Origin: Synechococcus sp. AG-679-C18
Lineage (GTDB): Bacteria; Cyanobacteriota; Cyanobacteriia; PCC-6307; Cyanobiaceae
DNA: 64,000 nt
Assembly: GCA_003210755.1 (NCBI GenBank)
Contig: QCUL01000010.1
Location: 1-64,000, forward strand
Reading direction: 5' to 3'
Of this stretch, positions 1 to 64,000 are shown one piece after another; position 1 is the first letter of the stretch, and the number at the start of each line of letters is the position of its first letter. Made by a program: the position numbers and the translations under genes. The notes under the pieces are model-generated. The model had not been told where the DNA came from and ran no database searches. It saw only the letters and a program-made list of their open reading frames with translations.

Positions 1-257
1 AGTTTCTAGCAACAAATACTACATCCAAGAAAATCATAATTTTCAAATCATCTTTAGAAGCCATCTCAAGTTTTCAGTGATTTCTCAGCTAACTTTCAGC
101 TATCCGAATAAATGAGAATCGGCGAAACTAATTTTTTCCATCCAATACATTTCACCCGCAATTTAACAAGAAATCGACCGAGATCGTATCATTTGTTACG
201 CCAATACTTGAAGCATTCTTAGGCTTAGGTAGAGTGTTTATAAGCTAATTAATTGTT

Positions 258-584
258 TTGGCAAAAACCGAAGACTACAAGCACCTTACAAAAAAAATGA
301 GTCAGGTGAGTAAATTTGAATTTTACAACGATATTAGCTTGCATAATAAAGAATATACGATTGGAATTGCTTTAGCTCTTACCCTGGGATGGTGTGGAGT
401 TCACAGATTTTGGCTTGGTGATAGCAAAGGAGGCTTTATCTATTTAATATTTTTCTGGACTTTGCTTCCATTTATCTTCTCCATCGTCGATGCAATATGC
501 ATGAAACGCACTTGCAAAAAAATAAACAATGATCACGCTGTGGATGCCTTTAAAAAATATTCAGAAATTAGTTTACCTATATAA
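258..584 (+). CDS. TM2-domain membrane protein
   Basis: Small integral membrane protein of the TM2 family, 108 aa. Two hydrophobic segments (about residues 33-50 and 59-80) flank the family signature GWCGVHRFWLGD at about 44-55, followed by a turn rich in G and K. The function of bacterial TM2 proteins is mostly unknown. The first possible start is a TTG at 258; an ATG at 297 (residue 14) would give a 95-aa protein that still keeps the whole domain and may be the true start. It lies in the AT-rich block at the left edge and is convergent with the ferritin gene. The family call is firm, the role is not. Confidence 0.8.
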   Translation: MAKTEDYKHLTKKMSQVSKFEFYNDISLHNKEYTIGIALALTLGWCGVHRFWLGDSKGGFIYLIFFWTLLPFIFSIVDAICMKRTCKKINNDHAVDAFKKYSEISLPI

Positions 585-697
585 ATTATGAGCATTTCAA
601 AAGAAAGCGTTAATCAAAAATTTGTTAGATTAGCGTTTTCTTTTGAAATTCATCCAAAATTTAAATTTCAGCAAGTCATCTTGCTTCAAGCAAATAG

Positions 698-1231
698 TTA
701 AGCGGCAGTCGCAGGACTAAAGCCTGACGCACTTTGCATATTAGCCAAGAATGTACCATCAAAGAATTGCTGGTCAAGCAAAAGCATTGCTGCAGTATTT
801 GTGTTGGCCAATTTAAGCCTTTTGCAGATAAAACGAGCTTCAGATTCTTCTTTAACCTGTTCATCAATAAACCAATCAAGCATAACGGTTGCAGGTCTAT
901 TATTTATGCGCTCAGCAATTCCATAAATATGATTAATAGAAGCTGTCACCTCCTTTTCCATAGAATAAACATTAGAGAACAATGCCTCTAAGGAATCCCA
1001 TTCGTAATCTGGAGCATTAATCGAAGGAAGTTCGACTTTTTCATCGTTATCAACAAGAAAAGCAATCATGCGAGATGCATGCGTTCTTTCCTCATTACTT
1101 TTAGTCTCCATATATGTAGAGAATCCAATTAAATCCTTTTCACGGAGCCAAATAGACATCGCAAGATAAGTATGACTTGCCTGAAATTCGCAAGCAAGGT
1201 GATTGTTAATAGCAGAAGTTAGTTCGTTCAT
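698..1231 (-). CDS. Ferritin, non-haem iron storage
   Basis: 177-aa ferritin that oxidises Fe(II) and stores it as a mineral in a 24-subunit cage. The four-helix-bundle ligand set of prokaryotic FtnA is visible: Glu15, Tyr22, Glu48 and His51 (the ExxH of helix B), Glu92, then Gln125 and Glu128 in DEQVKEE. Length is normal (about 165-180). No haem-binding Met of bacterioferritin is evident, so FtnA-type is preferred. It lies 106 bases downstream of feoB on the same strand with a hairpin in between, which suggests that Fe(II) uptake and storage are co-located. Related ferritins are known from coastal marine Synechococcus; which paralogue this is cannot be told here. The ATG at 1231 fits the family N-terminus. 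Confidence 0.93.
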   Translation of the reverse strand: MNELTSAINNHLACEFQASHTYLAMSIWLREKDLIGFSTYMETKSNEERTHASRMIAFLVDNDEKVELPSINAPDYEWDSLEALFSNVYSMEKEVTASINHIYGIAERINNRPATVMLDWFIDEQVKEESEARFICKRLKLANTNTAAMLLLDQQFFDGTFLANMQSASGFSPATAA

Positions 1232-1281
1232 GAAAGATGAAAAGTACGCAATGAAGAAGCAGGAGTGAATGCAATTTTGAA

Positions 1282-1329
1282 CTAAGAAATCACATCACTC
1301 TCTGTACTAAAAGCTGTGTGATTTCTTAG
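1282..1329 (-). terminator. Hairpin between feoB and ferritin
   Basis: Perfect 13-base inverted repeat: left arm 1282-1294 (CTAAGAAATCACA), right arm 1317-1329 (TGTGATTTCTTAG), 22-base loop. It starts 9 bases after the feoB stop in the minus-strand direction and precedes the ferritin start by about 50 bases. No strong U-run follows (TTCAAAATTGC), so it could be a weak terminator, an RNA processing or stabilising element, or a protein-binding site. Confidence 0.55.
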
Positions 1330-1337
1330 GTAATCAA

Positions 1338-3179
1338 TCAACTAAATATTAGGCCCCAGGATTGATAGAAACCAAATGCAACTACCCATGCCACAACCAT
1401 CGATACTGTAACCGAGAAAATAGTGAAACGAGCTGATTTAGTTTCACCCCAAATGGTTGCGACCGTGGTCAAACATGGAACATAAAGCAAGCTAAAGAGG
1501 CAGTAACTAAATCCTTGACGGAAAGTAATGACACCACCCAATGTTGTTTTTAAAGCATCACTTCCTTCCCCTAATCCATACATTGTTGCAACAGCAGCTA
1601 GTTGAACTTCCTTAGCAACGAAACCGATAATTAAAGAGACTGTAAGAAGTGGGTTGATCCCTAATGGCGCCATCAATGGTTGAAAGAACGTCCCAATTCG
1701 TCCAGCATATGTATTCATTCCTTCAGCCCCACCTGGATAATTCGTTAAGTACCAAGTGATACATGTGCCGATAATCATGAATATTGCAAGATTTCTTACA
1801 AAGGTTGTCATTTCACTCCAAACATTCAAAGCAACCTGCTTAAACGTAGGAGTTCTATAAGGAGGCAATTCAATAACGAATGGATCCTTAGACTTGAACT
1901 GGCCACTAAGATTAAATATCATGGCCAAAACAAATGCAACTACGAAACTAATAATATAAAGTAACCAAAGAGCAAATCCGCCTACAATTCCAGGCAGTAT
2001 GATTCCCAAGAAAAATACAAATACTTGCAATCTAGCTGAGCAAAGTGCAAAAGGTATGATTAAAATAGAAAGCAACCTTTGAGTTTTAGATCTAATCGTC
2101 CTAGTGCCCATGATGGCTGGAACATTACATCCAAATCCAAACAATTGAAGAACAAATCCTCGACCATCTAACCCAGCAGCACGCATGAGTGCATCCATTA
2201 GGTATGCAGCTCTTGATAAATAACCACTATCTTCTAACGCAGTCATAACTACAAAGAAGAAGGCGACTAGCGGAACAAAACCAAGTAATGCCGCGAATCC
2301 AGCATATGGACCATTAATAATGAAGTCACTAAAACCTTTGGGAAGAAAGGAAAGAGAAGGCTCAATAGCGGCGCCTTGAAGCCAATCAGTAAAGTTTCCT
2401 ACTGGATCTTGCAAGGGCATCCCCACAAACCAGATAGCCAGAAAAACGGCAAGCATCGATATAAAAAATATCGGCAAGCCGACAACTCTATTCAATAAGA
2501 TAGAATCTAATCTATTACTGAAGGTGGTAACATCTTCGGAAGGCATTTCAACACCTATCTTACACACTTCATCCATATCATTGTCAGTGACTTTATTGGA
2601 GCGGAAAAAGTTTGCTATGTCACTGCATTTATAAGAATCATCGATTGTTTGCAATTTGTCCCAAATGCCCTGTATCGCTAAAACGCATCCACTACCATAT
2701 TTAGCACTGATCGTAAAAACAGGCATATTGAGAGTTTCAGACAACTCTTTAGTATTTATCTTTACTCCAAATCGTTTAACCTCGTCCGCCATGTTTAACA
2801 TCAACACGCATGGGAGGCCTAGTCTCTGCACTTGCAGAGGCATTAAAATTTGCCTATCAATTTGAGAAGCATTAATAACACAAACGATGAGATCAAAGTT
2901 ATAATTTTCTAAAAATTTCTGAACGACCAATTCATCTTCGGTAAATCCTTCTAAATCATAAATTCCTGGGAGGTCAACAAACTCATAAGTTTTTCCATTA
3001 TTGTCCAAATTAGCTTGCATAAAATCAACAGTTAATCCCGGCCAGTTCGCAACACCAGCGTTTGACTTGGTAACTGTATTGAAAAAAGTAGACTTACCCG
3101 TGTTGGGCTGACCTATAAAGACAATTCGAGGGATTTTGTTTTTGGTTTGGACTGACGAGGCTGAACTTGCAACAATCAT
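1338..3179 (-). CDS. feoB: Ferrous iron transport protein FeoB
   Basis: 613-aa inner-membrane Fe(II) transporter with an N-terminal G domain. G1 is GQPNTGKS at 23-30, the G2 Thr lies in WPGLTV near 50, G3 is DLPG at 69-72 and G4 is NMAD at 129-132. A helical linker follows, then the membrane part from about residue 230 with the two conserved Gate regions (for example the GFVPLVAFFFVVMTALEDSG stretch and the FGCNVPA motif). It is shorter than the E. coli protein (about 770 aa), as is common for compact cyanobacterial FeoB. feoA lies directly upstream on the same strand (start 3473, stop 3216; 36-base gap), so the two form an operon. The AT-rich composition is unlike the genes after 5.1 kb. Confidence 0.96.
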   Translation of the reverse strand: MIVASSASSVQTKNKIPRIVFIGQPNTGKSTFFNTVTKSNAGVANWPGLTVDFMQANLDNNGKTYEFVDLPGIYDLEGFTEDELVVQKFLENYNFDLIVCVINASQIDRQILMPLQVQRLGLPCVLMLNMADEVKRFGVKINTKELSETLNMPVFTISAKYGSGCVLAIQGIWDKLQTIDDSYKCSDIANFFRSNKVTDNDMDEVCKIGVEMPSEDVTTFSNRLDSILLNRVVGLPIFFISMLAVFLAIWFVGMPLQDPVGNFTDWLQGAAIEPSLSFLPKGFSDFIINGPYAGFAALLGFVPLVAFFFVVMTALEDSGYLSRAAYLMDALMRAAGLDGRGFVLQLFGFGCNVPAIMGTRTIRSKTQRLLSILIIPFALCSARLQVFVFFLGIILPGIVGGFALWLLYIISFVVAFVLAMIFNLSGQFKSKDPFVIELPPYRTPTFKQVALNVWSEMTTFVRNLAIFMIIGTCITWYLTNYPGGAEGMNTYAGRIGTFFQPLMAPLGINPLLTVSLIIGFVAKEVQLAAVATMYGLGEGSDALKTTLGGVITFRQGFSYCLFSLLYVPCLTTVATIWGETKSARFTIFSVTVSMVVAWVVAFGFYQSWGLIFS

Positions 3180-3215
3180 GAATTTAAATTTGAGAGAAGT
3201 GATCTGTTGTAGAAA

Positions 3216-3473
3216 TTAAGATTTAGAAATTAAAACTAGTTTTGCTTCTGTCTTGCGAATTGCAATTTCTGTTGTACTGCCTACTCGGACCTGATAGGGA
3301 TCTCCTGCAGGAGCTTTACGCAATACTTTGACTGTTTTGCCTTTGCGTAAACCCATTGCGATCAGTCGATCCCTAAATCCATCTCCAATTTGAGAGCCAT
3401 CACTGACAACATCGACAACCATTGCTGTACCATCTGATACATCTAAATCACTTAATGTCAATTGTGTAGTCAT
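3216..3473 (-). CDS. feoA: Ferrous iron transport protein FeoA
   Basis: 85-aa SH3-like FeoA, the small cytosolic partner of FeoB. The typical sequence is visible: a DVSDG turn, IGDGFRDRLIAMGLRKGKTVKVL, and a C-terminal strand with GSTTEIAIRKTEAKLVLI. The frame is open up to 3584, but the internal ATG at 3473 (MTTQLTLSDL) gives the normal family length and start. It is the first gene of feoA-feoB. A short AT-rich palindrome-like stretch around 3504-3526 could hold a Fur site, but the match to the consensus is poor. Confidence 0.92.
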   Translation of the reverse strand: MTTQLTLSDLDVSDGTAMVVDVVSDGSQIGDGFRDRLIAMGLRKGKTVKVLRKAPAGDPYQVRVGSTTEIAIRKTEAKLVLISKS

Positions 3474-3757
3474 TTTGAAATAGCGAGGAATTCGAGATTG
3501 GGCATTAATTGCGAATGATAATTGAAAGAAGAGCGGTAAGCTATTTCGATACCAGCAAGACAAACACACATTAATTATAAACAAACTAACAATTCATGCA
3601 AGTAACATTTTATTTCTGATATTGATGCAAACGTTACCCACCAAAAGACTTTAGCATTGGTACATTCTCTTGATTATCAATTATTGCAACGCAATCAATC
3701 ATTTGACAAAGTCAGCTTCTGATCTAAGATGTATAGTACTAAAAACAAAGGAATTTA

Positions 3758-4249
3758 ATGTTTTTATTGGAATTCGAGATTATTGTTTTAATCGTTTTTC
3801 TTGTTATTGCGTATTCGAGACGGTCTGTCATTGTTAGATATTTGGCTAAGCAAAGATACGAACGTGCTGCAAAAAAAGCTATCAGTGCCTTCAAGAAATT
3901 GGAGAAAAACGGTGGTCAATTAGCGATTTTCAACCATCTCGTTAAACAAGGACATATCATTAGATCAAAGAGGCGAGTCGGCAAATTTTACATGATCCCT
4001 AATTTTATAGTTAATGGTGAAAAGCAGGATGTTATGCTACGTATGTCTGATAATAGTGAACCGTTTTGGGTTGCTTTATCTATCCTATATAAATCTTCGA
4101 TTCAAGACAATTACTTTTCGTCCGATCTTGCTGTGCCTGATCTTTGGAGTGATGATTTCGAACAGCTCTACATTCACTGGCATAATAACTTTCACAAGAA
4201 TCTCACTTTTTCGAACTCAAATGATGTTTGGATGGAAAGCATAGCTTAA
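3758..4249 (+). CDS. Membrane-anchored protein of unknown function
   Basis: 163 aa, not recognised. The N-terminus has one membrane segment (about residues 4-20, LLEFEIIVLIVFLVIAYS) followed by Arg/Lys-rich residues (RRSVIVRYLAKQRYERAAKKA), so the rest is probably cytosolic (positive-inside rule). The soluble part is about 120 aa, mixed alpha/beta by appearance, ending in an acidic and aromatic stretch. The gene diverges from feoA. It is AT-rich like its neighbours and has no obvious partner. An ATG-preceding AAAGGAATTTA could serve as a ribosome site. Confidence 0.6.
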   Translation: MFLLEFEIIVLIVFLVIAYSRRSVIVRYLAKQRYERAAKKAISAFKKLEKNGGQLAIFNHLVKQGHIIRSKRRVGKFYMIPNFIVNGEKQDVMLRMSDNSEPFWVALSILYKSSIQDNYFSSDLAVPDLWSDDFEQLYIHWHNNFHKNLTFSNSNDVWMESIA

Positions 4250-4672
4250 TTCAATCAAGCTTAATAATATTTATCCAATAATCTCAAACAACCCTCAATT
4301 CTGTTTTGCAAAAAATCTTTAATTAATTAATTATTTTTATACATATTTTAATGCTTTGGAAACTTATAGCATGCCAGCAATAGAAGAATTAAATCTTTTT
4401 AAATTAAGCTCTACTTTATTTTAATCAGATCTTCCTCAATCAACTCTCTTTCGTTTACTGATAAATAACTAAAATACTTTTATTTTTAGTTTTCTTCAGA
4501 AATAGATATCGAAAACAAATGAAGCGGGATTTTTTCAAGATTCGAGCAGAATGTCTTTTTACTTGACAGCACTAAATTATTACAGGAGCGGGAACTTAAA
4601 AGTAATTATACTCATTCCAGTCATAATGCATCAGATTTTACCAAAATTAAAATTTAGAGTAACGCTTAATAC
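4250..4672. other. Intergenic, AT-rich, no gene seen
   Basis: About 420 AT-rich bases. The only structure I see is a weak inverted repeat AACTAAAA (4467-4474) / TTTTAGTT (4484-4491) followed by TTCTTC, which could end transcription from the 163-aa gene. A TTGACA hexamer at about 4564 has no well-spaced -10 partner. Confidence 0.4.
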
Positions 4673-4822
4673 ATGCCGAATGAATTGATTGAGCAAGTAT
4701 TACTTTGTATTGAAAAATCATCGATGGAAATCTTTGTTGGTCTTTGCATCATTCCCTTCTTGAGTGCACTTTTTATTCAGGCAGGACAGAACGAGGAATC
4801 TGATGACCATGATTTTTTATAA
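4673..4822 (+). CDS. Putative 49-aa single-span membrane peptide
   Basis: Short open frame, ATG at 4673 to TAA at 4820-4822, 49 aa. An N-terminal polar part (MPNELIEQ) is followed by one hydrophobic stretch of about 17 residues (FVGLCIIPFLSALFIQA, about 21-37) and an acidic tail (NEESDDHDFL). This hydrophobic-span-plus-acidic-tail layout is protein-like and unlikely to arise in random AT-rich DNA, but there is no homology evidence available. Marine picocyanobacteria carry many such small membrane proteins. Confidence 0.45.
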   Translation: MPNELIEQVLLCIEKSSMEIFVGLCIIPFLSALFIQAGQNEESDDHDFL

Positions 4823-5117
4823 TTTCAAACTCTTGTGTATCGACACTTAATTTTACCCTAAATAGTTATGCCGTTAATTAAAAGGTTGACTTATCAAATA
4901 GAGCTGGGGTCATCTAACAGTTTCAAGCAAAGCATTATTTATTATGCTACAGATGCATACAATTTGCACCTGATTCAATTCACTAGTCAAAATGTCAGCG
5001 ATCCACCTTCCCCCCTTTAGAACATTTCTATGCATTCAAACAAGCTTACATAAGCCGTCGATGATCAATCTTCGGAAGCATTGATATTTTCAACACTGGA
5101 TCGACAAAATATAAATT
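4823..5117. other. Intergenic, composition boundary
   Basis: About 295 bases without a recognised gene. Base composition changes here from AT-rich (left) to around 55-58% GC (right), marking the right edge of the iron block. No repeat, integrase or tRNA is seen at the edge. Confidence 0.4.
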
Positions 5118-8100
5118 CTATGTGCTTTTTTCTGCATGGCCCCACCCACCGCCTCCAGGAGTTGCAATCCAAAGTCGGTCGCCTATCTGGACACTCTCCT
5201 CAAAACAAGCAGGTTTTTTCTGCCAAGCACCTCCAGCTTTACTCAACCAAGTCACTCCAAGGGAGCCTGCCTCTCCACCAGCCAAACCAAACGGCGCAAT
5301 CCGTCGAGATCCAGACAACAGAGCCACCGTCATGGGGGCAAGAAAACGAATCTGACGCTCAAGCCCATCACCACCAACCCAGCGACCTCTGCCTCCACTT
5401 CCCCGGCGCAGTTGAAAGCGTTCCAAGCGCACAGGGAAGCGCTGTTCAAGGATTTCTGGATCCGTAAGTTTGGAATTAGTCATGTGGGTCTGAACTGCGG
5501 TTGATCCGTTAAAACCCTGACCAGCTCCTCCACCACCAGTGATTGTTTCGTAGTACTGAGAGCGTTCATCCCCAAAAGTGAGATTGTTCATCGTTCCCTG
5601 AGCAGCCGCCATCACACCCATTGCTGCAAATAAAAGATTGCATAGCGCCTGCGAGGTCTCCACATTGCCCGCCACAACTGCAGCTGGTGGTATTGGATTG
5701 AGTAGAGATCCCTTCGGGACGATCAGCGTTAATGGCTCAAAACAGCCCGCATTTAGTGGTATCGATTCGTCTACCAAACAACGCAAAACGTACAACACAG
5801 CAGCTTTGGTGACTGCCAACGGAGCATGAAAATTGTGCGCACCCTGGGGGCTAGTACCTGAGAAGTCCAAGCAAGCGGTACGCGCCTTGTGATCAACATG
5901 CACAGCTAACGCCAAGTGAGCGCCATGGTCTAGCTCCACTCTGAAGTGCTGATCGGCCAAACGACTGATCACACGCCTCACTACTTCTGCCGCATGGTCT
6001 TGAACAAAACGCATATAGCTATTCACGCGACAAGATCCTTCACAAACCATTAGCCGTTCGAGTTGATCAACTCCGAGGCGATTAGCAGCCACTTGAGCTT
6101 GCAAATCCGCCCAAAGAACATCTGGTGCGCGCGGTGGCTGTCGCTGCGCAGTCAAAATTTTGTCCCACTCTTTCCGATTCAGAATGCCCCCGCGCAGAAG
6201 TGACCAGTTGCGCAAAAGAAGTCCTTCATCATCGATCGTTCGACTGAAGGGGGGCATTGACCCAGGCGTTAACCCTCCGACATCAGCGTGATGTCCGCGG
6301 CAGGCAACGTAATAGCTAGGACAATCTCCCTCTCCAAACACAGGTGTAATGGCCGTGATGTCTGGCAGATGAGTGCCCCCGTGATAAGGATCGTTGCTGA
6401 GAACTGTTTCACCCGGTTGTAGCGACGGGCGCTCACCATGCTGAATCTGGAAAAGCAGATCAACCACAGACTCACCCATTGAGCCCAAATGAACCGGAAT
6501 ATGGGGAGCGTTAGCGACAAGCCCACCCTTGTGATCGAACAAAGCGCAAGAAAAATCCATTCGCTCGCGAATATTGATAGAGCGACTGGACTGCTTAAGC
6601 CGCTCTCCCATCTGTTCAGCAATCACCATGAAGCGGTGATGAAACAAGCTCAGGTCCACCGGATCTGGACCATCAACGACCTTTTCCCGCGCTGACATCT
6701 GAGCGGGGAGCTCAGCACTACTCAGCAACAAACATCCACTTTCATTGCACTTAGCTGACCACCCTGGCTCGAGCACGGTGCAGCCCGTTGCATCAATGAT
6801 TAAGGCTGGCCCTTGAAGACGTTGATGCGTTGCAAGCTCATGGCGCTGCATCAATGGAACGTTCTTCCAACCCTGCCCAGGCCAGTGAATATTGACCGTT
6901 TTGTTGAAAACTCCAGATATCGGCAACGAGGCTGGTGCTAAGGGAGTTTTGTCCTGGCTAAGCGATGGAACAGCGATCACCTCAACTTCCAACCGCTCCA
7001 GAATCAAGGGTGAAGTACGGGTTGGCTCATAGCCGAAGCGCTGCAAGTGAGCTCGATCAAAATCCTTTTCCAACTGCGAGATCTGCAATGTCAAAACGTT
7101 CTCCGCGATCGAGATCAGTAATCCCTGCTCGGAGGAAACATCCCGAAGTTCAAGCCGAATACGGTGATCAAATTGAGACGCACTAGCTGCCCCTGTTGCC
7201 TGCAGTTGCTCCTCTGCGGAAGTCAACTCCTGACGAATGAGTCCAGAAACAGTCACCAACGAATCCGTCTCGAGAGCACGCCTCACAACGATCTGTCGCC
7301 ATTCGCGCAGGCGTGCCTGACCTAACCCAAAGGCCGACAACACGCCAGCGAGTGGATGGATCAGAACTTCGCGGAGGCCGAGCTCACCTGCGACTCGGCA
7401 AGCCAATTGGCCAGCCGCGCCGCCATAGGCCACAAGCACCCCACCACGGATATCGTGACCCCGGAACAAAGAAACCTGCTTGATGGCACCAGCCATCGTT
7501 TCTACCGCTAAGTCAAGAGCCCCCTCAGCAAGCGACTCAGGCTCGCAACCCAGTTGGCAAGCAAGCTCTTGAAAGCGCTCTCGCACAACCTCTAGATCTG
7601 GACTCATATCCGCAGTGGGGCCGAAAACAGACGGAAATGCCTCCACCTGCAGACGACCAAGAAAAAAATGGGCGTCTGTGATCGTTAAAGGGCCACCTCG
7701 TCGGTAAGAAGCAGGACCAGGGTCAGATCCAGCAGAGCGGGGACCCACCTGCAAACGATCACCATCACTGCGAATAATCGAGCCTCCTCCCGCGGCGACG
7801 GTATGGATTGGAAGTCGTGCCGCAGATAGTTCAAGCCCTGCAATTTTGGTGTCAGAACTGCGCTCCCAGTCGCGGTCGGAAGCACCCGCTGGCAAACAGA
7901 AGACATCGGTGCTGGTGCCTCCCATGTCCAACCCCACCAGGGCCTGATCTCCAAAACCAGCATTCTCGGCTGCAGCAACGGCCCCAATCATTCCGCCCGC
8001 AGGCCCTGAGAGAATCGTGTCCTTTGCCAGAAGCTGCTGAGGACATTGCAAGGAACCGCTCGAGGTCATGACTCGCAGCCTTGTCTCTCCTCCAAGAGCC

Positions 8101-8783
8101 TCTTGCACTTGTTCGAGATAACCAAATAACAGCTGTTCCACTGCGGCTTCAACGACAGTGGTCTGAGCACGGGCTACCAACCGCGGCAAAGGACTGACCT
8201 GATGGGAACAAACCACCGTGGGGAAACCGATCGCTCTCGCCAGATCAGCCAATAGCAACTCATGGCGCGGCTCCCGCCACGAATGCATTAAGGCAATGGC
8301 ACAAGCGCTGATTCCGGAACGTTGATAAGCACTCAGCTTCTCCGCAAGCTCAGCATCGAGGCGGAGGGGTTCCACTTCCTCCCCATCGGCGTTCAAACGC
8401 CCAGCCGATTCGACAATCACAGCAGCCAGAGATTGAGGGGCTTGAATCTCCAGTGCGAACAGATCAGGACGATGCTGATCACCAATCAAAAGCAAATCGG
8501 CCAAGCCCTGATTAGTCACCAATAGAACCGGGGCCCCAGCCCCCTCAAGCAAGGCATTTGTCGCAACCGTGGTGCCCAAGCGAACCTCGCGGATCAAGCC
8601 CCGCGGGATCGGCATTTGAACAGGCAAACGCAATTCTTCCCTGATGGCACGAACAGCGGGGTCAGCAGGATCACTGGATTGCTTTGAGAGCACCTTGCGA
8701 ACCACAAGCTGACCTCCTGGCCCCATGCCAACTAAATCTGTGAATGTTCCGCCTCGATCAATCCAAAATCGCCAATTGTTCAA
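5118..8783 (-). CDS. 5-oxoprolinase (fused HyuA/HyuB type)
   Basis: ATP-dependent hydrolysis of 5-oxoproline to glutamate, recycling pyroglutamate from glutathione and peptide turnover. The protein is about 1221 aa. The N-terminal hydantoinase A-like ATPase half has IDRGGTFTD close to the start and a second phosphate motif GLDMGGTSTD near residue 290. The C-terminal hydantoinase B-like half starts near 690 and shows GGTHLPDITAITPVF, RGHHADVGG and a Gly-rich GGGGAGQGFNG region. Fusion of both halves is normal for eukaryote-like and cyanobacterial 5-oxoprolinase. The open frame reaches 8819, but a TTG at 8783 forms a TTGA overlap with the nagB stop and puts the ATPase motif at residue 7, so I prefer it. 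Specific substrate is by family, since hydantoinases look alike. Confidence 0.88.
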   Translation of the reverse strand: MNNWRFWIDRGGTFTDLVGMGPGGQLVVRKVLSKQSSDPADPAVRAIREELRLPVQMPIPRGLIREVRLGTTVATNALLEGAGAPVLLVTNQGLADLLLIGDQHRPDLFALEIQAPQSLAAVIVESAGRLNADGEEVEPLRLDAELAEKLSAYQRSGISACAIALMHSWREPRHELLLADLARAIGFPTVVCSHQVSPLPRLVARAQTTVVEAAVEQLLFGYLEQVQEALGGETRLRVMTSSGSLQCPQQLLAKDTILSGPAGGMIGAVAAAENAGFGDQALVGLDMGGTSTDVFCLPAGASDRDWERSSDTKIAGLELSAARLPIHTVAAGGGSIIRSDGDRLQVGPRSAGSDPGPASYRRGGPLTITDAHFFLGRLQVEAFPSVFGPTADMSPDLEVVRERFQELACQLGCEPESLAEGALDLAVETMAGAIKQVSLFRGHDIRGGVLVAYGGAAGQLACRVAGELGLREVLIHPLAGVLSAFGLGQARLREWRQIVVRRALETDSLVTVSGLIRQELTSAEEQLQATGAASASQFDHRIRLELRDVSSEQGLLISIAENVLTLQISQLEKDFDRAHLQRFGYEPTRTSPLILERLEVEVIAVPSLSQDKTPLAPASLPISGVFNKTVNIHWPGQGWKNVPLMQRHELATHQRLQGPALIIDATGCTVLEPGWSAKCNESGCLLLSSAELPAQMSAREKVVDGPDPVDLSLFHHRFMVIAEQMGERLKQSSRSINIRERMDFSCALFDHKGGLVANAPHIPVHLGSMGESVVDLLFQIQHGERPSLQPGETVLSNDPYHGGTHLPDITAITPVFGEGDCPSYYVACRGHHADVGGLTPGSMPPFSRTIDDEGLLLRNWSLLRGGILNRKEWDKILTAQRQPPRAPDVLWADLQAQVAANRLGVDQLERLMVCEGSCRVNSYMRFVQDHAAEVVRRVISRLADQHFRVELDHGAHLALAVHVDHKARTACLDFSGTSPQGAHNFHAPLAVTKAAVLYVLRCLVDESIPLNAGCFEPLTLIVPKGSLLNPIPPAAVVAGNVETSQALCNLLFAAMGVMAAAQGTMNNLTFGDERSQYYETITGGGGAGQGFNGSTAVQTHMTNSKLTDPEILEQRFPVRLERFQLRRGSGGRGRWVGGDGLERQIRFLAPMTVALLSGSRRIAPFGLAGGEAGSLGVTWLSKAGGAWQKKPACFEESVQIGDRLWIATPGGGGWGHAEKST

Positions 8784-9562
8784 GGCCCTTCCTCGCCCAG
8801 TGCTGCATCGTCTACCCATAACCAGAGTCTTGGGTGACGAAGTAGCCAGCTGGCAGGAACGTTGGGATCACCATCACGATCCAAGGTCTTACGAAGGATC
8901 CCAGATTTGCTCGCGCCCGTCACGATGAGGTGAATTTCATTTGCCGCCAAGATCTCGTAGAGACCAAGGGTGATCGCCTCCAGCGGTACCAGATTTGGAC
9001 TCCCCTCGAAAGCAGGAGCGTTTTGTTTCCTTGTGGTTGCACTGAGTGTGACCACACGACAACGCACTTCAGAAACACACGGGGGTTCATTGAATCCCAC
9101 ATGGCCATTACTTCCCAATCCCAAGAGCTGCATGCCGATACCCCCAGCGGCGCTGACAGCAGCTGCATAACGCGCGGCAGCCCCTGCAGGGTCTTCAGAA
9201 GCTCCATCTGGCAACAACAACTGAGATGGATCAAGTCCTAGAGGCCGCGCCAGATGACGTCCCATAAATGAACAAAAGGAGCGGGGGTGCTCTGGAGGTA
9301 AACCCACATATTCATCCAGGTTGAAACTGAGCCAACGCTGACGCAAGAGCTGCAAACGATCGCCAGGCCAGGCAGACAAACGAGCCACCAATGCGGCATA
9401 GAGAGGCTCCATGGTCCTTCCTGTTGCCAGACCCAAGGGGCAGAAATCCATCTGCTCAATTGAGTTCAGCAACCGATGCTCAAGGTGATCAACCACAGCC
9501 TCCATGAGCTGCTCGGGGTTGAGCCTGCGCACGATGGTGATCGTGTCTGGGATCATGAGCAC
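8780..9562 (-). CDS. nagB: Glucosamine-6-phosphate deaminase-like protein
   Basis: 260-aa sugar-phosphate isomerase/deaminase of the NagB family; it converts glucosamine-6-P to fructose-6-P plus ammonia. Diagnostic motifs are GLATGRT (44-50), FNLDEYVGL with catalytic Asp83/Glu84, GHVGFNEP (153-160, His and Glu of the active site) and PASWLLRHP near the C-terminus. The LDEY and GFNEP motifs favour NagB over 6-phosphogluconolactonase. The start may be the first ATG or the second Met (9556). It sits between the SpoIID-like gene and 5-oxoprolinase on the same strand, with a 4-base overlap with the latter, so the two are probably co-translated. Confidence 0.87.
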   Translation of the reverse strand: MLMIPDTITIVRRLNPEQLMEAVVDHLEHRLLNSIEQMDFCPLGLATGRTMEPLYAALVARLSAWPGDRLQLLRQRWLSFNLDEYVGLPPEHPRSFCSFMGRHLARPLGLDPSQLLLPDGASEDPAGAAARYAAAVSAAGGIGMQLLGLGSNGHVGFNEPPCVSEVRCRVVTLSATTRKQNAPAFEGSPNLVPLEAITLGLYEILAANEIHLIVTGASKSGILRKTLDRDGDPNVPASWLLRHPRLWLWVDDAALGEEGP

Positions 9563-9579
9563 GAAGCAATGCCATTAAA

Positions 9580-10986
9580 TCAACCCCACCAGGCTGACTC
9601 TGAATGGCGCCGAAGCGCCACAGCTGGGTCATCGCTGGAGCGATAAGGGCGAATCTCTGCACCACGGTAGTAATGCAAAAGAATCTGACGAAAATCAGCA
9701 CCTTGAAGAGCTAGACCGTGAGCTCCCCACTGACTCATCCCGACACCGTGTCCGAACCCTTGTCCACGAGCTTCAAGCACCAACTCACCCACCCTTACGC
9801 CAGCATTTGACTGGTTGACACGGGGCAATGGTGGAGGGGGTGGAGGTGAAGGGGACATCGGTAGATCAAAGGCGATGTTCTTTTGCAAAGGACCGTTAGC
9901 GGAGTCTTGCCAAAGACCGATCAGAGGAGGAGCAACTTGAGTGAAACGATCAACGGATTGGTCACCGGATGAATTCGTAGAGCGATTGACCAGTTCAAAT
10001 CGAACCATCGTGCTTTTGAGTCCAAGACGCTGACGAAGCTCTCTTCCGGTCAGCAACAAAGAACCACGAGGACCCAACACACGAGCTGTTCTTACACGAC
10101 CGGTTGAACTGGTTTTGAGCACTTGCAAGCGCTTTACCCCTCCGGTTTCTCGAAAAAGATCGCGCAACTCATCATCATCGAACCGTTTGTTCCAACGGTG
10201 AACAGGACTGTGCTGATCGTGATCCGCAACACTGATTAAGTAAGGAAGTTGATTGCGCCAAACCTCTCCACTGGGCTCTGTCGCCCCTCCGGAGCTGCTA
10301 TGAAAAACTGCGTTAATAAGCCGGCCACCATGCACAAGCACTAAAGAGCGAGTGCTTTCCACGGCTTTGAGGGTATTGGGAGTTTCGGATTCAACTCCGC
10401 GATACACCTGACTAGCCACGGTGGCTTTCACATCGAAATCTCCAGACTTACCCCGTTGGCGCAGGGCGTACGTACGAGCAGCTACAGCCTGGGCTTGCAA
10501 TGCCGGCAAGGGCCATTTGTGAGGCATTTCACTCCCCACAACACTGGCTAAATAAGTTTCGATTCCAAGGTGATTCACAACCTGCACCTGGCCACCACGA
10601 ACTAGAAGCTGCAACCTGCCGCGATAGCGGCGAGGGCCAAGCCAGATGCCACGGGGGTTGTCACTCTGTACCTCGATGGCGGAGCGCGCTGAGATGCGGT
10701 GTGAAGAGCCATTGCTCATTTGACCGCTAACCATCAAATGCCCATCTCGCAGGCTCACTTCCATGGAGCGCATGCGTTGATCACCGCGACCAAGACCGCG
10801 CACAAGAAATGTCTGATCTCCGTCAGCCCGAAGACGAACCACTGACGCTTGCGAGAGCAACACTCTCATAGAGGGCTCCTGTAGTGCGTGTACAGCACGA
10901 TGCTCAAAGCTGACAGCACCCACAGCCAACGACATCCTCAAGGCAACAGTCAGCACAGGACAAGACGCTGACGTACGAGTGAGCAC
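9580..10986 (-). CDS. SpoIID/LytB domain protein
   Basis: About 468-aa exported protein of the SpoIID/amidase-enhancer family, which in Bacillus includes peptidoglycan lytic transglycosylases. The N-terminus has a hydrophobic signal-like segment (VLTVALRMSLAVGAVSF). The SpoIID domain begins near 130 with YRGRLQLLVR and NHLGIETYLASVVGSEMPHKWPLPALQAQAVAARTYAL-type sequence, HSSSGG near 240, and ends with GHGVGMSQWGAHGLA. A proline-rich linker (SPSPPPPPPLP) lies near 390. The function in cyanobacteria is inferred to be cell-wall remodelling. It is the first of three minus-strand genes with nagB and 5-oxoprolinase. The exact start is uncertain. Confidence 0.85.
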   Translation of the reverse strand: MLTRTSASCPVLTVALRMSLAVGAVSFEHRAVHALQEPSMRVLLSQASVVRLRADGDQTFLVRGLGRGDQRMRSMEVSLRDGHLMVSGQMSNGSSHRISARSAIEVQSDNPRGIWLGPRRYRGRLQLLVRGGQVQVVNHLGIETYLASVVGSEMPHKWPLPALQAQAVAARTYALRQRGKSGDFDVKATVASQVYRGVESETPNTLKAVESTRSLVLVHGGRLINAVFHSSSGGATEPSGEVWRNQLPYLISVADHDQHSPVHRWNKRFDDDELRDLFRETGGVKRLQVLKTSSTGRVRTARVLGPRGSLLLTGRELRQRLGLKSTMVRFELVNRSTNSSGDQSVDRFTQVAPPLIGLWQDSANGPLQKNIAFDLPMSPSPPPPPPLPRVNQSNAGVRVGELVLEARGQGFGHGVGMSQWGAHGLALQGADFRQILLHYYRGAEIRPYRSSDDPAVALRRHSESAWWG

Positions 10987-11076
10987 TGCGAGCCAAAACC
11001 AGGAGGCTCAGTGTGACTTGATGAATCGGGAGCGGCTAGGTCCCGTGGCAGATTTGCTGACTTAGCGCGTTGAGAC

Positions 11077-12021
11077 GTGCAGGTCACCTTTCTTGGAACC
11101 AGTTCGGGCGTGCCGACTCGAGGCCGCAATGTTTCTGCTGTGGCACTCCGTTTGCCGCAGCGATCAGAACTGTGGTTGTTCGATTGCGGGGAAGGAACCC
11201 AGCATCAGTTTTTACGTAGCGATTTACGTCTCTCCCAACTGAGAAGGGTGTTCATCACCCATATGCACGGCGATCATGTCTTCGGACTCCCGGGCATGTT
11301 GGCAAGCCTGGGACTGGGCGGAACTAGCAATGGGGTGGACTTGTACGGCCCTGACCCCCTGGATTCCTACCTCCAAGGGGTTCTGCGCACGAGCTCGACC
11401 CGCATCGGTTACCCCCTCGCCATCCATCGGGTGCGTGAAGCAGCCGAACAGCGAACTGTTGTGTTTGAAGACGAGGATCTGACCGTGACAGCAGCCCCTC
11501 TCAACCATCGCGTTCCGGCCTACGCCTATCGGGTCGAACAAAAACCAAGAGCTGGCCGCTTTGACATTGTCAAAGCCAGACAACTCCAGATTCCCCCGGG
11601 GCCTGTGTATGCCGCATTGAAACGCGGAGAATTGGTCACCCTGGAAGACGGCCGAACCATTGATGGCCGCTCGTTGTGTGGACCAGTGCAACCCGGCGTG
11701 AGCGTCGTGTATTGCACCGACACCGTTTTTTGCGAAGCAGCGGTGCAATTAGCGCAAGGAGCCGATCTGCTGATCCATGAATCGACCTTTTCCCACGCCG
11801 AAGCTGACATGGCCTTCAAAAGGCAACATTCCACGAGCACGATGGCCGCTCAAACGGCTGCTGAGGCCGGCGTTAAACAACTCGCTCTGACCCACCTCAG
11901 CCCTCGCTATGCCCCTGGGAACGCAGTAACCGCAGACGATTTACTTGCCGAGGCTCGTGCCATTTTCCCAAACACAATCTTGGCCAAGGATTTCCTTAAT
12001 TTGGTCGTCAATGCCCCATGA
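11077..12021 (+). CDS. rnz: Ribonuclease Z
   Basis: 314-aa metallo-beta-lactamase-fold endonuclease that trims tRNA 3' ends. The phosphodiesterase signature [13 protein letters not shown] is at about 61-73, with further zinc ligands in FDCGEG-, CTDT- and [12 protein letters not shown]-type motifs along the chain. Length matches the bacterial short form (about 310). It runs towards psbV on the same strand; the gap to the psbV start is about 117 bases. Divergent from the SpoIID gene. Confidence 0.95.
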
Positions 12022-12138
12022 GAGTGAGGCGCGTGCTGCAACAGTTCGTGATCAGTCGACCCAATAGGGCCTCATCCGCATCCCACCCCGTGATACAAGG
12101 ACTTGGTGCGCTGTCTACGTCAGTCTCTGACATCTTTC

Positions 12139-12651
12139 ATGGCCTCTTTTTTTTCCACAATGCATCGATCCTTGAATCGACTGCTCATCGCACTGCCAGT
12201 GCTGCTTGGACTGTTGATCATTTCCCCCGTTCAGGCCGCCCAGTGGGATGCCGAGATTCTCACGGTGCCAGCTGACGGCGATGGAGCCCTGCTCACCTTC
12301 AGCGAGCAGGAGATCAAGACTGGTCGCAAGGTGTTTAACGTAAGTTGCGGCACGTGCCACGCCGGCGGCATCACTAAAACCAACCAGAACGTGGGCCTAG
12401 ATACTGAAACGCTTGCTCTTGCAACTCCTGCTCGAGACAACGTTGCTTCGCTTGTGGATTACCTCCAAGACCCCACGTCTTATGACGGGGAATACAGCAT
12501 CGCCGACCTACATCCCAGCATGCGCAGTCGCGATCTATATCCCGCCATGCGCGATCTCACCGATGAAGACCTTCGTCTCATGTCTGGATACATTCTTGTG
12601 GCGCCCAAGGTCCTAGGGGTCGAATGGGGTGGTGGCAAGATCTATTTCTAA
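12139..12651 (+). CDS. psbV: Photosystem II cytochrome c-550
   Basis: Extrinsic lumenal subunit of the oxygen-evolving complex that stabilises the Mn cluster. From the ATG at 12139 the protein is 170 aa: a signal peptide of 33 residues ending VQA, then a mature protein of 137 aa starting AQWDAE, the known length of mature PsbV. The haem site is CGTCH at 70-74 (axial His41 of the mature protein) and the second axial His is His125 (His92 mature, in ADLHPS). Another ATG at 12160 would shorten the signal peptide; the longer frame to 12103 is unlikely. A strong terminator follows. Confidence 0.95.
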   Translation: MASFFSTMHRSLNRLLIALPVLLGLLIISPVQAAQWDAEILTVPADGDGALLTFSEQEIKTGRKVFNVSCGTCHAGGITKTNQNVGLDTETLALATPARDNVASLVDYLQDPTSYDGEYSIADLHPSMRSRDLYPAMRDLTDEDLRLMSGYILVAPKVLGVEWGGGKIYF

Positions 12652-12692
12652 TCTTCTGATTAGAGAGTCAGCACTCAAAGGTTGAGCCAGAA

Positions 12693-12720
12693 GGTCTCAG
12701 GAAATCCTGAGACCTTTTTT
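12693..12720 (+). terminator. Rho-independent terminator of psbV
   Basis: Perfect 10-bp stem GGTCTCAGGA (12693-12702) / TCCTGAGACC (12705-12714), followed by six Ts (12715-12720). It lies about 40 bases after the psbV stop. Confidence 0.93.
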
Positions 12721-12927
12721 ATGAAGAATTTTATGAAAATTCTCAAGACCAAACCATCCCATCTCTATCTCATTCGGAAAAAGCAAACAGCGCAACAGCA
12801 AACATAAATGAATTTATTTAAACTATAATGATGACACTTTGCGAAACAAAAAAATTTAAATTAATTCGCCATAAACTTCAACGTCTCAAGATAAATTTAA
12901 TCCAAATAAACTTGGAGCCCTTAAACA

Positions 12928-13836
12928 ATGCTGTCCTCCGTTTCATTAATTAGAAGGTTTGGCGGAGAACGTGAAGCCAATTCCAAGACCGCATTTAAAG
13001 CGGCTCGTTACACATCCTTGCCATCAACAGCAGCACTAAGTAATAGCGAATTCAAGCGGAGACATTGCGAAGGAATGAAGATAGCGGGTGGTCCTCGCCT
13101 TCACCATGAGTGCGGAACCAAAGTCACTTTCGATGAATATCAAGATCTTTCAGAAGAGGCCTTAGAAAATGCTCTCAGTGCTGCTTATAAACATGTCTAT
13201 GGCAATGCACATGTGATGGAGAATGAGCGATCTGCTTCTCTTGAAGCTCAGCTACGAGATGGGCGCATTGAGGTTCAAGAATTTGTAAGGGGCCTCGCAA
13301 AATCTGATTTCTACAAGAAAAATTTCTACGACCAATGCTCACCAGAAAGAACCATTGAATTAGACTTCAAACATATTTTAGGTCGCACTCCTCATGATCA
13401 ATGCGAAATAGCAAAATACATTGAAATCCAAGCATCAAAAGGGCACAATGCTGTTATTGACTCTATGCTTGACTCAGCTGAATATTCTGAAATATTTGGA
13501 CGACATACAGTTCCCTATATGAGATCTTGGCTCTCGCAAGCAGGCTCAGCTCAATCAGCTTTTAACCGAACTGCCGCTATTTCCCTTGGTTACGCTTATA
13601 GCGACAAAGCCATCGGAATGCACTCGAAGTTGAGTCAAAGCTTGAAAACAGGTCAAGCAGACAGCATTGTCTTCCCGCACGGAGCAAAACTAAGTTTCAG
13701 AGGAATGAATTTAATTCTGAAAAGTGAGACTCCTCCAGCGTGGATGAGGAAGTCAGCCACTGTAATAACAATTGCTGGCCTTATAGAAGTTAGTCGGATC
13801 GCTCTAACGGTTGCATTCAGCGCTTTGTCCTCATGA
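12928..13836 (+). CDS. Phycobilisome linker-domain protein with C-terminal membrane segment
   Basis: 302 aa. Residues about 80-200 look like a phycobilisome linker (pfam00427) domain, with the sequence around ENERSASLEAQLRDGRIEVQEFVRGLAKSDFYKK, the FKHILGR helix and a SAEYSEIFG stretch, all typical of rod and rod-core linkers. A basic 70-residue N-terminal region precedes it. The last 26 residues (about 277-300, ATVITIAGLIEVSRIALTVAFSAL) form a plausible membrane span. Linkers of the CpcL (CpcG2) type end in such a hydrophobic segment and tether small phycobilisomes to thylakoids near photosystem I, so this may be a functional analogue; that is inference. It sits alone in an AT-rich stretch, away from any phycobiliprotein genes. 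Confidence 0.8.
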   Translation: MLSSVSLIRRFGGEREANSKTAFKAARYTSLPSTAALSNSEFKRRHCEGMKIAGGPRLHHECGTKVTFDEYQDLSEEALENALSAAYKHVYGNAHVMENERSASLEAQLRDGRIEVQEFVRGLAKSDFYKKNFYDQCSPERTIELDFKHILGRTPHDQCEIAKYIEIQASKGHNAVIDSMLDSAEYSEIFGRHTVPYMRSWLSQAGSAQSAFNRTAAISLGYAYSDKAIGMHSKLSQSLKTGQADSIVFPHGAKLSFRGMNLILKSETPPAWMRKSATVITIAGLIEVSRIALTVAFSALSS

Positions 13837-14171
13837 GCGGTCATTAACAAAACAATTCCTGGCTCAAAATAGCCAGGACATTTCAAACTCTAAGAAACAA
13901 TGACTTTTGGATAAGCATTCATCAGGAATGAGAGGGAATCAATATAAACCCCAAGGAATTCTATCAGCTGAGAAGCTCCCTAGACTCCTCATTCTGTCAA
14001 CGATAAAACTTAAAAAGTATTTTCAGGCAAAACCCCAACGAGTTTTATAGAAGACTAAAAAGTCTAATTCCTTGCACAATTAAAGAAAATCTTTAGTGGT
14101 CGCGAAGTAAAATGCAGATGCAGTGAGCTGGTAAAATTATTACAAGCCATTCAATTCATAGCTCTAAATTC
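13837..14171. other. Intergenic with hairpin after linker gene
   Basis: About 335 bases with no gene seen. An 8-bp hairpin TCCTGGCT (13857-13864) / AGCCAGGA (13871-13878), 6-base loop, follows the linker stop by about 20 bases and may be a terminator, although its T-run is poor (CATTTC). Confidence 0.45.
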
Positions 14172-14471
14172 ATGGCGAAAGGCTACTGGGTACTTAGCGG
14201 CACCATTCATACTCCTCTAGGAATGGTGCCATACATCAGTAAATTCACTTCTTGGCTTCCAACCGTTGGCGCTCGCTTAGTCGTACGCGATCTTCAGTGC
14301 GATGTACGTGAAGGGGCTCCAGGACCAGTAAATATCATTGTTGAATTCGACTCGAAAGAGGCCGCTATCACTGCTTATGAATCTGAGGAATACCAAGAAT
14401 TAATCAATCTCAGAACTCAGCATTCAGATCTTAATCTAACCATCACTGAAGAGCTTATTGCTAACAAATAA
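14172..14471 (+). CDS. DUF1330 family protein
   Basis: 99-aa protein of the DUF1330 ferredoxin-like dimeric alpha-beta barrel family: a YWVLSGTIH strand, then YISKFTSWLPTVGARLVVRD, VNIIVEFDSKEAAITAYESEEYQEL near the end. The family is of unknown function; members resemble small ligand-binding or monooxygenase-like folds. The gene stands alone in AT-rich DNA. ATG at 14172 gives the normal length. Confidence 0.8.
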   Translation: MAKGYWVLSGTIHTPLGMVPYISKFTSWLPTVGARLVVRDLQCDVREGAPGPVNIIVEFDSKEAAITAYESEEYQELINLRTQHSDLNLTITEELIANK

Positions 14472-14761
14472 TGACTCTCAATGGTGTAAACCCTCTTTCA
14501 GAAATCTAGACTTTTCGTTTCAGCCCAAAAGCATTTTAATCCTGCCTCTCAAGGCCTATCAGGACTTGAGCGATTCTGCTACCTGCTATCAACCGATGGC
14601 AAAATTGAATATCATTTAGCTCTCAAGGCTTATTGCATTAGCGCATTCAAAGAATTACTAAAAATCAATTTCATTGTCAATTGCGATTGATCAGGTAAAT
14701 CCTATTGATCTGACTACATTAAATAAATGATAAAAAGTCCTTGTAAAGAAAGAAGAGCTTT
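14472..14761. other. Intergenic, nothing recognised
   Basis: About 290 AT-rich bases between the DUF1330 gene and the convergent 136-aa gene. I see no gene, strong hairpin or repeat. Confidence 0.4.
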
Positions 14762-15172
14762 CTATGGCTTCTCATCATCAGAGGCCTGTTTAGGGGGAGC
14801 GTCATTCACCACAACCATGGATCTAGGAAGTCGGCTGTACCACCACTCTTGCAGCTCTGGGGTCAGGCGCGTCGAGAACAGCGTCAAGAGCGTGGGTGTG
14901 GGCCTTGAACCAGGCTGGAGCAGCTCAACCGAGTAGGAGGGGCAGCGCCGGGACGCGAGGTCTGGCACAAACCTTCGACCAACGCGACGCCAGCTCGGCT
15001 CCTTGCTACGCCAAGCCAAACGGCAACAAGGCCAGGGCAGCTCTTCACGATCGAACAAACGGCAACAGGGACCAATCACCCGATAGCTGTACTGACCGCC
15101 TGGACTGGCATGCACCGTGCCATGCTCCAGCAGTGCTTGTACATCAGAACGGAGAGCAGGAAGAGGTGTCAA
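14762..15172 (-). CDS. Conserved-looking hypothetical protein
   Basis: 136 aa, not assigned to a family. It has two CC pairs (GPCCRLFDREELPWPCCRLAW, about 35-55), several Trp/Arg residues and an acidic C-terminus. The pattern of two CC pairs 15 residues apart could bind a metal, but this is speculation. The only start in frame near here is a TTG at 15172 (MTPLPALRSD). The plus-strand ORF in the same place (14727-14936) looks like a shadow. It lies next to petF on the same strand but is separated from it by the petF terminator. Confidence 0.65.
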   Translation of the reverse strand: MTPLPALRSDVQALLEHGTVHASPGGQYSYRVIGPCCRLFDREELPWPCCRLAWRSKEPSWRRVGRRFVPDLASRRCPSYSVELLQPGSRPTPTLLTLFSTRLTPELQEWWYSRLPRSMVVVNDAPPKQASDDEKP

Positions 15173-15212
15173 AGGGATGATCGAAGACTTACTTCCGCCC
15201 TCACATTAAAAA

Positions 15213-15230
15213 GCCATCCCTAGGGATGGC
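15213..15230 (-). terminator. Terminator downstream of petF
   Basis: Perfect 18-base palindrome GCCATCCCTAGGGATGGC (15213-15230), flanked on its 3' side in the minus-strand direction by TTTTT (15208-15212 on the plus strand as AAAAA). Typical terminator about 47 bases after the petF stop. Confidence 0.88.
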
Positions 15231-15276
15231 ACGAAAAAAAGCTCAAAGGAAGCGAATTCAGCTGAAGCTGAAGGGC

Positions 15277-15576
15277 TCAATACAGCTCTTCTTCAGCATG
15301 AGTTTTGATGGTGCAATCTGAGGTGGGATAGGCCACACAGGTCAGGACGAAACCAGCTTCGATCTGATCGTCGTCTAAAAAACTCTGGTCAGACTGATCA
15401 ACGGTGCCGGAAGTGATTTTGCCTGCACAGGTGGAGCAGGCGCCTGCACGACAGGAGTAAGGCAAATCAATACCCTGCTCTTCAGCAGCATCAAGGATGT
15501 ACTGATCGTCAGGAACTTCGATGGTCTGGTTGAGGCCTTCGCTCTCGCTGACCAGGGTGACCTTATAAGAAGCCAT
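15277..15576 (-). CDS. petF: Plant-type [2Fe-2S] ferredoxin
   Basis: 99-aa soluble electron carrier from photosystem I to FNR, FTR, nitrite reductase and others. The cluster ligands are Cys42, Cys47, Cys50 and Cys80 in the usual CX4CX2CX29C spacing ([10 protein letters not shown] ... TC). The acidic C-terminus (HAEEELY) is typical. The frame is open further upstream to 15708, but the ATG at 15576 (MASYKVTLV) is the standard start. Between it and prmA (stop 15718) lie about 140 bases that probably contain the promoter. Confidence 0.95.
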
Positions 15577-15717
15577 GGATGGATGTAATGCGCAGAGATC
15601 GAGTTGATCTGGATCTGCAGGACCGAATACTTCTACATCGGACAGACGCCTTGATACGTGATTGATCAGAGTATTCCTCCCAAGCCCAATCAAAGACGGG
15701 GCATACATAAGAGGGAC

Positions 15718-16611
15718 TTATCGCGGAAGGCTCTTGATTTCTAAGAGTCCCCATCGGCCCTGTTCCGCAATTGGCCTTGCACGCCAACCGTATTCAGCCA
15801 ATACCTGAATGAGCCGATGCGCCTGATCCACGAGGAGTCCACTGAGGAGTCCACGGCCTGTTGACTTCAACACAGAAGCGAACTGTGGTGCCAAAGCTTC
15901 AATCACCGGAGCAAGGATATTGCACAGGAGCAAATCCACTGCCTCTCCATCCAACATGCTCTCAATCTTGTCGATAGATCCATAGCTGACACGGAGTTGC
16001 TCTGCCTCAAGACCATTGAGTAAGGCGTTGTCTGTCGTAGCTCGAACCGCAAGGGAGTCGGTGTCAGCAGCAAGCACCTCACGAGCACCTAAGGCCACTG
16101 CAGCCAATCCCAGGATTCCACTGCCGCAACCAAGATCAGCCACTGTCTGATCGCGTAGTGACATCGCCTCAAGAGCCTCAAGGCACAATCTTGTAGTGGG
16201 ATGACTCCCTGTTCCAAAAGCGCTGCCAGGGTCCATCTTTAAAATGAGGCGATATTGGTGTTCTTTGGGAACATCAAGCCAGGCTGGAAGGATCAACAAG
16301 CGCTCACCAACAGGATCGGGCTGCCAGTGCTTTTTCCAACTAAGGCTCCAATCCTCTTCTGCTAACTCCTCCCAGATGGGCTGCGCCAACTCAAGCCCAA
16401 ACGTTTCAGCCATTGGGCGAAGGCTATTCAGTAATTGATCACGCTGGTCTTTGGGCCACTCGGAGGCCGGTAGCCAGGCCAGCAACATCCGCTGATCAGG
16501 AGACTCTGGGGCATGTTGCACAGCCAACCGATGTAGCCCAAGAGACTCCAATTTCCAAAGGAGTGATTCCTCAAGAACAGGATGCAGTGGAAGGGATAGT
16601 CGCCACCACAT
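15718..16611 (-). CDS. prmA: Ribosomal protein L11 methyltransferase
   Basis: 297-aa SAM-dependent methyltransferase that trimethylates ribosomal protein L11. The PrmA signature FGTGSHPTT and motif I DLGCGSGILGLAA are present, followed by the NILAPVI (post-I/NPPY-like) region. Length is normal. GTG at 16614 and ATG at 16611 are both possible; the ATG forms a TGATG stop/start junction with serA. The two genes are a translational pair on the minus strand. Confidence 0.93.
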   Translation of the reverse strand: MWWRLSLPLHPVLEESLLWKLESLGLHRLAVQHAPESPDQRMLLAWLPASEWPKDQRDQLLNSLRPMAETFGLELAQPIWEELAEEDWSLSWKKHWQPDPVGERLLILPAWLDVPKEHQYRLILKMDPGSAFGTGSHPTTRLCLEALEAMSLRDQTVADLGCGSGILGLAAVALGAREVLAADTDSLAVRATTDNALLNGLEAEQLRVSYGSIDKIESMLDGEAVDLLLCNILAPVIEALAPQFASVLKSTGRGLLSGLLVDQAHRLIQVLAEYGWRARPIAEQGRWGLLEIKSLPR

Positions 16612-18197
16612 CACAAGGTGACGGGGTGAGCTTCCTGAATGCCGTTAATACTGTGAATAGTGGCCAACAAAGCAGGTGGAATCGGGTCATCAATGCTGAG
16701 AACCATCACCGCATCACCACGCACGATGCGACGCCCAACCTGCATTGAAGCGATGTTGACGTTGTGCTCTCCGAGAAGAGAGCCGAGATGGCCAATGATG
16801 CCTGGCATGTCTCTATGCCTGGTGAAGAGCATGTGACGGCTGGGCGGAACATTCACTGGAAATTCATCAATGCTGGTCACGCGCAAATCACCATCTGCGA
16901 AGACTGCACCAGTGACGCTATGTCCTCCTAGACCACCGCGAGTGGTGAGTTGCAGCGACCCTCCAGCAAAATCTCGGCTGGCATCGTCCTTGACCTCCAA
17001 GACATGAATGCCACGGCCCTTGGCCTCCAATGATGCATTGACGTAGTTGATTCGATCCCCAAGCGCACTACTCAGTAGCCCCTTGAGAGCGGCCACAACG
17101 AGAGGTTGTGAGGGGTGGCTGGCGAATTCACCTTGCAGGCGAACCTCCAACTCCTGAACTTGTCCACCACTGAGTTGGCTCACTAACAAACCAAGAGTTT
17201 CCGCCAGCTGAAGGTGGGGCTTCAGTCGCTCCATGATCTCAGCACTAAGCCCAGGAATATTCACAGCACTACGGGCTGGCAGGCCCAGCAAGACATCACG
17301 AATTTGTTCTGCTACGTCAACCGCCACATTTTCTTGAGCCTCTTCAGTGGAGGCACCAAGATGCGGAGTGAGTACAAGTCCTCGTTCCACCGCCCGCAGG
17401 GGGGAATCCTGAGCCAAAGGCTCAGAGGCAAACACATCAAGTCCGGCTCCAGCGATCACACCTGACTCAATCGCTTCTGCAATCGCCGATTCATCAACAA
17501 TTCCTCCGCGAGCACAATTCACAATCCGTGCCGTACTTTTCATCGTGCGCAACAGCTCTGCATTCACGAGATTTTCTGTATCTGGGGTTCGTGGAATGTG
17601 CAGAGTGATGTAGTCAGCCTGCTGAAACAATGCTTCGAGGGTGGTAAGCCGAACCTGCATTTGCTGAGCACGTTCTGCAGAAATAAACGGATCAAACGCG
17701 ATTACTTCCATCCCCATCGCTTTCGCTACGCGGGCGACGTGTGACCCGATTTTGCCTAACCCCACCACACCAAGAATCTTTTTGTAGAGCTCATTCCCCA
17801 CATATTTTTTGCGATCCCATGCGCCCGACCGCATCGAACCATGAGCTTGTGGAACGTGACGAGAAACCGATAGCAACATTGCGAGTGCATGCTCGGCAGC
17901 TGCAATCGTGTTGCCTTCGGGCGAATTGACCACCAACACGCCACGTTGCGTGGCGGCAGGCACGTCAACATTGTCGACACCCACACCCGCACGGCCGATA
18001 ATTCGCAAACGACCAGCAGCCTCAATGACATCCGCTGTGACCTGGGTCCCCGAGCGAATCATCAAGGCGTCGTAGTCGCCGATGGTTGATTTCAGCTCTT
18101 CCGGTGTCAGCCCGATGCGCTGATCGACCTTCGCAACTTGGCCAAGGATGTCGAGCCCCGCCTGATCAATGGGGTCTGATACAAGAACTTTTGTCAT
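16611..18197 (-). CDS. serA: D-3-phosphoglycerate dehydrogenase
   Basis: 528-aa enzyme of serine biosynthesis, 3-phosphoglycerate + NAD to phosphohydroxypyruvate. N- and C-terminal substrate and Rossmann domains are visible: [11 protein letters not shown] near 70-80, [10 protein letters not shown] near 145, the Arg/Glu/His catalytic triad region ([15 protein letters not shown]). A C-terminal ASB and ACT regulatory domain (about 320-528, ending with a serine-binding ACT signature [18 protein letters not shown]) marks the long form. Start at ATG 18197 (MTKVLVSDP), seven codons inside the longest frame. Confidence 0.95.
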
Positions 18198-18313
18198 CCA
18201 GTGGCGGAAGAGAGCCACTTCTGACTTTAGAGATCAGTCTGAAGATTCTCTTTTAACTGTCTGCCAGCCCAAACAGTTCCAAGAGAGAATGAAGACTCGA
18301 CCGCTCCTTTTTC

Positions 18314-18871
18314 ATGCCCGTATGCGTTCTAGTTCTGAATGAGCGCACTGCTGCCGACCGTCTTCGCTTAGCGCTCCAAGAAGCGGGCACTCCATTGCTT
18401 CGCGTGGCCTTAGTGGCCCCGGCGAGCGAACAAAGATTCATTCCCCAGAAGGACAAAACCTCCTTGGAGCCTGATCTCCCCGCAGAAGCGTTGGACGATG
18501 TCGAACTTCTCAACCCTGGCCTAGCTCGCCGTCGTCGTCAAAAGTCAATGGCGCGCTGGTTAATGCCATTCGGATTCTTCGCAGGCAGCACATTCACCCA
18601 AATCACCACTCTCGAGACATTTGCAAGCTTTGGACCATGGGGTGCAGCTTTCATTGGAGGCCTTCTGGGCATGGGGTCAGGTCTGATGGGTAGCTACGCA
18701 GCCGCTGCCAGCGTGCCGTCTGAGAATGAAGACGGAGTCAGAATTCTTCGGAATCGTCACTTGGAGGGCTGCTGGCTACTCCTTCTGGAAACCAGGCCAG
18801 GGATGGAGTTGCCTTGGCAAACCGTTCAAAAGGCTCGACCCCAGCAGGTCGTTCGCCTCAGCGAATTATGA
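18314..18871 (+). CDS. Conserved cyanobacterial membrane protein of unknown function
   Basis: 185 aa. The N-terminal third is soluble and begins MPVCVLVLNE; a basic stretch ARRRRQK (about 70-76) precedes hydrophobic segments, roughly 80-96 and 105-130 (the latter Gly-rich, GGLLGMGSGLMGSY). The last 45 residues are soluble. I do not recognise a function. Its stop overlaps the start of the S4-domain gene (ATGA at 18868), so the two are likely co-expressed. Confidence 0.7.
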   Translation: MPVCVLVLNERTAADRLRLALQEAGTPLLRVALVAPASEQRFIPQKDKTSLEPDLPAEALDDVELLNPGLARRRRQKSMARWLMPFGFFAGSTFTQITTLETFASFGPWGAAFIGGLLGMGSGLMGSYAAAASVPSENEDGVRILRNRHLEGCWLLLLETRPGMELPWQTVQKARPQQVVRLSEL

Positions 18872-19647
18872 GCCTCCCCCGCGACGATCTGCTTCGGTCA
18901 TGCAGGTCTCTCAAAATCATGACCGCATTAATTGATATCGCGGAAGACGTCCTGCGGACCTGGCAACCGCAATGGAGCCCTTTCCTGACAGCCTTAACAC
19001 TGGAGGACGTCAGCCACCTCGAAACATTGGCGGAACTGCAGATCAGCCGTCATGGCGGCTATCCAGGAGCAGAAAGGAAAAGGTTGCTGATACAGCACGC
19101 AGAATCCACCGAACCTGAACCCACTTGCCCCTTGGCTGGTCTCAACGTGGAGGGAAACTTCCTTTTTGACCCGACGTCTCCTGATGAAATGCGTCAAGCA
19201 TTGGAACAAATCGGGGTCCTCGGCGAGAGCCTCGGCGATTTATGGATTCGTGGGGACAGAGGGGCTCAGGCCATTTGCACGCCAGAAGCAGCAGCTCAGC
19301 TTCAGGGAAAAAGGGGAAATGTTCGTGAAGTAGTCATCGTCTGCGAAACCATGGACCTGGATGCTCTGCAATGGCCTATTCAGAGAGCAGCTCGCAGGTT
19401 CACCAGCGTTGAAGCCTCTTGCCGCCTTGATGCAATCGCTTCAGCAGGATTCGGGATATCAAGATCAAAGGTGGTGAAACAAATCAAGGAAGGACGCTTA
19501 CGGCTGAATTGGGAGCTTGTTCGACAGGCAAGTCGAGATTTAAAAGTTGGAGATCGCTTGCAGCTTCAGGAAAGAGGAAGCATCGAAGTCATGAACATCG
19601 AGCTCACCAAACGTGAGCGGTGGCGCGTGGACATCCTCCGCCAATGA
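18868..19647 (+). CDS. S4-domain RNA-binding protein (YlmH/PSII-biogenesis type)
   Basis: 259-aa protein with a C-terminal S4 RNA-binding domain at about 205-250 (DAIASAGFGISRSKVVKQIKEGRLRLNWE, then VGDRLQLQERGSIEV). The N-terminal part matches the layout of the YlmH-like family found in cyanobacteria and chloroplasts, where it is named photosystem II S4 domain protein; YlmH homologues in Firmicutes act in ribosome-associated quality control. The ATG at 18868 overlaps the previous stop (ATGA); the longer frame from 18814 is unlikely. The role here is by family. Confidence 0.85.
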   Translation: MSLPRDDLLRSCRSLKIMTALIDIAEDVLRTWQPQWSPFLTALTLEDVSHLETLAELQISRHGGYPGAERKRLLIQHAESTEPEPTCPLAGLNVEGNFLFDPTSPDEMRQALEQIGVLGESLGDLWIRGDRGAQAICTPEAAAQLQGKRGNVREVVIVCETMDLDALQWPIQRAARRFTSVEASCRLDAIASAGFGISRSKVVKQIKEGRLRLNWELVRQASRDLKVGDRLQLQERGSIEVMNIELTKRERWRVDILRQ

Positions 19648-19742
19648 AGGGACTGAATTCAAGAGGCACTCCAGCTGCTAACTTCATCATCTGGTTGATG
19701 CAAAGCAACAACCACTCATCTCAAAAACGCACTTGAGAGCTG

Positions 19743-19814
<72 letters not shown>

Positions 19815-19841
19815 CTTCCCCTTAGGGATAGGAGTTGGCCA

Positions 19842-21224
19842 ATGGCATGCAGCCTTATCGTGGGGCTAGGTCGCTCTGGGATCGGAGCTGCGCGCCTTCT
19901 TCATACTCAGGGACATCAAGTAGTTGTACTTGAGCAGGATGCAGGCTCTTTACAACAAACTAAGGCGCAATCTCTCAGAGATCAAGGAATTGAGGTCGCA
20001 CTTGGATGTCCCCTTGAACTATCCAGTTTCAAACCCTGGATTGATCAAATTGAGCAAGTCGTCATCAGCCCAGGAATTCCCTGGGACCATCCCACACTGA
20101 TGAAATTGCGGCATCAAGGTGTCACCGTGAGAGGGGAAATGGCCGTTGCCTGGGAAGCGCTACGTGATTGTCCTTGGATTGGAATCACCGGAACAAACGG
20201 GAAAACCACCGTGACGCACCTACTGCACCACGTTCTCAATCAAGCTGGACTTGAAGCTCCTATGGCAGGAAATGTTGGTCATTCGGCTGCAGAGTTGGCG
20301 CTGCGATGCATGGATCCATCACAACCCAAACCTGATTGGATTGTGATGGAGATGAGTAGTTACCAAATCGAAGCAGCGAATGAGGTTGCACCACAAATCG
20401 GTATTTGGACAACTCTGACCCCCGACCATTTAGAACGACATGGATCAATCAAGGCTTACAGAGCCATTAAGCAGGGACTTCTTCAACGCTCTAAGCACGC
20501 CGTTCTCAATGCTGACGATGTTGATCTTCAAAGTAGACGTGCACATTGGCCAGAAGCTCAATGGGTGAGTGCAGCTCTTACAACCGATCAATCATCAGAT
20601 CTTGCACTTTGGATTAATCAAGAAGGGCTTGTGTGTAGGAAAGATGGTCCACTTTTCGAAGCCGACGTGCTCGCCATGCCAGGAGAACATAATCGTCAAA
20701 ATATGATGTTGGTGACTGCAGCTGCATTACAAATTGGTGTAAGTCCGGATGTTGTCGAACATGGATTTCGCAGCTTTCCTGGAGTGCCTCATCGCCTAGA
20801 AAACCTGGGAACGCTCCATGGAATGAGCGTCTTCAATGACAGCAAGGCGACAAATTACGATGCTGCTGCTGTTGCACTTCAAGCCGTTCCAGGTCCTATA
20901 GTTCTGCTAGCAGGTGGACTTTCTAAACAAGGAGACGCCAGCAATTGGCTTGAGCTCTTAAAGGCTTGCGTTTGCTCCATTGCCTTATTTGGAAATGATC
21001 GAGATATCTTGTTGAGCCTGATTCGTAACTCCGGATTCACAGGGGCTGTGGTATCCCACCCCAATATGGAAGATGCCTTGACCGCAGCAATCGAGCTTGG
21101 ACAAAATAACAATGCAGCGTCATTACTATTGTCACCAGCTTGCGCAAGCTTCGATCAATACAAAGACTTCGAGGCCCGTGGCAATCATTTCAGAGATATG
21201 ATCAACCAGCTCTCCCAACCATAA
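19842..21224 (+). CDS. murD: UDP-N-acetylmuramoylalanine-D-glutamate ligase
   Basis: 460-aa cytosolic Mur ligase that adds D-Glu to UDP-MurNAc-L-Ala. ATP-binding GTNGKTT is at 117-123, and the further Mur ligase motifs are visible: EMSSYQIE near 175, HRLE near 312 and NDSKATN near 326. An N-terminal UDP-binding Rossmann domain begins VGLGRSGIG. Length is normal. It starts 28 bases after tRNA-Val. Confidence 0.95.
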   Translation: MACSLIVGLGRSGIGAARLLHTQGHQVVVLEQDAGSLQQTKAQSLRDQGIEVALGCPLELSSFKPWIDQIEQVVISPGIPWDHPTLMKLRHQGVTVRGEMAVAWEALRDCPWIGITGTNGKTTVTHLLHHVLNQAGLEAPMAGNVGHSAAELALRCMDPSQPKPDWIVMEMSSYQIEAANEVAPQIGIWTTLTPDHLERHGSIKAYRAIKQGLLQRSKHAVLNADDVDLQSRRAHWPEAQWVSAALTTDQSSDLALWINQEGLVCRKDGPLFEADVLAMPGEHNRQNMMLVTAAALQIGVSPDVVEHGFRSFPGVPHRLENLGTLHGMSVFNDSKATNYDAAAVALQAVPGPIVLLAGGLSKQGDASNWLELLKACVCSIALFGNDRDILLSLIRNSGFTGAVVSHPNMEDALTAAIELGQNNNAASLLLSPACASFDQYKDFEARGNHFRDMINQLSQP

Positions 21225-21559
21225 CCTAGGCAAATTAATAGCAATAACAGATGGTTTCATTTGCGAAGATATAAAATGTTTCAAAAAGCATATTTTGCGA
21301 GAATTAAAATAAAGTTATTGGGCCATCCTTCTTGAAATATTAATCTAAATTTTAATCTCTCCCAGTCTGCAGTCAAGTCGGGAGAAAAAAGAATCAGCAA
21401 TCAAATTAAATTCTAATCAGACACAACAATTACGACCTACGATTCACCCCAGAGCGGAAGAGAAACAGCTCAAGGTTACTCTTTATCACTTTGCAGGAGC
21501 TTCAATGGTAAGCTTTCTAGCAAAATCATGAGCGACTTTAAAGACTCTTTAACACTTCA
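21225..21559. other. Intergenic, AT-rich
   Basis: About 335 bases after murD. A 6-bp stem TCTCCC/GGGAGA around 21358-21384 is the only structure I see; it has no T-run on the plus strand and is weak as a terminator. No gene recognised. Confidence 0.4.
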
Positions 21560-21781
21560 ATGAAAACATCGAAACAATTACTCTTTTTCATTCTCCTTCC
21601 TTTACTGATGTGTTGCGAATCCAATAAGGATGCACGAGACAGAGAAATCTGCGCTCTTTACGAAGCCGATAAAATTGATGCTGTAGAGGCACTGGAAAAT
21701 TTAGGCCTAAAGCCTAATACGAACGGTCGGAGATTTGAACCCATCCAAACTTTTTGCGCCCAATTAAATCCATCCCTCTAA
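21560..21781 (+). CDS. Small putative lipoprotein
   Basis: 73 aa, unknown function. N-terminal signal (KTSKQLLFFILLPLL) followed by a lipobox-like LLMC (15-18); the residue before Cys is Met rather than the usual Gly/Ala/Ser, so lipidation is uncertain. The mature part is short and charged (SNKDARDREICALYEADKID), with Cys residues. AT-rich context. Confidence 0.5.
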   Translation: MKTSKQLLFFILLPLLMCCESNKDARDREICALYEADKIDAVEALENLGLKPNTNGRRFEPIQTFCAQLNPSL

Positions 21782-22032
21782 AGTAAATACATTGGAGAAA
21801 TGAGGCAAAGCGACCAGCTCAAAGCCCATTAAATATAAATCTTTTATCAAATAAAGTTGATTTTCAACCAAAGATTTTCGAAACGTTTCCACAATACAGC
21901 CATGAATCTTTCTACTGAGCTATCTTTAAAGATTAGAAAGCTCCCAAAAGCCAAATAATCCTGCAAAGGCTTTCAAGACACGAAACCAAGCAACATGACA
22001 ACTGGGCATATAATTAATCAAGCTACCAAAAA

Positions 22033-22218
22033 TTGCGAAAGCATCAATCAAAAAGCGTACTGATTAGCGTCGCAAAGGCATCAACTCTCTATCCGTCGGA
22101 TATCGTGGATTTATTACTAGAAAAGAAAGCCAAGAAAGTGCATACAAGCCTTTACTCGGCCACACCGGAGCTTCACACTTACCAATACTGGCGAGAGAAA
22201 GAATGTCCGTTAAGATAG
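22033..22218 (+). CDS. Doubtful small ORF
   Basis: 61 aa, TTG start, basic (MRKHQSKSVLISVAKAS...). It looks soluble and has no recognised feature. It lies in the middle of a 510-base stretch (21782-22292) that otherwise holds no gene. It could be a chance frame; no evidence for expression. Confidence 0.25.
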   Translation: MRKHQSKSVLISVAKASTLYPSDIVDLLLEKKAKKVHTSLYSATPELHTYQYWREKECPLR

Positions 22219-22292
22219 TGCTCTCTCGAAGCAGTCTTCCAGCAATCCAAGAATCGTGCCATTACAAATACTCATTCCCCTGATTTCCCGAC

Positions 22293-22763
22293 ATGACTAA
22301 AGCTTCATATTGGCTAATGAAAAGCGAGCCAAATGTCTACGGCATAGAACATTTAAAAAACGAAAGAACAACGTTATGGGATGGAATTAGAAATTACCAA
22401 GCTCGTAATTTCATGCGCCAGATGAAAGCAGGAGATCAAGCTTTTTTTTATCACTCCAATTGCAAACCACCCGGAATTGTTGGCCTTATGGAGGTTATAG
22501 AGATTGGTCTTATCGACCCAACTCAATTTGATTCAGACTCTAAGTATTACGATCCTGCTTCCAAACAAGAATCTCCGCGCTGGGATTGCGTGCGGCTCAC
22601 CTATCGCGGACAGTTTGAGAAGATCATGACACTTGATGACCTACGTGAATCCTATGACGCAGAGCAACTTGCTGTTGTTCGCCGAGGGAATCGTCTTTCT
22701 ATTCTTCCAGTAGACACAGAAATCGCGATGAATTTATTAGAGAGACTTGGATCAGTTGAATGA
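22293..22763 (+). CDS. EVE-domain protein
   Basis: 156 aa. The EVE/PUA-like fold is recognisable from SYWLMKSEPNVYGIEHL at the N-terminus, LWDGIRNYQARNFMRQMKAGD, and FYHSNCKPPGIVGLMEVI. Such domains bind modified bases in RNA or DNA (for example in restriction or translation contexts). Stand-alone copies are common in bacteria and their substrates are unknown. No restriction-type genes lie beside it. Its 3' end overlaps the start region of the following membrane-protein gene. Confidence 0.9.
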   Translation: MTKASYWLMKSEPNVYGIEHLKNERTTLWDGIRNYQARNFMRQMKAGDQAFFYHSNCKPPGIVGLMEVIEIGLIDPTQFDSDSKYYDPASKQESPRWDCVRLTYRGQFEKIMTLDDLRESYDAEQLAVVRRGNRLSILPVDTEIAMNLLERLGSVE

Positions 22764-23517
22764 TTCGCTCACGAGGATTCCTTCCGAGCGACTGCCTCTC
22801 ACCACAATCATTCCTAGAGCCTGGATTGGCTTTAGCAAAGCACCTTGGTCCTTTATCGGTCTTACAGCACTGATGCTGATCAGCCTGATGGGCTTAGGAG
22901 TGGTGGCACAAGACCTTCAACTCAGCAGCAACGCCCTTCTTCAACGCGCAGGCGATCTTGTGCTTGGGATAGCCTTACTTGTGCCGTTGGCTCCACTGTT
23001 GGCTCTGCTGCAACTTGCAGACCAATGTCTTCCAGGAGGATTGGATCAGAATCAAGAACGGATTGCTGGAAGACATCGGTTTAAATGGCTCCTTAAACAA
23101 ACTTGCGGTCTCGTTCTTTTAGAAGTCTTTATTGCCATTGGGGGAATCAGCACTGTTCGACTTCTAAGTCAGTTATTAGCACCCCACAGCGGGATACTCG
23201 CCAGCTTGATTCTTCTTTTGGGTGGAATAGGTATCACCCTCTGGTTCATTGGCCAACTTCTTGCGATTCCATTGCTAATCCATTTTGGCCATCGCCCACT
23301 CGGTGCGATGGAACATAGTCGCAAACTCGTTCAAGCGAATCGCCTCAAAGTGCTTGCATTACTTGGGCTTCTTTTAGGAATCAATTTGCTTGGCCTCATG
23401 GCCGCGAGCCTTGGACTCCTTTTCAGCCTTCCCTATAGCGCCCTTCTATTGATGGCAAGCTGCCGAACTCAAACCCCATGGCGGAGAGAATCACGGCGGA
23501 ACATATTGCCGACGTAA
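22747..23517 (+). CDS. Multi-span membrane protein of unknown function
   Basis: About 256 aa with several hydrophobic stretches (about 36-52, 67-87, 116-134, 146-172, 200-232), so probably 5-6 membrane spans, and a short basic C-terminus (RRESRRNILPT). The start is uncertain: TTG at 22747 or 22756 would overlap the EVE gene (stop 22763), as expected for coupled genes, or a later start. Function unknown. Its end overlaps the convergent DUF2811 gene by 49 bases. Confidence 0.6.
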   Translation: MDQLNDSLTRIPSERLPLTTIIPRAWIGFSKAPWSFIGLTALMLISLMGLGVVAQDLQLSSNALLQRAGDLVLGIALLVPLAPLLALLQLADQCLPGGLDQNQERIAGRHRFKWLLKQTCGLVLLEVFIAIGGISTVRLLSQLLAPHSGILASLILLLGGIGITLWFIGQLLAIPLLIHFGHRPLGAMEHSRKLVQANRLKVLALLGLLLGINLLGLMAASLGLLFSLPYSALLLMASCRTQTPWRRESRRNILPT

Positions 23518-23672
23518 AGACGAGTGAGCTCTCGAGAGTCAACACCGTTCTGAACGAGAAATCCAGCAAGAGCAGCTTGAATCAGACGGTACTGATCCCA
23601 GTTCGGACAGCGTTCTATGAAAGCAGCCATGGACTGATGCAAAGGCAAGGGCAACTCGGATTGAAAACTCAC
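23469..23672 (-). CDS. DUF2811 family protein
   Basis: 67 aa from a GTG at 23672. The family pattern is clear: FQSELPLPLHQSMAAFIE, NWDQYRLIQAALAGFLVQNG and RLYVGNMF. DUF2811 occurs mainly in cyanobacteria and is of unknown function. A longer frame runs to 23768 but its N-terminal part does not look like the family; the GTG gives the usual short length. It converges on the membrane gene with a 49-base tail overlap. Confidence 0.8.
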   Translation of the reverse strand: MSFQSELPLPLHQSMAAFIERCPNWDQYRLIQAALAGFLVQNGVDSRELTRLYVGNMFRRDSLRHGV

Positions 23673-24102
23673 GATCTTCTCCCCTGTGACGGAATCAGAC
23701 TCCTCGTGACAAGAGCTGAGCTCTGCGGAATGGTCGACCTCTTTGCTCCATGACTGTTCTTGACCCACGTCTAAATCCCGCGTCCATATGCTCTAAATCT
23801 ATGACCTGTTCTCCACAAGCACAAGCGACTGCAAGGAGGCACTGACCTATCCAATCTCATCAGCCCTCTCAACGAGACTCAAGCTCTTAAGCCAGTCCAG
23901 CACTCAATTTGCTTCCTGACATTCCGCTTAAAATCTTTTGCGTGAGCGAAGCCGCAATTTCCTGAAAATCCAGGCTTTTCCACAGAGCAGAGCATTTGAC
24001 TGAAAAGTGATGCCGCCGCTTGTGGAAAAACTGTGAATTACCTCACATCGTCGCGTGGAGAAAACAATGAAACCTGATCGATCAGAGGAACTGATCACGT
24101 GC
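23673..24102. other. Intergenic region with DnaA boxes
   Basis: About 430 bases upstream of the DUF2811 gene and downstream of the DUF1818 gene, without a gene. It holds two perfect copies of the cyanobacterial DnaA box TTTTCCACA, plus strand 23976-23984 and minus strand 24021-24029 (as TGTGGAAAA), and a near copy TTCTCCACA at 23809-23817. Confidence 0.6.
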
Positions 24103-24471
24103 TCAATCCCAAACCGTTTTCAAAGCAGCCAGGAAAGCCTGTGCGGTAGGAGCAGGCCATGCAACTTCAAGTCCACGTCTCTGTTCATCAGTGCTTGAAA
24201 GCATGACCTGAAGGCCCCAACGATCACGAGAGCCATCGAGGCATCCCCACCAGTCCCGCTGCTCCAGCTCCAAGGTGATGAACTCCTCATCCATCAATTG
24301 ATCTCGAATCTTCTTAAATTGATTTTCAAGTTCAACCAGAAGGGTACGCAGTCCCATCGCTTCAACTTCGGAGAGCTCGACAGCCCAACAATCCCCGCCA
24401 ATGAGGAAGGGGAAGTCATTCCGACTTGAATCGTGGGCAAGCCTCCAGCCAGGCCCCTCCTGCTGAATCAT
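24103..24471 (-). CDS. DUF1818 family protein
   Basis: 122 aa. The DUF1818 family pattern ([30 protein letters not shown]) is present near the N-terminus, with WGLQVML- and [12 protein letters not shown]-type stretches later. This cyanobacterial family has no known role. Its start overlaps the rpoZ stop by 4 bases (24468-24471), so it is co-translated with the RNA polymerase omega subunit. Confidence 0.83.
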
Positions 24472-24695
24472 CCAGGCAGAAGATCAGGCTGATCTTGCTC
24501 ATCGGAAAGTTCAACAATTGCACGATGAACAGGCTTCACACTTGATTCTTCGAGCAATCCATCAAAGTCATCAAAACGTCGCTGCTTGGCGCGAAAAGCA
24601 ATCTTGACGGTTGTCAGATAACGATTGGTGGAATGACGAATCAGACTTTCGCCCCGTTTGGCTAGGTCCTTTGAATCAACACCTGCTGAAATCAT
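24468..24695 (-). CDS. rpoZ: RNA polymerase omega subunit
   Basis: 75-aa small subunit that helps RNA polymerase assembly. It shows the cyanobacterial pattern [36 protein letters not shown], followed by [20 protein letters not shown]. Length is typical. First gene of an rpoZ-DUF1818 pair on the minus strand. Confidence 0.9.
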
Positions 24696-24721
24696 GTTTG
24701 TCCATTAATCGTCACTCAATC

Positions 24722-25009
24722 CTAGGTGAGTAGATCGCTGTGAAAGGGAACCTGCATGGGATAAGCACGATGGGGACGACCCGGCACTCGCAAGACGATC
24801 TGACGACCTAATCCCATGGCAACAAGAGGACGTCTCAAATGACTCAGCAAACCACTCACTTCTTCGAGATGTTTGCCATCAACACACTCGATGCGGATAC
24901 ACCCCCAACTGCGGGACATTCGGCAATCACGCAGAGGCTCGAGCTCAGCTTCAATATCTGGATCCTCCCGGTAAAAGGAAAAAACCAGGCGTCTCAACCG
25001 ATCCATCAT
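24722..25009 (-). CDS. Hypothetical protein
   Basis: 95 aa from the ATG at 25009 (MMDRLRRLVFSFY), or 125 aa from the longest frame at 25099, which would overlap the divergent Hsp70 gene. Basic and acidic residues alternate with IRIECVDGKHLEEVSG and IVLRVPGRP. I do not recognise the family, although the amino-acid pattern is gene-like. It lies 27 bases downstream (on the minus strand, upstream) of rpoZ and is divergent from the Hsp70 gene. Confidence 0.6.
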   Translation of the reverse strand: MMDRLRRLVFSFYREDPDIEAELEPLRDCRMSRSWGCIRIECVDGKHLEEVSGLLSHLRRPLVAMGLGRQIVLRVPGRPHRAYPMQVPFHSDLLT

Positions 25010-25039
25010 TGTGCCCCGTAGTCTTGATCTCTTACCAAG

Positions 25040-26674
25040 ATGCCCATGGCTGAGGTTCAGCCCCCGCAGCACGAACAAAACCTTCATCTTTCCACTCAAG
25101 GAACGCTTGCCATTGATCTAGGTAGTACCAACACGGTGGTGGCTTTTCAGGATGGAAGCATGTCGCCCCCTGAACTTCTCGATCTCTCCCCAATCAGTCA
25201 TCGGCCAGGAGAGGTTGCAAGCCTCGTATGGACTAACGCTCTTTCCAATCAACAACCACTCGTTGGCCGACAAGTTCTCGACAGCGGTCTCTCTGATGAA
25301 ACATCTGCAGAACTCCATCGTGACTTCAAACGCTGGATTGGGGCAATCGACAAATCTGATCTCCCTTCACATCCACTCACTCCCGAGCAAGCTGGTGAAA
25401 TCCTCCTGCATCGAATTTGGAATCATCTTCCAGGCTCCTTATTGGTTAAACGGCTGGTTCTGACTGCTCCAGTTGATCAAGCACTCGGTTATCGCAGGTG
25501 GCTCTTGCAGGCATGCGCGACGCTGCCGGTTGAAGAGATCGCTCTCGTCGACGAGCCAACCGCTGCTGCCATGGGTGCAGGCTTGCCTGCAGGCTCCAGA
25601 TTGTTAGTAGTGGATCTAGGTGGTGGCACCTTGGATCTATCCCTAGTGGCTCTAGAGGGAGGTGAGGGAAGAGCGGCTCCGCTAGCTCAACTGCTGCGAT
25701 TCCGAGGACAAGATCTTAAAAACAGCAAACAAACTCTTCGGGCGGCCAGGGTATTAGGAAAAGCCGGCATTGCACTTGGAGGTAGGGATCTCGATCATTG
25801 GATCCTGGATCACCTATTACCTAATGATCCAAACCTAATTATTGACAGTCAGACGAGCCTCCTCAATGCAGCTGAACGCTTGAAATGCCGCCTCAGCAAT
25901 CCCAACGTGGGAGAGAGGGAGACGCTCAGCGAGTTGGCAAGCGGTATCGGCCTCGCCAATCCCATCACTTTGTCTCTCAATCGCAAACAATTCCATGAGC
26001 TACTGGAACGCCGCGGATTGCTCAAAGTCCTTGAAGGACTTCTTGATCGCACTCTCGCTTCTGCACGTCAGATGGGGTGCAATCAAGAAGACCTCAACGC
26101 AGTCGTCGCTGTTGGTGGTGGGGCCCATCTTCCTTTGATGCGTCAGTGGCTTTCCGAGACCATGCATCCCGTTCCTTTGCTCACACCACCCCCTATCGAA
26201 GCCGTGGCCACCGGAGCACTGAACCTCACCCCAGGGGTGCGAATCAGAGATCTTCTCCAAAAAGGTGTCTATTTGCGTTGCTGGGATCGTCGTCGTAACG
26301 CCCATCATTGGCATCCATTATTTCTGAGTGGTCAACCATGGCCTTCACTTCAACCTCTTGTACTGATCCTGAGCGCCAGCCGTAAGGATCAGAGGGATCT
26401 TGAACTTCTGCTTGGTGAACCCTTTGGCGAACACCGACATGAGGTGGTGTTCGTCAAAGGGCTGCCAACCATTCGCGAGAACAGCAATCTTCCAGACACC
26501 ATCACACCTCTGTCAAAGACCATTCGGCTTGAGCTCCATCCACCAGGCCAGCTTGGCGAGGACTGTTTAAAACTCTCCTTTCGCCTTGATGACGATGCCC
26601 AACTGGTCATGAGCGGGGAGGATCTAAGAACTGGTGTTGAAATAGAACCTTGCACCCTGGTAGTTGTGCAGTAA
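25040..26674 (+). CDS. Hsp70-family protein with divergent C-terminus
   Basis: 544 aa. The Hsp70/actin-fold ATPase is clear: AIDLGSTNTVVAFQDG (24-39), DEPTAAAMGAG, VVDLGGGTLDLSLV and AVGGGAHLPLMRQWL. The region after about 390 is shorter and unlike the normal DnaK substrate-binding domain, so this is a DnaK-like paralogue rather than DnaK itself (DnaK is about 640 aa). The second Met (MAEVQ) could be the true start. Downstream gene at 26750 is on the same strand and may be in the same transcript. Confidence 0.88.
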   Translation: MPMAEVQPPQHEQNLHLSTQGTLAIDLGSTNTVVAFQDGSMSPPELLDLSPISHRPGEVASLVWTNALSNQQPLVGRQVLDSGLSDETSAELHRDFKRWIGAIDKSDLPSHPLTPEQAGEILLHRIWNHLPGSLLVKRLVLTAPVDQALGYRRWLLQACATLPVEEIALVDEPTAAAMGAGLPAGSRLLVVDLGGGTLDLSLVALEGGEGRAAPLAQLLRFRGQDLKNSKQTLRAARVLGKAGIALGGRDLDHWILDHLLPNDPNLIIDSQTSLLNAAERLKCRLSNPNVGERETLSELASGIGLANPITLSLNRKQFHELLERRGLLKVLEGLLDRTLASARQMGCNQEDLNAVVAVGGGAHLPLMRQWLSETMHPVPLLTPPPIEAVATGALNLTPGVRIRDLLQKGVYLRCWDRRRNAHHWHPLFLSGQPWPSLQPLVLILSASRKDQRDLELLLGEPFGEHRHEVVFVKGLPTIRENSNLPDTITPLSKTIRLELHPPGQLGEDCLKLSFRLDDDAQLVMSGEDLRTGVEIEPCTLVVVQ

Positions 26675-26749
26675 ACGCGCCGTCCACACTCTGTTGAGAC
26701 TGCTTCTTCACGTTCATAGAAAGGTAGGAATTTCGAGAGGCTTTGAACC

Positions 26750-27592
26750 TTGGCGCTACGTCGCCACCTTCCTCACTTTTGGATCAGCGTGACCCTTGGC
26801 GGCGTCGCGCTGCTTTGTGTTGGAGCTTATGTGTGGGAGCAACAGCTACCGCGGAAATTAAGTGAGGCACTGTCAAGCAATGACTTACCAGCATGCCTGC
26901 GTTACGGAGAACAATTGGCAGCATTGCGTTGGCTCGGTCAGGAAGCCCCTGAAGAACTTGCCATTTGCCGTCGAAGGTTGGCTCAGCAAGCTTGGGATCA
27001 GACTGATCCAGGTCGAGCTCTGCTGCTGCAAGAGCAGCTCGTGAATTCAGGCGTTGGTTCTCCACAGCAGAAAAACCAGGATCAAAAGCAGCTCAGACTC
27101 TGGCGTGACCAGCTCCGTGAAAACGCGCTCTCACAATTTCGCGCTGGCAACCTTGCAAAGGCCTTATCAATGCTTCTGCCTCTGGAAAAGCACGATGGAA
27201 GACGCGGAAGCCGTCTAAGTGACAGCCTCCAAGAAAGTTGGAATCGCAATCGTCTTGAGCTTGAAAAGTTGAGAGAGTACGTCAACCAACAGCAATGGTG
27301 GGAAGCACTAAGTGCGCTTAACCAGCTTGATCATCCGTGGTGGCAAAACCAAGCCAAACCGATGCGTCAACAGGTAGAGCAAGCAATTGACGACCTGCGC
27401 GATCAAACCGAATCCCACAGTCATGGAGCAATGCCAGCTCATACCGTGGCAAGAGATCGGTTGAATGTTGCTGTGGAAGCACGAATCCTTGAAGGACTTG
27501 CTCCTTGGGACGCGTTTATGGCCGGTTGTGCCGATTTAGGCGGAATCATCATCGAAGATGGGCCGGAAACTCTTTGTCGGGCCAGTCAGTGA
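26750..27592 (+). CDS. Membrane-anchored protein of unknown function
   Basis: 280 aa. One N-terminal membrane segment (about 10-27, FWISVTLGGVALLCVGAYVW), then a large Gln/Leu/Arg-rich helical region (about 30-230) that resembles helical repeat or tetratricopeptide-like sequence but without a clear repeat, and a C-terminal part with WDAFMAGCADLGGIIIEDG. TTG at 26750 is the earliest start in frame (an upstream in-frame TGA precedes it) with GAGAGG about 9 bases before it. Follows the Hsp70 paralogue by 75 bases, which might point to a chaperone-related role; this is inference. Confidence 0.68.
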   Translation: MALRRHLPHFWISVTLGGVALLCVGAYVWEQQLPRKLSEALSSNDLPACLRYGEQLAALRWLGQEAPEELAICRRRLAQQAWDQTDPGRALLLQEQLVNSGVGSPQQKNQDQKQLRLWRDQLRENALSQFRAGNLAKALSMLLPLEKHDGRRGSRLSDSLQESWNRNRLELEKLREYVNQQQWWEALSALNQLDHPWWQNQAKPMRQQVEQAIDDLRDQTESHSHGAMPAHTVARDRLNVAVEARILEGLAPWDAFMAGCADLGGIIIEDGPETLCRASQ

Positions 27593-27643
27593 AACAACTC
27601 TCTGGCTCTTCGTGAGACAATCCCCTGACTTGAATGGACGCCC

Positions 27644-27865
27644 ATGCAGCCCGGTGACAAGGTTGTCGTCTCCACCAGCGTTGTGGTTTTCAACCACCCC
27701 CAACATCGCGGAGAGAGTTTTGAGATGGAAGGTAGCGAGGGAGAAGTTTTTAAAGTGCTCGAGGAGTGGAAGGGACGTCCGATCAGCCCGACGCTCCCAG
27801 TTGTTGTGGCTTTTGGGCGCTACAAGGCTCACTTCCGAGTTGATGAGTTGGCTCCAGCTCTTTAA
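27644..27865 (+). CDS. ftrV: Ferredoxin-thioredoxin reductase variable chain
   Basis: 73-aa SH3-like variable (alpha) subunit of FTR. It has no cysteines; it stabilises the catalytic subunit that passes electrons from ferredoxin to thioredoxin in light-dependent redox control. The family pattern is seen in VVVFNHPQHRGESFEMEGSEGEV, EEWKGRPISPTLPVVVAF and YKAHFRVDEL. Convergent with pyrR; the stop is 9 bases from the pyrR stop. Confidence 0.93.
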   Translation: MQPGDKVVVSTSVVVFNHPQHRGESFEMEGSEGEVFKVLEEWKGRPISPTLPVVVAFGRYKAHFRVDELAPAL

Positions 27866-27874
27866 CAAGAGAAT

Positions 27875-28447
27875 TTATCGATCAGTGTTTTTCTCGTCTA
27901 ATCGCCGAAGGAAAACACCCTCCTCTCCATCCAATCCAAGCAAACGCAGCTCAACTGTTTCTGATCGGCGCGTTGGAACGACCCTTCCGCAGAAATCAGG
28001 CTGAATGGGCAATTCTCGATGGCCACGATCCACCATTACAAGTAAAAAGACGCGGCGTGGTCTACCCCAGGCTTGAATCGCCTCCAGTGCTGCTCTGACT
28101 GTGCGGCCAGTAAAAATAACGTCATCCACCAGCACCACATCCCTACCTTCAACGCTCACTGGGAGATCAGTGGCCTGAACCATCCGCACACCCAATCGTC
28201 CTAAATCATCACGATGAAACGTGGGGTCAAGGGTGCCTGTCGAAATAGTGAGACCGCTCTGTTCTTTTAGTGAGCACGCAACAACATCAGCCAATTGAAC
28301 TCCTCGGGTTGGGATCCCTAGAAGCAGCAAAGACTCAACTGTGGTCACCGACTCCAACACCTGAGACGCCAGGCGGGTCAACGTTTTCCTCAACTCGTCT
28401 GCAGAGAGAATCTCAATCCGATCGTCTCCAACGTCATTAAGTGCCAT
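27875..28447 (-). CDS. pyrR: PyrR bifunctional regulator / uracil phosphoribosyltransferase
   Basis: 190-aa type I phosphoribosyltransferase. The PRPP loop VVLVDDVIFTGRTVRAAL (about 105-122) is intact, and the N-terminal LTRLASQVLE is typical. In Bacillus PyrR also binds attenuator RNA of pyr genes; whether it regulates RNA in cyanobacteria is not shown by this sequence. ATG at 28447. Convergent with ftrV. Confidence 0.9.
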   Translation of the reverse strand: MALNDVGDDRIEILSADELRKTLTRLASQVLESVTTVESLLLLGIPTRGVQLADVVACSLKEQSGLTISTGTLDPTFHRDDLGRLGVRMVQATDLPVSVEGRDVVLVDDVIFTGRTVRAALEAIQAWGRPRRVFLLVMVDRGHRELPIQPDFCGRVVPTRRSETVELRLLGLDGEEGVFLRRLDEKNTDR

Positions 28448-28543
28448 AATTATTTGTTGGGGTGAATAGTGTATGGATGTTTCTTGCTAGCCCGATCAGC
28501 TTTTGCAAACCGAAGGGCTAACCGTCAGATCTTTTTGGTCAGT

Positions 28544-28557
28544 AGGGAGGTAACTTG
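28544..28557 (+). promoter_or_regulatory. Strong Shine-Dalgarno supporting the gpmI TTG start
   Basis: AGGGAGG at 28544-28550 is followed, after TAAC, by the TTG at 28555. Such a strong site is uncommon in this window and supports the TTG as the gpmI start, although the conserved domain begins only about 32 residues later and a GTG at 28594 is an alternative. Confidence 0.5.
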
Positions 28558-30225
28558 ATCCCGGAGAGAGACTTAAGAACTGAGATTGACGGAGTGAACG
28601 TACCGAACAACATCGAAGGGAATTTTCTCCGCAGGGGATCCACTGCACCTGTAGTCCTTGCGATCCTTGACGGATGGGGAATTTGTGACTCGTCTGAGCA
28701 CAACGCAATCCGCACCGCTTCAACACCAGTCATCGATGCTCTCTGGCATGCCTATCCCCACTCCTTGATCCAAGCCAGCGGGGCGCATGTTGGCCTTCCC
28801 GATGGCCAGATGGGCAATTCAGAAGTAGGGCATCTGACCATTGGAGCCGGTCGAATCATCCGACAAGAACTCGTGCGCATCAGCGAAACTGTGCGCGAGA
28901 AACGACTTGGCAGCACCTCAACTCTTCAATCACTAGCCAATCATTTACGCAGCAATGGTGGCACTCTTCATCTGCTCGGACTCTGCTCCGATGGAGGTGT
29001 ACACAGCCACGTTGAACATTTGTGTGGACTGCTCGAATGGGCATCTGAAGAAGGCCTTGAAAAGGTAGCAATTCACTGCATCACAGACGGACGAGACACA
29101 CCTACCCAAAGCGCACCAAAGCATTTAGCCAAAGTTGAAAATGCTATTGGCCGTTATGGAGTCGGTCGAATTGCAAGCCTATGCGGACGTTACTGGGCGA
29201 TGGATCGAGACCATCGCTGGGAGAGGACAGAACGGGCTTACTCCCTTCTCACGGATCCTGGATTTTGCTGTGAACAGGACGAACCTTCATCCGTTTTGGC
29301 CCAAAGCTACGCAGAAGGCATCACCGACGAATTCCTGGAGCCTGTTCGATTCTCCAAAGATCCACTCCGCGATGGTGATGCGCTGGTGATGTTCAACTTC
29401 CGCCCAGATCGCGCGAGACAGATTGTCCAAGCGCTCACAGTTCAAGAATTCGAAGGCTTCACTCGCATTCACCAACCAAAATTAGATGTGGTGACATTCA
29501 CGCAGTACGAGACTGATTTACCAGTCTCGGTTGTCTTTCCCCCTGAATCACTCGATCAGCTTTTAGGTCAGGTGGTTGCTGATGCAGGCCTAAAGCAATA
29601 CCGCACCGCTGAAACCGAGAAATACCCCCATGTCACATATTTCATGAATGGCGGTATTGAACAACCACTCAAGGGCGAAAAACGACACCTTGTTCCCTCG
29701 CCTCGCGTTGCCACCTACGATCTGGCTCCTGAAATGTCAGCTAATTCACTTACGGAAAGTTGCGTTGCTGCAATCCAACAGGGTGATTACTCCTTAGTCG
29801 TTATTAATTATGCCAACCCTGACATGGTGGGGCATACCGGCATGATGGAGGCTGCCACTAAGGCAATTGAAACCGTTGACCGATGCATCGGCAAACTTCT
29901 CGATGCCGTTGGGAGAATGGGTGGAACGCTGCTTATTACCGCAGACCATGGAAATGCAGAACTCATGCAAGGACCTGACGGTGAAGCTTGGACTGCACAC
30001 ACAACCAATCCAGTTCCAGTCATCTTGATCGAAGGGGAGAAGCGAAAGGTGCCTGGCTTGGGAAATTCCATTCGCCTTCGCGACAATGGAGGTCTTGCTG
30101 ACATTGCTCCAACGCTTCTTCATCTTCTCAATTTGGACAAACCCAAAGCGATGACTGGAGTTTCTTTGATTGAACCAATTGAAGCCTCAGCTCCAGCTAC
30201 TGCCAAGCTGCCTCAACCCGTTTGA
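28555..30225 (+). CDS. gpmI: 2,3-bisphosphoglycerate-independent phosphoglycerate mutase
   Basis: About 556-aa metalloenzyme of glycolysis (3-PG to 2-PG). Alkaline-phosphatase-superfamily signatures are present: [18 protein letters not shown] with the catalytic Ser, TDGRDTPT, and TADHGNAE with metal-binding Asp/His. The first 32 residues are not conserved in the family. Followed by secG, 13 bases downstream of the stop. Confidence 0.93.
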
Positions 30226-30238
30226 CTAAGATCAACTC

Positions 30239-30469
30239 ATGCTTACGACAGTTCTCTCCTGGGTTTGGATCGGCAGTGGCGCCGTTCTGATTCTTCTTGT
30301 TCTCCTACATAGTCCCAAAGGGGATGGAATGGGAGGTATCGCGGCAAGTGGAAGTTCTTCATTCACCAGCTCCAGCAGTGCAGAAGCAACTCTGAATCGC
30401 ATTACCTGGACAACACTTTCTTTTTTCCTCGCGTTAGCCGTAATTCTCAGCGCAGGTTGGCTGGGATAG
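30239..30469 (+). CDS. secG: Preprotein translocase subunit SecG
   Basis: 76-aa protein with two membrane spans (about 7-24 and 55-74), separated by the conserved GGIAASGSSSFTSSSSAEATLNRIT loop. SecG is part of the SecYEG channel. Sits 13 bases after gpmI. Confidence 0.9.
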   Translation: MLTTVLSWVWIGSGAVLILLVLLHSPKGDGMGGIAASGSSSFTSSSSAEATLNRITWTTLSFFLALAVILSAGWLG

Positions 30470-30650
30470 TTCAACCAAAAAAACTTTTTGCACAGATCCT
30501 ATTGCCCGAGATAAACAATAATTACTTTAAGGCTTAATGCAATCTTACTAATTTTTAATTTCAATTAATACATTTAGCTCAATTAACATTTCTCGGATTT
30601 TTGACTTGTTTCATAATTCCACCAATATTTCGAACATATTCATTAAAAAA

Positions 30651-30668
30651 CCCCCGATTAAGCGGGGG
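30651..30668 (-). terminator. Terminator of the groS-groL operon
   Basis: 6-bp GC stem CCCCCG (30651-30656) / CGGGGG (30663-30668) with a 6-base loop; on the minus strand it is followed by TTTTTT. It lies 22 bases after the groL stop. Confidence 0.88.
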
Positions 30669-30689
30669 TAAGCCATCTGCAGTTAGCGA

Positions 30690-32330
<1,641 letters not shown>

Positions 32331-32389
32331 TTAATAGAGAGAAAATGGAGAATTTGTTTGATCTGAGATAACTCTCAGTTCGATTGCAG

Positions 32390-32701
32390 TTAGCCAACTA
32401 CAGCGAGAATGTCTTTCTCGGATAGGAGCACGTACTCATCGCTTCCAAGCTTGATGTCAGTACCTGCGTATTTGCTGTACAAAACTTTGTCGCCAACACT
32501 GACTTCAGGAGCCTGGCGACTCCCATCATCATTGGACTTACCAGGGCCAACCTGAACAACTTCGCCAACTTGTGGCTTCTCTTTAGCTGTATCAGGAAGA
32601 AGAATGCCTCCAGAAGTTTTTTCCTCAGATTCGGAGATCTTGACGAAGACGCGGTCTCCAAGAGGCTTGACGGTAGAGACGCTGAGGGAAACAGCTGCCA
32701 T
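32390..32701 (-). CDS. groS: Co-chaperonin GroES
   Basis: 103-aa Gro[14 protein letters not shown], the mobile loop [18 protein letters not shown], and [26 protein letters not shown]. The longest frame starts at 32743 but the ATG at 32701 ([11 protein letters not shown]) fits the family. First gene of the operon. Confidence 0.95.
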
Positions 32702-32753
32702 GAGTAATTGATACGCGGGAGTAAGGCGCTCGGCGCCACTCAATCAACACGAG

Positions 32754-32780
32754 TTAGCACTCGAGGTGGTTGAGTGCCAA
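32754..32780 (-). promoter_or_regulatory. CIRCE operator (HrcA-binding)
   Basis: TTAGCACTC (32754-32762), 9-base spacer, GAGTGCCAA (32772-32780). The classical CIRCE is TTAGCACTC-N9-GAGTGCTAA; one base of the right arm differs. It lies 53 bases upstream of groS and controls the heat-shock operon through HrcA in many bacteria. It is also about 140 bases upstream of atpD on the other strand. Confidence 0.93.
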
Positions 32781-32828
32781 AGCTAAGTTCGCCAGGGGTG
32801 ATCTACCAACAGTGATCTGTGCGGGTGA

Positions 32829-34385
<1,557 letters not shown>

Positions 34386-34417
34386 TCGTGATCGGGGCGC
34401 TTGCGCCCCGATCACGA
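34386..34417 (+). other. Long hairpin between atpD and atpC
   Basis: 15-bp perfect stem of the inverted repeat 34386-34400 / 34403-34417 (TCGTGATCGGGGCGC / GCGCCCCGATCACGA), starting directly after the atpD stop. No T-run follows, so it is not a classical terminator; it may be an mRNA-processing or stability element between the two subunits. Confidence 0.7.
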
Positions 34418-34456
34418 CAACAAATTCGCTCTCTAATTCCCCGCAGTCTTCTTTCC

Positions 34457-34858
34457 ATGTCCCTCACCCTCCGCGTTCTGGCACCAGACCAGAGCGTGTT
34501 CGATGGTTCGGCCGATGAGGTGATCCTTCCAAGCACCACTGGCCAACTCGGAATTCTTCCCGGACACGTCTCTTTACTAGCGGCGTTAGATGTAGGCGTC
34601 TTAAGAGTACGCACGAACAGCGATTGGCAATCCATTGCCTTGATGGGAGGCTTCGCTGAAGTCGAATCCGATGATGTAACTGTTCTAGTTAATTCCGCTG
34701 AACTTGGTGTCAACATTGATTCCAATTCGGCTGAAAGTGACCTTTCAGAAGCTCGCAATGCCTTAACCAAACTCGAAGGGGAGCCATCTACACCCGAAAA
34801 ATTAAAAGCACAGCAGCTTTTACAGCGCGCCAGAGCACGTGCCCAGGCAAGTAAGTAA
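34457..34858 (+). CDS. atpC: ATP synthase epsilon subunit
   Basis: 133-aa F1 epsilon subunit: LRVLAPDQSVFDGSADEVILPSTTGQLGILPGH is typical, and the helical C-terminal domain holds SEARNALTKLEGE. ATG at 34457; the longer frame from 34382 is a false extension. Separated from atpD by 71 bases with the hairpin. Confidence 0.94.
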   Translation: MSLTLRVLAPDQSVFDGSADEVILPSTTGQLGILPGHVSLLAALDVGVLRVRTNSDWQSIALMGGFAEVESDDVTVLVNSAELGVNIDSNSAESDLSEARNALTKLEGEPSTPEKLKAQQLLQRARARAQASK

Positions 34859-34900
34859 TAACACAAACAGACTTCAATTCTAAAAAACACTGGAATTACT

Positions 34901-34931
34901 AAAAAAGCATCCTCTCTGAGGATGCTTTTTT
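34901..34931. terminator. Bidirectional terminator after atpC
   Basis: AAAAAAGCATCCTC (34901-34914) / GAGGATGCTTTTTT (34918-34931) with a 3-base loop. A-run on the left and T-run on the right mean it can end transcription from atpC (plus) and also from the minus side. Confidence 0.9.
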
Positions 34932-34972
34932 AGTAAGCTTCACTGAGTTGAAGAATAAATAACAATAAAAAA

Positions 34973-34988
34973 CCCCGTCAAAACGGGG
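34973..34988 (-). terminator. Terminator of the PSRP-3 gene
   Basis: CCCCG (34973-34977) / CGGGG (34984-34988), 6-base loop, followed on the minus strand by TTTTTTATTG. About 40 bases after the PSRP-3 stop. Confidence 0.8.
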
Positions 34989-35029
34989 CATATTAAAAGG
35001 CAAGAAACGTTTTAGCAATATTGGTGTAA

Positions 35030-36288
<1,259 letters not shown>

Positions 36289-36305
<17 letters not shown>

Positions 36306-37131
36306 TTTCGAGGCAATAGACAACCCTCGTCCAAGCGAAACCCCCGTCCCGAGGGCCTTGCTGCTATTCGACATCGACGGAGTCATCCGAGATGTGGGGG
36401 GTAGCTATCGACGGGCAATTGTAGAAACAGTTAGTCACTACAGCGGTTGGCGTCCCGAATCAGAAACGATCGATTCGCTCAAGGCTGAGGGCTGCTGGAA
36501 CAACGACTGGAAAGCCTCACTGGAACTGCTACGGCGTAGGGGCTATGGCGAGCAGAGTCAAGCCTCGCTGCCTGCCTTCGGGGACCTGGTGGAGATCTTC
36601 AACAGCTTTTATTTCGGAGGCAACCCAGAAGACGACCCCTCTAACTGGACAGGCTTTATCCGTGATGAGCCTTTGCTAGTCAATCCAGAGTTCTTTGACG
36701 CCCTTGATCAAAAGGGATGGAAATGGGGGTTTGTGAGTGGTGCAGAACCACCCTCAGCGCGTTTCGTACTGGAGACGCGACTGGGGCTGGTCCATCCCCC
36801 ATTGACCGCGATGGGCGATGCTCCTGACAAACCAGATCCTGAAGGCCTCATCAAAATGGCGAACTCTCTTTTGGGTTGCAACCTCGGTGCAGAAGCGCCA
36901 GTGATTGCTTATCTCGGTGACACCGTGGCGGACGTCAAAACCGTAATCCGAGCACGCGAGCAGTTACCAGAACAGCGATTTGTAAGTCTTGCAGTGGTTC
37001 CGCCTCACTTGCAGAACGCGAAGCAATTGGAAGCAAGAAAACAGTACGAGAAGAACTTACGGGCAGCAGGAGCAGATTTGGTCATCAGCCACACCATGGC
37101 CGCGCTGAACTGGAATCCAAACCAAATTTGA
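36289..37131 (+). CDS. HAD-superfamily hydrolase (TIGR01548-like)
   Basis: 280 aa. HAD motif I is LFDIDGVIRD near residue 25 (in place of DxDxT/V, so Asp-Ile-Asp), motif III/IV is seen as KPDPEGL and AYLGDTVADV. The family is seen mostly in cyanobacteria and its substrate is not known. ATG at 36289 overlaps the transaldolase-like stop by 17 bases. The TGATG junction with the antiporter gene follows. Confidence 0.82.
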
Positions 37132-38267
37132 TGCGCAAAGAATGGCCATTGTTGATTGGGGCCGTCACCCTGATCGGCCTTAAAACCACCCATTTGCTGG
37201 ATTGGCTGTTGCTGCAATCGGCGACGCTCATCTTGAGTGGACTAGGCGTGCTCAGCCTCTTAATTCTCCTGCTGGCCAAACGCGTCGCCAGCCAGGCCGA
37301 TCAACTCGCAGAAAAGCTCGGTGAACCAATTGGAACGCTCGTGCTGACTGGATCAGTAATCCTGATCGAACTGGCTCTTGTCTCGAGCACCATGCTGTCT
37401 GGCGAGAGCAATCCCACGTTGGCAAGGGATTCCATGTTCTCGGTGTTGATGATTGTGCTCACTGGAGTGAAGGGTGTCACTCTGATCATCGCGTCACGCT
37501 TTCAACGATCGGGTATCGCAGAACCCCTTCAACCAGAGGACATGGCCACCGTTAATCAAAGCGGTACCTCTACCTACATCAACCTGATCACCACCATGAG
37601 CGTGCTCGTGTTGCTGCTGCCAAATTTCAGCTCCGACAGCGTTGAAGCCAACTTTTCCCTGCCAATTAATTGGCTCCTCACCTTTGTTGCGATAGGCCTC
37701 TATGCAGCCTTCCTCCGCTTTCAAACCGGCTCCTACCGCAATCTGTTTCTTGACTCCAATCAGCTCGAGTTATCGGCAACAACTCAATCCAACGCATTTC
37801 ACTCCCCACCAGATCAAGAAGACAGTTTGGCCGTTCGTGGCGTCCTCATGGCCATTGGACTGCTGATCTTGGTTCTGATTGCAGAGTCCATGGGAAAGCT
37901 GATCGAAGTAGGAATCAGCGACCTTGGACTTCCCAGCTCCCTTGGCGGTCTACTGGTGGGTCTCCTCGTGGTCGCCCCGGAGGCCCTCAATGCTTTTCAA
38001 GCAGCCAATCGAGGAGAAGTACAACGATCTCTGAACACCCTCTACGGATCCTCCTTATCAACGCTTTGCCTCACCGTTCCAGCCGTGCTCTTAATTGGAC
38101 AAATCACCAACACCAACGTGATCCTCGGGCTTAATCCGATGGAATCGGTGTTGCTTGTTCTCACACTGATTTTAGTTCGCCCCCTTAGCGGAAGGGTGAG
38201 CGAACTTGATGGCTTAATGCTGTTGACAGTTGGGTTGGTCTGGGTCTCTTTGCAAGTGGTGAGCTGA
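37131..38267 (+). CDS. Cation:proton antiporter of the CaCA/ChaA type
   Basis: 378 aa, about 11 hydrophobic segments. The first conserved alpha repeat reads GEPIGTLVLTGSVILIELALVS, the second GLPSSLGGLLVGLLVVAPEALNAFQAA, typical of Ca2+/H+ or Na+/H+ antiporters of the ChaA group with acidic Glu in each. Ion specificity is not clear from sequence. ATG at 37131 shares its A with the TGA of the HAD gene. Confidence 0.82.
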   Translation: MRKEWPLLIGAVTLIGLKTTHLLDWLLLQSATLILSGLGVLSLLILLLAKRVASQADQLAEKLGEPIGTLVLTGSVILIELALVSSTMLSGESNPTLARDSMFSVLMIVLTGVKGVTLIIASRFQRSGIAEPLQPEDMATVNQSGTSTYINLITTMSVLVLLLPNFSSDSVEANFSLPINWLLTFVAIGLYAAFLRFQTGSYRNLFLDSNQLELSATTQSNAFHSPPDQEDSLAVRGVLMAIGLLILVLIAESMGKLIEVGISDLGLPSSLGGLLVGLLVVAPEALNAFQAANRGEVQRSLNTLYGSSLSTLCLTVPAVLLIGQITNTNVILGLNPMESVLLVLTLILVRPLSGRVSELDGLMLLTVGLVWVSLQVVS

Positions 38268-38271
38268 CATT

Positions 38272-39609
38272 TCAGCGCTCTATCGCGGCGACATCCTTCA
38301 GCGCCCCAGCTGTTAACACCTCGTGACCATTAGCAAGAACAGCCACATCATCTTCAATACGAATCCCGATACCTTTCCATCGATTGTCGATTTCAGGCTG
38401 GCCATTCGGAACCGGTAGACGGTCACTGATGTAGAGACCAGGTTCAACCGTAAGCACCATGCCTGGATCAAGCTCCACATGGTGCTCACCAAGCCTGTAG
38501 GCACCGACATCATGCACATCCAAGCCAAGCCAGTGGCCTGTGCGGTGCATATAGAGATGGCGATAGGCGCCCTGTTCGATGATTCCTTCCGCATCTCCTG
38601 CTAGGAGTTTGAGTTCCAACAAACCATCCACAAGCTGTCGCAAAGCGGTCTGATGGACCTCCTCCGCGGTCCCTCCTGGCCTGACAGCCTCGATAGCAGA
38701 TACTTGCGCCCTAAGGACAAGTTCGTATAGATCTCTCTGCTCACCGCTAAACCGGCCATTCACTGGAAATGTGCGGGTGATATCACCGTTGTAGTAATCA
38801 GAAATTGAGCAACCGGCATCAATCAACAACAGATCTCCGTCTCGGAGCAAATCCTGATTGTCGATGTAATGAAGGACGCAAGCGTTATCACCCCCGGCAA
38901 CGATTGAGCCGTAAGCAGGTCCACGTGCACCTTGATCAAGAAAGTGAAACTCAATGAGGGCCTGAACTTGACGCTCACGCATGCCTGGCTTCACTGCCGC
39001 TCGAGCCAACTCATGCGCCTGAGCGGAAATGCGACAAGCCTCGCGCATCCGATCCAGTTCAGCAGGGTCCTTACGCAGACGAAGTTCATGCAGGATCGGG
39101 CAAGGCGCAACCAAACCAAGGGCCGCAGCTCCACGCCGTGATGCTCGATCCAATTGTTCACCCCAAACCTCGAGCACCACGGACTCCACCTCCGGATGGT
39201 TTCCCGTCCGGAAGGCGATACCCTCGGCATCCTTCAAATAAACACGCAAATGTTCTGCTAGTTCTGAACGTGGGTGCGCAATATCAGCACCGAACTGATC
39301 CACAGCGCCCTCTGTGCCCCAGCGTCGCCCGGTCCATACTTCCGCCCCTGGCTCCCGAGGGTTCACAAACAACACGTACTGTTCACCCTCGGGCCGATGC
39401 GGCAAAAAAAGAGCTACTGCATCCGGCTCATCGAACCCTGTGAGATACCAAAAGTCACTGTTTTGGCGAAAAGGCCACTCGCAATCAGCATGATGTGTCA
39501 CCAAGGTGGCCGCTGGGATAACAGCGGCAGCAGCACCAAGACGAGCCATGAAGCGCTGCCGCCTCGCGGCATAACCCTCAGCATCAATTGGGATCGAACT
39601 ATGAACCAC
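38272..39609 (-). CDS. pepP: Xaa-Pro aminopeptidase
   Basis: About 445-aa M24 metallopeptidase that releases an N-terminal residue before proline. Two-metal ligands are seen: DAGCSIS (Asp), GDITRTF (Asp), HRTGHWLGLDVHD (His), EPGLY (Glu) and RIEDD (Glu). The N-terminal creatinase-like domain comes first. The frame is open to 39651; the GTG at 39609 gives VHSSIPIDAEGY, a better N-terminus, and leaves 53 bases to the divergent CNNM gene. Confidence 0.9.
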   Translation of the reverse strand: MVHSSIPIDAEGYAARRQRFMARLGAAAAVIPAATLVTHHADCEWPFRQNSDFWYLTGFDEPDAVALFLPHRPEGEQYVLFVNPREPGAEVWTGRRWGTEGAVDQFGADIAHPRSELAEHLRVYLKDAEGIAFRTGNHPEVESVVLEVWGEQLDRASRRGAAALGLVAPCPILHELRLRKDPAELDRMREACRISAQAHELARAAVKPGMRERQVQALIEFHFLDQGARGPAYGSIVAGGDNACVLHYIDNQDLLRDGDLLLIDAGCSISDYYNGDITRTFPVNGRFSGEQRDLYELVLRAQVSAIEAVRPGGTAEEVHQTALRQLVDGLLELKLLAGDAEGIIEQGAYRHLYMHRTGHWLGLDVHDVGAYRLGEHHVELDPGMVLTVEPGLYISDRLPVPNGQPEIDNRWKGIGIRIEDDVAVLANGHEVLTAGALKDVAAIER

Positions 39610-39662
39610 GACGGAGACAGTGCACCTTGTAGACGTCAGGATGGCAGGCAAAGCATCCCTGC

Positions 39663-40676
39663 ATGACTCCCGACCTGCTGATTCTGATTCTGCTTGTGGT
39701 CGTGGTCCTCACCGGATCAGCCTTGTGTTCAGGTGTCGAAGCGGCTCTGCTGTCTGTGAATCCTGTGCGAGTCCATGAACTTGCAGGTCGCACCAAACCG
39801 ATCGCAGGTGCGCGCAGGCTGGCCCAACTTCGTCAACGCCTCGGCCGAACTCTTTCCGTTCTGGTGATTGCCAACAACGGCTTCAATATTTTTGGGAGTC
39901 TGATGCTCGGTGGCTACGCCGCTTGGTTATTTGAAGATATGGGCATTAGCGCTGTGGCTCTCCCTCTCTTCTCCATTGGGCTCACCGTACTTGTGATTCT
40001 TCTTGGCGAGATCCTGCCCAAGGCGATCGGCACCAGACTGGCGCTACCGGTTGCACTTGCAAGCGCACCGGTCTTGCACTTTCTCGGAGTGTTGATGCGT
40101 CCGGTCGTACTTCTTTTAGAGCGACTACTGCCGGCTATTACGGAAGAAAGCGAACTCAGCACCGACGAAGAAGAGATTCGCTTGATGGCACGCATGGGGT
40201 CCCAGACCGGCCAGATCGAGGCTGATGAAGCAGCCATGATCGCCAAGGTGTTTCAACTCAATGACCTCACAGCAAGGGATTTGATGACGCCGAGAGTCGC
40301 AGCTCCAAGCTTGAATGGAGCGAGCACTCTGATGCAGCTGCGATCTGCCCTGCTCGAAAATGATGCCCAGTGGTGGGTTGTGTTGGGTGATGCTGTGGAC
40401 AAGGTTCTTGGGGTCGCCAGTCGTGATCGATTGCTTGCCGCCCTCGTTCAGAATCAGGGTCAACTCACACCAGCAGATCTAAGCGAACCCGTCGAATTTG
40501 TACCCGAGATGATTCGTGTCGATCGACTGCTGACCGCCTTCCGTCGCGACAACAGCGGGGTCCGTGTCGTGGTGGATGAATTTGGAGGTTTTGTTGGAGT
40601 GATCGGTCCTGATGCCGTTCTTGCCGTTCTCGCTGGCTGGTGGCGCAAGTCTTCAGGAGCTACTGGATCGTCATGA
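39663..40676 (+). CDS. CNNM/CorC-type membrane protein with CBS domains
   Basis: 337 aa. N-terminal DUF21 (CNNM) membrane domain with about four hydrophobic segments (for example 5-25, 66-86, 92-112, 127-150) and the conserved NNGFNIFGS and GEILPK motifs; C-terminal pair of CBS-like segments (about 195-330, DLMTPRVAAPSLNGAS, VVVDEFGGFVG). Family members move Mg2+/Co2+ or bind it, often called hemolysin-like. Forms a translational chain with the GTPase (ATGA) and nadD. Confidence 0.85.
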   Translation: MTPDLLILILLVVVVLTGSALCSGVEAALLSVNPVRVHELAGRTKPIAGARRLAQLRQRLGRTLSVLVIANNGFNIFGSLMLGGYAAWLFEDMGISAVALPLFSIGLTVLVILLGEILPKAIGTRLALPVALASAPVLHFLGVLMRPVVLLLERLLPAITEESELSTDEEEIRLMARMGSQTGQIEADEAAMIAKVFQLNDLTARDLMTPRVAAPSLNGASTLMQLRSALLENDAQWWVVLGDAVDKVLGVASRDRLLAALVQNQGQLTPADLSEPVEFVPEMIRVDRLLTAFRRDNSGVRVVVDEFGGFVGVIGPDAVLAVLAGWWRKSSGATGSS

Positions 40677-42022
40677 CGGCATCCATGTCCGCATCCACTT
40701 CAGAGCGGTGCCTCACCCTGCTCCAAACCTGGCGATCTCAGCTCCAACTCAATCGCCGGGAAGAAACCGTTTTGGCTGGCGCGGTCAGAAATTTGGATCA
40801 GCAGTTAAGCCGTCTGGCGGAACGCCGGCTACGCGTTGCAGTCTTCGGCCGTGTTGGCGTGGGCAAATCGAGCTTGGTAAATGCCCTGATCGGCCAAGAG
40901 CTCCTTGCCACTGACGTGGCCCATGGCTGCACCAGACGTCAACAGGCTTTGCCTTGGGAGATCATGATTCCTGGCCTCAACGCAATCGAGCTGGTTGACA
41001 CCCCAGGCATCGACGAAATTGCTGCTGCGGCGAGAGCAAGACTGGCAGCTCGCGTGGCAATGCAATCCGATCTCGTACTGCTCGTCTTGGATGCAGACAT
41101 CAGCAGGATTGAGCTCGATGCGTTGGAAACGTTGATCAAAAGCGGGAAACCAGTGCTTCCTGTATTGAACAGAAGTGACTGTTGCCCCCCCCAGCAACTC
41201 CCCAGCCTGCTGCAAAGCATCAGTAGAAGAATTCGGGAGCGGAGTTACAGCCCTAATCGAGCAAGGCTTCCAAATCCGATCGCCGTTTCAGCAGCCCCTC
41301 GCCAGGCCTACCAATGCCCCGATGGTCGAGTGCGCAGTAAGCAACAACCAGCTGTCGTGAACCAACTTCGCACCGCAATGATTGCTCTGCTTCAAAAGCA
41401 AGGCCAAGCCCTCCTGGCCATGAACGCACTACGGCAAGCAGAACATCTTCAACATCAACTGGAAACAGGGCGACTCGAAAGGAGACGTCAAGAGGCTCAA
41501 GGCCTCATCGGCCGCTACGCAGCACTTAAGGCCACTGGAGTTGCTGCCAACCCTCTGGCATTGCTTGATCTCGCTGGAGGCTTGGCTTGCGATACCGCCC
41601 TAGTAGTTCAGCTTTGTCAGCTCTATGACCTGCCCATGGGAGGCCCAGCAGCACGACGGCTCATGCAACGCCTCTCTGGGCATAACGCCATGATTGGAGG
41701 CGTCCAATTCGGCCTTCAGCTCGCTCTATCGGCCATACGACAGCTACTTCTCATCGCAGCCCCTTTTTCTGGCGGGATCAGCCTCGCTCCTGCGGCTCCG
41801 GTTGCCCTGGCCCAGGCTGCTTTGGCTGTACATACGACACGTAGAACTGGTCGCCTAACCGCACGTTGGTTAGTCGATCAGCGCGGCCGAGGGCTGCGAA
41901 GTACTCCAGCACCTACAACTCTTAGGCGGCGCCTTATTCGTCACGACGCCAGCTTGCAACGTCTGCTTGCAGAATGGCCCCAGCCACCTGGTCTTGGCTG
42001 GCGGGAAGGTCTCTTGCCATGA
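40673..42022 (+). CDS. Era/HSR1-related GTPase
   Basis: 449-aa GTPase, possibly membrane-associated. G1 GRVGVGKS (59-66), G3 DTPG (109-112), G4 NRSD near 164. The C-terminal half has hydrophobic and Ala-rich segments typical of GTPases with a DUF697-like tail. ATG at 40673 overlaps the CNNM stop (ATGA). The cellular role is unknown. Confidence 0.8.
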   Translation: MTASMSASTSERCLTLLQTWRSQLQLNRREETVLAGAVRNLDQQLSRLAERRLRVAVFGRVGVGKSSLVNALIGQELLATDVAHGCTRRQQALPWEIMIPGLNAIELVDTPGIDEIAAAARARLAARVAMQSDLVLLVLDADISRIELDALETLIKSGKPVLPVLNRSDCCPPQQLPSLLQSISRRIRERSYSPNRARLPNPIAVSAAPRQAYQCPDGRVRSKQQPAVVNQLRTAMIALLQKQGQALLAMNALRQAEHLQHQLETGRLERRRQEAQGLIGRYAALKATGVAANPLALLDLAGGLACDTALVVQLCQLYDLPMGGPAARRLMQRLSGHNAMIGGVQFGLQLALSAIRQLLLIAAPFSGGISLAPAAPVALAQAALAVHTTRRTGRLTARWLVDQRGRGLRSTPAPTTLRRRLIRHDASLQRLLAEWPQPPGLGWREGLLP

Positions 42023-42597
42023 CAACAACAATTGCCTTGCTCGGCACTAGCGCAGATCCACCAACATTGGGCCATCAGGCTTTATTGGAAGGCCTCCTAG
42101 TTCACTTTCAGCGCGTTGCCACTTGGGCTAGCGACAACCCAATGAAACGACACGATGCCTGCCTTCAGCTACGCAGCGAGTTGCTGCAAGCCTTGGTCAT
42201 GGCAATCGATGATCCTCGCGTGAGCATTGATCAGACACTCAGCAGCCCTCACACCATCACCACAATTGAGCGAGCAAAACAGCTTTGGCCCCATCACGAG
42301 CTCTTCTTTGTGGTGGGAAGTGATCTGGCAGTTCAGATCCCTAAGTGGAAGCAAAGCGAAATTTGGCTGAAGCGTTGCCAACTGGCGATCGTGCCACGAA
42401 AGGGATGGCCCTTAGCAAGCAATCACCTCCAAAGACTGCAAGATTTAGGCGCGAAGATCACCGTGCTGCCGTTGCAGATTCCAGAGACAGCAAGCTCAAG
42501 CATTCGCAAAGCAAGTGCAGAGAATCAAATCCCAAAACCCCTCTGGCCGCTCCTTTTGGAGCACAATCTCTACGGACTCCAAGACTCACATCCCTGA
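42019..42597 (+). CDS. nadD: Nicotinate-nucleotide adenylyltransferase
   Basis: 192-aa NMN/NaMN adenylyltransferase of NAD synthesis. The nucleotidyl-transferase motif GTSADPPTLGH (9-19) and the C-terminal SSSIRKA, both typical, are visible. ATG at 42019 overlaps the GTPase stop by 4 bases. nadE follows 6 bases later, so NAD synthesis genes are adjacent. Confidence 0.92.
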   Translation: MTTTIALLGTSADPPTLGHQALLEGLLVHFQRVATWASDNPMKRHDACLQLRSELLQALVMAIDDPRVSIDQTLSSPHTITTIERAKQLWPHHELFFVVGSDLAVQIPKWKQSEIWLKRCQLAIVPRKGWPLASNHLQRLQDLGAKITVLPLQIPETASSSIRKASAENQIPKPLWPLLLEHNLYGLQDSHP

Positions 42598-42603
42598 ATC
42601 GCC

Positions 42604-43020
42604 ATGCGTATCGCCCTGGCCCAGACCAATCCTCTGGTGGGCGATCTGTCCGGAAATGCCACACGCCTTTTGGAAGCCTGTATTCAGATCAGCAACCAGT
42701 CAAAGGCCCCACCCCCGGCGCTCGTGGTCAGCCCTGAGCTTTCACTTTGGGGCTATCCACCTCGGGACTTGCTGTTGAGTCCAGACCATCTCCAGCAGCA
42801 GAACGAGGCCCTAGTCCAGCTCCAACATGGCCTGAAGCAGATCCTGCCTCAAACAGTCTTACTCGTAGGGATGGCCGAGCCGGCACAAGACCACCAACAT
42901 CCACAGCTCTTTAATGCGGCGGCCTTAGTAGACGCGAGTGGATGGCGGGTGGTTGCCCGAAAACAGCTGCTTCCCACCTATGACGTTTTTGATGAATCGC
43001 GCTTCTCAAAACCTGCGTAA
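42604..43020 (+). pseudogene. nadE: 5' fragment of nadE (NAD synthetase, nitrilase domain), truncated
   Basis: Only the first about 134 codons of glutamine-dependent NAD+ synthetase. The nitrilase (glutaminase) domain begins normally: catalytic Glu45 in SPELSLWG and Lys120 in ARKQLL, then the conserved LPTYDVFDESR. The frame then breaks with FSKPA and a stop at 43018-43020. The nucleophile Cys of the glutaminase (expected near residue 170) and the whole synthetase domain (about 400 more residues) are missing. nadE is normally essential, so an intact copy should exist elsewhere or the junction at about 43,005 is artificial. Confidence 0.85.
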
Positions 43021-44843
43021 AAGCGGTTGAAATTAGTGAAGATCTCTGGAACGAACCAGCCAACGCCAAGACCGATAGCCGTAAACAAAATCACTGGAAT
43101 GAGATTCGTCACTCCAACAAGAATCAAACCCACGACTGCACCTCCAACAGCACCGGGCATCCTCAAAGGAATCGATGAGACCTTCATGGCAATGAAACCA
43201 ATCAAGGCACCGACAACGGAAGGAACAAGCACCATCGCTGCGCCATCACCAGCACTGAGCAAGCCATAAGCAAAACCAAAACAAGCACCAGCTGTTGCGT
43301 ATTGCTGTTTGCTCAACTCCTTGGTGTCTCGCTCTAGCAGCAACGCCGCCAGCATTGGAGAGAAGGTAAGGGCATTGAAGGTGGAGATGCCAATTGAAAA
43401 GAGGATCGTTGCGGCGAACTGCTTGTAAATAGTTCCCGTCGCGCCAGGAAAGAACAGCACCGGCAAGAACACCGCCATTTTCACCAACGAAGTTGCGATC
43501 ACGGCGTTGAACAACTCATCCATGGTGGCCATAGCCGCTTGAACGGATGTCATGCCCTCAGCTTTTTTGGCCGAGGTGTCTTCAACAACGGTGATGGCGT
43601 CATCCACCACAAGACCGGTAGCGAGAACCAGACCAAACAAGGTGAGCTGGTTGAGCGAGAACCCAAAGGCCAACACCAAAGCAAAAGTTCCGATCAGTGC
43701 CACAGGAATGGCAATTGCCGGCACAAGAGTGGCCTTCCAGTTCTGCAGAAACAGGAAGAGAATGAGCACCACAAGAATCACCGCATCCCGTAAGGAATTG
43801 GTCACGCCCTTGATCGACTGATTAATGAAGTCAGTCGTGTCATAAATGACCTGAGTCTCCAGACCAACAGGGAGGCTCTGTTCGAACTTTTCGATCACCT
43901 CCTTTACACCATCGGAAACTTGAATGGCATTACTGCCAGACAACTGATAGATCGCAACACCAACAGAAGGAGTGCCTTTGAGGTCAATCGCATCAACGCC
44001 GTAGGTGTCTCCTCCCAAGCTGACTCGACCGACGTCTCGAAGTTTGATCAGACCGCCATCATCTGTCGTTTTTAAAACAATATTCTCGAACTCCTGCTCA
44101 GTGGTCAGGCGACCCTGCAGTTGGACGGTGAACGTAAATTCTTGTCCTTCAGGAGCTGGGGAGCCACCCACTTTTCCTGCTGGCACAAGACGGCTCTGGC
44201 TATTGAGCTGAGTCACCACATCAGTTGAGGTCAGTTCATAGGCCGCGAGCTTGTCCGGATCTACCCAGAGGCGAAATGCCACCTTTCGATTACCGAAATA
44301 CGTAACTTCTCCGACGCCTGGAACTCGCTTGATGTTGTCGGTGAGATTTTTGTCTAAGTAACCGCTAATCGTCTCAACACTGTATTCCGTTCTGGAGGGG
44401 TCGGAATTAACGAAATTATAAACAAGAAGAATCGAATTCGAGGCCTTATTAACTGTGACACCAGCCTTTTTTACCTCCTCTGGCAGCTGGGGTTCCGCAA
44501 GGGAAACGCGGTTCTGCACATTCACCTGATTGATATTGCCATCGGTGCCACTGTTAAACGACACTGAGATCGAACTCACCCCATCCGAAGAGCTATTTGA
44601 GCTGATGTAATCCATATTCTCAACGCCATTGATCTGCTGTTCGAGCACGGAGGTGACGCCCTGCTCAACAGAAACTGCATCAGCACCTACATAAGTGGCC
44701 TGAACTTTGACGGTTGGAGGAGCAATATCGGGGAGATTTTCAATTGGCAAAATTGGGATTGAAATCAATCCCACAATCACAATGAGAAGGCTGCAAACGG
44801 TACTGAGGACAGGCCGACTGATGAAATTATTAGAGGCAGACAT
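42978..44843 (-). CDS. RND efflux pump, N-terminal part, truncated
   Basis: 621 aa of an AcrB-type proton-driven transporter; full members are about 1,030-1,100 aa. First membrane segment near the N-terminus (VLSTVCSLLIVIVGLISIPILP), then the porter domain, then membrane segments with the TM4 charge pair VVDDAITVVED and RND motifs up to about residue 610 (FTNFNRFYAGFEKR). The second half (porter C-domain, TM7-12) is missing and the C-terminus DSSKTS is foreign. Homology to the pump stops at about 43,002, exactly where the nadE homology starts to appear on the other strand. Together with the adaptor it would form a tripartite pump, but this copy cannot be functional. Confidence 0.85.
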   Translation of the reverse strand: MSASNNFISRPVLSTVCSLLIVIVGLISIPILPIENLPDIAPPTVKVQATYVGADAVSVEQGVTSVLEQQINGVENMDYISSNSSSDGVSSISVSFNSGTDGNINQVNVQNRVSLAEPQLPEEVKKAGVTVNKASNSILLVYNFVNSDPSRTEYSVETISGYLDKNLTDNIKRVPGVGEVTYFGNRKVAFRLWVDPDKLAAYELTSTDVVTQLNSQSRLVPAGKVGGSPAPEGQEFTFTVQLQGRLTTEQEFENIVLKTTDDGGLIKLRDVGRVSLGGDTYGVDAIDLKGTPSVGVAIYQLSGSNAIQVSDGVKEVIEKFEQSLPVGLETQVIYDTTDFINQSIKGVTNSLRDAVILVVLILFLFLQNWKATLVPAIAIPVALIGTFALVLAFGFSLNQLTLFGLVLATGLVVDDAITVVEDTSAKKAEGMTSVQAAMATMDELFNAVIATSLVKMAVFLPVLFFPGATGTIYKQFAATILFSIGISTFNALTFSPMLAALLLERDTKELSKQQYATAGACFGFAYGLLSAGDGAAMVLVPSVVGALIGFIAMKVSSIPLRMPGAVGGAVVGLILVGVTNLIPVILFTAIGLGVGWFVPEIFTNFNRFYAGFEKRDSSKTS

Positions 44844-44852
44844 CTCTCAGCC

Positions 44853-45992
44853 TCAGTTCTGAGCAGCAGCAGGTTTCTCCCCTGCTCGCTGGGTCTTCAG
44901 CTGAATCGGCATCCCATGCTTGAGATTCAGAAGATTGGTGGTAATCACTTTTTGGTTGAGCTTCAGCCCTTTAGTGACTGGATAGCGATTGTTCTGAAGA
45001 ACACCAATGACGACTGGGGTTTGTAATGCAAAAAGGGTATTTTCTGGTAAAACACCTTTCTTAATGCCCAAACTAATCCTCTCAATATCAGCTTTACCTG
45101 GGTTGGCTTTCAACTCATCAAAGTTGCCAATACGAAAAACAAAACTCTGACCTGAGGTCTGTGTCACCGAGGCAAAGGGTACAGACAATTGCTGCATCGT
45201 CTGCAATTGAACCCGAGTTCGAAGGCGCTGGCCACTTCGGAGTGCGCCGTCGGTATTTTCGAACAGGGCTTTCACTAACAACCCCTGTGTTTGAGGATTC
45301 ACCTGAGGATCAATCGACACAATTTTGCTAATAGCCAGTGGCTTTGAATTACCAGGTGCCGTAAGAATTACAGGCTGTCCTAGGGCCAGCCGGTCTCCGT
45401 AGACTGCAGGAACCTCAACCATTGCCTCAAGAGTGTTGTTCTGAACCACGCTCGTAAAGGGTTGGTTCTGTTCCACTACGTCGCCAATTTTCACTTGTAC
45501 ATTCGCCACAGTGCCGGCGATTGGCGAGCGTAAATTGCTGTAGCTCAGCGTGGCCTCTAGAGCCTTCACGTTTTCAACTGCGGCGATGTATCGCGTGCGG
45601 TAGGAATCACGTTGACGTAGAGAGGCTGCACCTACCTTTGCGAGATATTCTTCCCGCTCCCAATCGATTTTGGCAGTTGCAGTCTTCGCCCGTTGCTCGG
45701 CCAACGCTGCACGCTGCTGAGCTTGATCAAGAACCACCAATAACTGACCAGGGTTAATTTGATCCCCTTGGCTCATCTTGAGCTGAGTGACACGGCCAGA
45801 TGTTTGTGCAGCCAACTCCACAAGCTCATAGGCCTCAAGGGTGCTGACAGTATCAATATCGTCTGTGAAAGGGGCTTCGAGAACAGAGGCTTGCTGCACC
45901 GGCAGCGCTGGTCTTCGTTCACCAGAGTTTCCACAAGCACTCACGGAAATCGCTGTCAACAGCACTGGCAGCAATGGTCGAAAACGCAGCAC
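44853..45992 (-). CDS. RND efflux adaptor (HlyD/AcrA-type membrane fusion protein)
   Basis: 379 aa. Lipoprotein-like N-terminus (ISVSAC-type lipobox, near residue 20), then the periplasmic adaptor: biotinyl-lipoyl-like beta strands with an alpha-helical hairpin (about 90-135) and a beta barrel (LRSPIAGTVANVQVKIGDVVEQNQP typical). It sits 9 bases upstream of the pump gene on the same strand. The outer-membrane channel is not here. Substrates unknown. Confidence 0.87.
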   Translation of the reverse strand: MLRFRPLLPVLLTAISVSACGNSGERRPALPVQQASVLEAPFTDDIDTVSTLEAYELVELAAQTSGRVTQLKMSQGDQINPGQLLVVLDQAQQRAALAEQRAKTATAKIDWEREEYLAKVGAASLRQRDSYRTRYIAAVENVKALEATLSYSNLRSPIAGTVANVQVKIGDVVEQNQPFTSVVQNNTLEAMVEVPAVYGDRLALGQPVILTAPGNSKPLAISKIVSIDPQVNPQTQGLLVKALFENTDGALRSGQRLRTRVQLQTMQQLSVPFASVTQTSGQSFVFRIGNFDELKANPGKADIERISLGIKKGVLPENTLFALQTPVVIGVLQNNRYPVTKGLKLNQKVITTNLLNLKHGMPIQLKTQRAGEKPAAAQN

Positions 45993-46097
45993 AAATCCTG
46001 TGACGAACAGACCGATTATGGGTGGATTGGGAGCAGAAGTTGGTTCCGATCAGGCGAGAATTCAAAGATCATGACCATTTAAAGGAGATGTGGTCTG

Positions 46098-48287
46098 TTG
46101 GCAGACGATCTCTTTAGCCACCACGGGGACCAGCTAAGGCTTCGTCAGGCGCCTTTAGCTGAACGCCTCAGGCCAACAACGCTGGAGGAATTTGCAGGCC
46201 AAGGCGCGATCCTCGCAGAAGGGCGATTACTCCGCAGAGCCATCGCTGCTGACCGAGTTGGCAATCTGATCCTGCATGGGCCTCCTGGGGTAGGGAAAAC
46301 AACTCTCGCCAGGATCATTGCTACACACACAAGAGCACACTTCAGCAGCATGAACGCCGTTCTTGCCGGCGTTAAAGATCTACGTGAGCAAGTGGATTCA
46401 GCCCAGCAGCGTTTGGAGAGACATGGCTTGCAAACCATTCTGTTCATCGATGAAGTGCACCGCTTTAACAGCGCTCAACAAGATGCGCTCTTGCCATGGG
46501 TTGAAAACGGAACTCTCTCCCTGATCGGAGCCACCACTGAGAACCCCTACTTCGAAGTTAATAAAGCCCTTGTAAGTCGTTCGCGATTGTTTCGCCTTCA
46601 AAGTCTCGAAGCAAACGATCTAAGGAACTTGCTTCACAGAGCCCTGCGCGACAAAGAACGGGGGTATGGCAATCGTTCTGTAACGATCACTCCTGATGCC
46701 GAGGCCCACTTGGTGGATGTAGCTAATGGTGATGCTCGCAGTCTGTTGAATGCCCTGGAACTGGCCGTAGAAAGTACTCCTCCATCCCAGCCAGAAAATA
46801 AAGTTGAAATTGACTTAACCATTGCCGAGGAGTCCATCCAAGAGCGAGCCGTGCTCTACGACAAACAGGGCGATGCTCACTTCGACACCATCAGCGCGTT
46901 CATCAAATCACTTCGAGGCTCAGACGCAGACGCCTCTCTTTTTTGGTTAGCTCGAATGCTGGAAGCAGGAGAAAATCCAAGATTTATCTTTCGACGGATG
47001 TTGATTTCAGCGGGCGAAGACATCGGTTTAGCTGATCCTCAAGCCGTTGTGGTGGTTGAATCCTGCGCAGCAGCCTTCGAGCGCATTGGTCTGCCAGAGG
47101 GGTTCTACTCGCTTGCACAAGCAGCTCTCTATTTAGCCTGCGCTGAAAAAAGCAACAGCACGATGGGACTCTTCGAAGCGATCCACCGTGTACGCAGCAC
47201 TCAAAACCAGAACGTGCCGAGTCATCTCCGCGATGCCCATCGCGATAGTGAAGCCTTCGGGGATGGGAAGGGCTATCGCTACCCCCACGCCTATAGAGAA
47301 CACTGGGTTGCGCAGCAATACCTACCTGATGCCCTGCAAGGCGAAGTCTTTTGGACACCCAGCAAAAACGGCTGGGAGGGGCAGCGTCAAGCACGAATGA
47401 TTGAACGTCGGGCCGCCCAGCTTGCGGTCTCAGATGAGGCTGCCCACGATCACCCACTACTGATCAGTAGTGGGCCAGATTTACCGGATATGGATCGCTG
47501 GCTGCACCGACAGCTCCTTCAAAACGACGAGCGCTTACTAGGACTCCAACAACGACTCTGGAGTGGAGTGAACTTTCAACGCACAGATCGGGTCCTTGTG
47601 CTGGGGGGGCGGTCCCTTCTCTGGGCCTTGGGCCCGCTCAATGCTGTGCAGGACGGAGGCGTCACAATTCTGTGCTCCAGTGATCAAGAGAAAACTCGAC
47701 TTCAAGCTCAGGTGGATTTACTCGATCCACTTCATCGCCCCAAACTCCTCATTGGCGGCGGGGAGGCGCTGAAGGAGCTTCCGCAAGGGTGGCAATTCGA
47801 AGTTGTAGGAGGACGATTAAACCGTGACGATCGCAATTTATTCAAATCTCCTGAGCTCTGGCATCAGCTGCAATTGAAACTCTTACCTGGATCTCAGCTG
47901 AATTTTCTACTCAGCCATACAAAGCTCGGTCCTGCTGCATTGCTGATTGAACAATGCAAAATCTCCAGTGGAGGACTAACCGAGCTCATTGAAATGGAGC
48001 AACAATGGCTTCAAGCGCAGCAACTTGATCGCTTGGTCCTGCAGCAGCTTGAGGGCTTTGCAACACCTGTAAGAAGGGAGTTTTGGGAGGAATCTCTTTC
48101 ACTTCAAGTTGATGAACACCTACAGGAACGCTGGCTTGGAGAAGACCGTCCTTATCGATTACTGATCAATCACTGCCACCAGCCCGAGACAGTTTTCTCC
48201 AAAGTCAAGCAGCTCTTGAAAAGGGAATGGGGTGCAAAGCTTCCACAGCAAATGATTCATCAGACCATCAGTTGCACGAAGACATAA
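46098..48287 (+). CDS. rarA: RarA (MgsA) AAA+ ATPase fused to a C-terminal domain
   Basis: 729 aa. The first about 430 residues match RarA, a clamp-loader-like ATPase acting at stalled replication forks: Walker A GPPGVGKT (61-68), Walker B LFIDEVH (115-121), sensor-1 GATTEN (144-149). Residues about 430-729 are an extra domain seen in cyanobacterial proteins of this type; methyltransferase-like elements (RVLVLGGRSLLWALGP) are suggestive but not conclusive. Start is a TTG at 46098. Divergent from the adaptor gene. Confidence 0.88.
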   Translation: MADDLFSHHGDQLRLRQAPLAERLRPTTLEEFAGQGAILAEGRLLRRAIAADRVGNLILHGPPGVGKTTLARIIATHTRAHFSSMNAVLAGVKDLREQVDSAQQRLERHGLQTILFIDEVHRFNSAQQDALLPWVENGTLSLIGATTENPYFEVNKALVSRSRLFRLQSLEANDLRNLLHRALRDKERGYGNRSVTITPDAEAHLVDVANGDARSLLNALELAVESTPPSQPENKVEIDLTIAEESIQERAVLYDKQGDAHFDTISAFIKSLRGSDADASLFWLARMLEAGENPRFIFRRMLISAGEDIGLADPQAVVVVESCAAAFERIGLPEGFYSLAQAALYLACAEKSNSTMGLFEAIHRVRSTQNQNVPSHLRDAHRDSEAFGDGKGYRYPHAYREHWVAQQYLPDALQGEVFWTPSKNGWEGQRQARMIERRAAQLAVSDEAAHDHPLLISSGPDLPDMDRWLHRQLLQNDERLLGLQQRLWSGVNFQRTDRVLVLGGRSLLWALGPLNAVQDGGVTILCSSDQEKTRLQAQVDLLDPLHRPKLLIGGGEALKELPQGWQFEVVGGRLNRDDRNLFKSPELWHQLQLKLLPGSQLNFLLSHTKLGPAALLIEQCKISSGGLTELIEMEQQWLQAQQLDRLVLQQLEGFATPVRREFWEESLSLQVDEHLQERWLGEDRPYRLLINHCHQPETVFSKVKQLLKREWGAKLPQQMIHQTISCTKT

Positions 48288-48291
48288 AAAA

Positions 48292-48312
48292 AGCCCTGGC
48301 AGTGCCAAGGCT
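48292..48312 (-). terminator. Terminator of the 218-aa secreted protein gene
   Basis: AGCCCTGGCA / TGCCAAGGCT (one mismatch in ten) around 48292-48312, followed on the minus strand by TTTTTTT. It lies between the convergent rarA and secreted-protein genes. Confidence 0.75.
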
Positions 48313-48334
48313 TGAAATGGCTAGGGCCGATGGA

Positions 48335-48991
48335 TCACCAGAGACCGCGAACGGGAGCGGGATCATATGAGCGAGGAGCTGGAGCAGCAGGAAGAATCTG
48401 CCTGGCCTGAACACATGCAGGCAGGAAGACGTACCAAGACATCAAAGATGTTGCCTGAGCACCGTCGAGTCCGTCCTTACAGACATTCTGAGAACCGTCA
48501 GAAGCTCCGTTGTCAGCAAGAGCGAAGTCAACGGGAAGAGCATTCAAGATGCCTGCAGAGGAGATTTCACCATCTGCAGCGTCCATGATGATGGCTGAGC
48601 GAAGAGCAACCACGGAGGTCTCCTGCTTCATCCAATAGGGGTAGTAGCTGGTGGTCTGATCCTGCAGGAAGGCAACGCCATCGTCTGAATACAGGAAGCG
48701 AGACACTCCAACAAGGTCCACTTCGTAGGACTTGGTCATGCCTCCCTGGATTTCTTCAGCAGTCCAACCGGAATTGTTGATTCCACCTTGGAGACCGCGA
48801 TCGGTGATTTCACCGTCTGCGAAGAAGTTTTTGAAAGCTGCTGATTTGGTAGACCAAACAGCACCACCGGTTTTCCAGCGCACAGGGCGCTCGGCTGCTT
48901 CGGCGGCAACAGCCAGAGTTGTGAGAGAAGCGGCGGCGAGAACGCCAGCTGCAAGACGGGTGAACACGGACGGTGAATTTGTAGACGTCAA
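48335..48991 (-). CDS. Secreted protein of unknown function
   Basis: 218 aa with a clear signal peptide (about 1-31, ending AEAAE), a mature globular part with repeated Gly-Ala-Asp-Ser (ITDRGLQGGINNSGWTAEE), and a Pro-rich end (AAPAPRSYDPAP). Two Cys (in NVCKDG and PACVQ) could form a disulfide. Function not recognised. A long intergenic region (48,992-49,672) lies upstream. Confidence 0.72.
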   Translation of the reverse strand: MTSTNSPSVFTRLAAGVLAAASLTTLAVAAEAAERPVRWKTGGAVWSTKSAAFKNFFADGEITDRGLQGGINNSGWTAEEIQGGMTKSYEVDLVGVSRFLYSDDGVAFLQDQTTSYYPYWMKQETSVVALRSAIIMDAADGEISSAGILNALPVDFALADNGASDGSQNVCKDGLDGAQATSLMSWYVFLPACVQARQILPAAPAPRSYDPAPVRGLW

Positions 48992-49672
48992 TTAAAATTT
49001 AGACGTTGGAAAATGAAATGCCAACAAAAATCGTGGGTCCAGTACAAGAAAGTGTCCTAACTCAGCACAAAGAGGACCCTTCAGATTGAGTCTCATGAAT
49101 CTCGTCTGAATTCAACGGAGGACTGTTATCGCATCTCTCCAAAGTTCGTTGTCGCAAATGGCCTTCGGCCTTTTGGTGAAGATAAGCCCCGTATCCTTAA
49201 CAAGAGGAGTTCAGGCCTCTGTTTAGTAGTGAGACAAGCTTGACGCCATTAAAAAGCTCGATCGCGAGATAACTTCAAGTCTTCATTTTGGCGTCAGCCA
49301 TCATCACAAACTGCTGAATTTTGTAACCAAACGAACATTCAATCTTCTGTCGCTGCTCAAACCAAGATTCATTTGAATAAATTTAAGCATTAAAGGTGAT
49401 TCGATTGTCTTCAACAAAAATCTTTCGGGTTAACTCTTTACCGAGGCGTTCGTTGAGTCATCCGCATGGCAACGCGGATTAAGTGTGTTTCTTGATGATC
49501 AAGCTGCGTAGGCATCTTCCGAAACTAGGCTCTCGCTGCAAGAGTGCTGAGAGCTACTGGTGAATCAGCGCAACCAGTTCCGGGTTTTAAACCATGTTGG
49601 CAGCCATAAAGTTACTGGCGCAACCGCATCCAAGCCGGAGCCCAACAAAGGGATTAAAGACCAAAGAAAATT
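48992..49672. other. Long intergenic region upstream of the secreted-protein gene
   Basis: About 680 bases. I see no convincing gene: the ORF 49560-49766 overlaps the end of the phosphopantetheinyl transferase gene and looks like a shadow. Short hairpins occur: GGCC-ttc-GGCC around 49160, AGAGG/CCTCT around 49203-49220, and ATCCGC/GCGGAT around 49460-49480. It could hold a long leader RNA or a small RNA, but no known motif is seen. Confidence 0.4.
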
Positions 49673-50329
49673 TCAATTAAGACAGATCATTGCATCAGTC
49701 AAACTCTGTTTGCGAGCTGACACGATCGCAATCCCCCAGGGACCCAGTTGGCGACGTTGGGCATAAATCTGTGCACCGCTGAGCAGGTGACAGGCACTCA
49801 GACCATCGGCTTCAACGATCCAGTGCGCCAAGTCTTGCGCCAACGATCCCTGTTGCCACTTGATCGCGGCTTCCTTAATCAACCAGTACTCCAACACGGC
49901 TTGTTGAAAGGCATCACGATCAAGCGCCCTTAGACGTTCCTGCTCAGCTGGAAGGAAGTAGCGGCTCATCAGAGCCTGAGCAGCGAAGTGACGGTCCAAT
50001 CGCTCTAAATCGACCCCAATCGGTTCAGCTGACCATGCCAGTAACGCGGATCCAGAGCTGTGGCTCAGGCTCAAAAATCCCCATCCAGATGGCAAAGATG
50101 GCGGAGAGCCAGGAGGCGCATGCAAAGGGATATCAAGTGCGTGCATTCCCCATAAATGTCCCAGGCATAACCGCATCCAGCTGCGAGAGCAAAGAAACCG
50201 TTTTTTTCGAGTTAATCCCAAGCTGCAAGCCCAGTCTTGTTCACGATCTGTCGCGTATGAATGCATTGAACTGACCGACCCGAGCCACAACACGGTTACG
50301 CTTCCGCTCCGGTTGAAGCCTTCCTCCAT
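49673..50329 (-). CDS. 4'-phosphopantetheinyl transferase (Sfp/HetI type)
   Basis: About 218 aa. It transfers the phosphopantetheine arm from CoA to carrier proteins. Signature motifs are IGVDLER (about 101-107) and WLIKEAAIK (about 147-155), the Mg-binding Asp and Glu/Lys of the family. The start is uncertain: ATG 50329, GTG 50293 or ATG 50266 are possible; the longer forms overlap the divergent peroxiredoxin start. Could act on fatty-acid or polyketide carriers. Confidence 0.87.
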   Translation of the reverse strand: MEEGFNRSGSVTVLWLGSVSSMHSYATDREQDWACSLGLTRKKRFLCSRSWMRLCLGHLWGMHALDIPLHAPPGSPPSLPSGWGFLSLSHSSGSALLAWSAEPIGVDLERLDRHFAAQALMSRYFLPAEQERLRALDRDAFQQAVLEYWLIKEAAIKWQQGSLAQDLAHWIVEADGLSACHLLSGAQIYAQRRQLGPWGIAIVSARKQSLTDAMICLN

Positions 50330-50795
50330 GACCTTGCAGATCGGCGATCTCGCGCCTGATTTCACACTTCCTGACCAAAACGGAGACCTGTTGCAGCTGA
50401 CCTCATTGCGGGGAAAGCGTGTGGTGATCTATTTCTATCCCAAGGACGCCACCCCTGGCTGCACGAAGGAAGCCTGCAACTTCAGAGACCGCTGGTCTTC
50501 GTTCAAGGACCATGAGATCCAAGTGTTAGGAATCAGCAAAGACAACGCTTCATCTCATACGCGCTTCATCGCGAAACAGGATCTGCCATTTACGCTTTTG
50601 AGCGACGAAGAGCCTTGCCCAGTAGCTAGCAGCTATGAGAGTTACGGCCTTAAGAAGTTCATGGGCCGTGAATTCATGGGGATGATGAGACACACCTTCG
50701 TCATTGATGCCAGTGGACGTTTGGAATTGATTTACTGGAAGGTGAAATCCGATTCAATGGCTGATCAGATCCTCGCCGATTTAGCCATCAGCTGA
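50328..50795 (+). CDS. bcp: Peroxiredoxin Q / BCP
   Basis: 155-aa thiol peroxidase. The peroxidatic Cys45 in PGCTKEAC and the resolving Cys50 five residues later mark the PrxQ/BCP class. Start at ATG 50328 (MTLQIGDLAPDF); a longer frame starts at 50313. The C-terminus overlaps the coaX stop region (convergent, 8 bases). Confidence 0.93.
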   Translation: MTLQIGDLAPDFTLPDQNGDLLQLTSLRGKRVVIYFYPKDATPGCTKEACNFRDRWSSFKDHEIQVLGISKDNASSHTRFIAKQDLPFTLLSDEEPCPVASSYESYGLKKFMGREFMGMMRHTFVIDASGRLELIYWKVKSDSMADQILADLAIS

Positions 50796-51486
50796 TCAGC
50801 TCGACCATCGCCTCCATCACCAAGTTCGGTGCATGAAGCACCTCCACTCCCAACTTCTGCTGAAGGAGTGGAAGGAGTTGGGGTGCATCACCTCCACAAA
50901 GCCAAATAGGCCACGGGCATTGGGCCTGAGCTTGAGTGATCAGACCTACCAAACTTTGCAAAGCTCCACAGCGCATTGCAGCCTGCGTCTCTAACGGGAA
51001 TGGTTCCCTTTTGTCGCTTTCCAAAACCAATGCCGACACAGCTTCAAGTCCTGCCGTGGCCGCACCCATGGCACGCAGCTGAAGTCCATAGCCAGCAGCC
51101 AGCAAGCCTCCAGAGAAATGTCCAGTCTCTGAAATTCTGGTCAAGCTAAGAACCGTTCCTGCATCCACAACCATGACGCCAACTGGATGCGCGCTGGCTC
51201 GCCACGCTCCCCACCCAGCAAGAGCTCGATCGATTCCCAGCCAATTGGGAATGCCTTGCAATGGGATTTCAGCCAGTCTCAATCGTCGACTGGTCTGCAA
51301 GCGAAAATGGTCAGGAACCGGGCCCACAGCCGCCCAAGCGAGGAGGTCAATTGGTTGGTCAAATGCTTCCGGCACTGCAGCCTCATGCTGATAAATCCAG
51401 TGGCTAGGTCCCCTTTGCTCAGCCCAGTGCCAGCGACTGTTGCCAATCAGCAAACAACGGGGTCGGATGCCATCGCTAAATGCCAT
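50788..51486 (-). CDS. coaX: Type III pantothenate kinase
   Basis: 232-aa kinase, first step of CoA synthesis. Pseudo-actin fold signatures: LIGNSRWHW at the N-terminus (type III variant of the DxGNT motif), VVDAGTVLSL for the middle and GCGDAPQ-like near the end (LCGGDAPQLL). The ATG at 51486 overlaps the cysH stop (51476) by 11 bases; the longest frame starts at 51537. Operon with cysH. Confidence 0.85.
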   Translation of the reverse strand: MAFSDGIRPRCLLIGNSRWHWAEQRGPSHWIYQHEAAVPEAFDQPIDLLAWAAVGPVPDHFRLQTSRRLRLAEIPLQGIPNWLGIDRALAGWGAWRASAHPVGVMVVDAGTVLSLTRISETGHFSGGLLAAGYGLQLRAMGAATAGLEAVSALVLESDKREPFPLETQAAMRCGALQSLVGLITQAQAQCPWPIWLCGGDAPQLLPLLQQKLGVEVLHAPNLVMEAMVELIS

Positions 51487-52249
51487 CACCCATAACACCT
51501 GGCAAGTGAATGCCACATTCCTGCTTAAGCCCGGCAAAGCGTGTGTCTCGACCCTCTGCCTCTAGTCCATCAGGCCCACTTGAATGAAGGTCTCCAACTG
51601 TGGAGTAGCCCTTCTCAAACAAAGGATGTTGGGGCAAGTCATTTTCCTGCATGTAATAGAAAACATCCCTAGAAGTCCACTCCAACAAGGGCCTCAGAGA
51701 CGAGCGACCACGGATGGGATCAAGCGCAGTCATGTTGCGGCGATGATCAGTTTGTCCCCGACGCACTCCACTGGCCCAACATCGAACCTGAAGACGATTC
51801 ATGGCCTCTTCAAGGGGCTCAACCTTGCGAAGTTTTAGATAGTGCTCCATATCTTCGACGCTGCCTGATTCCCAGAGTCGGCCATAAAGTGCCTCCATCC
51901 GTGCTGCAGACATAGAGGATTGGGTGATGTGGAGATTCAGCTCGAAGCGTTGGCGTAGATCCTCGGCATAGCGATAGGTCTCTGGGGGGAGATAACCCGT
52001 GTCCACCCAAATCACCGGGACTTCTCGACCTCGATCCATGCCGTTTAGCAAGTGGAGCAAGACAGCCGATTGGATTCCAAAGCTCGTGGTGAGAGCAAAC
52101 CCAGAACCAAATCGCTCGTATGCCCACAAGAGCCTTCCGCGCGCATCCAATGCACCGAGGTGCAGGCGCGCTTGCTGGAGTTCGCCAGCATTCGCCTCGA
52201 GGCTTCCCGCCACAACAGACTGATTGTTGGAGGTAGAGACATCCCGCAT
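51476..52249 (-). CDS. cysH: Phosphoadenylyl-sulfate reductase
   Basis: 257-aa PAPS/APS reductase of sulfate assimilation, thioredoxin dependent. The PP-loop-like SFGIQSAVLLHL and WVDTGYLPPET are clear. The C-terminal ECGIH has the catalytic Cys. Absence of the extra CC...CxxC pairs suggests a non-cluster PAPS reductase. Start at ATG 52249 (MRDVST); the frame extends to 52405. Its end overlaps coaX. Confidence 0.9.
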   Translation of the reverse strand: MRDVSTSNNQSVVAGSLEANAGELQQARLHLGALDARGRLLWAYERFGSGFALTTSFGIQSAVLLHLLNGMDRGREVPVIWVDTGYLPPETYRYAEDLRQRFELNLHITQSSMSAARMEALYGRLWESGSVEDMEHYLKLRKVEPLEEAMNRLQVRCWASGVRRGQTDHRRNMTALDPIRGRSSLRPLLEWTSRDVFYYMQENDLPQHPLFEKGYSTVGDLHSSGPDGLEAEGRDTRFAGLKQECGIHLPGVMGDGI

Positions 52250-52334
52250 CCCCCTATCTTCCAACGCCGAGGGACATGGGGTCGTGTCTATGGTTTCAAA
52301 AACCTTCTCTGAAGCACTGACTTCTGACATCACC

Positions 52335-53480
52335 ATGCACAACGATCCAATCATTGTTGTGGGTGGAGGATTTGCTGGACTCACAACAGTTCTTGCGCTT
52401 AGCAACCAACGACCACGCCCACCGTTGTTGCTGATCGAACCACGGAACCAGTTTATTTTTTTACCTCTTCTTTACGAGCTTCTCAGCGGCGAAATGAAGA
52501 CTTGGGAAGTTGCCCCGAGCTACGACAGCCTTCTTCAAGGACGACGCATTCCCCATCTTGATGACCGGGTGACATCGATTGACACCTCTCAACGGTCCCT
52601 AAAAACGAGCCGCGGCCAAACCATTTCTTACAGTCAACTTGTGCTAGCCACCGGGTCTGAACCTGACGACTTTGGGATTCCCGGGGTGAAAGAACATGCC
52701 ATGAAATTTCATTCCTTGGCGGATCTGCCTCCACTCAAAGACCGCATTCATAGCCTCCGCAACCAAGCACAGGAAGGTGCGCTAGTCATCGTTGGAGCGG
52801 GAGCAACAGGTGTTGAACTGGCATGCAAACTCAGTGACATGCTTGAGCGTGCAGCCACGATTCACCTTGTTGAATTGGGAGACAGCGTCCTCCCGCGCTC
52901 CAAAGCTTTCAATCGCGAACAGGCACAACGTGCGCTTGATCAAAGAGGGGTAAAACGACACCTCAACACACGTGTGAGCTCCGTATCAGCGTCTTCGGTA
53001 CAACTAATTTGTGATGACTTGCCCATATCTCTCAACTACGAGGGCTTGATCTGGACGGCAGGGACCAAACCCGTACTACCAACACTCTCGCCAACCCCCA
53101 CATTCCAGCGCGGACTTCTCAGTGTTGACGAAGGATTACGGCTGACGACGGACCCAAATGTGGTGGCACTCGGAGATGTCGCCTCTCACAACGATGCGGA
53201 CTCCCCTTGGCCCCGCTCGGCTCAGTCAGCGTTGCAGCAAGGTTCAGCGGCGGCACGAACGATTCAGGCCATTCGAATGGAACAAGCTATTCCTGATTTT
53301 CATTTCCAAGATCTCGGCGAGATGCTCAGCCTCGGCATTGGTGACGCTTCAATTACGGGGATGGGACTCACGCTCGCCGGTCCTCTCGCCTACCGATTAA
53401 GGCGACTCACTTACCTTGCGCGCATGCCAGGGCTATCTCTGGGCTTGAGATCAGCATGCGCCTGGTTGGTTGATTCTTGA
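52335..53480 (+). CDS. Type II NADH dehydrogenase
   Basis: About 381 aa from the ATG at 52335 (396 aa from 52290). Single-subunit flavoenzyme that passes electrons from NAD(P)H to quinone. FAD motif VVGGGFAGL near the start, NADH motif VIVGAGATGVELA near 155-167, and ALGDVASHND. Hydrophobic C-terminus with PLAYRLRRLTYLARMPG. Divergent from cysH. Its stop shares TTGA with the hflX start. Confidence 0.9.
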   Translation: MHNDPIIVVGGGFAGLTTVLALSNQRPRPPLLLIEPRNQFIFLPLLYELLSGEMKTWEVAPSYDSLLQGRRIPHLDDRVTSIDTSQRSLKTSRGQTISYSQLVLATGSEPDDFGIPGVKEHAMKFHSLADLPPLKDRIHSLRNQAQEGALVIVGAGATGVELACKLSDMLERAATIHLVELGDSVLPRSKAFNREQAQRALDQRGVKRHLNTRVSSVSASSVQLICDDLPISLNYEGLIWTAGTKPVLPTLSPTPTFQRGLLSVDEGLRLTTDPNVVALGDVASHNDADSPWPRSAQSALQQGSAAARTIQAIRMEQAIPDFHFQDLGEMLSLGIGDASITGMGLTLAGPLAYRLRRLTYLARMPGLSLGLRSACAWLVDS

Positions 53481-55177
53481 AGCAGGCTCACTTAGCAGGC
53501 CGTACAGATGGCCTGCGCCCATCACAGTTAAGGCAGCTGGAGCGTCTCAGTCAAAGGCGGCATCCCTGCTTAAGCGGAGCTGACCCTCTCACTCTGGATC
53601 GACTCTCTGAGCTGGTTCTCGAACTTGGTCAGCCGTTGCACTTGATTGTTGACGAGCGAGGACTCTGCCGTCTTCTGTGGATTGGGACTCTGAGTGAATC
53701 AGAACAACTTCGCATCCACTTACCGGGAGGCCCCCGAAGAAAGAACCGACGCTGGCGGTTGATCAGCAGTCTGCAGGGCAAGGCGGGAATCGATCTCAAG
53801 CCCGATGGCAGAGATACCGTTGTCGCTCTGGACCTCCAACCCGAGACTTGGCTTCGCTTTCAGGCGACTCCTTTAACAGGGGGAGGACATCTGGCCTCCC
53901 TATGGCACCCAGATGCTGAAAGTCGTTTGGGCTGGAACCAAGCCTGCAATGGCAACCTCAAGGAGCTGTGTGCGCTTACTCAACTACCAAATTCCTCAGA
54001 ACTTGATTCCGCAAAACCAGCAGTAGCTCCCACCGAGGAGCAGGAACGGGTTTTACTTCTCATTCTTGTGGGTACTGATGCACAGCGAAGCGAAAGGGAT
54101 CTAGCTGAATTGGAGGGACTTGTTCGTAGCGCTGGAGCAGTGCCTGTGGCTGTTTGCCGGCAGCAAGAAGGACAGCCCAACCCTCAGACGCTTTGGGGCA
54201 CTGGAAAATTGCAAGAAGCTGCGCTTGAAGCGAGACGTCATCAAGCCACTCTCGTTATCACAGACAGAGAACTTTCTCCTGTGCAGGCCCGCAACCTAGA
54301 GCGATTGATTGACTGCCCAGTGATGGATCGTAGTGAGCTCATCCTGGATATTTTTGCTCAGCGAGCGGCGAGTGCTGCGGGGCGACTGCAAGTTGAGCAA
54401 GCACAATTGCGGTATCGGCTACCCAGGCTGAAAGGCCGCGGCCTCAGTCTCTCCCGTCAGGGCGGAGGAATTGGAACACGTGGCCCAGGCGAGACCCAGC
54501 TGGAGAAGGATCGTCGTGCCATTAGCCGTCGCATCGAACATCTCGGACGATCTCTGCGTCAGCTAGGCGCCCATCGCTCACGATTGCGCGACCGCAGAGA
54601 CGGCCTGCCTCGCGTTGCTCTCGTCGGTTATACAAACGCCGGGAAATCATCGCTTTTGAACGCGCTTTGCTGTCGCAATCCAGGGCTTGCCGTTCTGGCG
54701 GAAAACAAGTTGTTCGCCACCCTTGATCCCACCACGCGACGTCTCATTCTTCCCCAGGTATCAGCTCCACCGAAGGAGGTGCTGATGACAGACACAGTGG
54801 GATTTATTCGTGAGTTACCACAACCTCTGTTGGAAGCCTTCAGGGCCACATTGGAAGAGACGCGTGATGCCGATCTATTGCTCTTGGTCGTGGATCTCGC
54901 TGACCCTGACTGGCAAGCACAACTGGAAGCGGTGCATCATCTTTTGAATGGCCTGCGCTGCGAGCAACTTCGGAAAGTAGTGGCAAATCAGATCGACCGT
55001 TGTTCGGCAGGTGCTATCGAGGCAATTCATGCCATCGAACCCGATGTGATCTACCTCTCAGCAACGGAGGGCACGGGACTTAAAGGTCTGCGAAAATGGC
55101 TCGAAAAGCAGTTCTGGGATAGCGGTCCTACGCCTCACTTCCTTACCCAAAAGAAGTCAACTGCCAACGATGGCTGA
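53477..55177 (+). CDS. hflX: GTPase HflX
   Basis: 566 aa. Ribosome-associated GTPase that splits stalled 70S ribosomes. The N-terminal domain (about 190-360) contains the GRLQVEQAQLRYRLPRLKG coiled region and the GGGIGTRGPGETQLEKDRR signature; G1 is GYTNAGKSS, G3 DTVGFIRELP, G4 NQID. A 180-residue extension precedes the family core, common in cyanobacterial HflX. TTG start at 53477 overlaps the NDH-2 stop (TTGA). Confidence 0.92.
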   Translation: MKQAHLAGRTDGLRPSQLRQLERLSQRRHPCLSGADPLTLDRLSELVLELGQPLHLIVDERGLCRLLWIGTLSESEQLRIHLPGGPRRKNRRWRLISSLQGKAGIDLKPDGRDTVVALDLQPETWLRFQATPLTGGGHLASLWHPDAESRLGWNQACNGNLKELCALTQLPNSSELDSAKPAVAPTEEQERVLLLILVGTDAQRSERDLAELEGLVRSAGAVPVAVCRQQEGQPNPQTLWGTGKLQEAALEARRHQATLVITDRELSPVQARNLERLIDCPVMDRSELILDIFAQRAASAAGRLQVEQAQLRYRLPRLKGRGLSLSRQGGGIGTRGPGETQLEKDRRAISRRIEHLGRSLRQLGAHRSRLRDRRDGLPRVALVGYTNAGKSSLLNALCCRNPGLAVLAENKLFATLDPTTRRLILPQVSAPPKEVLMTDTVGFIRELPQPLLEAFRATLEETRDADLLLLVVDLADPDWQAQLEAVHHLLNGLRCEQLRKVVANQIDRCSAGAIEAIHAIEPDVIYLSATEGTGLKGLRKWLEKQFWDSGPTPHFLTQKKSTANDG

Positions 55178-55412
55178 GCTGAACCCTATGGCTGAGCAAT
55201 TCGAAGCACTTTTGCTGAACAAAGCCCTCATCCCTACCAGCACCAGCTTGATGGTCGAATTCATTGGTGGCCAGGCCACCGAAATCGCCACAATCCCACC
55301 TTTTTCCTCTGAAGGACATACAACCAACCTGACGATGTTGGGCCCAGGTCTCACCGTTCTGATGACGACCATGATTCCCGCCTTAGTGCTCTTGAAACAA
55401 GGAGGTGTGTAA
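55170..55412 (+). CDS. Small membrane protein of unknown function
   Basis: 80 aa. The N-terminal half is polar, and one hydrophobic segment lies near the end (about 56-75, LGPGLTVLMTTMIPALVLL). ATG overlaps the hflX stop by 8 bases and its stop is 5 bases before the KtrB start, so translation is coupled. Function unknown; its position suggests an accessory role in the potassium system or in HflX, without further evidence. Confidence 0.65.
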   Translation: MAELNPMAEQFEALLLNKALIPTSTSLMVEFIGGQATEIATIPPFSSEGHTTNLTMLGPGLTVLMTTMIPALVLLKQGGV

Positions 55413-55417
55413 AAGCG

Positions 55418-56821
55418 ATGCCGATCCCCTCCGCCATTCATCGCACCCAGGCCTGGTACCGACGCCTCTCCGTTCCCCAGTTCACGGTCGTAACCGGTCT
55501 ACTTGTTATTACGGCAGGAACACTTCTCCTCGCCACCCCACTGTGCTCCAGCACCAAAGTTGGTCTATGGGAAGCGCTTTTCACAGCCACATCGGCCGTC
55601 ACCGTGACGGGGCTTTCCATCATTGATGTTCGCCAAGACCTCACTCTGCCGGGGCAAATCGTTCTGGCCATGATGATCATGGTGGGAGGCCTGGGCCTAA
55701 TGGCTGTCACTACGCTTCTACAAGGTTTTGTCGTTCGTGGAACTGCTCTCCGCCGTCGCCTTGATCGTGGTCAAACCCTTGATGAATTTGGAGTTGGAGG
55801 CGTGGGCAAAACCTTCCAAGGAATAGCTCTTACCGCCTTGGTGTTGATCCTGATTGGGGCATTCCTTCTCTATACCTTTGGTTTTACAGACATTTCCCCA
55901 GGAGGCGAACGCCTATGGGCTGCTCTGTTTCACAGTATTTCTGCTTATAACAACGCCGGTTTCGGGCTTTGGAACGACAGTCTTGAGAATTACCGCACCA
56001 ACACCACTGTCAATGCAGTCATCATGGTCTTAGTGGTGTTAGGTGGTCTTGGCTGGCGAGTCACCAACGATTTATGGATCAATCGTCAAAAGCTTCAAAG
56101 GCGTCATCTCAGCCTTCACACCCGGCTCGTTCTACGCACTTCTGGTCTTCTCATCCTGATCGGGACCTTTGGCTTGTTACTAACGGAATCACTCTCGAGG
56201 GGTCACGTACTCACAGGCATGGGGTGGGGAGAACGCTTAACGAGCGCACTATTTGAGTCCGTGAGTTCCAGGACTGCTGGATTCACCACCGTGCCTCTCT
56301 CTCTGAACAGCATTTCTGATTCAGGCCTTTTGCTGGTTATGACTCTGATGTTTATCGGCGCAAGTCCTGGCGGAACAGGAGGTGGCATCAAAACCACCAC
56401 AGTGGCTGCCTTGATGGCAGCCACCCGCTCCACCTTGCGCGGTCATGATGATGTAGTGATCCGCCATCGACAGATTTCTGACAAAGTCGTGCTGCGTGCT
56501 TTAAGCATCACCGTCGCTTCCCTGTTGTTTGTCTTAGGGATGGCTCTTTTGCTTGCATTAAGCAGCAACATCAGTGGAGAAGAACCCTTTACATTCTTGG
56601 AGCTTATTTTTACTTGTGTATCAGCATTTGCCACGGTTGGCTTGGATGTAGGAGTAACACGACAACTCGCTCCATTCGGCCAGTTGGTCCTCGTGATGGG
56701 AATGTTTGTTGGGCGACTAGGGATTCTTTTGCTTTTGAGCGCTATTTGGGAAAGTTTCAATCGGGGACAACTACAGCGCCAGAATCGGGTTGGTTATCCC
56801 CGAGAGGATCTCTATGTCTAA
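55418..56821 (+). CDS. Potassium uptake channel subunit KtrB/TrkH
   Basis: 467-aa membrane protein of the Ktr/Trk/HKT family with four MPM repeats. Selectivity-filter-like loops are SAVTVTGLS (about 66-74), YNNAGFG (near 176), SSRTAGFTTVP and ATVGLDVG, each with a central Gly. It forms a pore regulated by KtrA. The gene is followed by ktrA 24 bases later, GTG start. Confidence 0.92.
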   Translation: MPIPSAIHRTQAWYRRLSVPQFTVVTGLLVITAGTLLLATPLCSSTKVGLWEALFTATSAVTVTGLSIIDVRQDLTLPGQIVLAMMIMVGGLGLMAVTTLLQGFVVRGTALRRRLDRGQTLDEFGVGGVGKTFQGIALTALVLILIGAFLLYTFGFTDISPGGERLWAALFHSISAYNNAGFGLWNDSLENYRTNTTVNAVIMVLVVLGGLGWRVTNDLWINRQKLQRRHLSLHTRLVLRTSGLLILIGTFGLLLTESLSRGHVLTGMGWGERLTSALFESVSSRTAGFTTVPLSLNSISDSGLLLVMTLMFIGASPGGTGGGIKTTTVAALMAATRSTLRGHDDVVIRHRQISDKVVLRALSITVASLLFVLGMALLLALSSNISGEEPFTFLELIFTCVSAFATVGLDVGVTRQLAPFGQLVLVMGMFVGRLGILLLLSAIWESFNRGQLQRQNRVGYPREDLYV

Positions 56822-56845
56822 GCATCGATCTCTGAGAGCAGCGCA

Positions 56846-57550
56846 GTGAGGGAGTGGTGGCATTGGGCCCAGTCCAACCAGGCTGAACCTTCAAGTTTTG
56901 GAATTGTGGGGTTGGGCCGTTTTGGGAGCGCCGTCTGCAAGGAACTGATGCAGAGTGGAGCTGAGGTCCTTGCTGTCGACCGTTCTTCAAAGGCAATAGA
57001 AGAGTTACGACAACTCGAGCCATCGATCGAGGCCCGAATTGTGGACTGCACAGATGAAGAGGCGCTACGAGAAGCTGGGATCCTTGATATGGAAACAGTG
57101 GTTGTTGCAATTAGCGAACCGATTGAAGCGAGCATCACAGCCACGCTGATTGCAAAAGACAGTCCAGGGACGAAAGTTCGTCGCGTCATTGCCCGAGCGA
57201 CCAGCGACCTCCATGAAAAGATGCTCAAGCGTGTGGGAGCCGATCGAGTGGTCTTCCCATCCCGTATGCAGGGTGAGCGCCTAGGGGTGGAATTGGTGCG
57301 ACCCAATCTGATGGAGCGACTTGAACTCGACGAACGCCATTCAATCGAAGAGATCAAGGTGCCTGGACGGTTCGTTGGACGGTCTCTCCGAGATCTAAAT
57401 CTGCGCAAGAATTACCGCGTGAATGTTCTTGCGGCAGGCCAGGCGACAGAACTTACTGTCAATCCACCCGCCTCCCATGTTCTTCAAGATGGCCACGTCC
57501 TCGTTGTCATGGGCCTGACAGACGATCTTCAAGAATTGCCGAAAACCTGA
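56846..57550 (+). CDS. Potassium uptake regulator KtrA/TrkA
   Basis: 234-aa cytosolic RCK protein. The N-terminal Rossmann domain (RCK_N) is GIVGLGRFGSAV; the C-terminal RCK_C/TrkA_C domain begins near 150 (VPGRFVGRSLRDLNL). It gates KtrB in response to nucleotides. GTG start at 56846. anmK follows with a 3-base gap. Confidence 0.92.
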   Translation: MREWWHWAQSNQAEPSSFGIVGLGRFGSAVCKELMQSGAEVLAVDRSSKAIEELRQLEPSIEARIVDCTDEEALREAGILDMETVVVAISEPIEASITATLIAKDSPGTKVRRVIARATSDLHEKMLKRVGADRVVFPSRMQGERLGVELVRPNLMERLELDERHSIEEIKVPGRFVGRSLRDLNLRKNYRVNVLAAGQATELTVNPPASHVLQDGHVLVVMGLTDDLQELPKT

Positions 57551-57553
57551 ACC

Positions 57554-58708
57554 ATGCGCGTTCTGGGCCTGATGAGCGGTACGAGCGCCGATGGTGTGGA
57601 TGCCGTCCTAGTCGAGCTATCAGGGTCAGCCCAATATCCTCGCTGGAAACTTTTGCAGTCGGCCTCTTTGGATTATCCAGAGTCGACAAGGCAATTGATC
57701 TTGGATGTAGGTCAAGGCGATGCCACAACCGCTTCCTCGCTTCTAGACCTTTCCGAAACAATCACCCAGATCCAGGCTGCAACAGCTTTTAAGTGCGATC
57801 CAGAAGGCAAAGCACAGTTGGTGGGATGTCATGGTCAAACCATTTGGCATCGCCCGCCAGAACTTATGGAGGATGCCCCACTCCGTCTGGGGGCTAGCTG
57901 GCAGATGCTGCAAGCACCCCTGCTTGCACAAATGCTCAAACGCCCAGTGGTGTCGGACTTTCGAGCTGCTGATCTGGCCCTTGGAGGTCAAGGAGCGCCT
58001 TTGGTACCCAAGGCTGATGCTGCACTTCTAGGACGAACCAAAGGATGGAGAGCACTCCTTAATTTAGGAGGAATCGCCAATCTCACTCTGATCCCACCTG
58101 CCACAGGTCCTGATCGACGAAAGGCTGTGAGGGGTTGGGACTGCGGGCCTGCGAACAGCCTGATCGACCTCGCTACTCAACAGTTCAGCGAAGGGAAGGA
58201 AAGCTGCGACAAGAGCGGCCGGTTAGCCGCTATGGGGCACTGCAATGAAAGGCTGATTCTCCGATGGCTTAATGAGCCCTACCTACAGAAAAGCCCGCCC
58301 AAATCAACTGGGCGGGAGCTCTACGGACGAGCTGACCTGACAAGACGCCTTGAGGAGATGAAAGGGCACAAAATTGAGGATCAAATCGCTACGCTCACAG
58401 CCTTCTCAGCAGCAGTGGTGGCGCAAGATCTGCGAAAATTAGGGCAACAGAATCACCCCCTTCCGATCGAGCTGTTGGTGGCCGGAGGTGGAAGCCAAAA
58501 TCCCACTTTGATAAGGGAGCTAAACCGACGTTGCCGAGGCCTGAGAATTCGGCGCAGCGAAGAGTTCCGACTCCCAAGCCAAAGCCGTGAAGCCTTGGTT
58601 TTCGCTCTTCTGGCCTGGTGGCATCAGCTGGGGTATCCGGGAAATGCCCCTGAGATCACTGGAGCGCAGCACGAGGCTGTTTTAGGTGTACGCGTCAATC
58701 CAGCCTGA
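57554..58708 (+). CDS. anmK: Anhydro-N-acetylmuramic acid kinase
   Basis: 384-aa ASKHA-fold kinase that phosphorylates 1,6-anhydro-MurNAc from peptidoglycan turnover to MurNAc-6-P. VLGLMSGTSADGVDAVLVEL at the N-terminus, CHGQTIWHRP, NLGGIANLT and a C-terminal VAGGGSQNPTLI are typical. ATG at 57554. Likely last gene of the hflX-ktr cluster. Confidence 0.93.
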   Translation: MRVLGLMSGTSADGVDAVLVELSGSAQYPRWKLLQSASLDYPESTRQLILDVGQGDATTASSLLDLSETITQIQAATAFKCDPEGKAQLVGCHGQTIWHRPPELMEDAPLRLGASWQMLQAPLLAQMLKRPVVSDFRAADLALGGQGAPLVPKADAALLGRTKGWRALLNLGGIANLTLIPPATGPDRRKAVRGWDCGPANSLIDLATQQFSEGKESCDKSGRLAAMGHCNERLILRWLNEPYLQKSPPKSTGRELYGRADLTRRLEEMKGHKIEDQIATLTAFSAAVVAQDLRKLGQQNHPLPIELLVAGGGSQNPTLIRELNRRCRGLRIRRSEEFRLPSQSREALVFALLAWWHQLGYPGNAPEITGAQHEAVLGVRVNPA

Positions 58709-58752
58709 TTGATTAAGACACCTCCACATCACTGCGATTGAGCAGTCCCTGT

Positions 58753-59061
58753 TCAGTCCGGACGCTGAAGCCTGACTCGACGGGGAGCACCTCGCAGCCG
58801 ACGTGTTTGCTTTGACTCCAGAGCGCTGCGCAGCTGCTCTGTAGAAGATTGTGGTTCCTTTGCTGGAGGAGCAACCTGCCTGTCACCTCCCTGTTCGTAG
58901 CGCTGAACCCCTTGTTGAATCAAGACCTTGGCCATGTTGCTGACAGTTCTTGATTCGCCATCGGCCAATGCAGCTAAACGAAGGCAAAGATCTTCGGGGA
59001 GCACCACCTGAATACGAGGTGATTTTGGTTTCCCACTGGATGAGTTTTGGCGAGTGGGCAC
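58753..59061 (-). CDS. Ribbon-helix-helix (CopG-like) DNA-binding protein
   Basis: About 102 aa. SPRIQVVLPEDLCLRLAALADGESRTVSNMAKVLIQQGVQRYE is a ribbon-helix-helix pattern (N-terminal beta strand, two helices) near the N-terminal third. The C-terminal part is basic (RRLRGAPRRVRLQR). Could be a transcriptional regulator or an antitoxin-like protein, but no toxin gene is next to it. Start uncertain: GTG 59061 or ATG 59124. Confidence 0.72.
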   Translation of the reverse strand: MPTRQNSSSGKPKSPRIQVVLPEDLCLRLAALADGESRTVSNMAKVLIQQGVQRYEQGGDRQVAPPAKEPQSSTEQLRSALESKQTRRLRGAPRRVRLQRPD

Positions 59062-59198
59062 GACCCAGTAAGAGGCAGAGCTACTTAAAAGTGTACAGAG
59101 AGGCGCAAGGGTAGTATCCAGCACTATGCTGTGGTCATTGATCGGATCCCTGATCTCTCTGCAGTCAAGGCCCTCGGCCGATCCATCCCAGGAGTGCC

Positions 59199-59528
59199 AT
59201 GACCCATTCCCAAAGCCCGGACATCAACTCCCCCCAGCTACCCAATCCAAGCAAGCCTGTCCCTCGAAAAAGCAATCGGAAGAGCCGGCGCCCGAGTCGC
59301 ACCCCTGAGAACAGCGAAGTGGTGGTCTCGGCTGTGATCAGCACCTACTTGCTCACTCATCTTCATCACGTGCTTCAGCGAGCTGAATACGGCGCCGTTC
59401 AAGACGGCCGACGTTCACAAGCTGCGAATTATGCTCAGCTGCGCAAAGTGCTTTGTATGGATGCCCGGAGCAGGGAAGATGCTTCAGCCTCAGGCCTCAA
59501 GGACACTGATCTTGATGAGGCCGCTTAA
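59199..59528 (+). CDS. Hypothetical protein
   Basis: 109 aa. Basic, low-complexity first 40 residues (Ser/Pro/Arg/Lys-rich), then a helical segment (VVVSAVISTYLLTHLHHVLQRAEYGAVQDG) and a polar C-terminus. The family is not recognised. It is on the strand opposite to the RHH gene. Confidence 0.6.
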   Translation: MTHSQSPDINSPQLPNPSKPVPRKSNRKSRRPSRTPENSEVVVSAVISTYLLTHLHHVLQRAEYGAVQDGRRSQAANYAQLRKVLCMDARSREDASASGLKDTDLDEAA

Positions 59529-59585
59529 AGAACGGATGGCAGTTTGAGACAGCGTGAATAAGGTTTCAGCAGAAGCCTTCCGGCC

Positions 59586-59813
59586 ATGTCAAACGCTGCT
59601 GAGCTTTACGCGCGTATCGAAAACGACCATGACCTCAGCAAGGGGTTATTTCGTCAAGCACTTCAAAATCCCTCTGGAGCCCTGAACTCCATCTGCGAAA
59701 TCGGTAAAGAATTGGGCCTACCAGTCACACTTCAAGAGGTGAAAGATCACCTCAATAGCCTCGAAGACGAGACTTCAAAGCAATGGCTCGTCAAGGCGAG
59801 GGGCGGGCTTTGA
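59586..59813 (+). CDS. Nif11-like leader domain protein
   Basis: 75 aa. The pattern ELYARIENDHDLSKGLFRQALQ, then IGKELGLPVTLQEVKDHL, resembles the Nif11-like domain that also forms leader peptides of cyanobacterial ribosomal peptides. The protein ends ARGGL: a Gly-Gly pair at the very C-terminus, where a leader/core cleavage would be, but with no core peptide after it. No maturation enzyme or transporter of the lanthipeptide type is next to it. Confidence 0.7.
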   Translation: MSNAAELYARIENDHDLSKGLFRQALQNPSGALNSICEIGKELGLPVTLQEVKDHLNSLEDETSKQWLVKARGGL

Positions 59814-59976
59814 TCTTGGATGAGTCCGTTGATTCGAGGAGGGGCTCTAACGCAGGCTTCGGTCCTGAACGGTCTCGGACTCCTCCGCCCCCTGCCCAAC
59901 TAAAGAACAACCAATAACTGATCACAGCAAGACCGGCCGCCACCACAAGGGCCATGACTTGCTCCAGTCTTCGCAT
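59791..59976 (-). CDS. Small single-span membrane protein
   Basis: 61 aa. One membrane segment (about 8-26, MALVVAAGLAVISYWLFFSW) followed by a Gly-rich, charged tail (GGGGVRDRSGPKPALEP). It overlaps the end of the Nif11-like gene by 23 bases on the other strand. Gene-like but without homologue information. Confidence 0.45.
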   Translation of the reverse strand: MRRLEQVMALVVAAGLAVISYWLFFSWAGGGGVRDRSGPKPALEPLLESTDSSKIKARPSP

Positions 59977-60050
59977 TAGGCCTGCTCCTAACTCAATCAG
60001 TCTGCCTGCAACCCCGACACGGGATGATGGGCTTTCCCCGCCTCCACTCC

Positions 60051-61775
60051 GTGCTGCGACTTGAGCGAGTCGGCAAGATTTATCCCACCGGTGAAGTTTT
60101 AAGGGATGTGACCTGGGAGGTCAAGGCCGGAGACCGCATCGGCCTCGTCGGCGTGAACGGAGCTGGAAAGTCAACGCAGCTCAGGCTGATTGCTGGCATG
60201 GAAGAAGCCAGTAGCGGTCAAATCGTGAAACAAGGTGAGCCAAGAATCGCTTACTTACAGCAGGAATTCGATGTCGATCCGAATCGCACGGTCAGAGAGG
60301 AGCTGTTTCAAGCCTTTGGGGAGGCAGCCATCGTGCTTGGCAAGCAAAAGAAAGTTGAACTGGCGATGGGCACTGAACGAGCCGCAGCGGATCCGGCTCA
60401 TCTTGATGAGCTCATCCACGAATTAGGGCGACTGCAGACCCGATTTGAAGGACTGCATGGCTACGAGCTCGATGCACGCATCGACAAATTGCTACCAACC
60501 ATCGGCTTCAAGCTTGTGGATGCTGAACGCCTGGTCGCCGACTATTCCGGCGGTTGGCAAATGCGTCTTGCTCTTGGAAAGATTCTCTTGCAAGACCCTG
60601 ATCTACTTCTTCTAGACGAGCCCACCAACCATCTCGATGTCGAGACCATCGACTGGCTCGAGGGATATCTCACCGAACAGAAGGCTGCACTAGTCGTGAT
60701 CAGTCATGACCGTACTTTTCTGGATCGCGTTTGCAACCAGATTGTGAGCACCGAACGAGGTATTTCTAAGGCTTACTTGGGAAATTACACCTCACACCTT
60801 GAACAGAAAGCGCTTGAGCAAGAAGCCTCTCAGGCTGCATTCGAACGACAACAAAAAGAGATCGCAACACAGCAGGCCTATATCGATCGGTTTCGGGCTA
60901 GTGCCACACGCAGTACACAGGCTAAAAGCAGAGAAAAACAGCTTGACAAAGTGGAACGGGTGGATGCACCGGTTGAGTCAGTCAGCGGACCAAGTTTCCG
61001 CTTTCCGCAGGCTCCAAGGTCGGGAGCTCTGGTTGCTGTCATCGACAACATGACCCACAGCTACGGGGAGAACATTCTGTTCATGGAAGCTGAGCTCGAG
61101 GTGGAGAGAGGCGATCGGATCGCATTTGTAGGCCCAAACGGAGCAGGGAAATCAACACTCCTCCGTTTGATCATGGGAGTAGAAACTCCCGATGAAGGTT
61201 CGGCCAGGCTTGGCGAGCACAACATCATCGCTAACTATTTCGAACAAAACCAGGCAGAAGCGCTTGATCTCAATAAAACAGTGATTGAGACCATGTTTGA
61301 AGCAGTTCCTGATTGGACACAAACCCAAGTGCGCTCGTTACTAGGAAGTTTTTGCTTCAGCAATGACAGCGTTTTTAAGGATGTCGGAAAACTAAGCGGA
61401 GGGGAGAAAGCACGTCTTGCTCTTGCTCTGATGTTGCTCAGCCCCTGCAATTTACTTGTGCTCGATGAGCCTACAAACCATCTCGACATTCCTGCCAAAC
61501 AGATGCTGGAGGATGCCCTATGTGCCTACGAAGGTGCAGCTTTACTGGTCTCCCATGACCGTTACTTCATCTCACGTGTAGCGAACAAGATCGTGGAAAT
61601 CCGTGATGGTGAACTCATTATTTATCGGGGAAATTACGCTTATTACCAGGACAAAAAAGCCGAAGAAAAAGCCGAAGCAGAGACAAATCGGCTGATTGCC
61701 CAGAAAGAAGCAAAGCGCAAAGCAAATAGCGTCAAACAAAAACAGCGGGCTTCCCGCAAAAAGAATGCTGCGTAG
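60051..61775 (+). CDS. ABC-F family ATPase (Uup/EttA-like)
   Basis: About 574 aa from a GTG at 60051. Two ABC ATPase domains without membrane spans: Walker A GVNGAGKS and GPNGAGKS, signatures YSGGWQMRLAL and LSGGEKARLAL, with the ABC-F linker (about 260-310, FRASATRSTQAKSREKQLDKVERVD). Such proteins act on ribosomes. Charged C-terminus (EEKAEAETNRLIAQKEAKRKANSVKQKQR). A second ATG start at 60024 is possible. Confidence 0.9.
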   Translation: MLRLERVGKIYPTGEVLRDVTWEVKAGDRIGLVGVNGAGKSTQLRLIAGMEEASSGQIVKQGEPRIAYLQQEFDVDPNRTVREELFQAFGEAAIVLGKQKKVELAMGTERAAADPAHLDELIHELGRLQTRFEGLHGYELDARIDKLLPTIGFKLVDAERLVADYSGGWQMRLALGKILLQDPDLLLLDEPTNHLDVETIDWLEGYLTEQKAALVVISHDRTFLDRVCNQIVSTERGISKAYLGNYTSHLEQKALEQEASQAAFERQQKEIATQQAYIDRFRASATRSTQAKSREKQLDKVERVDAPVESVSGPSFRFPQAPRSGALVAVIDNMTHSYGENILFMEAELEVERGDRIAFVGPNGAGKSTLLRLIMGVETPDEGSARLGEHNIIANYFEQNQAEALDLNKTVIETMFEAVPDWTQTQVRSLLGSFCFSNDSVFKDVGKLSGGEKARLALALMLLSPCNLLVLDEPTNHLDIPAKQMLEDALCAYEGAALLVSHDRYFISRVANKIVEIRDGELIIYRGNYAYYQDKKAEEKAEAETNRLIAQKEAKRKANSVKQKQRASRKKNAA

Positions 61776-61892
61776 CAAGGCCTCTCAGCAGTAGCAAGAC
61801 GAAACTTCACACTTGCTTAGGCAGGAAAACTCATTTCCCTTTACCCGCAAAGAAGGTGTGCATAGGCTGACATTACTGATCCCCGGCAGGCT

Positions 61893-62078
61893 ATGAAAAA
61901 CACCCAAACGCTTCATGCCGCCGGCACCGGCGCTGCAGCAATCCAGGGTGTTAATACAGAACACGCTCAAACTTGGGATGCCGTTGAAACCTACTTCGAA
62001 TGCATCACAACGTGTTCTCTCGATGATGGGGAATGCATTACACGTTGCGTGGAGCAGCTGAAAGATACTGACAACTAA
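61893..62078 (+). CDS. Small twin-CX3C protein
   Basis: 61 aa. Cys37, Cys41, Cys48 and Cys52 form a CX3C-X6-CX3C pattern (ECITTC and ECITRC), as if two short helices were bridged by two disulfides or bound a metal. The N-terminus is polar and Ala-rich. Not recognised. It lies between the ABC-F gene and the htrA gene; ATG at 61893. Confidence 0.6.
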   Translation: MKNTQTLHAAGTGAAAIQGVNTEHAQTWDAVETYFECITTCSLDDGECITRCVEQLKDTDN

Positions 62079-62095
62079 AATAGCAATTTAGGTGA

Positions 62096-63217
62096 TTAAT
62101 TGCGCAAAGACATCATCTCTACGGGTGTAATTGACAAGCCTATTCGTTTGCCAGATCGAATCACATCGATATTTAGAGGACGTCCAACACCATGCCGGTC
62201 AATAGCAGAAACAACTTCTGCAGGATTCTGAACAGAATTACCACCAACAGAAACAATTACATCATCAACTCGCAAATCTCCACGATCTGCAGGCCCACCC
62301 GCCACGAGGGATCGGATCACTGCTCCCGCTGGAACATCAGAGCCTGGTCTTGGGGCCGGCACGGTAGAAAGTCCAATTCCCACCATTGGATGACTTGCCC
62401 TCCCCTGTTCCACAAGCTGCTTGGCAATTGATCTAGCTCTGTTAATCGGAATCGCGAAACCAAGTCCTGCTCCTGGGCCAGATCGAACGAGAGTATTGAT
62501 TCCAATTACATCCCCGCTGGCGTTTAACAATGGGCCACCAGAATTTCCAGGATTAATAGCGGCATCTGTCTGGATGAGATCGAGACGTTTCCCTGAGATT
62601 CCGAGTTGGGACACATTTCGGTTGAGATTGCTAACAATTCCTAAGGTCACTGTGTTTTCAAGCCCAAACGGATTCCCAACGGCGATGGCCCAATCCCCCA
62701 CCTGAAGTCGATCGGAGTTCCCTAACGGGGCCGTAGGCCATGGCCCGGTCGTCTCCAACTGAATGACGGCCAAGTCAGTGAGCGAGTCTTGTCCAATGAC
62801 GCGACCAGGAACACGTCGGCCATCAGGGAGCCCCACCATCAGCTGATCCGTATTCTCCACGACATGCGCATTGGTAAGCACTAACCCTTTCTGATCAAAA
62901 ATCACACCGCTTCCCTGACCACGCTCCACTCGCGCACTGGGAGCGGATTGACTCTGCATCCCAAAAAAACGGCGCAGGAAAGGGTCTGCCATCAAGCCCT
63001 GAGGGAGTCCGCCAACACCAGCTGAGCGCACGGTTCGCTGCGTTTCGAGCGTCACAACTGCGGGGCCACTACGAGCGACAGCTTGAGCAACAAAAGATTT
63101 TGGAACTAAAGCCTGGGCACCAGCCGAAGCGAAGACCCGAGAGGGTTGAACCACCACCCCTGGCAGAACCAACGCACTAGCGAAAAGTAACGAGAGCAAA
63201 GGTTTGGGCGCCGCCAT
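62096..63217 (-). CDS. HtrA/DegP-type serine protease
   Basis: 373 aa, exported (N-terminal hydrophobic segment). Trypsin-like triad His118 (NAHVV), Asp148 (LTDLAV) and Ser226 (PGNSGG); one PDZ domain at about 275-365. With one PDZ it resembles cyanobacterial HhoA/HhoB. Role in periplasmic/thylakoid-lumen protein quality control. ATG at 63217. Confidence 0.92.
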   Translation of the reverse strand: MAAPKPLLSLLFASALVLPGVVVQPSRVFASAGAQALVPKSFVAQAVARSGPAVVTLETQRTVRSAGVGGLPQGLMADPFLRRFFGMQSQSAPSARVERGQGSGVIFDQKGLVLTNAHVVENTDQLMVGLPDGRRVPGRVIGQDSLTDLAVIQLETTGPWPTAPLGNSDRLQVGDWAIAVGNPFGLENTVTLGIVSNLNRNVSQLGISGKRLDLIQTDAAINPGNSGGPLLNASGDVIGINTLVRSGPGAGLGFAIPINRARSIAKQLVEQGRASHPMVGIGLSTVPAPRPGSDVPAGAVIRSLVAGGPADRGDLRVDDVIVSVGGNSVQNPAEVVSAIDRHGVGRPLNIDVIRSGKRIGLSITPVEMMSLRN

Positions 63218-63403
63218 AGGCTCGAGTTCATAAAAGTTGAGTCATCGTGACCGTAGGCAGCTGAGCCCCATAAATACAGAAAAATCTTTCGCGATTTCAT
63301 GACCGGATGCGACCAGCTCCCCCAAAATGCAAACGTCTTTTTCTCAAAGGAGCGATGATGAGAGTGTTGATTTAGTCCTTCTACGAGTTCTGCGGAAATT
63401 GCC

Positions 63404-63664
63404 ATGCTCAGCAGCTTGTTTCCCCTTGCTTACGGACTGATCTTCATCACCCTGCTCTGGCAGGCCTTCCGCGTCATGGGACGAGGGTTCAAAGCTGCAG
63501 ATCAACAACCCCTTAACGAGAAGCCGATTGACCGAACAGGTCGTCTCACCATCCATCCGGAACTTCTTGATGGTGAAGGACGCCTTACCGAAGAGGATCT
63601 TTTAACAGTCCGTTTCGGTAGCGATGGTGACCTTCCAAATCCACCTACGAACCCTGGTGAATAG
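63404..63664 (+). CDS. DUF2973 family protein
   Basis: 86 aa, N-terminal membrane span (about 4-25, LFPLAYGLIFITLLWQAFRVM) followed by RTGRLTIHPELLDGEGRLTEEDLLTVRF, the DUF2973 pattern of cyanobacteria. Function unknown. ATG at 63404; the frame sits 187 bases from the divergent htrA gene. Confidence 0.8.
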   Translation: MLSSLFPLAYGLIFITLLWQAFRVMGRGFKAADQQPLNEKPIDRTGRLTIHPELLDGEGRLTEEDLLTVRFGSDGDLPNPPTNPGE

Positions 63665-63674
63665 GTTGGGTTAA

Positions 63675-63695
63675 GGGCAACTGCTTGAGTTGCCC
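63675..63695. other. Hairpin between DUF2973 gene and next gene
   Basis: Perfect 8-bp stem GGGCAACT (63675-63682) / AGTTGCCC (63688-63695), 5-base loop, 10 bases after the DUF2973 stop; no T-run follows, so a weak terminator or a processing element. Confidence 0.4.
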
Positions 63696-63721
63696 GATTG
63701 ACTCATAGGGGGGACTCCTAG

Positions 63722-64000
63722 GTGGACCAACGAACACGGATTGTGGCTGCGGTAATCAAATCCGTGAAATTGCCGCCCCGCTTTCGATTAAGGCTTTTGA
63801 AAGAAGATCCTGTTCGACTTGAACTCAGCCTGACTCCGGCCTACGGCAAAGATCCCATTCAGGTTGGCCTGGTGGAATCGTTGGACCTTGTGGCACGCCG
63901 AGATCGGGAAGGACGCATTCCAAGAGACCTCCAAGGCACTTGGGATTGGACAGTTCGTCATGGGGATGTCAGCACAGGCGGATGGAACCCATACCTCAAG
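63722..64000 (+). CDS. Hypothetical protein, partial (runs off the window)
   Basis: GTG at 63722, 93 codons to the window end with no stop. The N-terminus has basic and hydrophobic residues (VDQRTRIVAAVIKSVKLPPRFRLRLL), then LELSLTPAYGKDPIQVGLVESLDLVAR. Family not recognised; about 58 bases after the DUF2973 stop on the same strand. Confidence 0.65.
   Translation, partial: MDQRTRIVAAVIKSVKLPPRFRLRLLKEDPVRLELSLTPAYGKDPIQVGLVESLDLVARRDREGRIPRDLQGTWDWTVRHGDVSTGGWNPYLK

Follow-up and report, generated by a model that had tools for sequence, protein, structure and literature searches.

Two truncated genes meeting on one contig

The stretch of DNA analysed here, which we call the window, comprises bases 1-64,000 of a contig of 70,515 bp (C10). 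It belongs to a draft assembly of 2,626,211 bp in 91 contigs, with an estimated completeness of 93.67% and a contamination of 0.17%; the source is probably a single-cell amplified genome. Close to position 43,000, the beginnings of two genes that lie on opposite strands run into each other, in the following arrangement:

41,974-42,597: nadD, directly before nadE
42,604-43,020, plus strand: open reading frame with the start of nadE, 138 aa
42,604-43,003, plus strand: 5' part of nadE (codons 1-133 and about one further base)
42,999-43,003: join between the two loci, bases compatible with both, from comparison at both loci with four relatives
42,978-44,843, minus strand: open reading frame with the N-terminal half of an RND efflux permease, 621 aa
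44,853-45,992, minus strand: RND periplasmic adaptor, upstream of the permease (TIGR01730, 163.9 bits)

The open reading frames and the family scans bear out the proposal, made in an earlier note on this DNA, that a truncated nadE and the N-terminal half of an RND pump meet here tail to tail. The nadE frame covers only positions 1-103 of the 256 of CN_hydrolase and only 5-129 of the 546 of the NAD+ synthase model NF010588, while the permease frame matches ACR_tran from position 3 and its coverage stops at position 504 of 1021. Both truncated products are close to full-length proteins of the four closest relatives: the nadE part is 80-81% identical to their nadE, and the permease frame is 91-92% identical to their permeases of 1,137-1,138 aa. 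Among the 80 matches listed for the nadE start, the best eight are from Synechococcus, Cyanobium and Prochlorococcus, with identities of at most 61%, which points to a marine-type picocyanobacterium as the source. The details given in the earlier note were largely right, as Glu45 and Lys120 of nadE are both found in the frame and the frame with the pump half does end at 42,978 on the other strand. The nadE frame ends at 43,020, as stated, and has 138 aa; its nadE-derived part comprises 133 codons, where the note gave 134. The tail residues past Arg133 (43,000-43,002) come from the opposite strand of the pump and, reciprocally, the last residues of the permease frame, past the join, come from nadE sequence.

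Position and origin of the join

The base-by-base comparison places the switch within a few bases. The window follows nadE up to 43,001 in all four close relatives, and it follows the pump starting from 42,999 in G007 and G013 and from 43,000 in G014 and G005; bases 42,994-42,997, left of the switch, likewise agree with the pump. The overlap directly supported by the relatives is 2-3 bases. It would extend to five bases, GCGCT at 42,999-43,003, if the nadE of this strain reads CGC for Arg133 followed by the conserved Tyr, as 43,002-43,003 hinge on the strain's own nadE codons. The Arg133 codon is CGT or CGG in the four closest relatives and CGC in several more distant congeners. On the nadE side, 14 of 18 relatives gave a match to the motif, every one of the 14 with identical spacing and a Tyr following the Arg; of the other four, three have the Tyr, and so does L022 when read by eye. 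The pump motif was located in 4 of 17 relatives, and the pump side of the join depends on those four. The switch had been placed within about 15 bases at 43,000-43,017; our comparison retains the narrow overlap and moves it slightly to the left, to about 42,999-43,003.

Collinearity was assessed by blastn against two complete congeners, G014 and G007, and with local gaps the contig falls into two blocks:

5,140-43,001: collinear with the nadE neighbourhood, at 1,534,433-1,574,467 in G014 and 1,892,771-1,929,622 in G007
42,994-64,000, and on to the contig end at 70,515: collinear with the pump neighbourhood, at 1,743,097-1,770,572 in G014 and 2,089,828-2,117,266 in G007

Against both congeners, 43,001 is the last base with DNA homology to the nadE locus, and 42,994 is the first with homology to the pump locus. 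The join skips 168.6 kb on the G014 map and 160.2 kb on that of G007, and it is the single long-range break detected within 5,140-70,515. The contig is thus made of two blocks that lie in different places in relatives and have one meeting point, as an amplification chimera would be. The join also preserves order and orientation, which makes it deletion-like.

In relatives, nadE and the pump are ordinarily intact genes. The nadE gene is uninterrupted in all 29 relatives, where its open frame spans 567-648 aa (573-587 aa for every one of the 18 congeners), and the best match to the pump is full length, 1,134-1,145 aa, in 17 of the 18 congeners. In the eighteenth (G003), the match is a fragment of 273 aa located at a contig end. 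When the junction string was searched with up to 3 mismatches, one of 31 genomes of the genus carried it, namely the present genome alone.

Two other features of the contig were noted. At its left end, 3-4,251 matches G030 at 641,809-646,058 (85%), and the sequence from 4,597 onward matches the same genome near 1,969,790-1,972,012, about 1.3 Mb from the first match. The start of the window resembles ferritin, FeoB and FeoA (by eye), and the change occurs in AT-rich, apparently noncoding DNA (4,252-4,596), just past an open reading frame ending at 4,249. This segment may be a second switch, corresponding either to a relocated iron-uptake island or to another chimeric join. At its right end (70,515), the contig stops about 310 bases, on the G014 map, short of a block in which G014 and contig C29 are 97% identical. 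This block is probably a ribosomal RNA operon, in which case the contig would have an ordinary end caused by a repeat.

The remainder of nadE and the skipped interval

The earlier note had suggested searching the rest of the genome for the 3' part of nadE, and it was found at the start of contig C64 (5,751 bp). This contig opens within nadE, in frame, and is stop-free over 432 codons; it carries the sole full NAD-synthase domain (PF02540) found in the assembly. After nadE, C64 is collinear with the genes downstream of nadE in G014 and G007, the next gene resembling alanine dehydrogenase (by eye). The part of nadE absent between C10 and C64 amounts to about 45 nt. The other matches to PF02540, on C15, C2 and C32, were considered as a second nadE and rejected, being short (20.6-25.9 bits, with 36-67 of the 242 positions covered; the cut-off was 21 bits, and the three are marked as above it). 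The idea of a rearrangement with a second nadE elsewhere is not supported in this incomplete draft, as the only full NAD-synthase domain found is the continuation of the same gene on C64.

Two genes downstream of nadE, at 2,656-4,119, C64 encodes a SagB-family dehydrogenase (TIGR03605, 114.5 bits; Pfam Nitroreductase), and the DNA of G014 and G007 aligns at about 72% over this region. A stretch of G014 that lies among the genes downstream of nadE (1,580,119-1,581,555) sits on C33 in the present assembly, and C64 continues without it; congeners thus differ in gene content around nadE.

The DNA that the join skips is also present, at least in part. Parts of the interval align to six contigs (C64, C33, C13, C41, C39 and C35), in a comparison that took ends or parts of contigs, and its island-like middle matches poorly. 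These observations bear on the possibility of a true deletion, by which the interval would have been lost, the two loci fused and both genes wrecked. The preserved order and orientation at the join are what a deletion would leave, and the assembly is without the C-terminal half of the pump. Nevertheless, the remainder of nadE and pieces of the interval exist on the six contigs, so we rejected a simple deletion; their presence contradicts it unless those contigs derive from another cell. Furthermore, no full NAD-synthase gene was found besides the one that a deletion would have wrecked. We regard a true deletion as next to impossible.

The search for the lost halves had a mixed outcome: the nadE remainder was recovered on C64, while the C-terminal half of the pump, with the G014 protein as query, was not found in this 93.67%-complete draft. 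Its best matches, at 45% identity or less, lie inside other pumps with frames of 1,045-1,107 aa. Contig C24 was considered as the other half and rejected, as its two open reading frames resemble SecD and SecF (by eye). The 7.5 kb that precede the pump break in G014 have no collinear match in the assembly save for 976 nt on C18 and about 200 nt on C35, a pattern consistent with a stretch missed in the draft. A reciprocal junction from pump to nadE was not found either, which weighs little in a draft of this completeness.

This last point matters for a true excision or translocation, in which the interval would persist elsewhere, perhaps as a circular molecule or within part of the chromosome copies. 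Such an event would account for the persistence of an interval that the junction leaves out, and in an incomplete draft the reciprocal pump-to-nadE joint could have been missed. However, C64 starts inside nadE with no pump sequence ahead of it, and the other half of the pump is missing. The event would also break both genes, and the junction occurs in one of the 31 genus genomes examined, the present one. We consider it very unlikely. Its more specific form, in which some chromosome copies lost the interval by true excision at a few bases of microhomology, so that broken chromosomes existed beside intact ones, appears exceedingly unlikely.

A proposed chimeric molecule and its passage through the assembly

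Based on our results, we propose that the join of the two distant loci arose as a chimera during amplification, at a short microhomology, and that the assembler followed it, a reading to which we give a probability of about 0.92. The two blocks, the continuation of nadE on C64 and the interval parts on other contigs support the chimeric contig that the earlier note had offered as one of its explanations, and a short stretch at the join is compatible with both loci. In a phi29-type amplification, the displaced 3' end of one locus would anneal through a few matching bases to the other locus and be extended on that strand, giving a chimeric molecule. At a fork near 43,003, the assembler would then have continued along the chimera into the pump, leaving the genuine remainder of nadE to form C64. 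The single-cell origin, the amplification step, the strand that switched and the existence of reads from the intact locus are the elements of this scheme that we infer. Some observations speak against a chimera: the C-terminal half of the pump was found nowhere in the assembly, so that intactness is seen for nadE alone, which continues on C64 minus the missing segment, and the join preserves orientation, as a minority of published amplification chimeras do.

The start of C64 offers a further indication. Its first nucleotide corresponds to nucleotide 446 of the nadE coding sequence, according to the constant spacing between Arg133 and Trp153 and to the alignment with G007. In an assembly graph with k = 55 that forks after 43,003 (nucleotide 400 of the coding sequence), the contig made from the true branch would have the 55-mer 346-400 at its start and, once shortened by 100 nt at that end, would begin at 446, which is where C64 does start. 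A k of 55 is the single-cell default. With an Arg133 codon other than CGC, the fork would come after 43,001 and the predicted start would be 444, two bases off. This model was built post hoc, after the gap of about 48 nt was known, it concerns one site, and the CGC codon on which it relies is itself deduced. For a second test of the trimming, no clean pair of adjacent contigs was available when contig ends were compared with 520 kb of G014, and C29 was likewise unhelpful. The workflow of Stepanauskas et al. (2017; PMC5519541) runs SPAdes with --sc, 100-nt end trimming and a 2,000-bp floor, and it is cited for marine cyanobacterial cells by Berube et al. (2018; PMC6122165). The shortest contig of the present assembly, at 2,036 bp, is consistent with this floor. 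The fit of fork and trimming gives good support to the chimeric join, short of proof. If the fork model is right, the assembler met reads of intact nadE. This suggests that, once the trimming applied to an assembly is known, a fork in its graph may be betrayed, even without reads, by the point at which an adjacent contig begins.

An error of the assembler alone, arising without any chimeric DNA molecule, is another possible source of such a contig, and misassemblies do occur in drafts of this type (PMC6122165). In the present case, the two loci share just about 2-5 consecutive bases at the join, well below the usual k-mer, and no run of N lies there. Because so few consecutive bases are shared, an error of the assembler alone is less likely than a chimeric molecule, and we judge it improbable.

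An amplification chimera would mean that the locus probably holds nothing new biologically and is an ordinary sequencing artefact, with a significance that is chiefly one of data quality. Neither the 138-aa "NadE" nor the 621-aa "RND permease" should be taken as a sign of gene loss, and the gene order spanning 43,000 is unfit for use.

Comparison with known chimeras and single-cell assemblies

For phi29 multiple displacement amplification, Lasken and Stockwell (2007; PMC1855051) describe chimeric joins made when a 3' end, once displaced, acts as a primer on a different strand; in more than 70% of joins it does so at 2-21 complementary bases. The present join is like theirs in that it connects distant stretches of one genome with few shared bases. 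There are also clear differences. In their data, 85% are inversions, mostly over less than 10 kb, whereas the present join is direct and, on the maps of relatives, bridges about 160-170 kb; moreover, their chimeras were seen in reads, and ours is known from an assembled contig. Direct joins, which keep orientation, make up 69 of their 475 chimeras, and 58 of those 69 connect sites more than 10 kb apart; among direct joins over such distances, complementarity was found in just 27.6%. On these published counts, the present join is of a documented minority class, in which a short overlap is neither required nor typical. The assembly itself resembles those of single-cell marine Prochlorococcus and Synechococcus (PMC6122165, PMC5519541), sharing their contig floor of about 2,000 bp and having one contig start that fits 100-nt trimming. 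For this workflow, Berube et al. (2018; PMC6122165) give a rate of 1.5 misassemblies per 100 kbp, at which a contig of 70.5 kb such as this one would be expected to carry about one.
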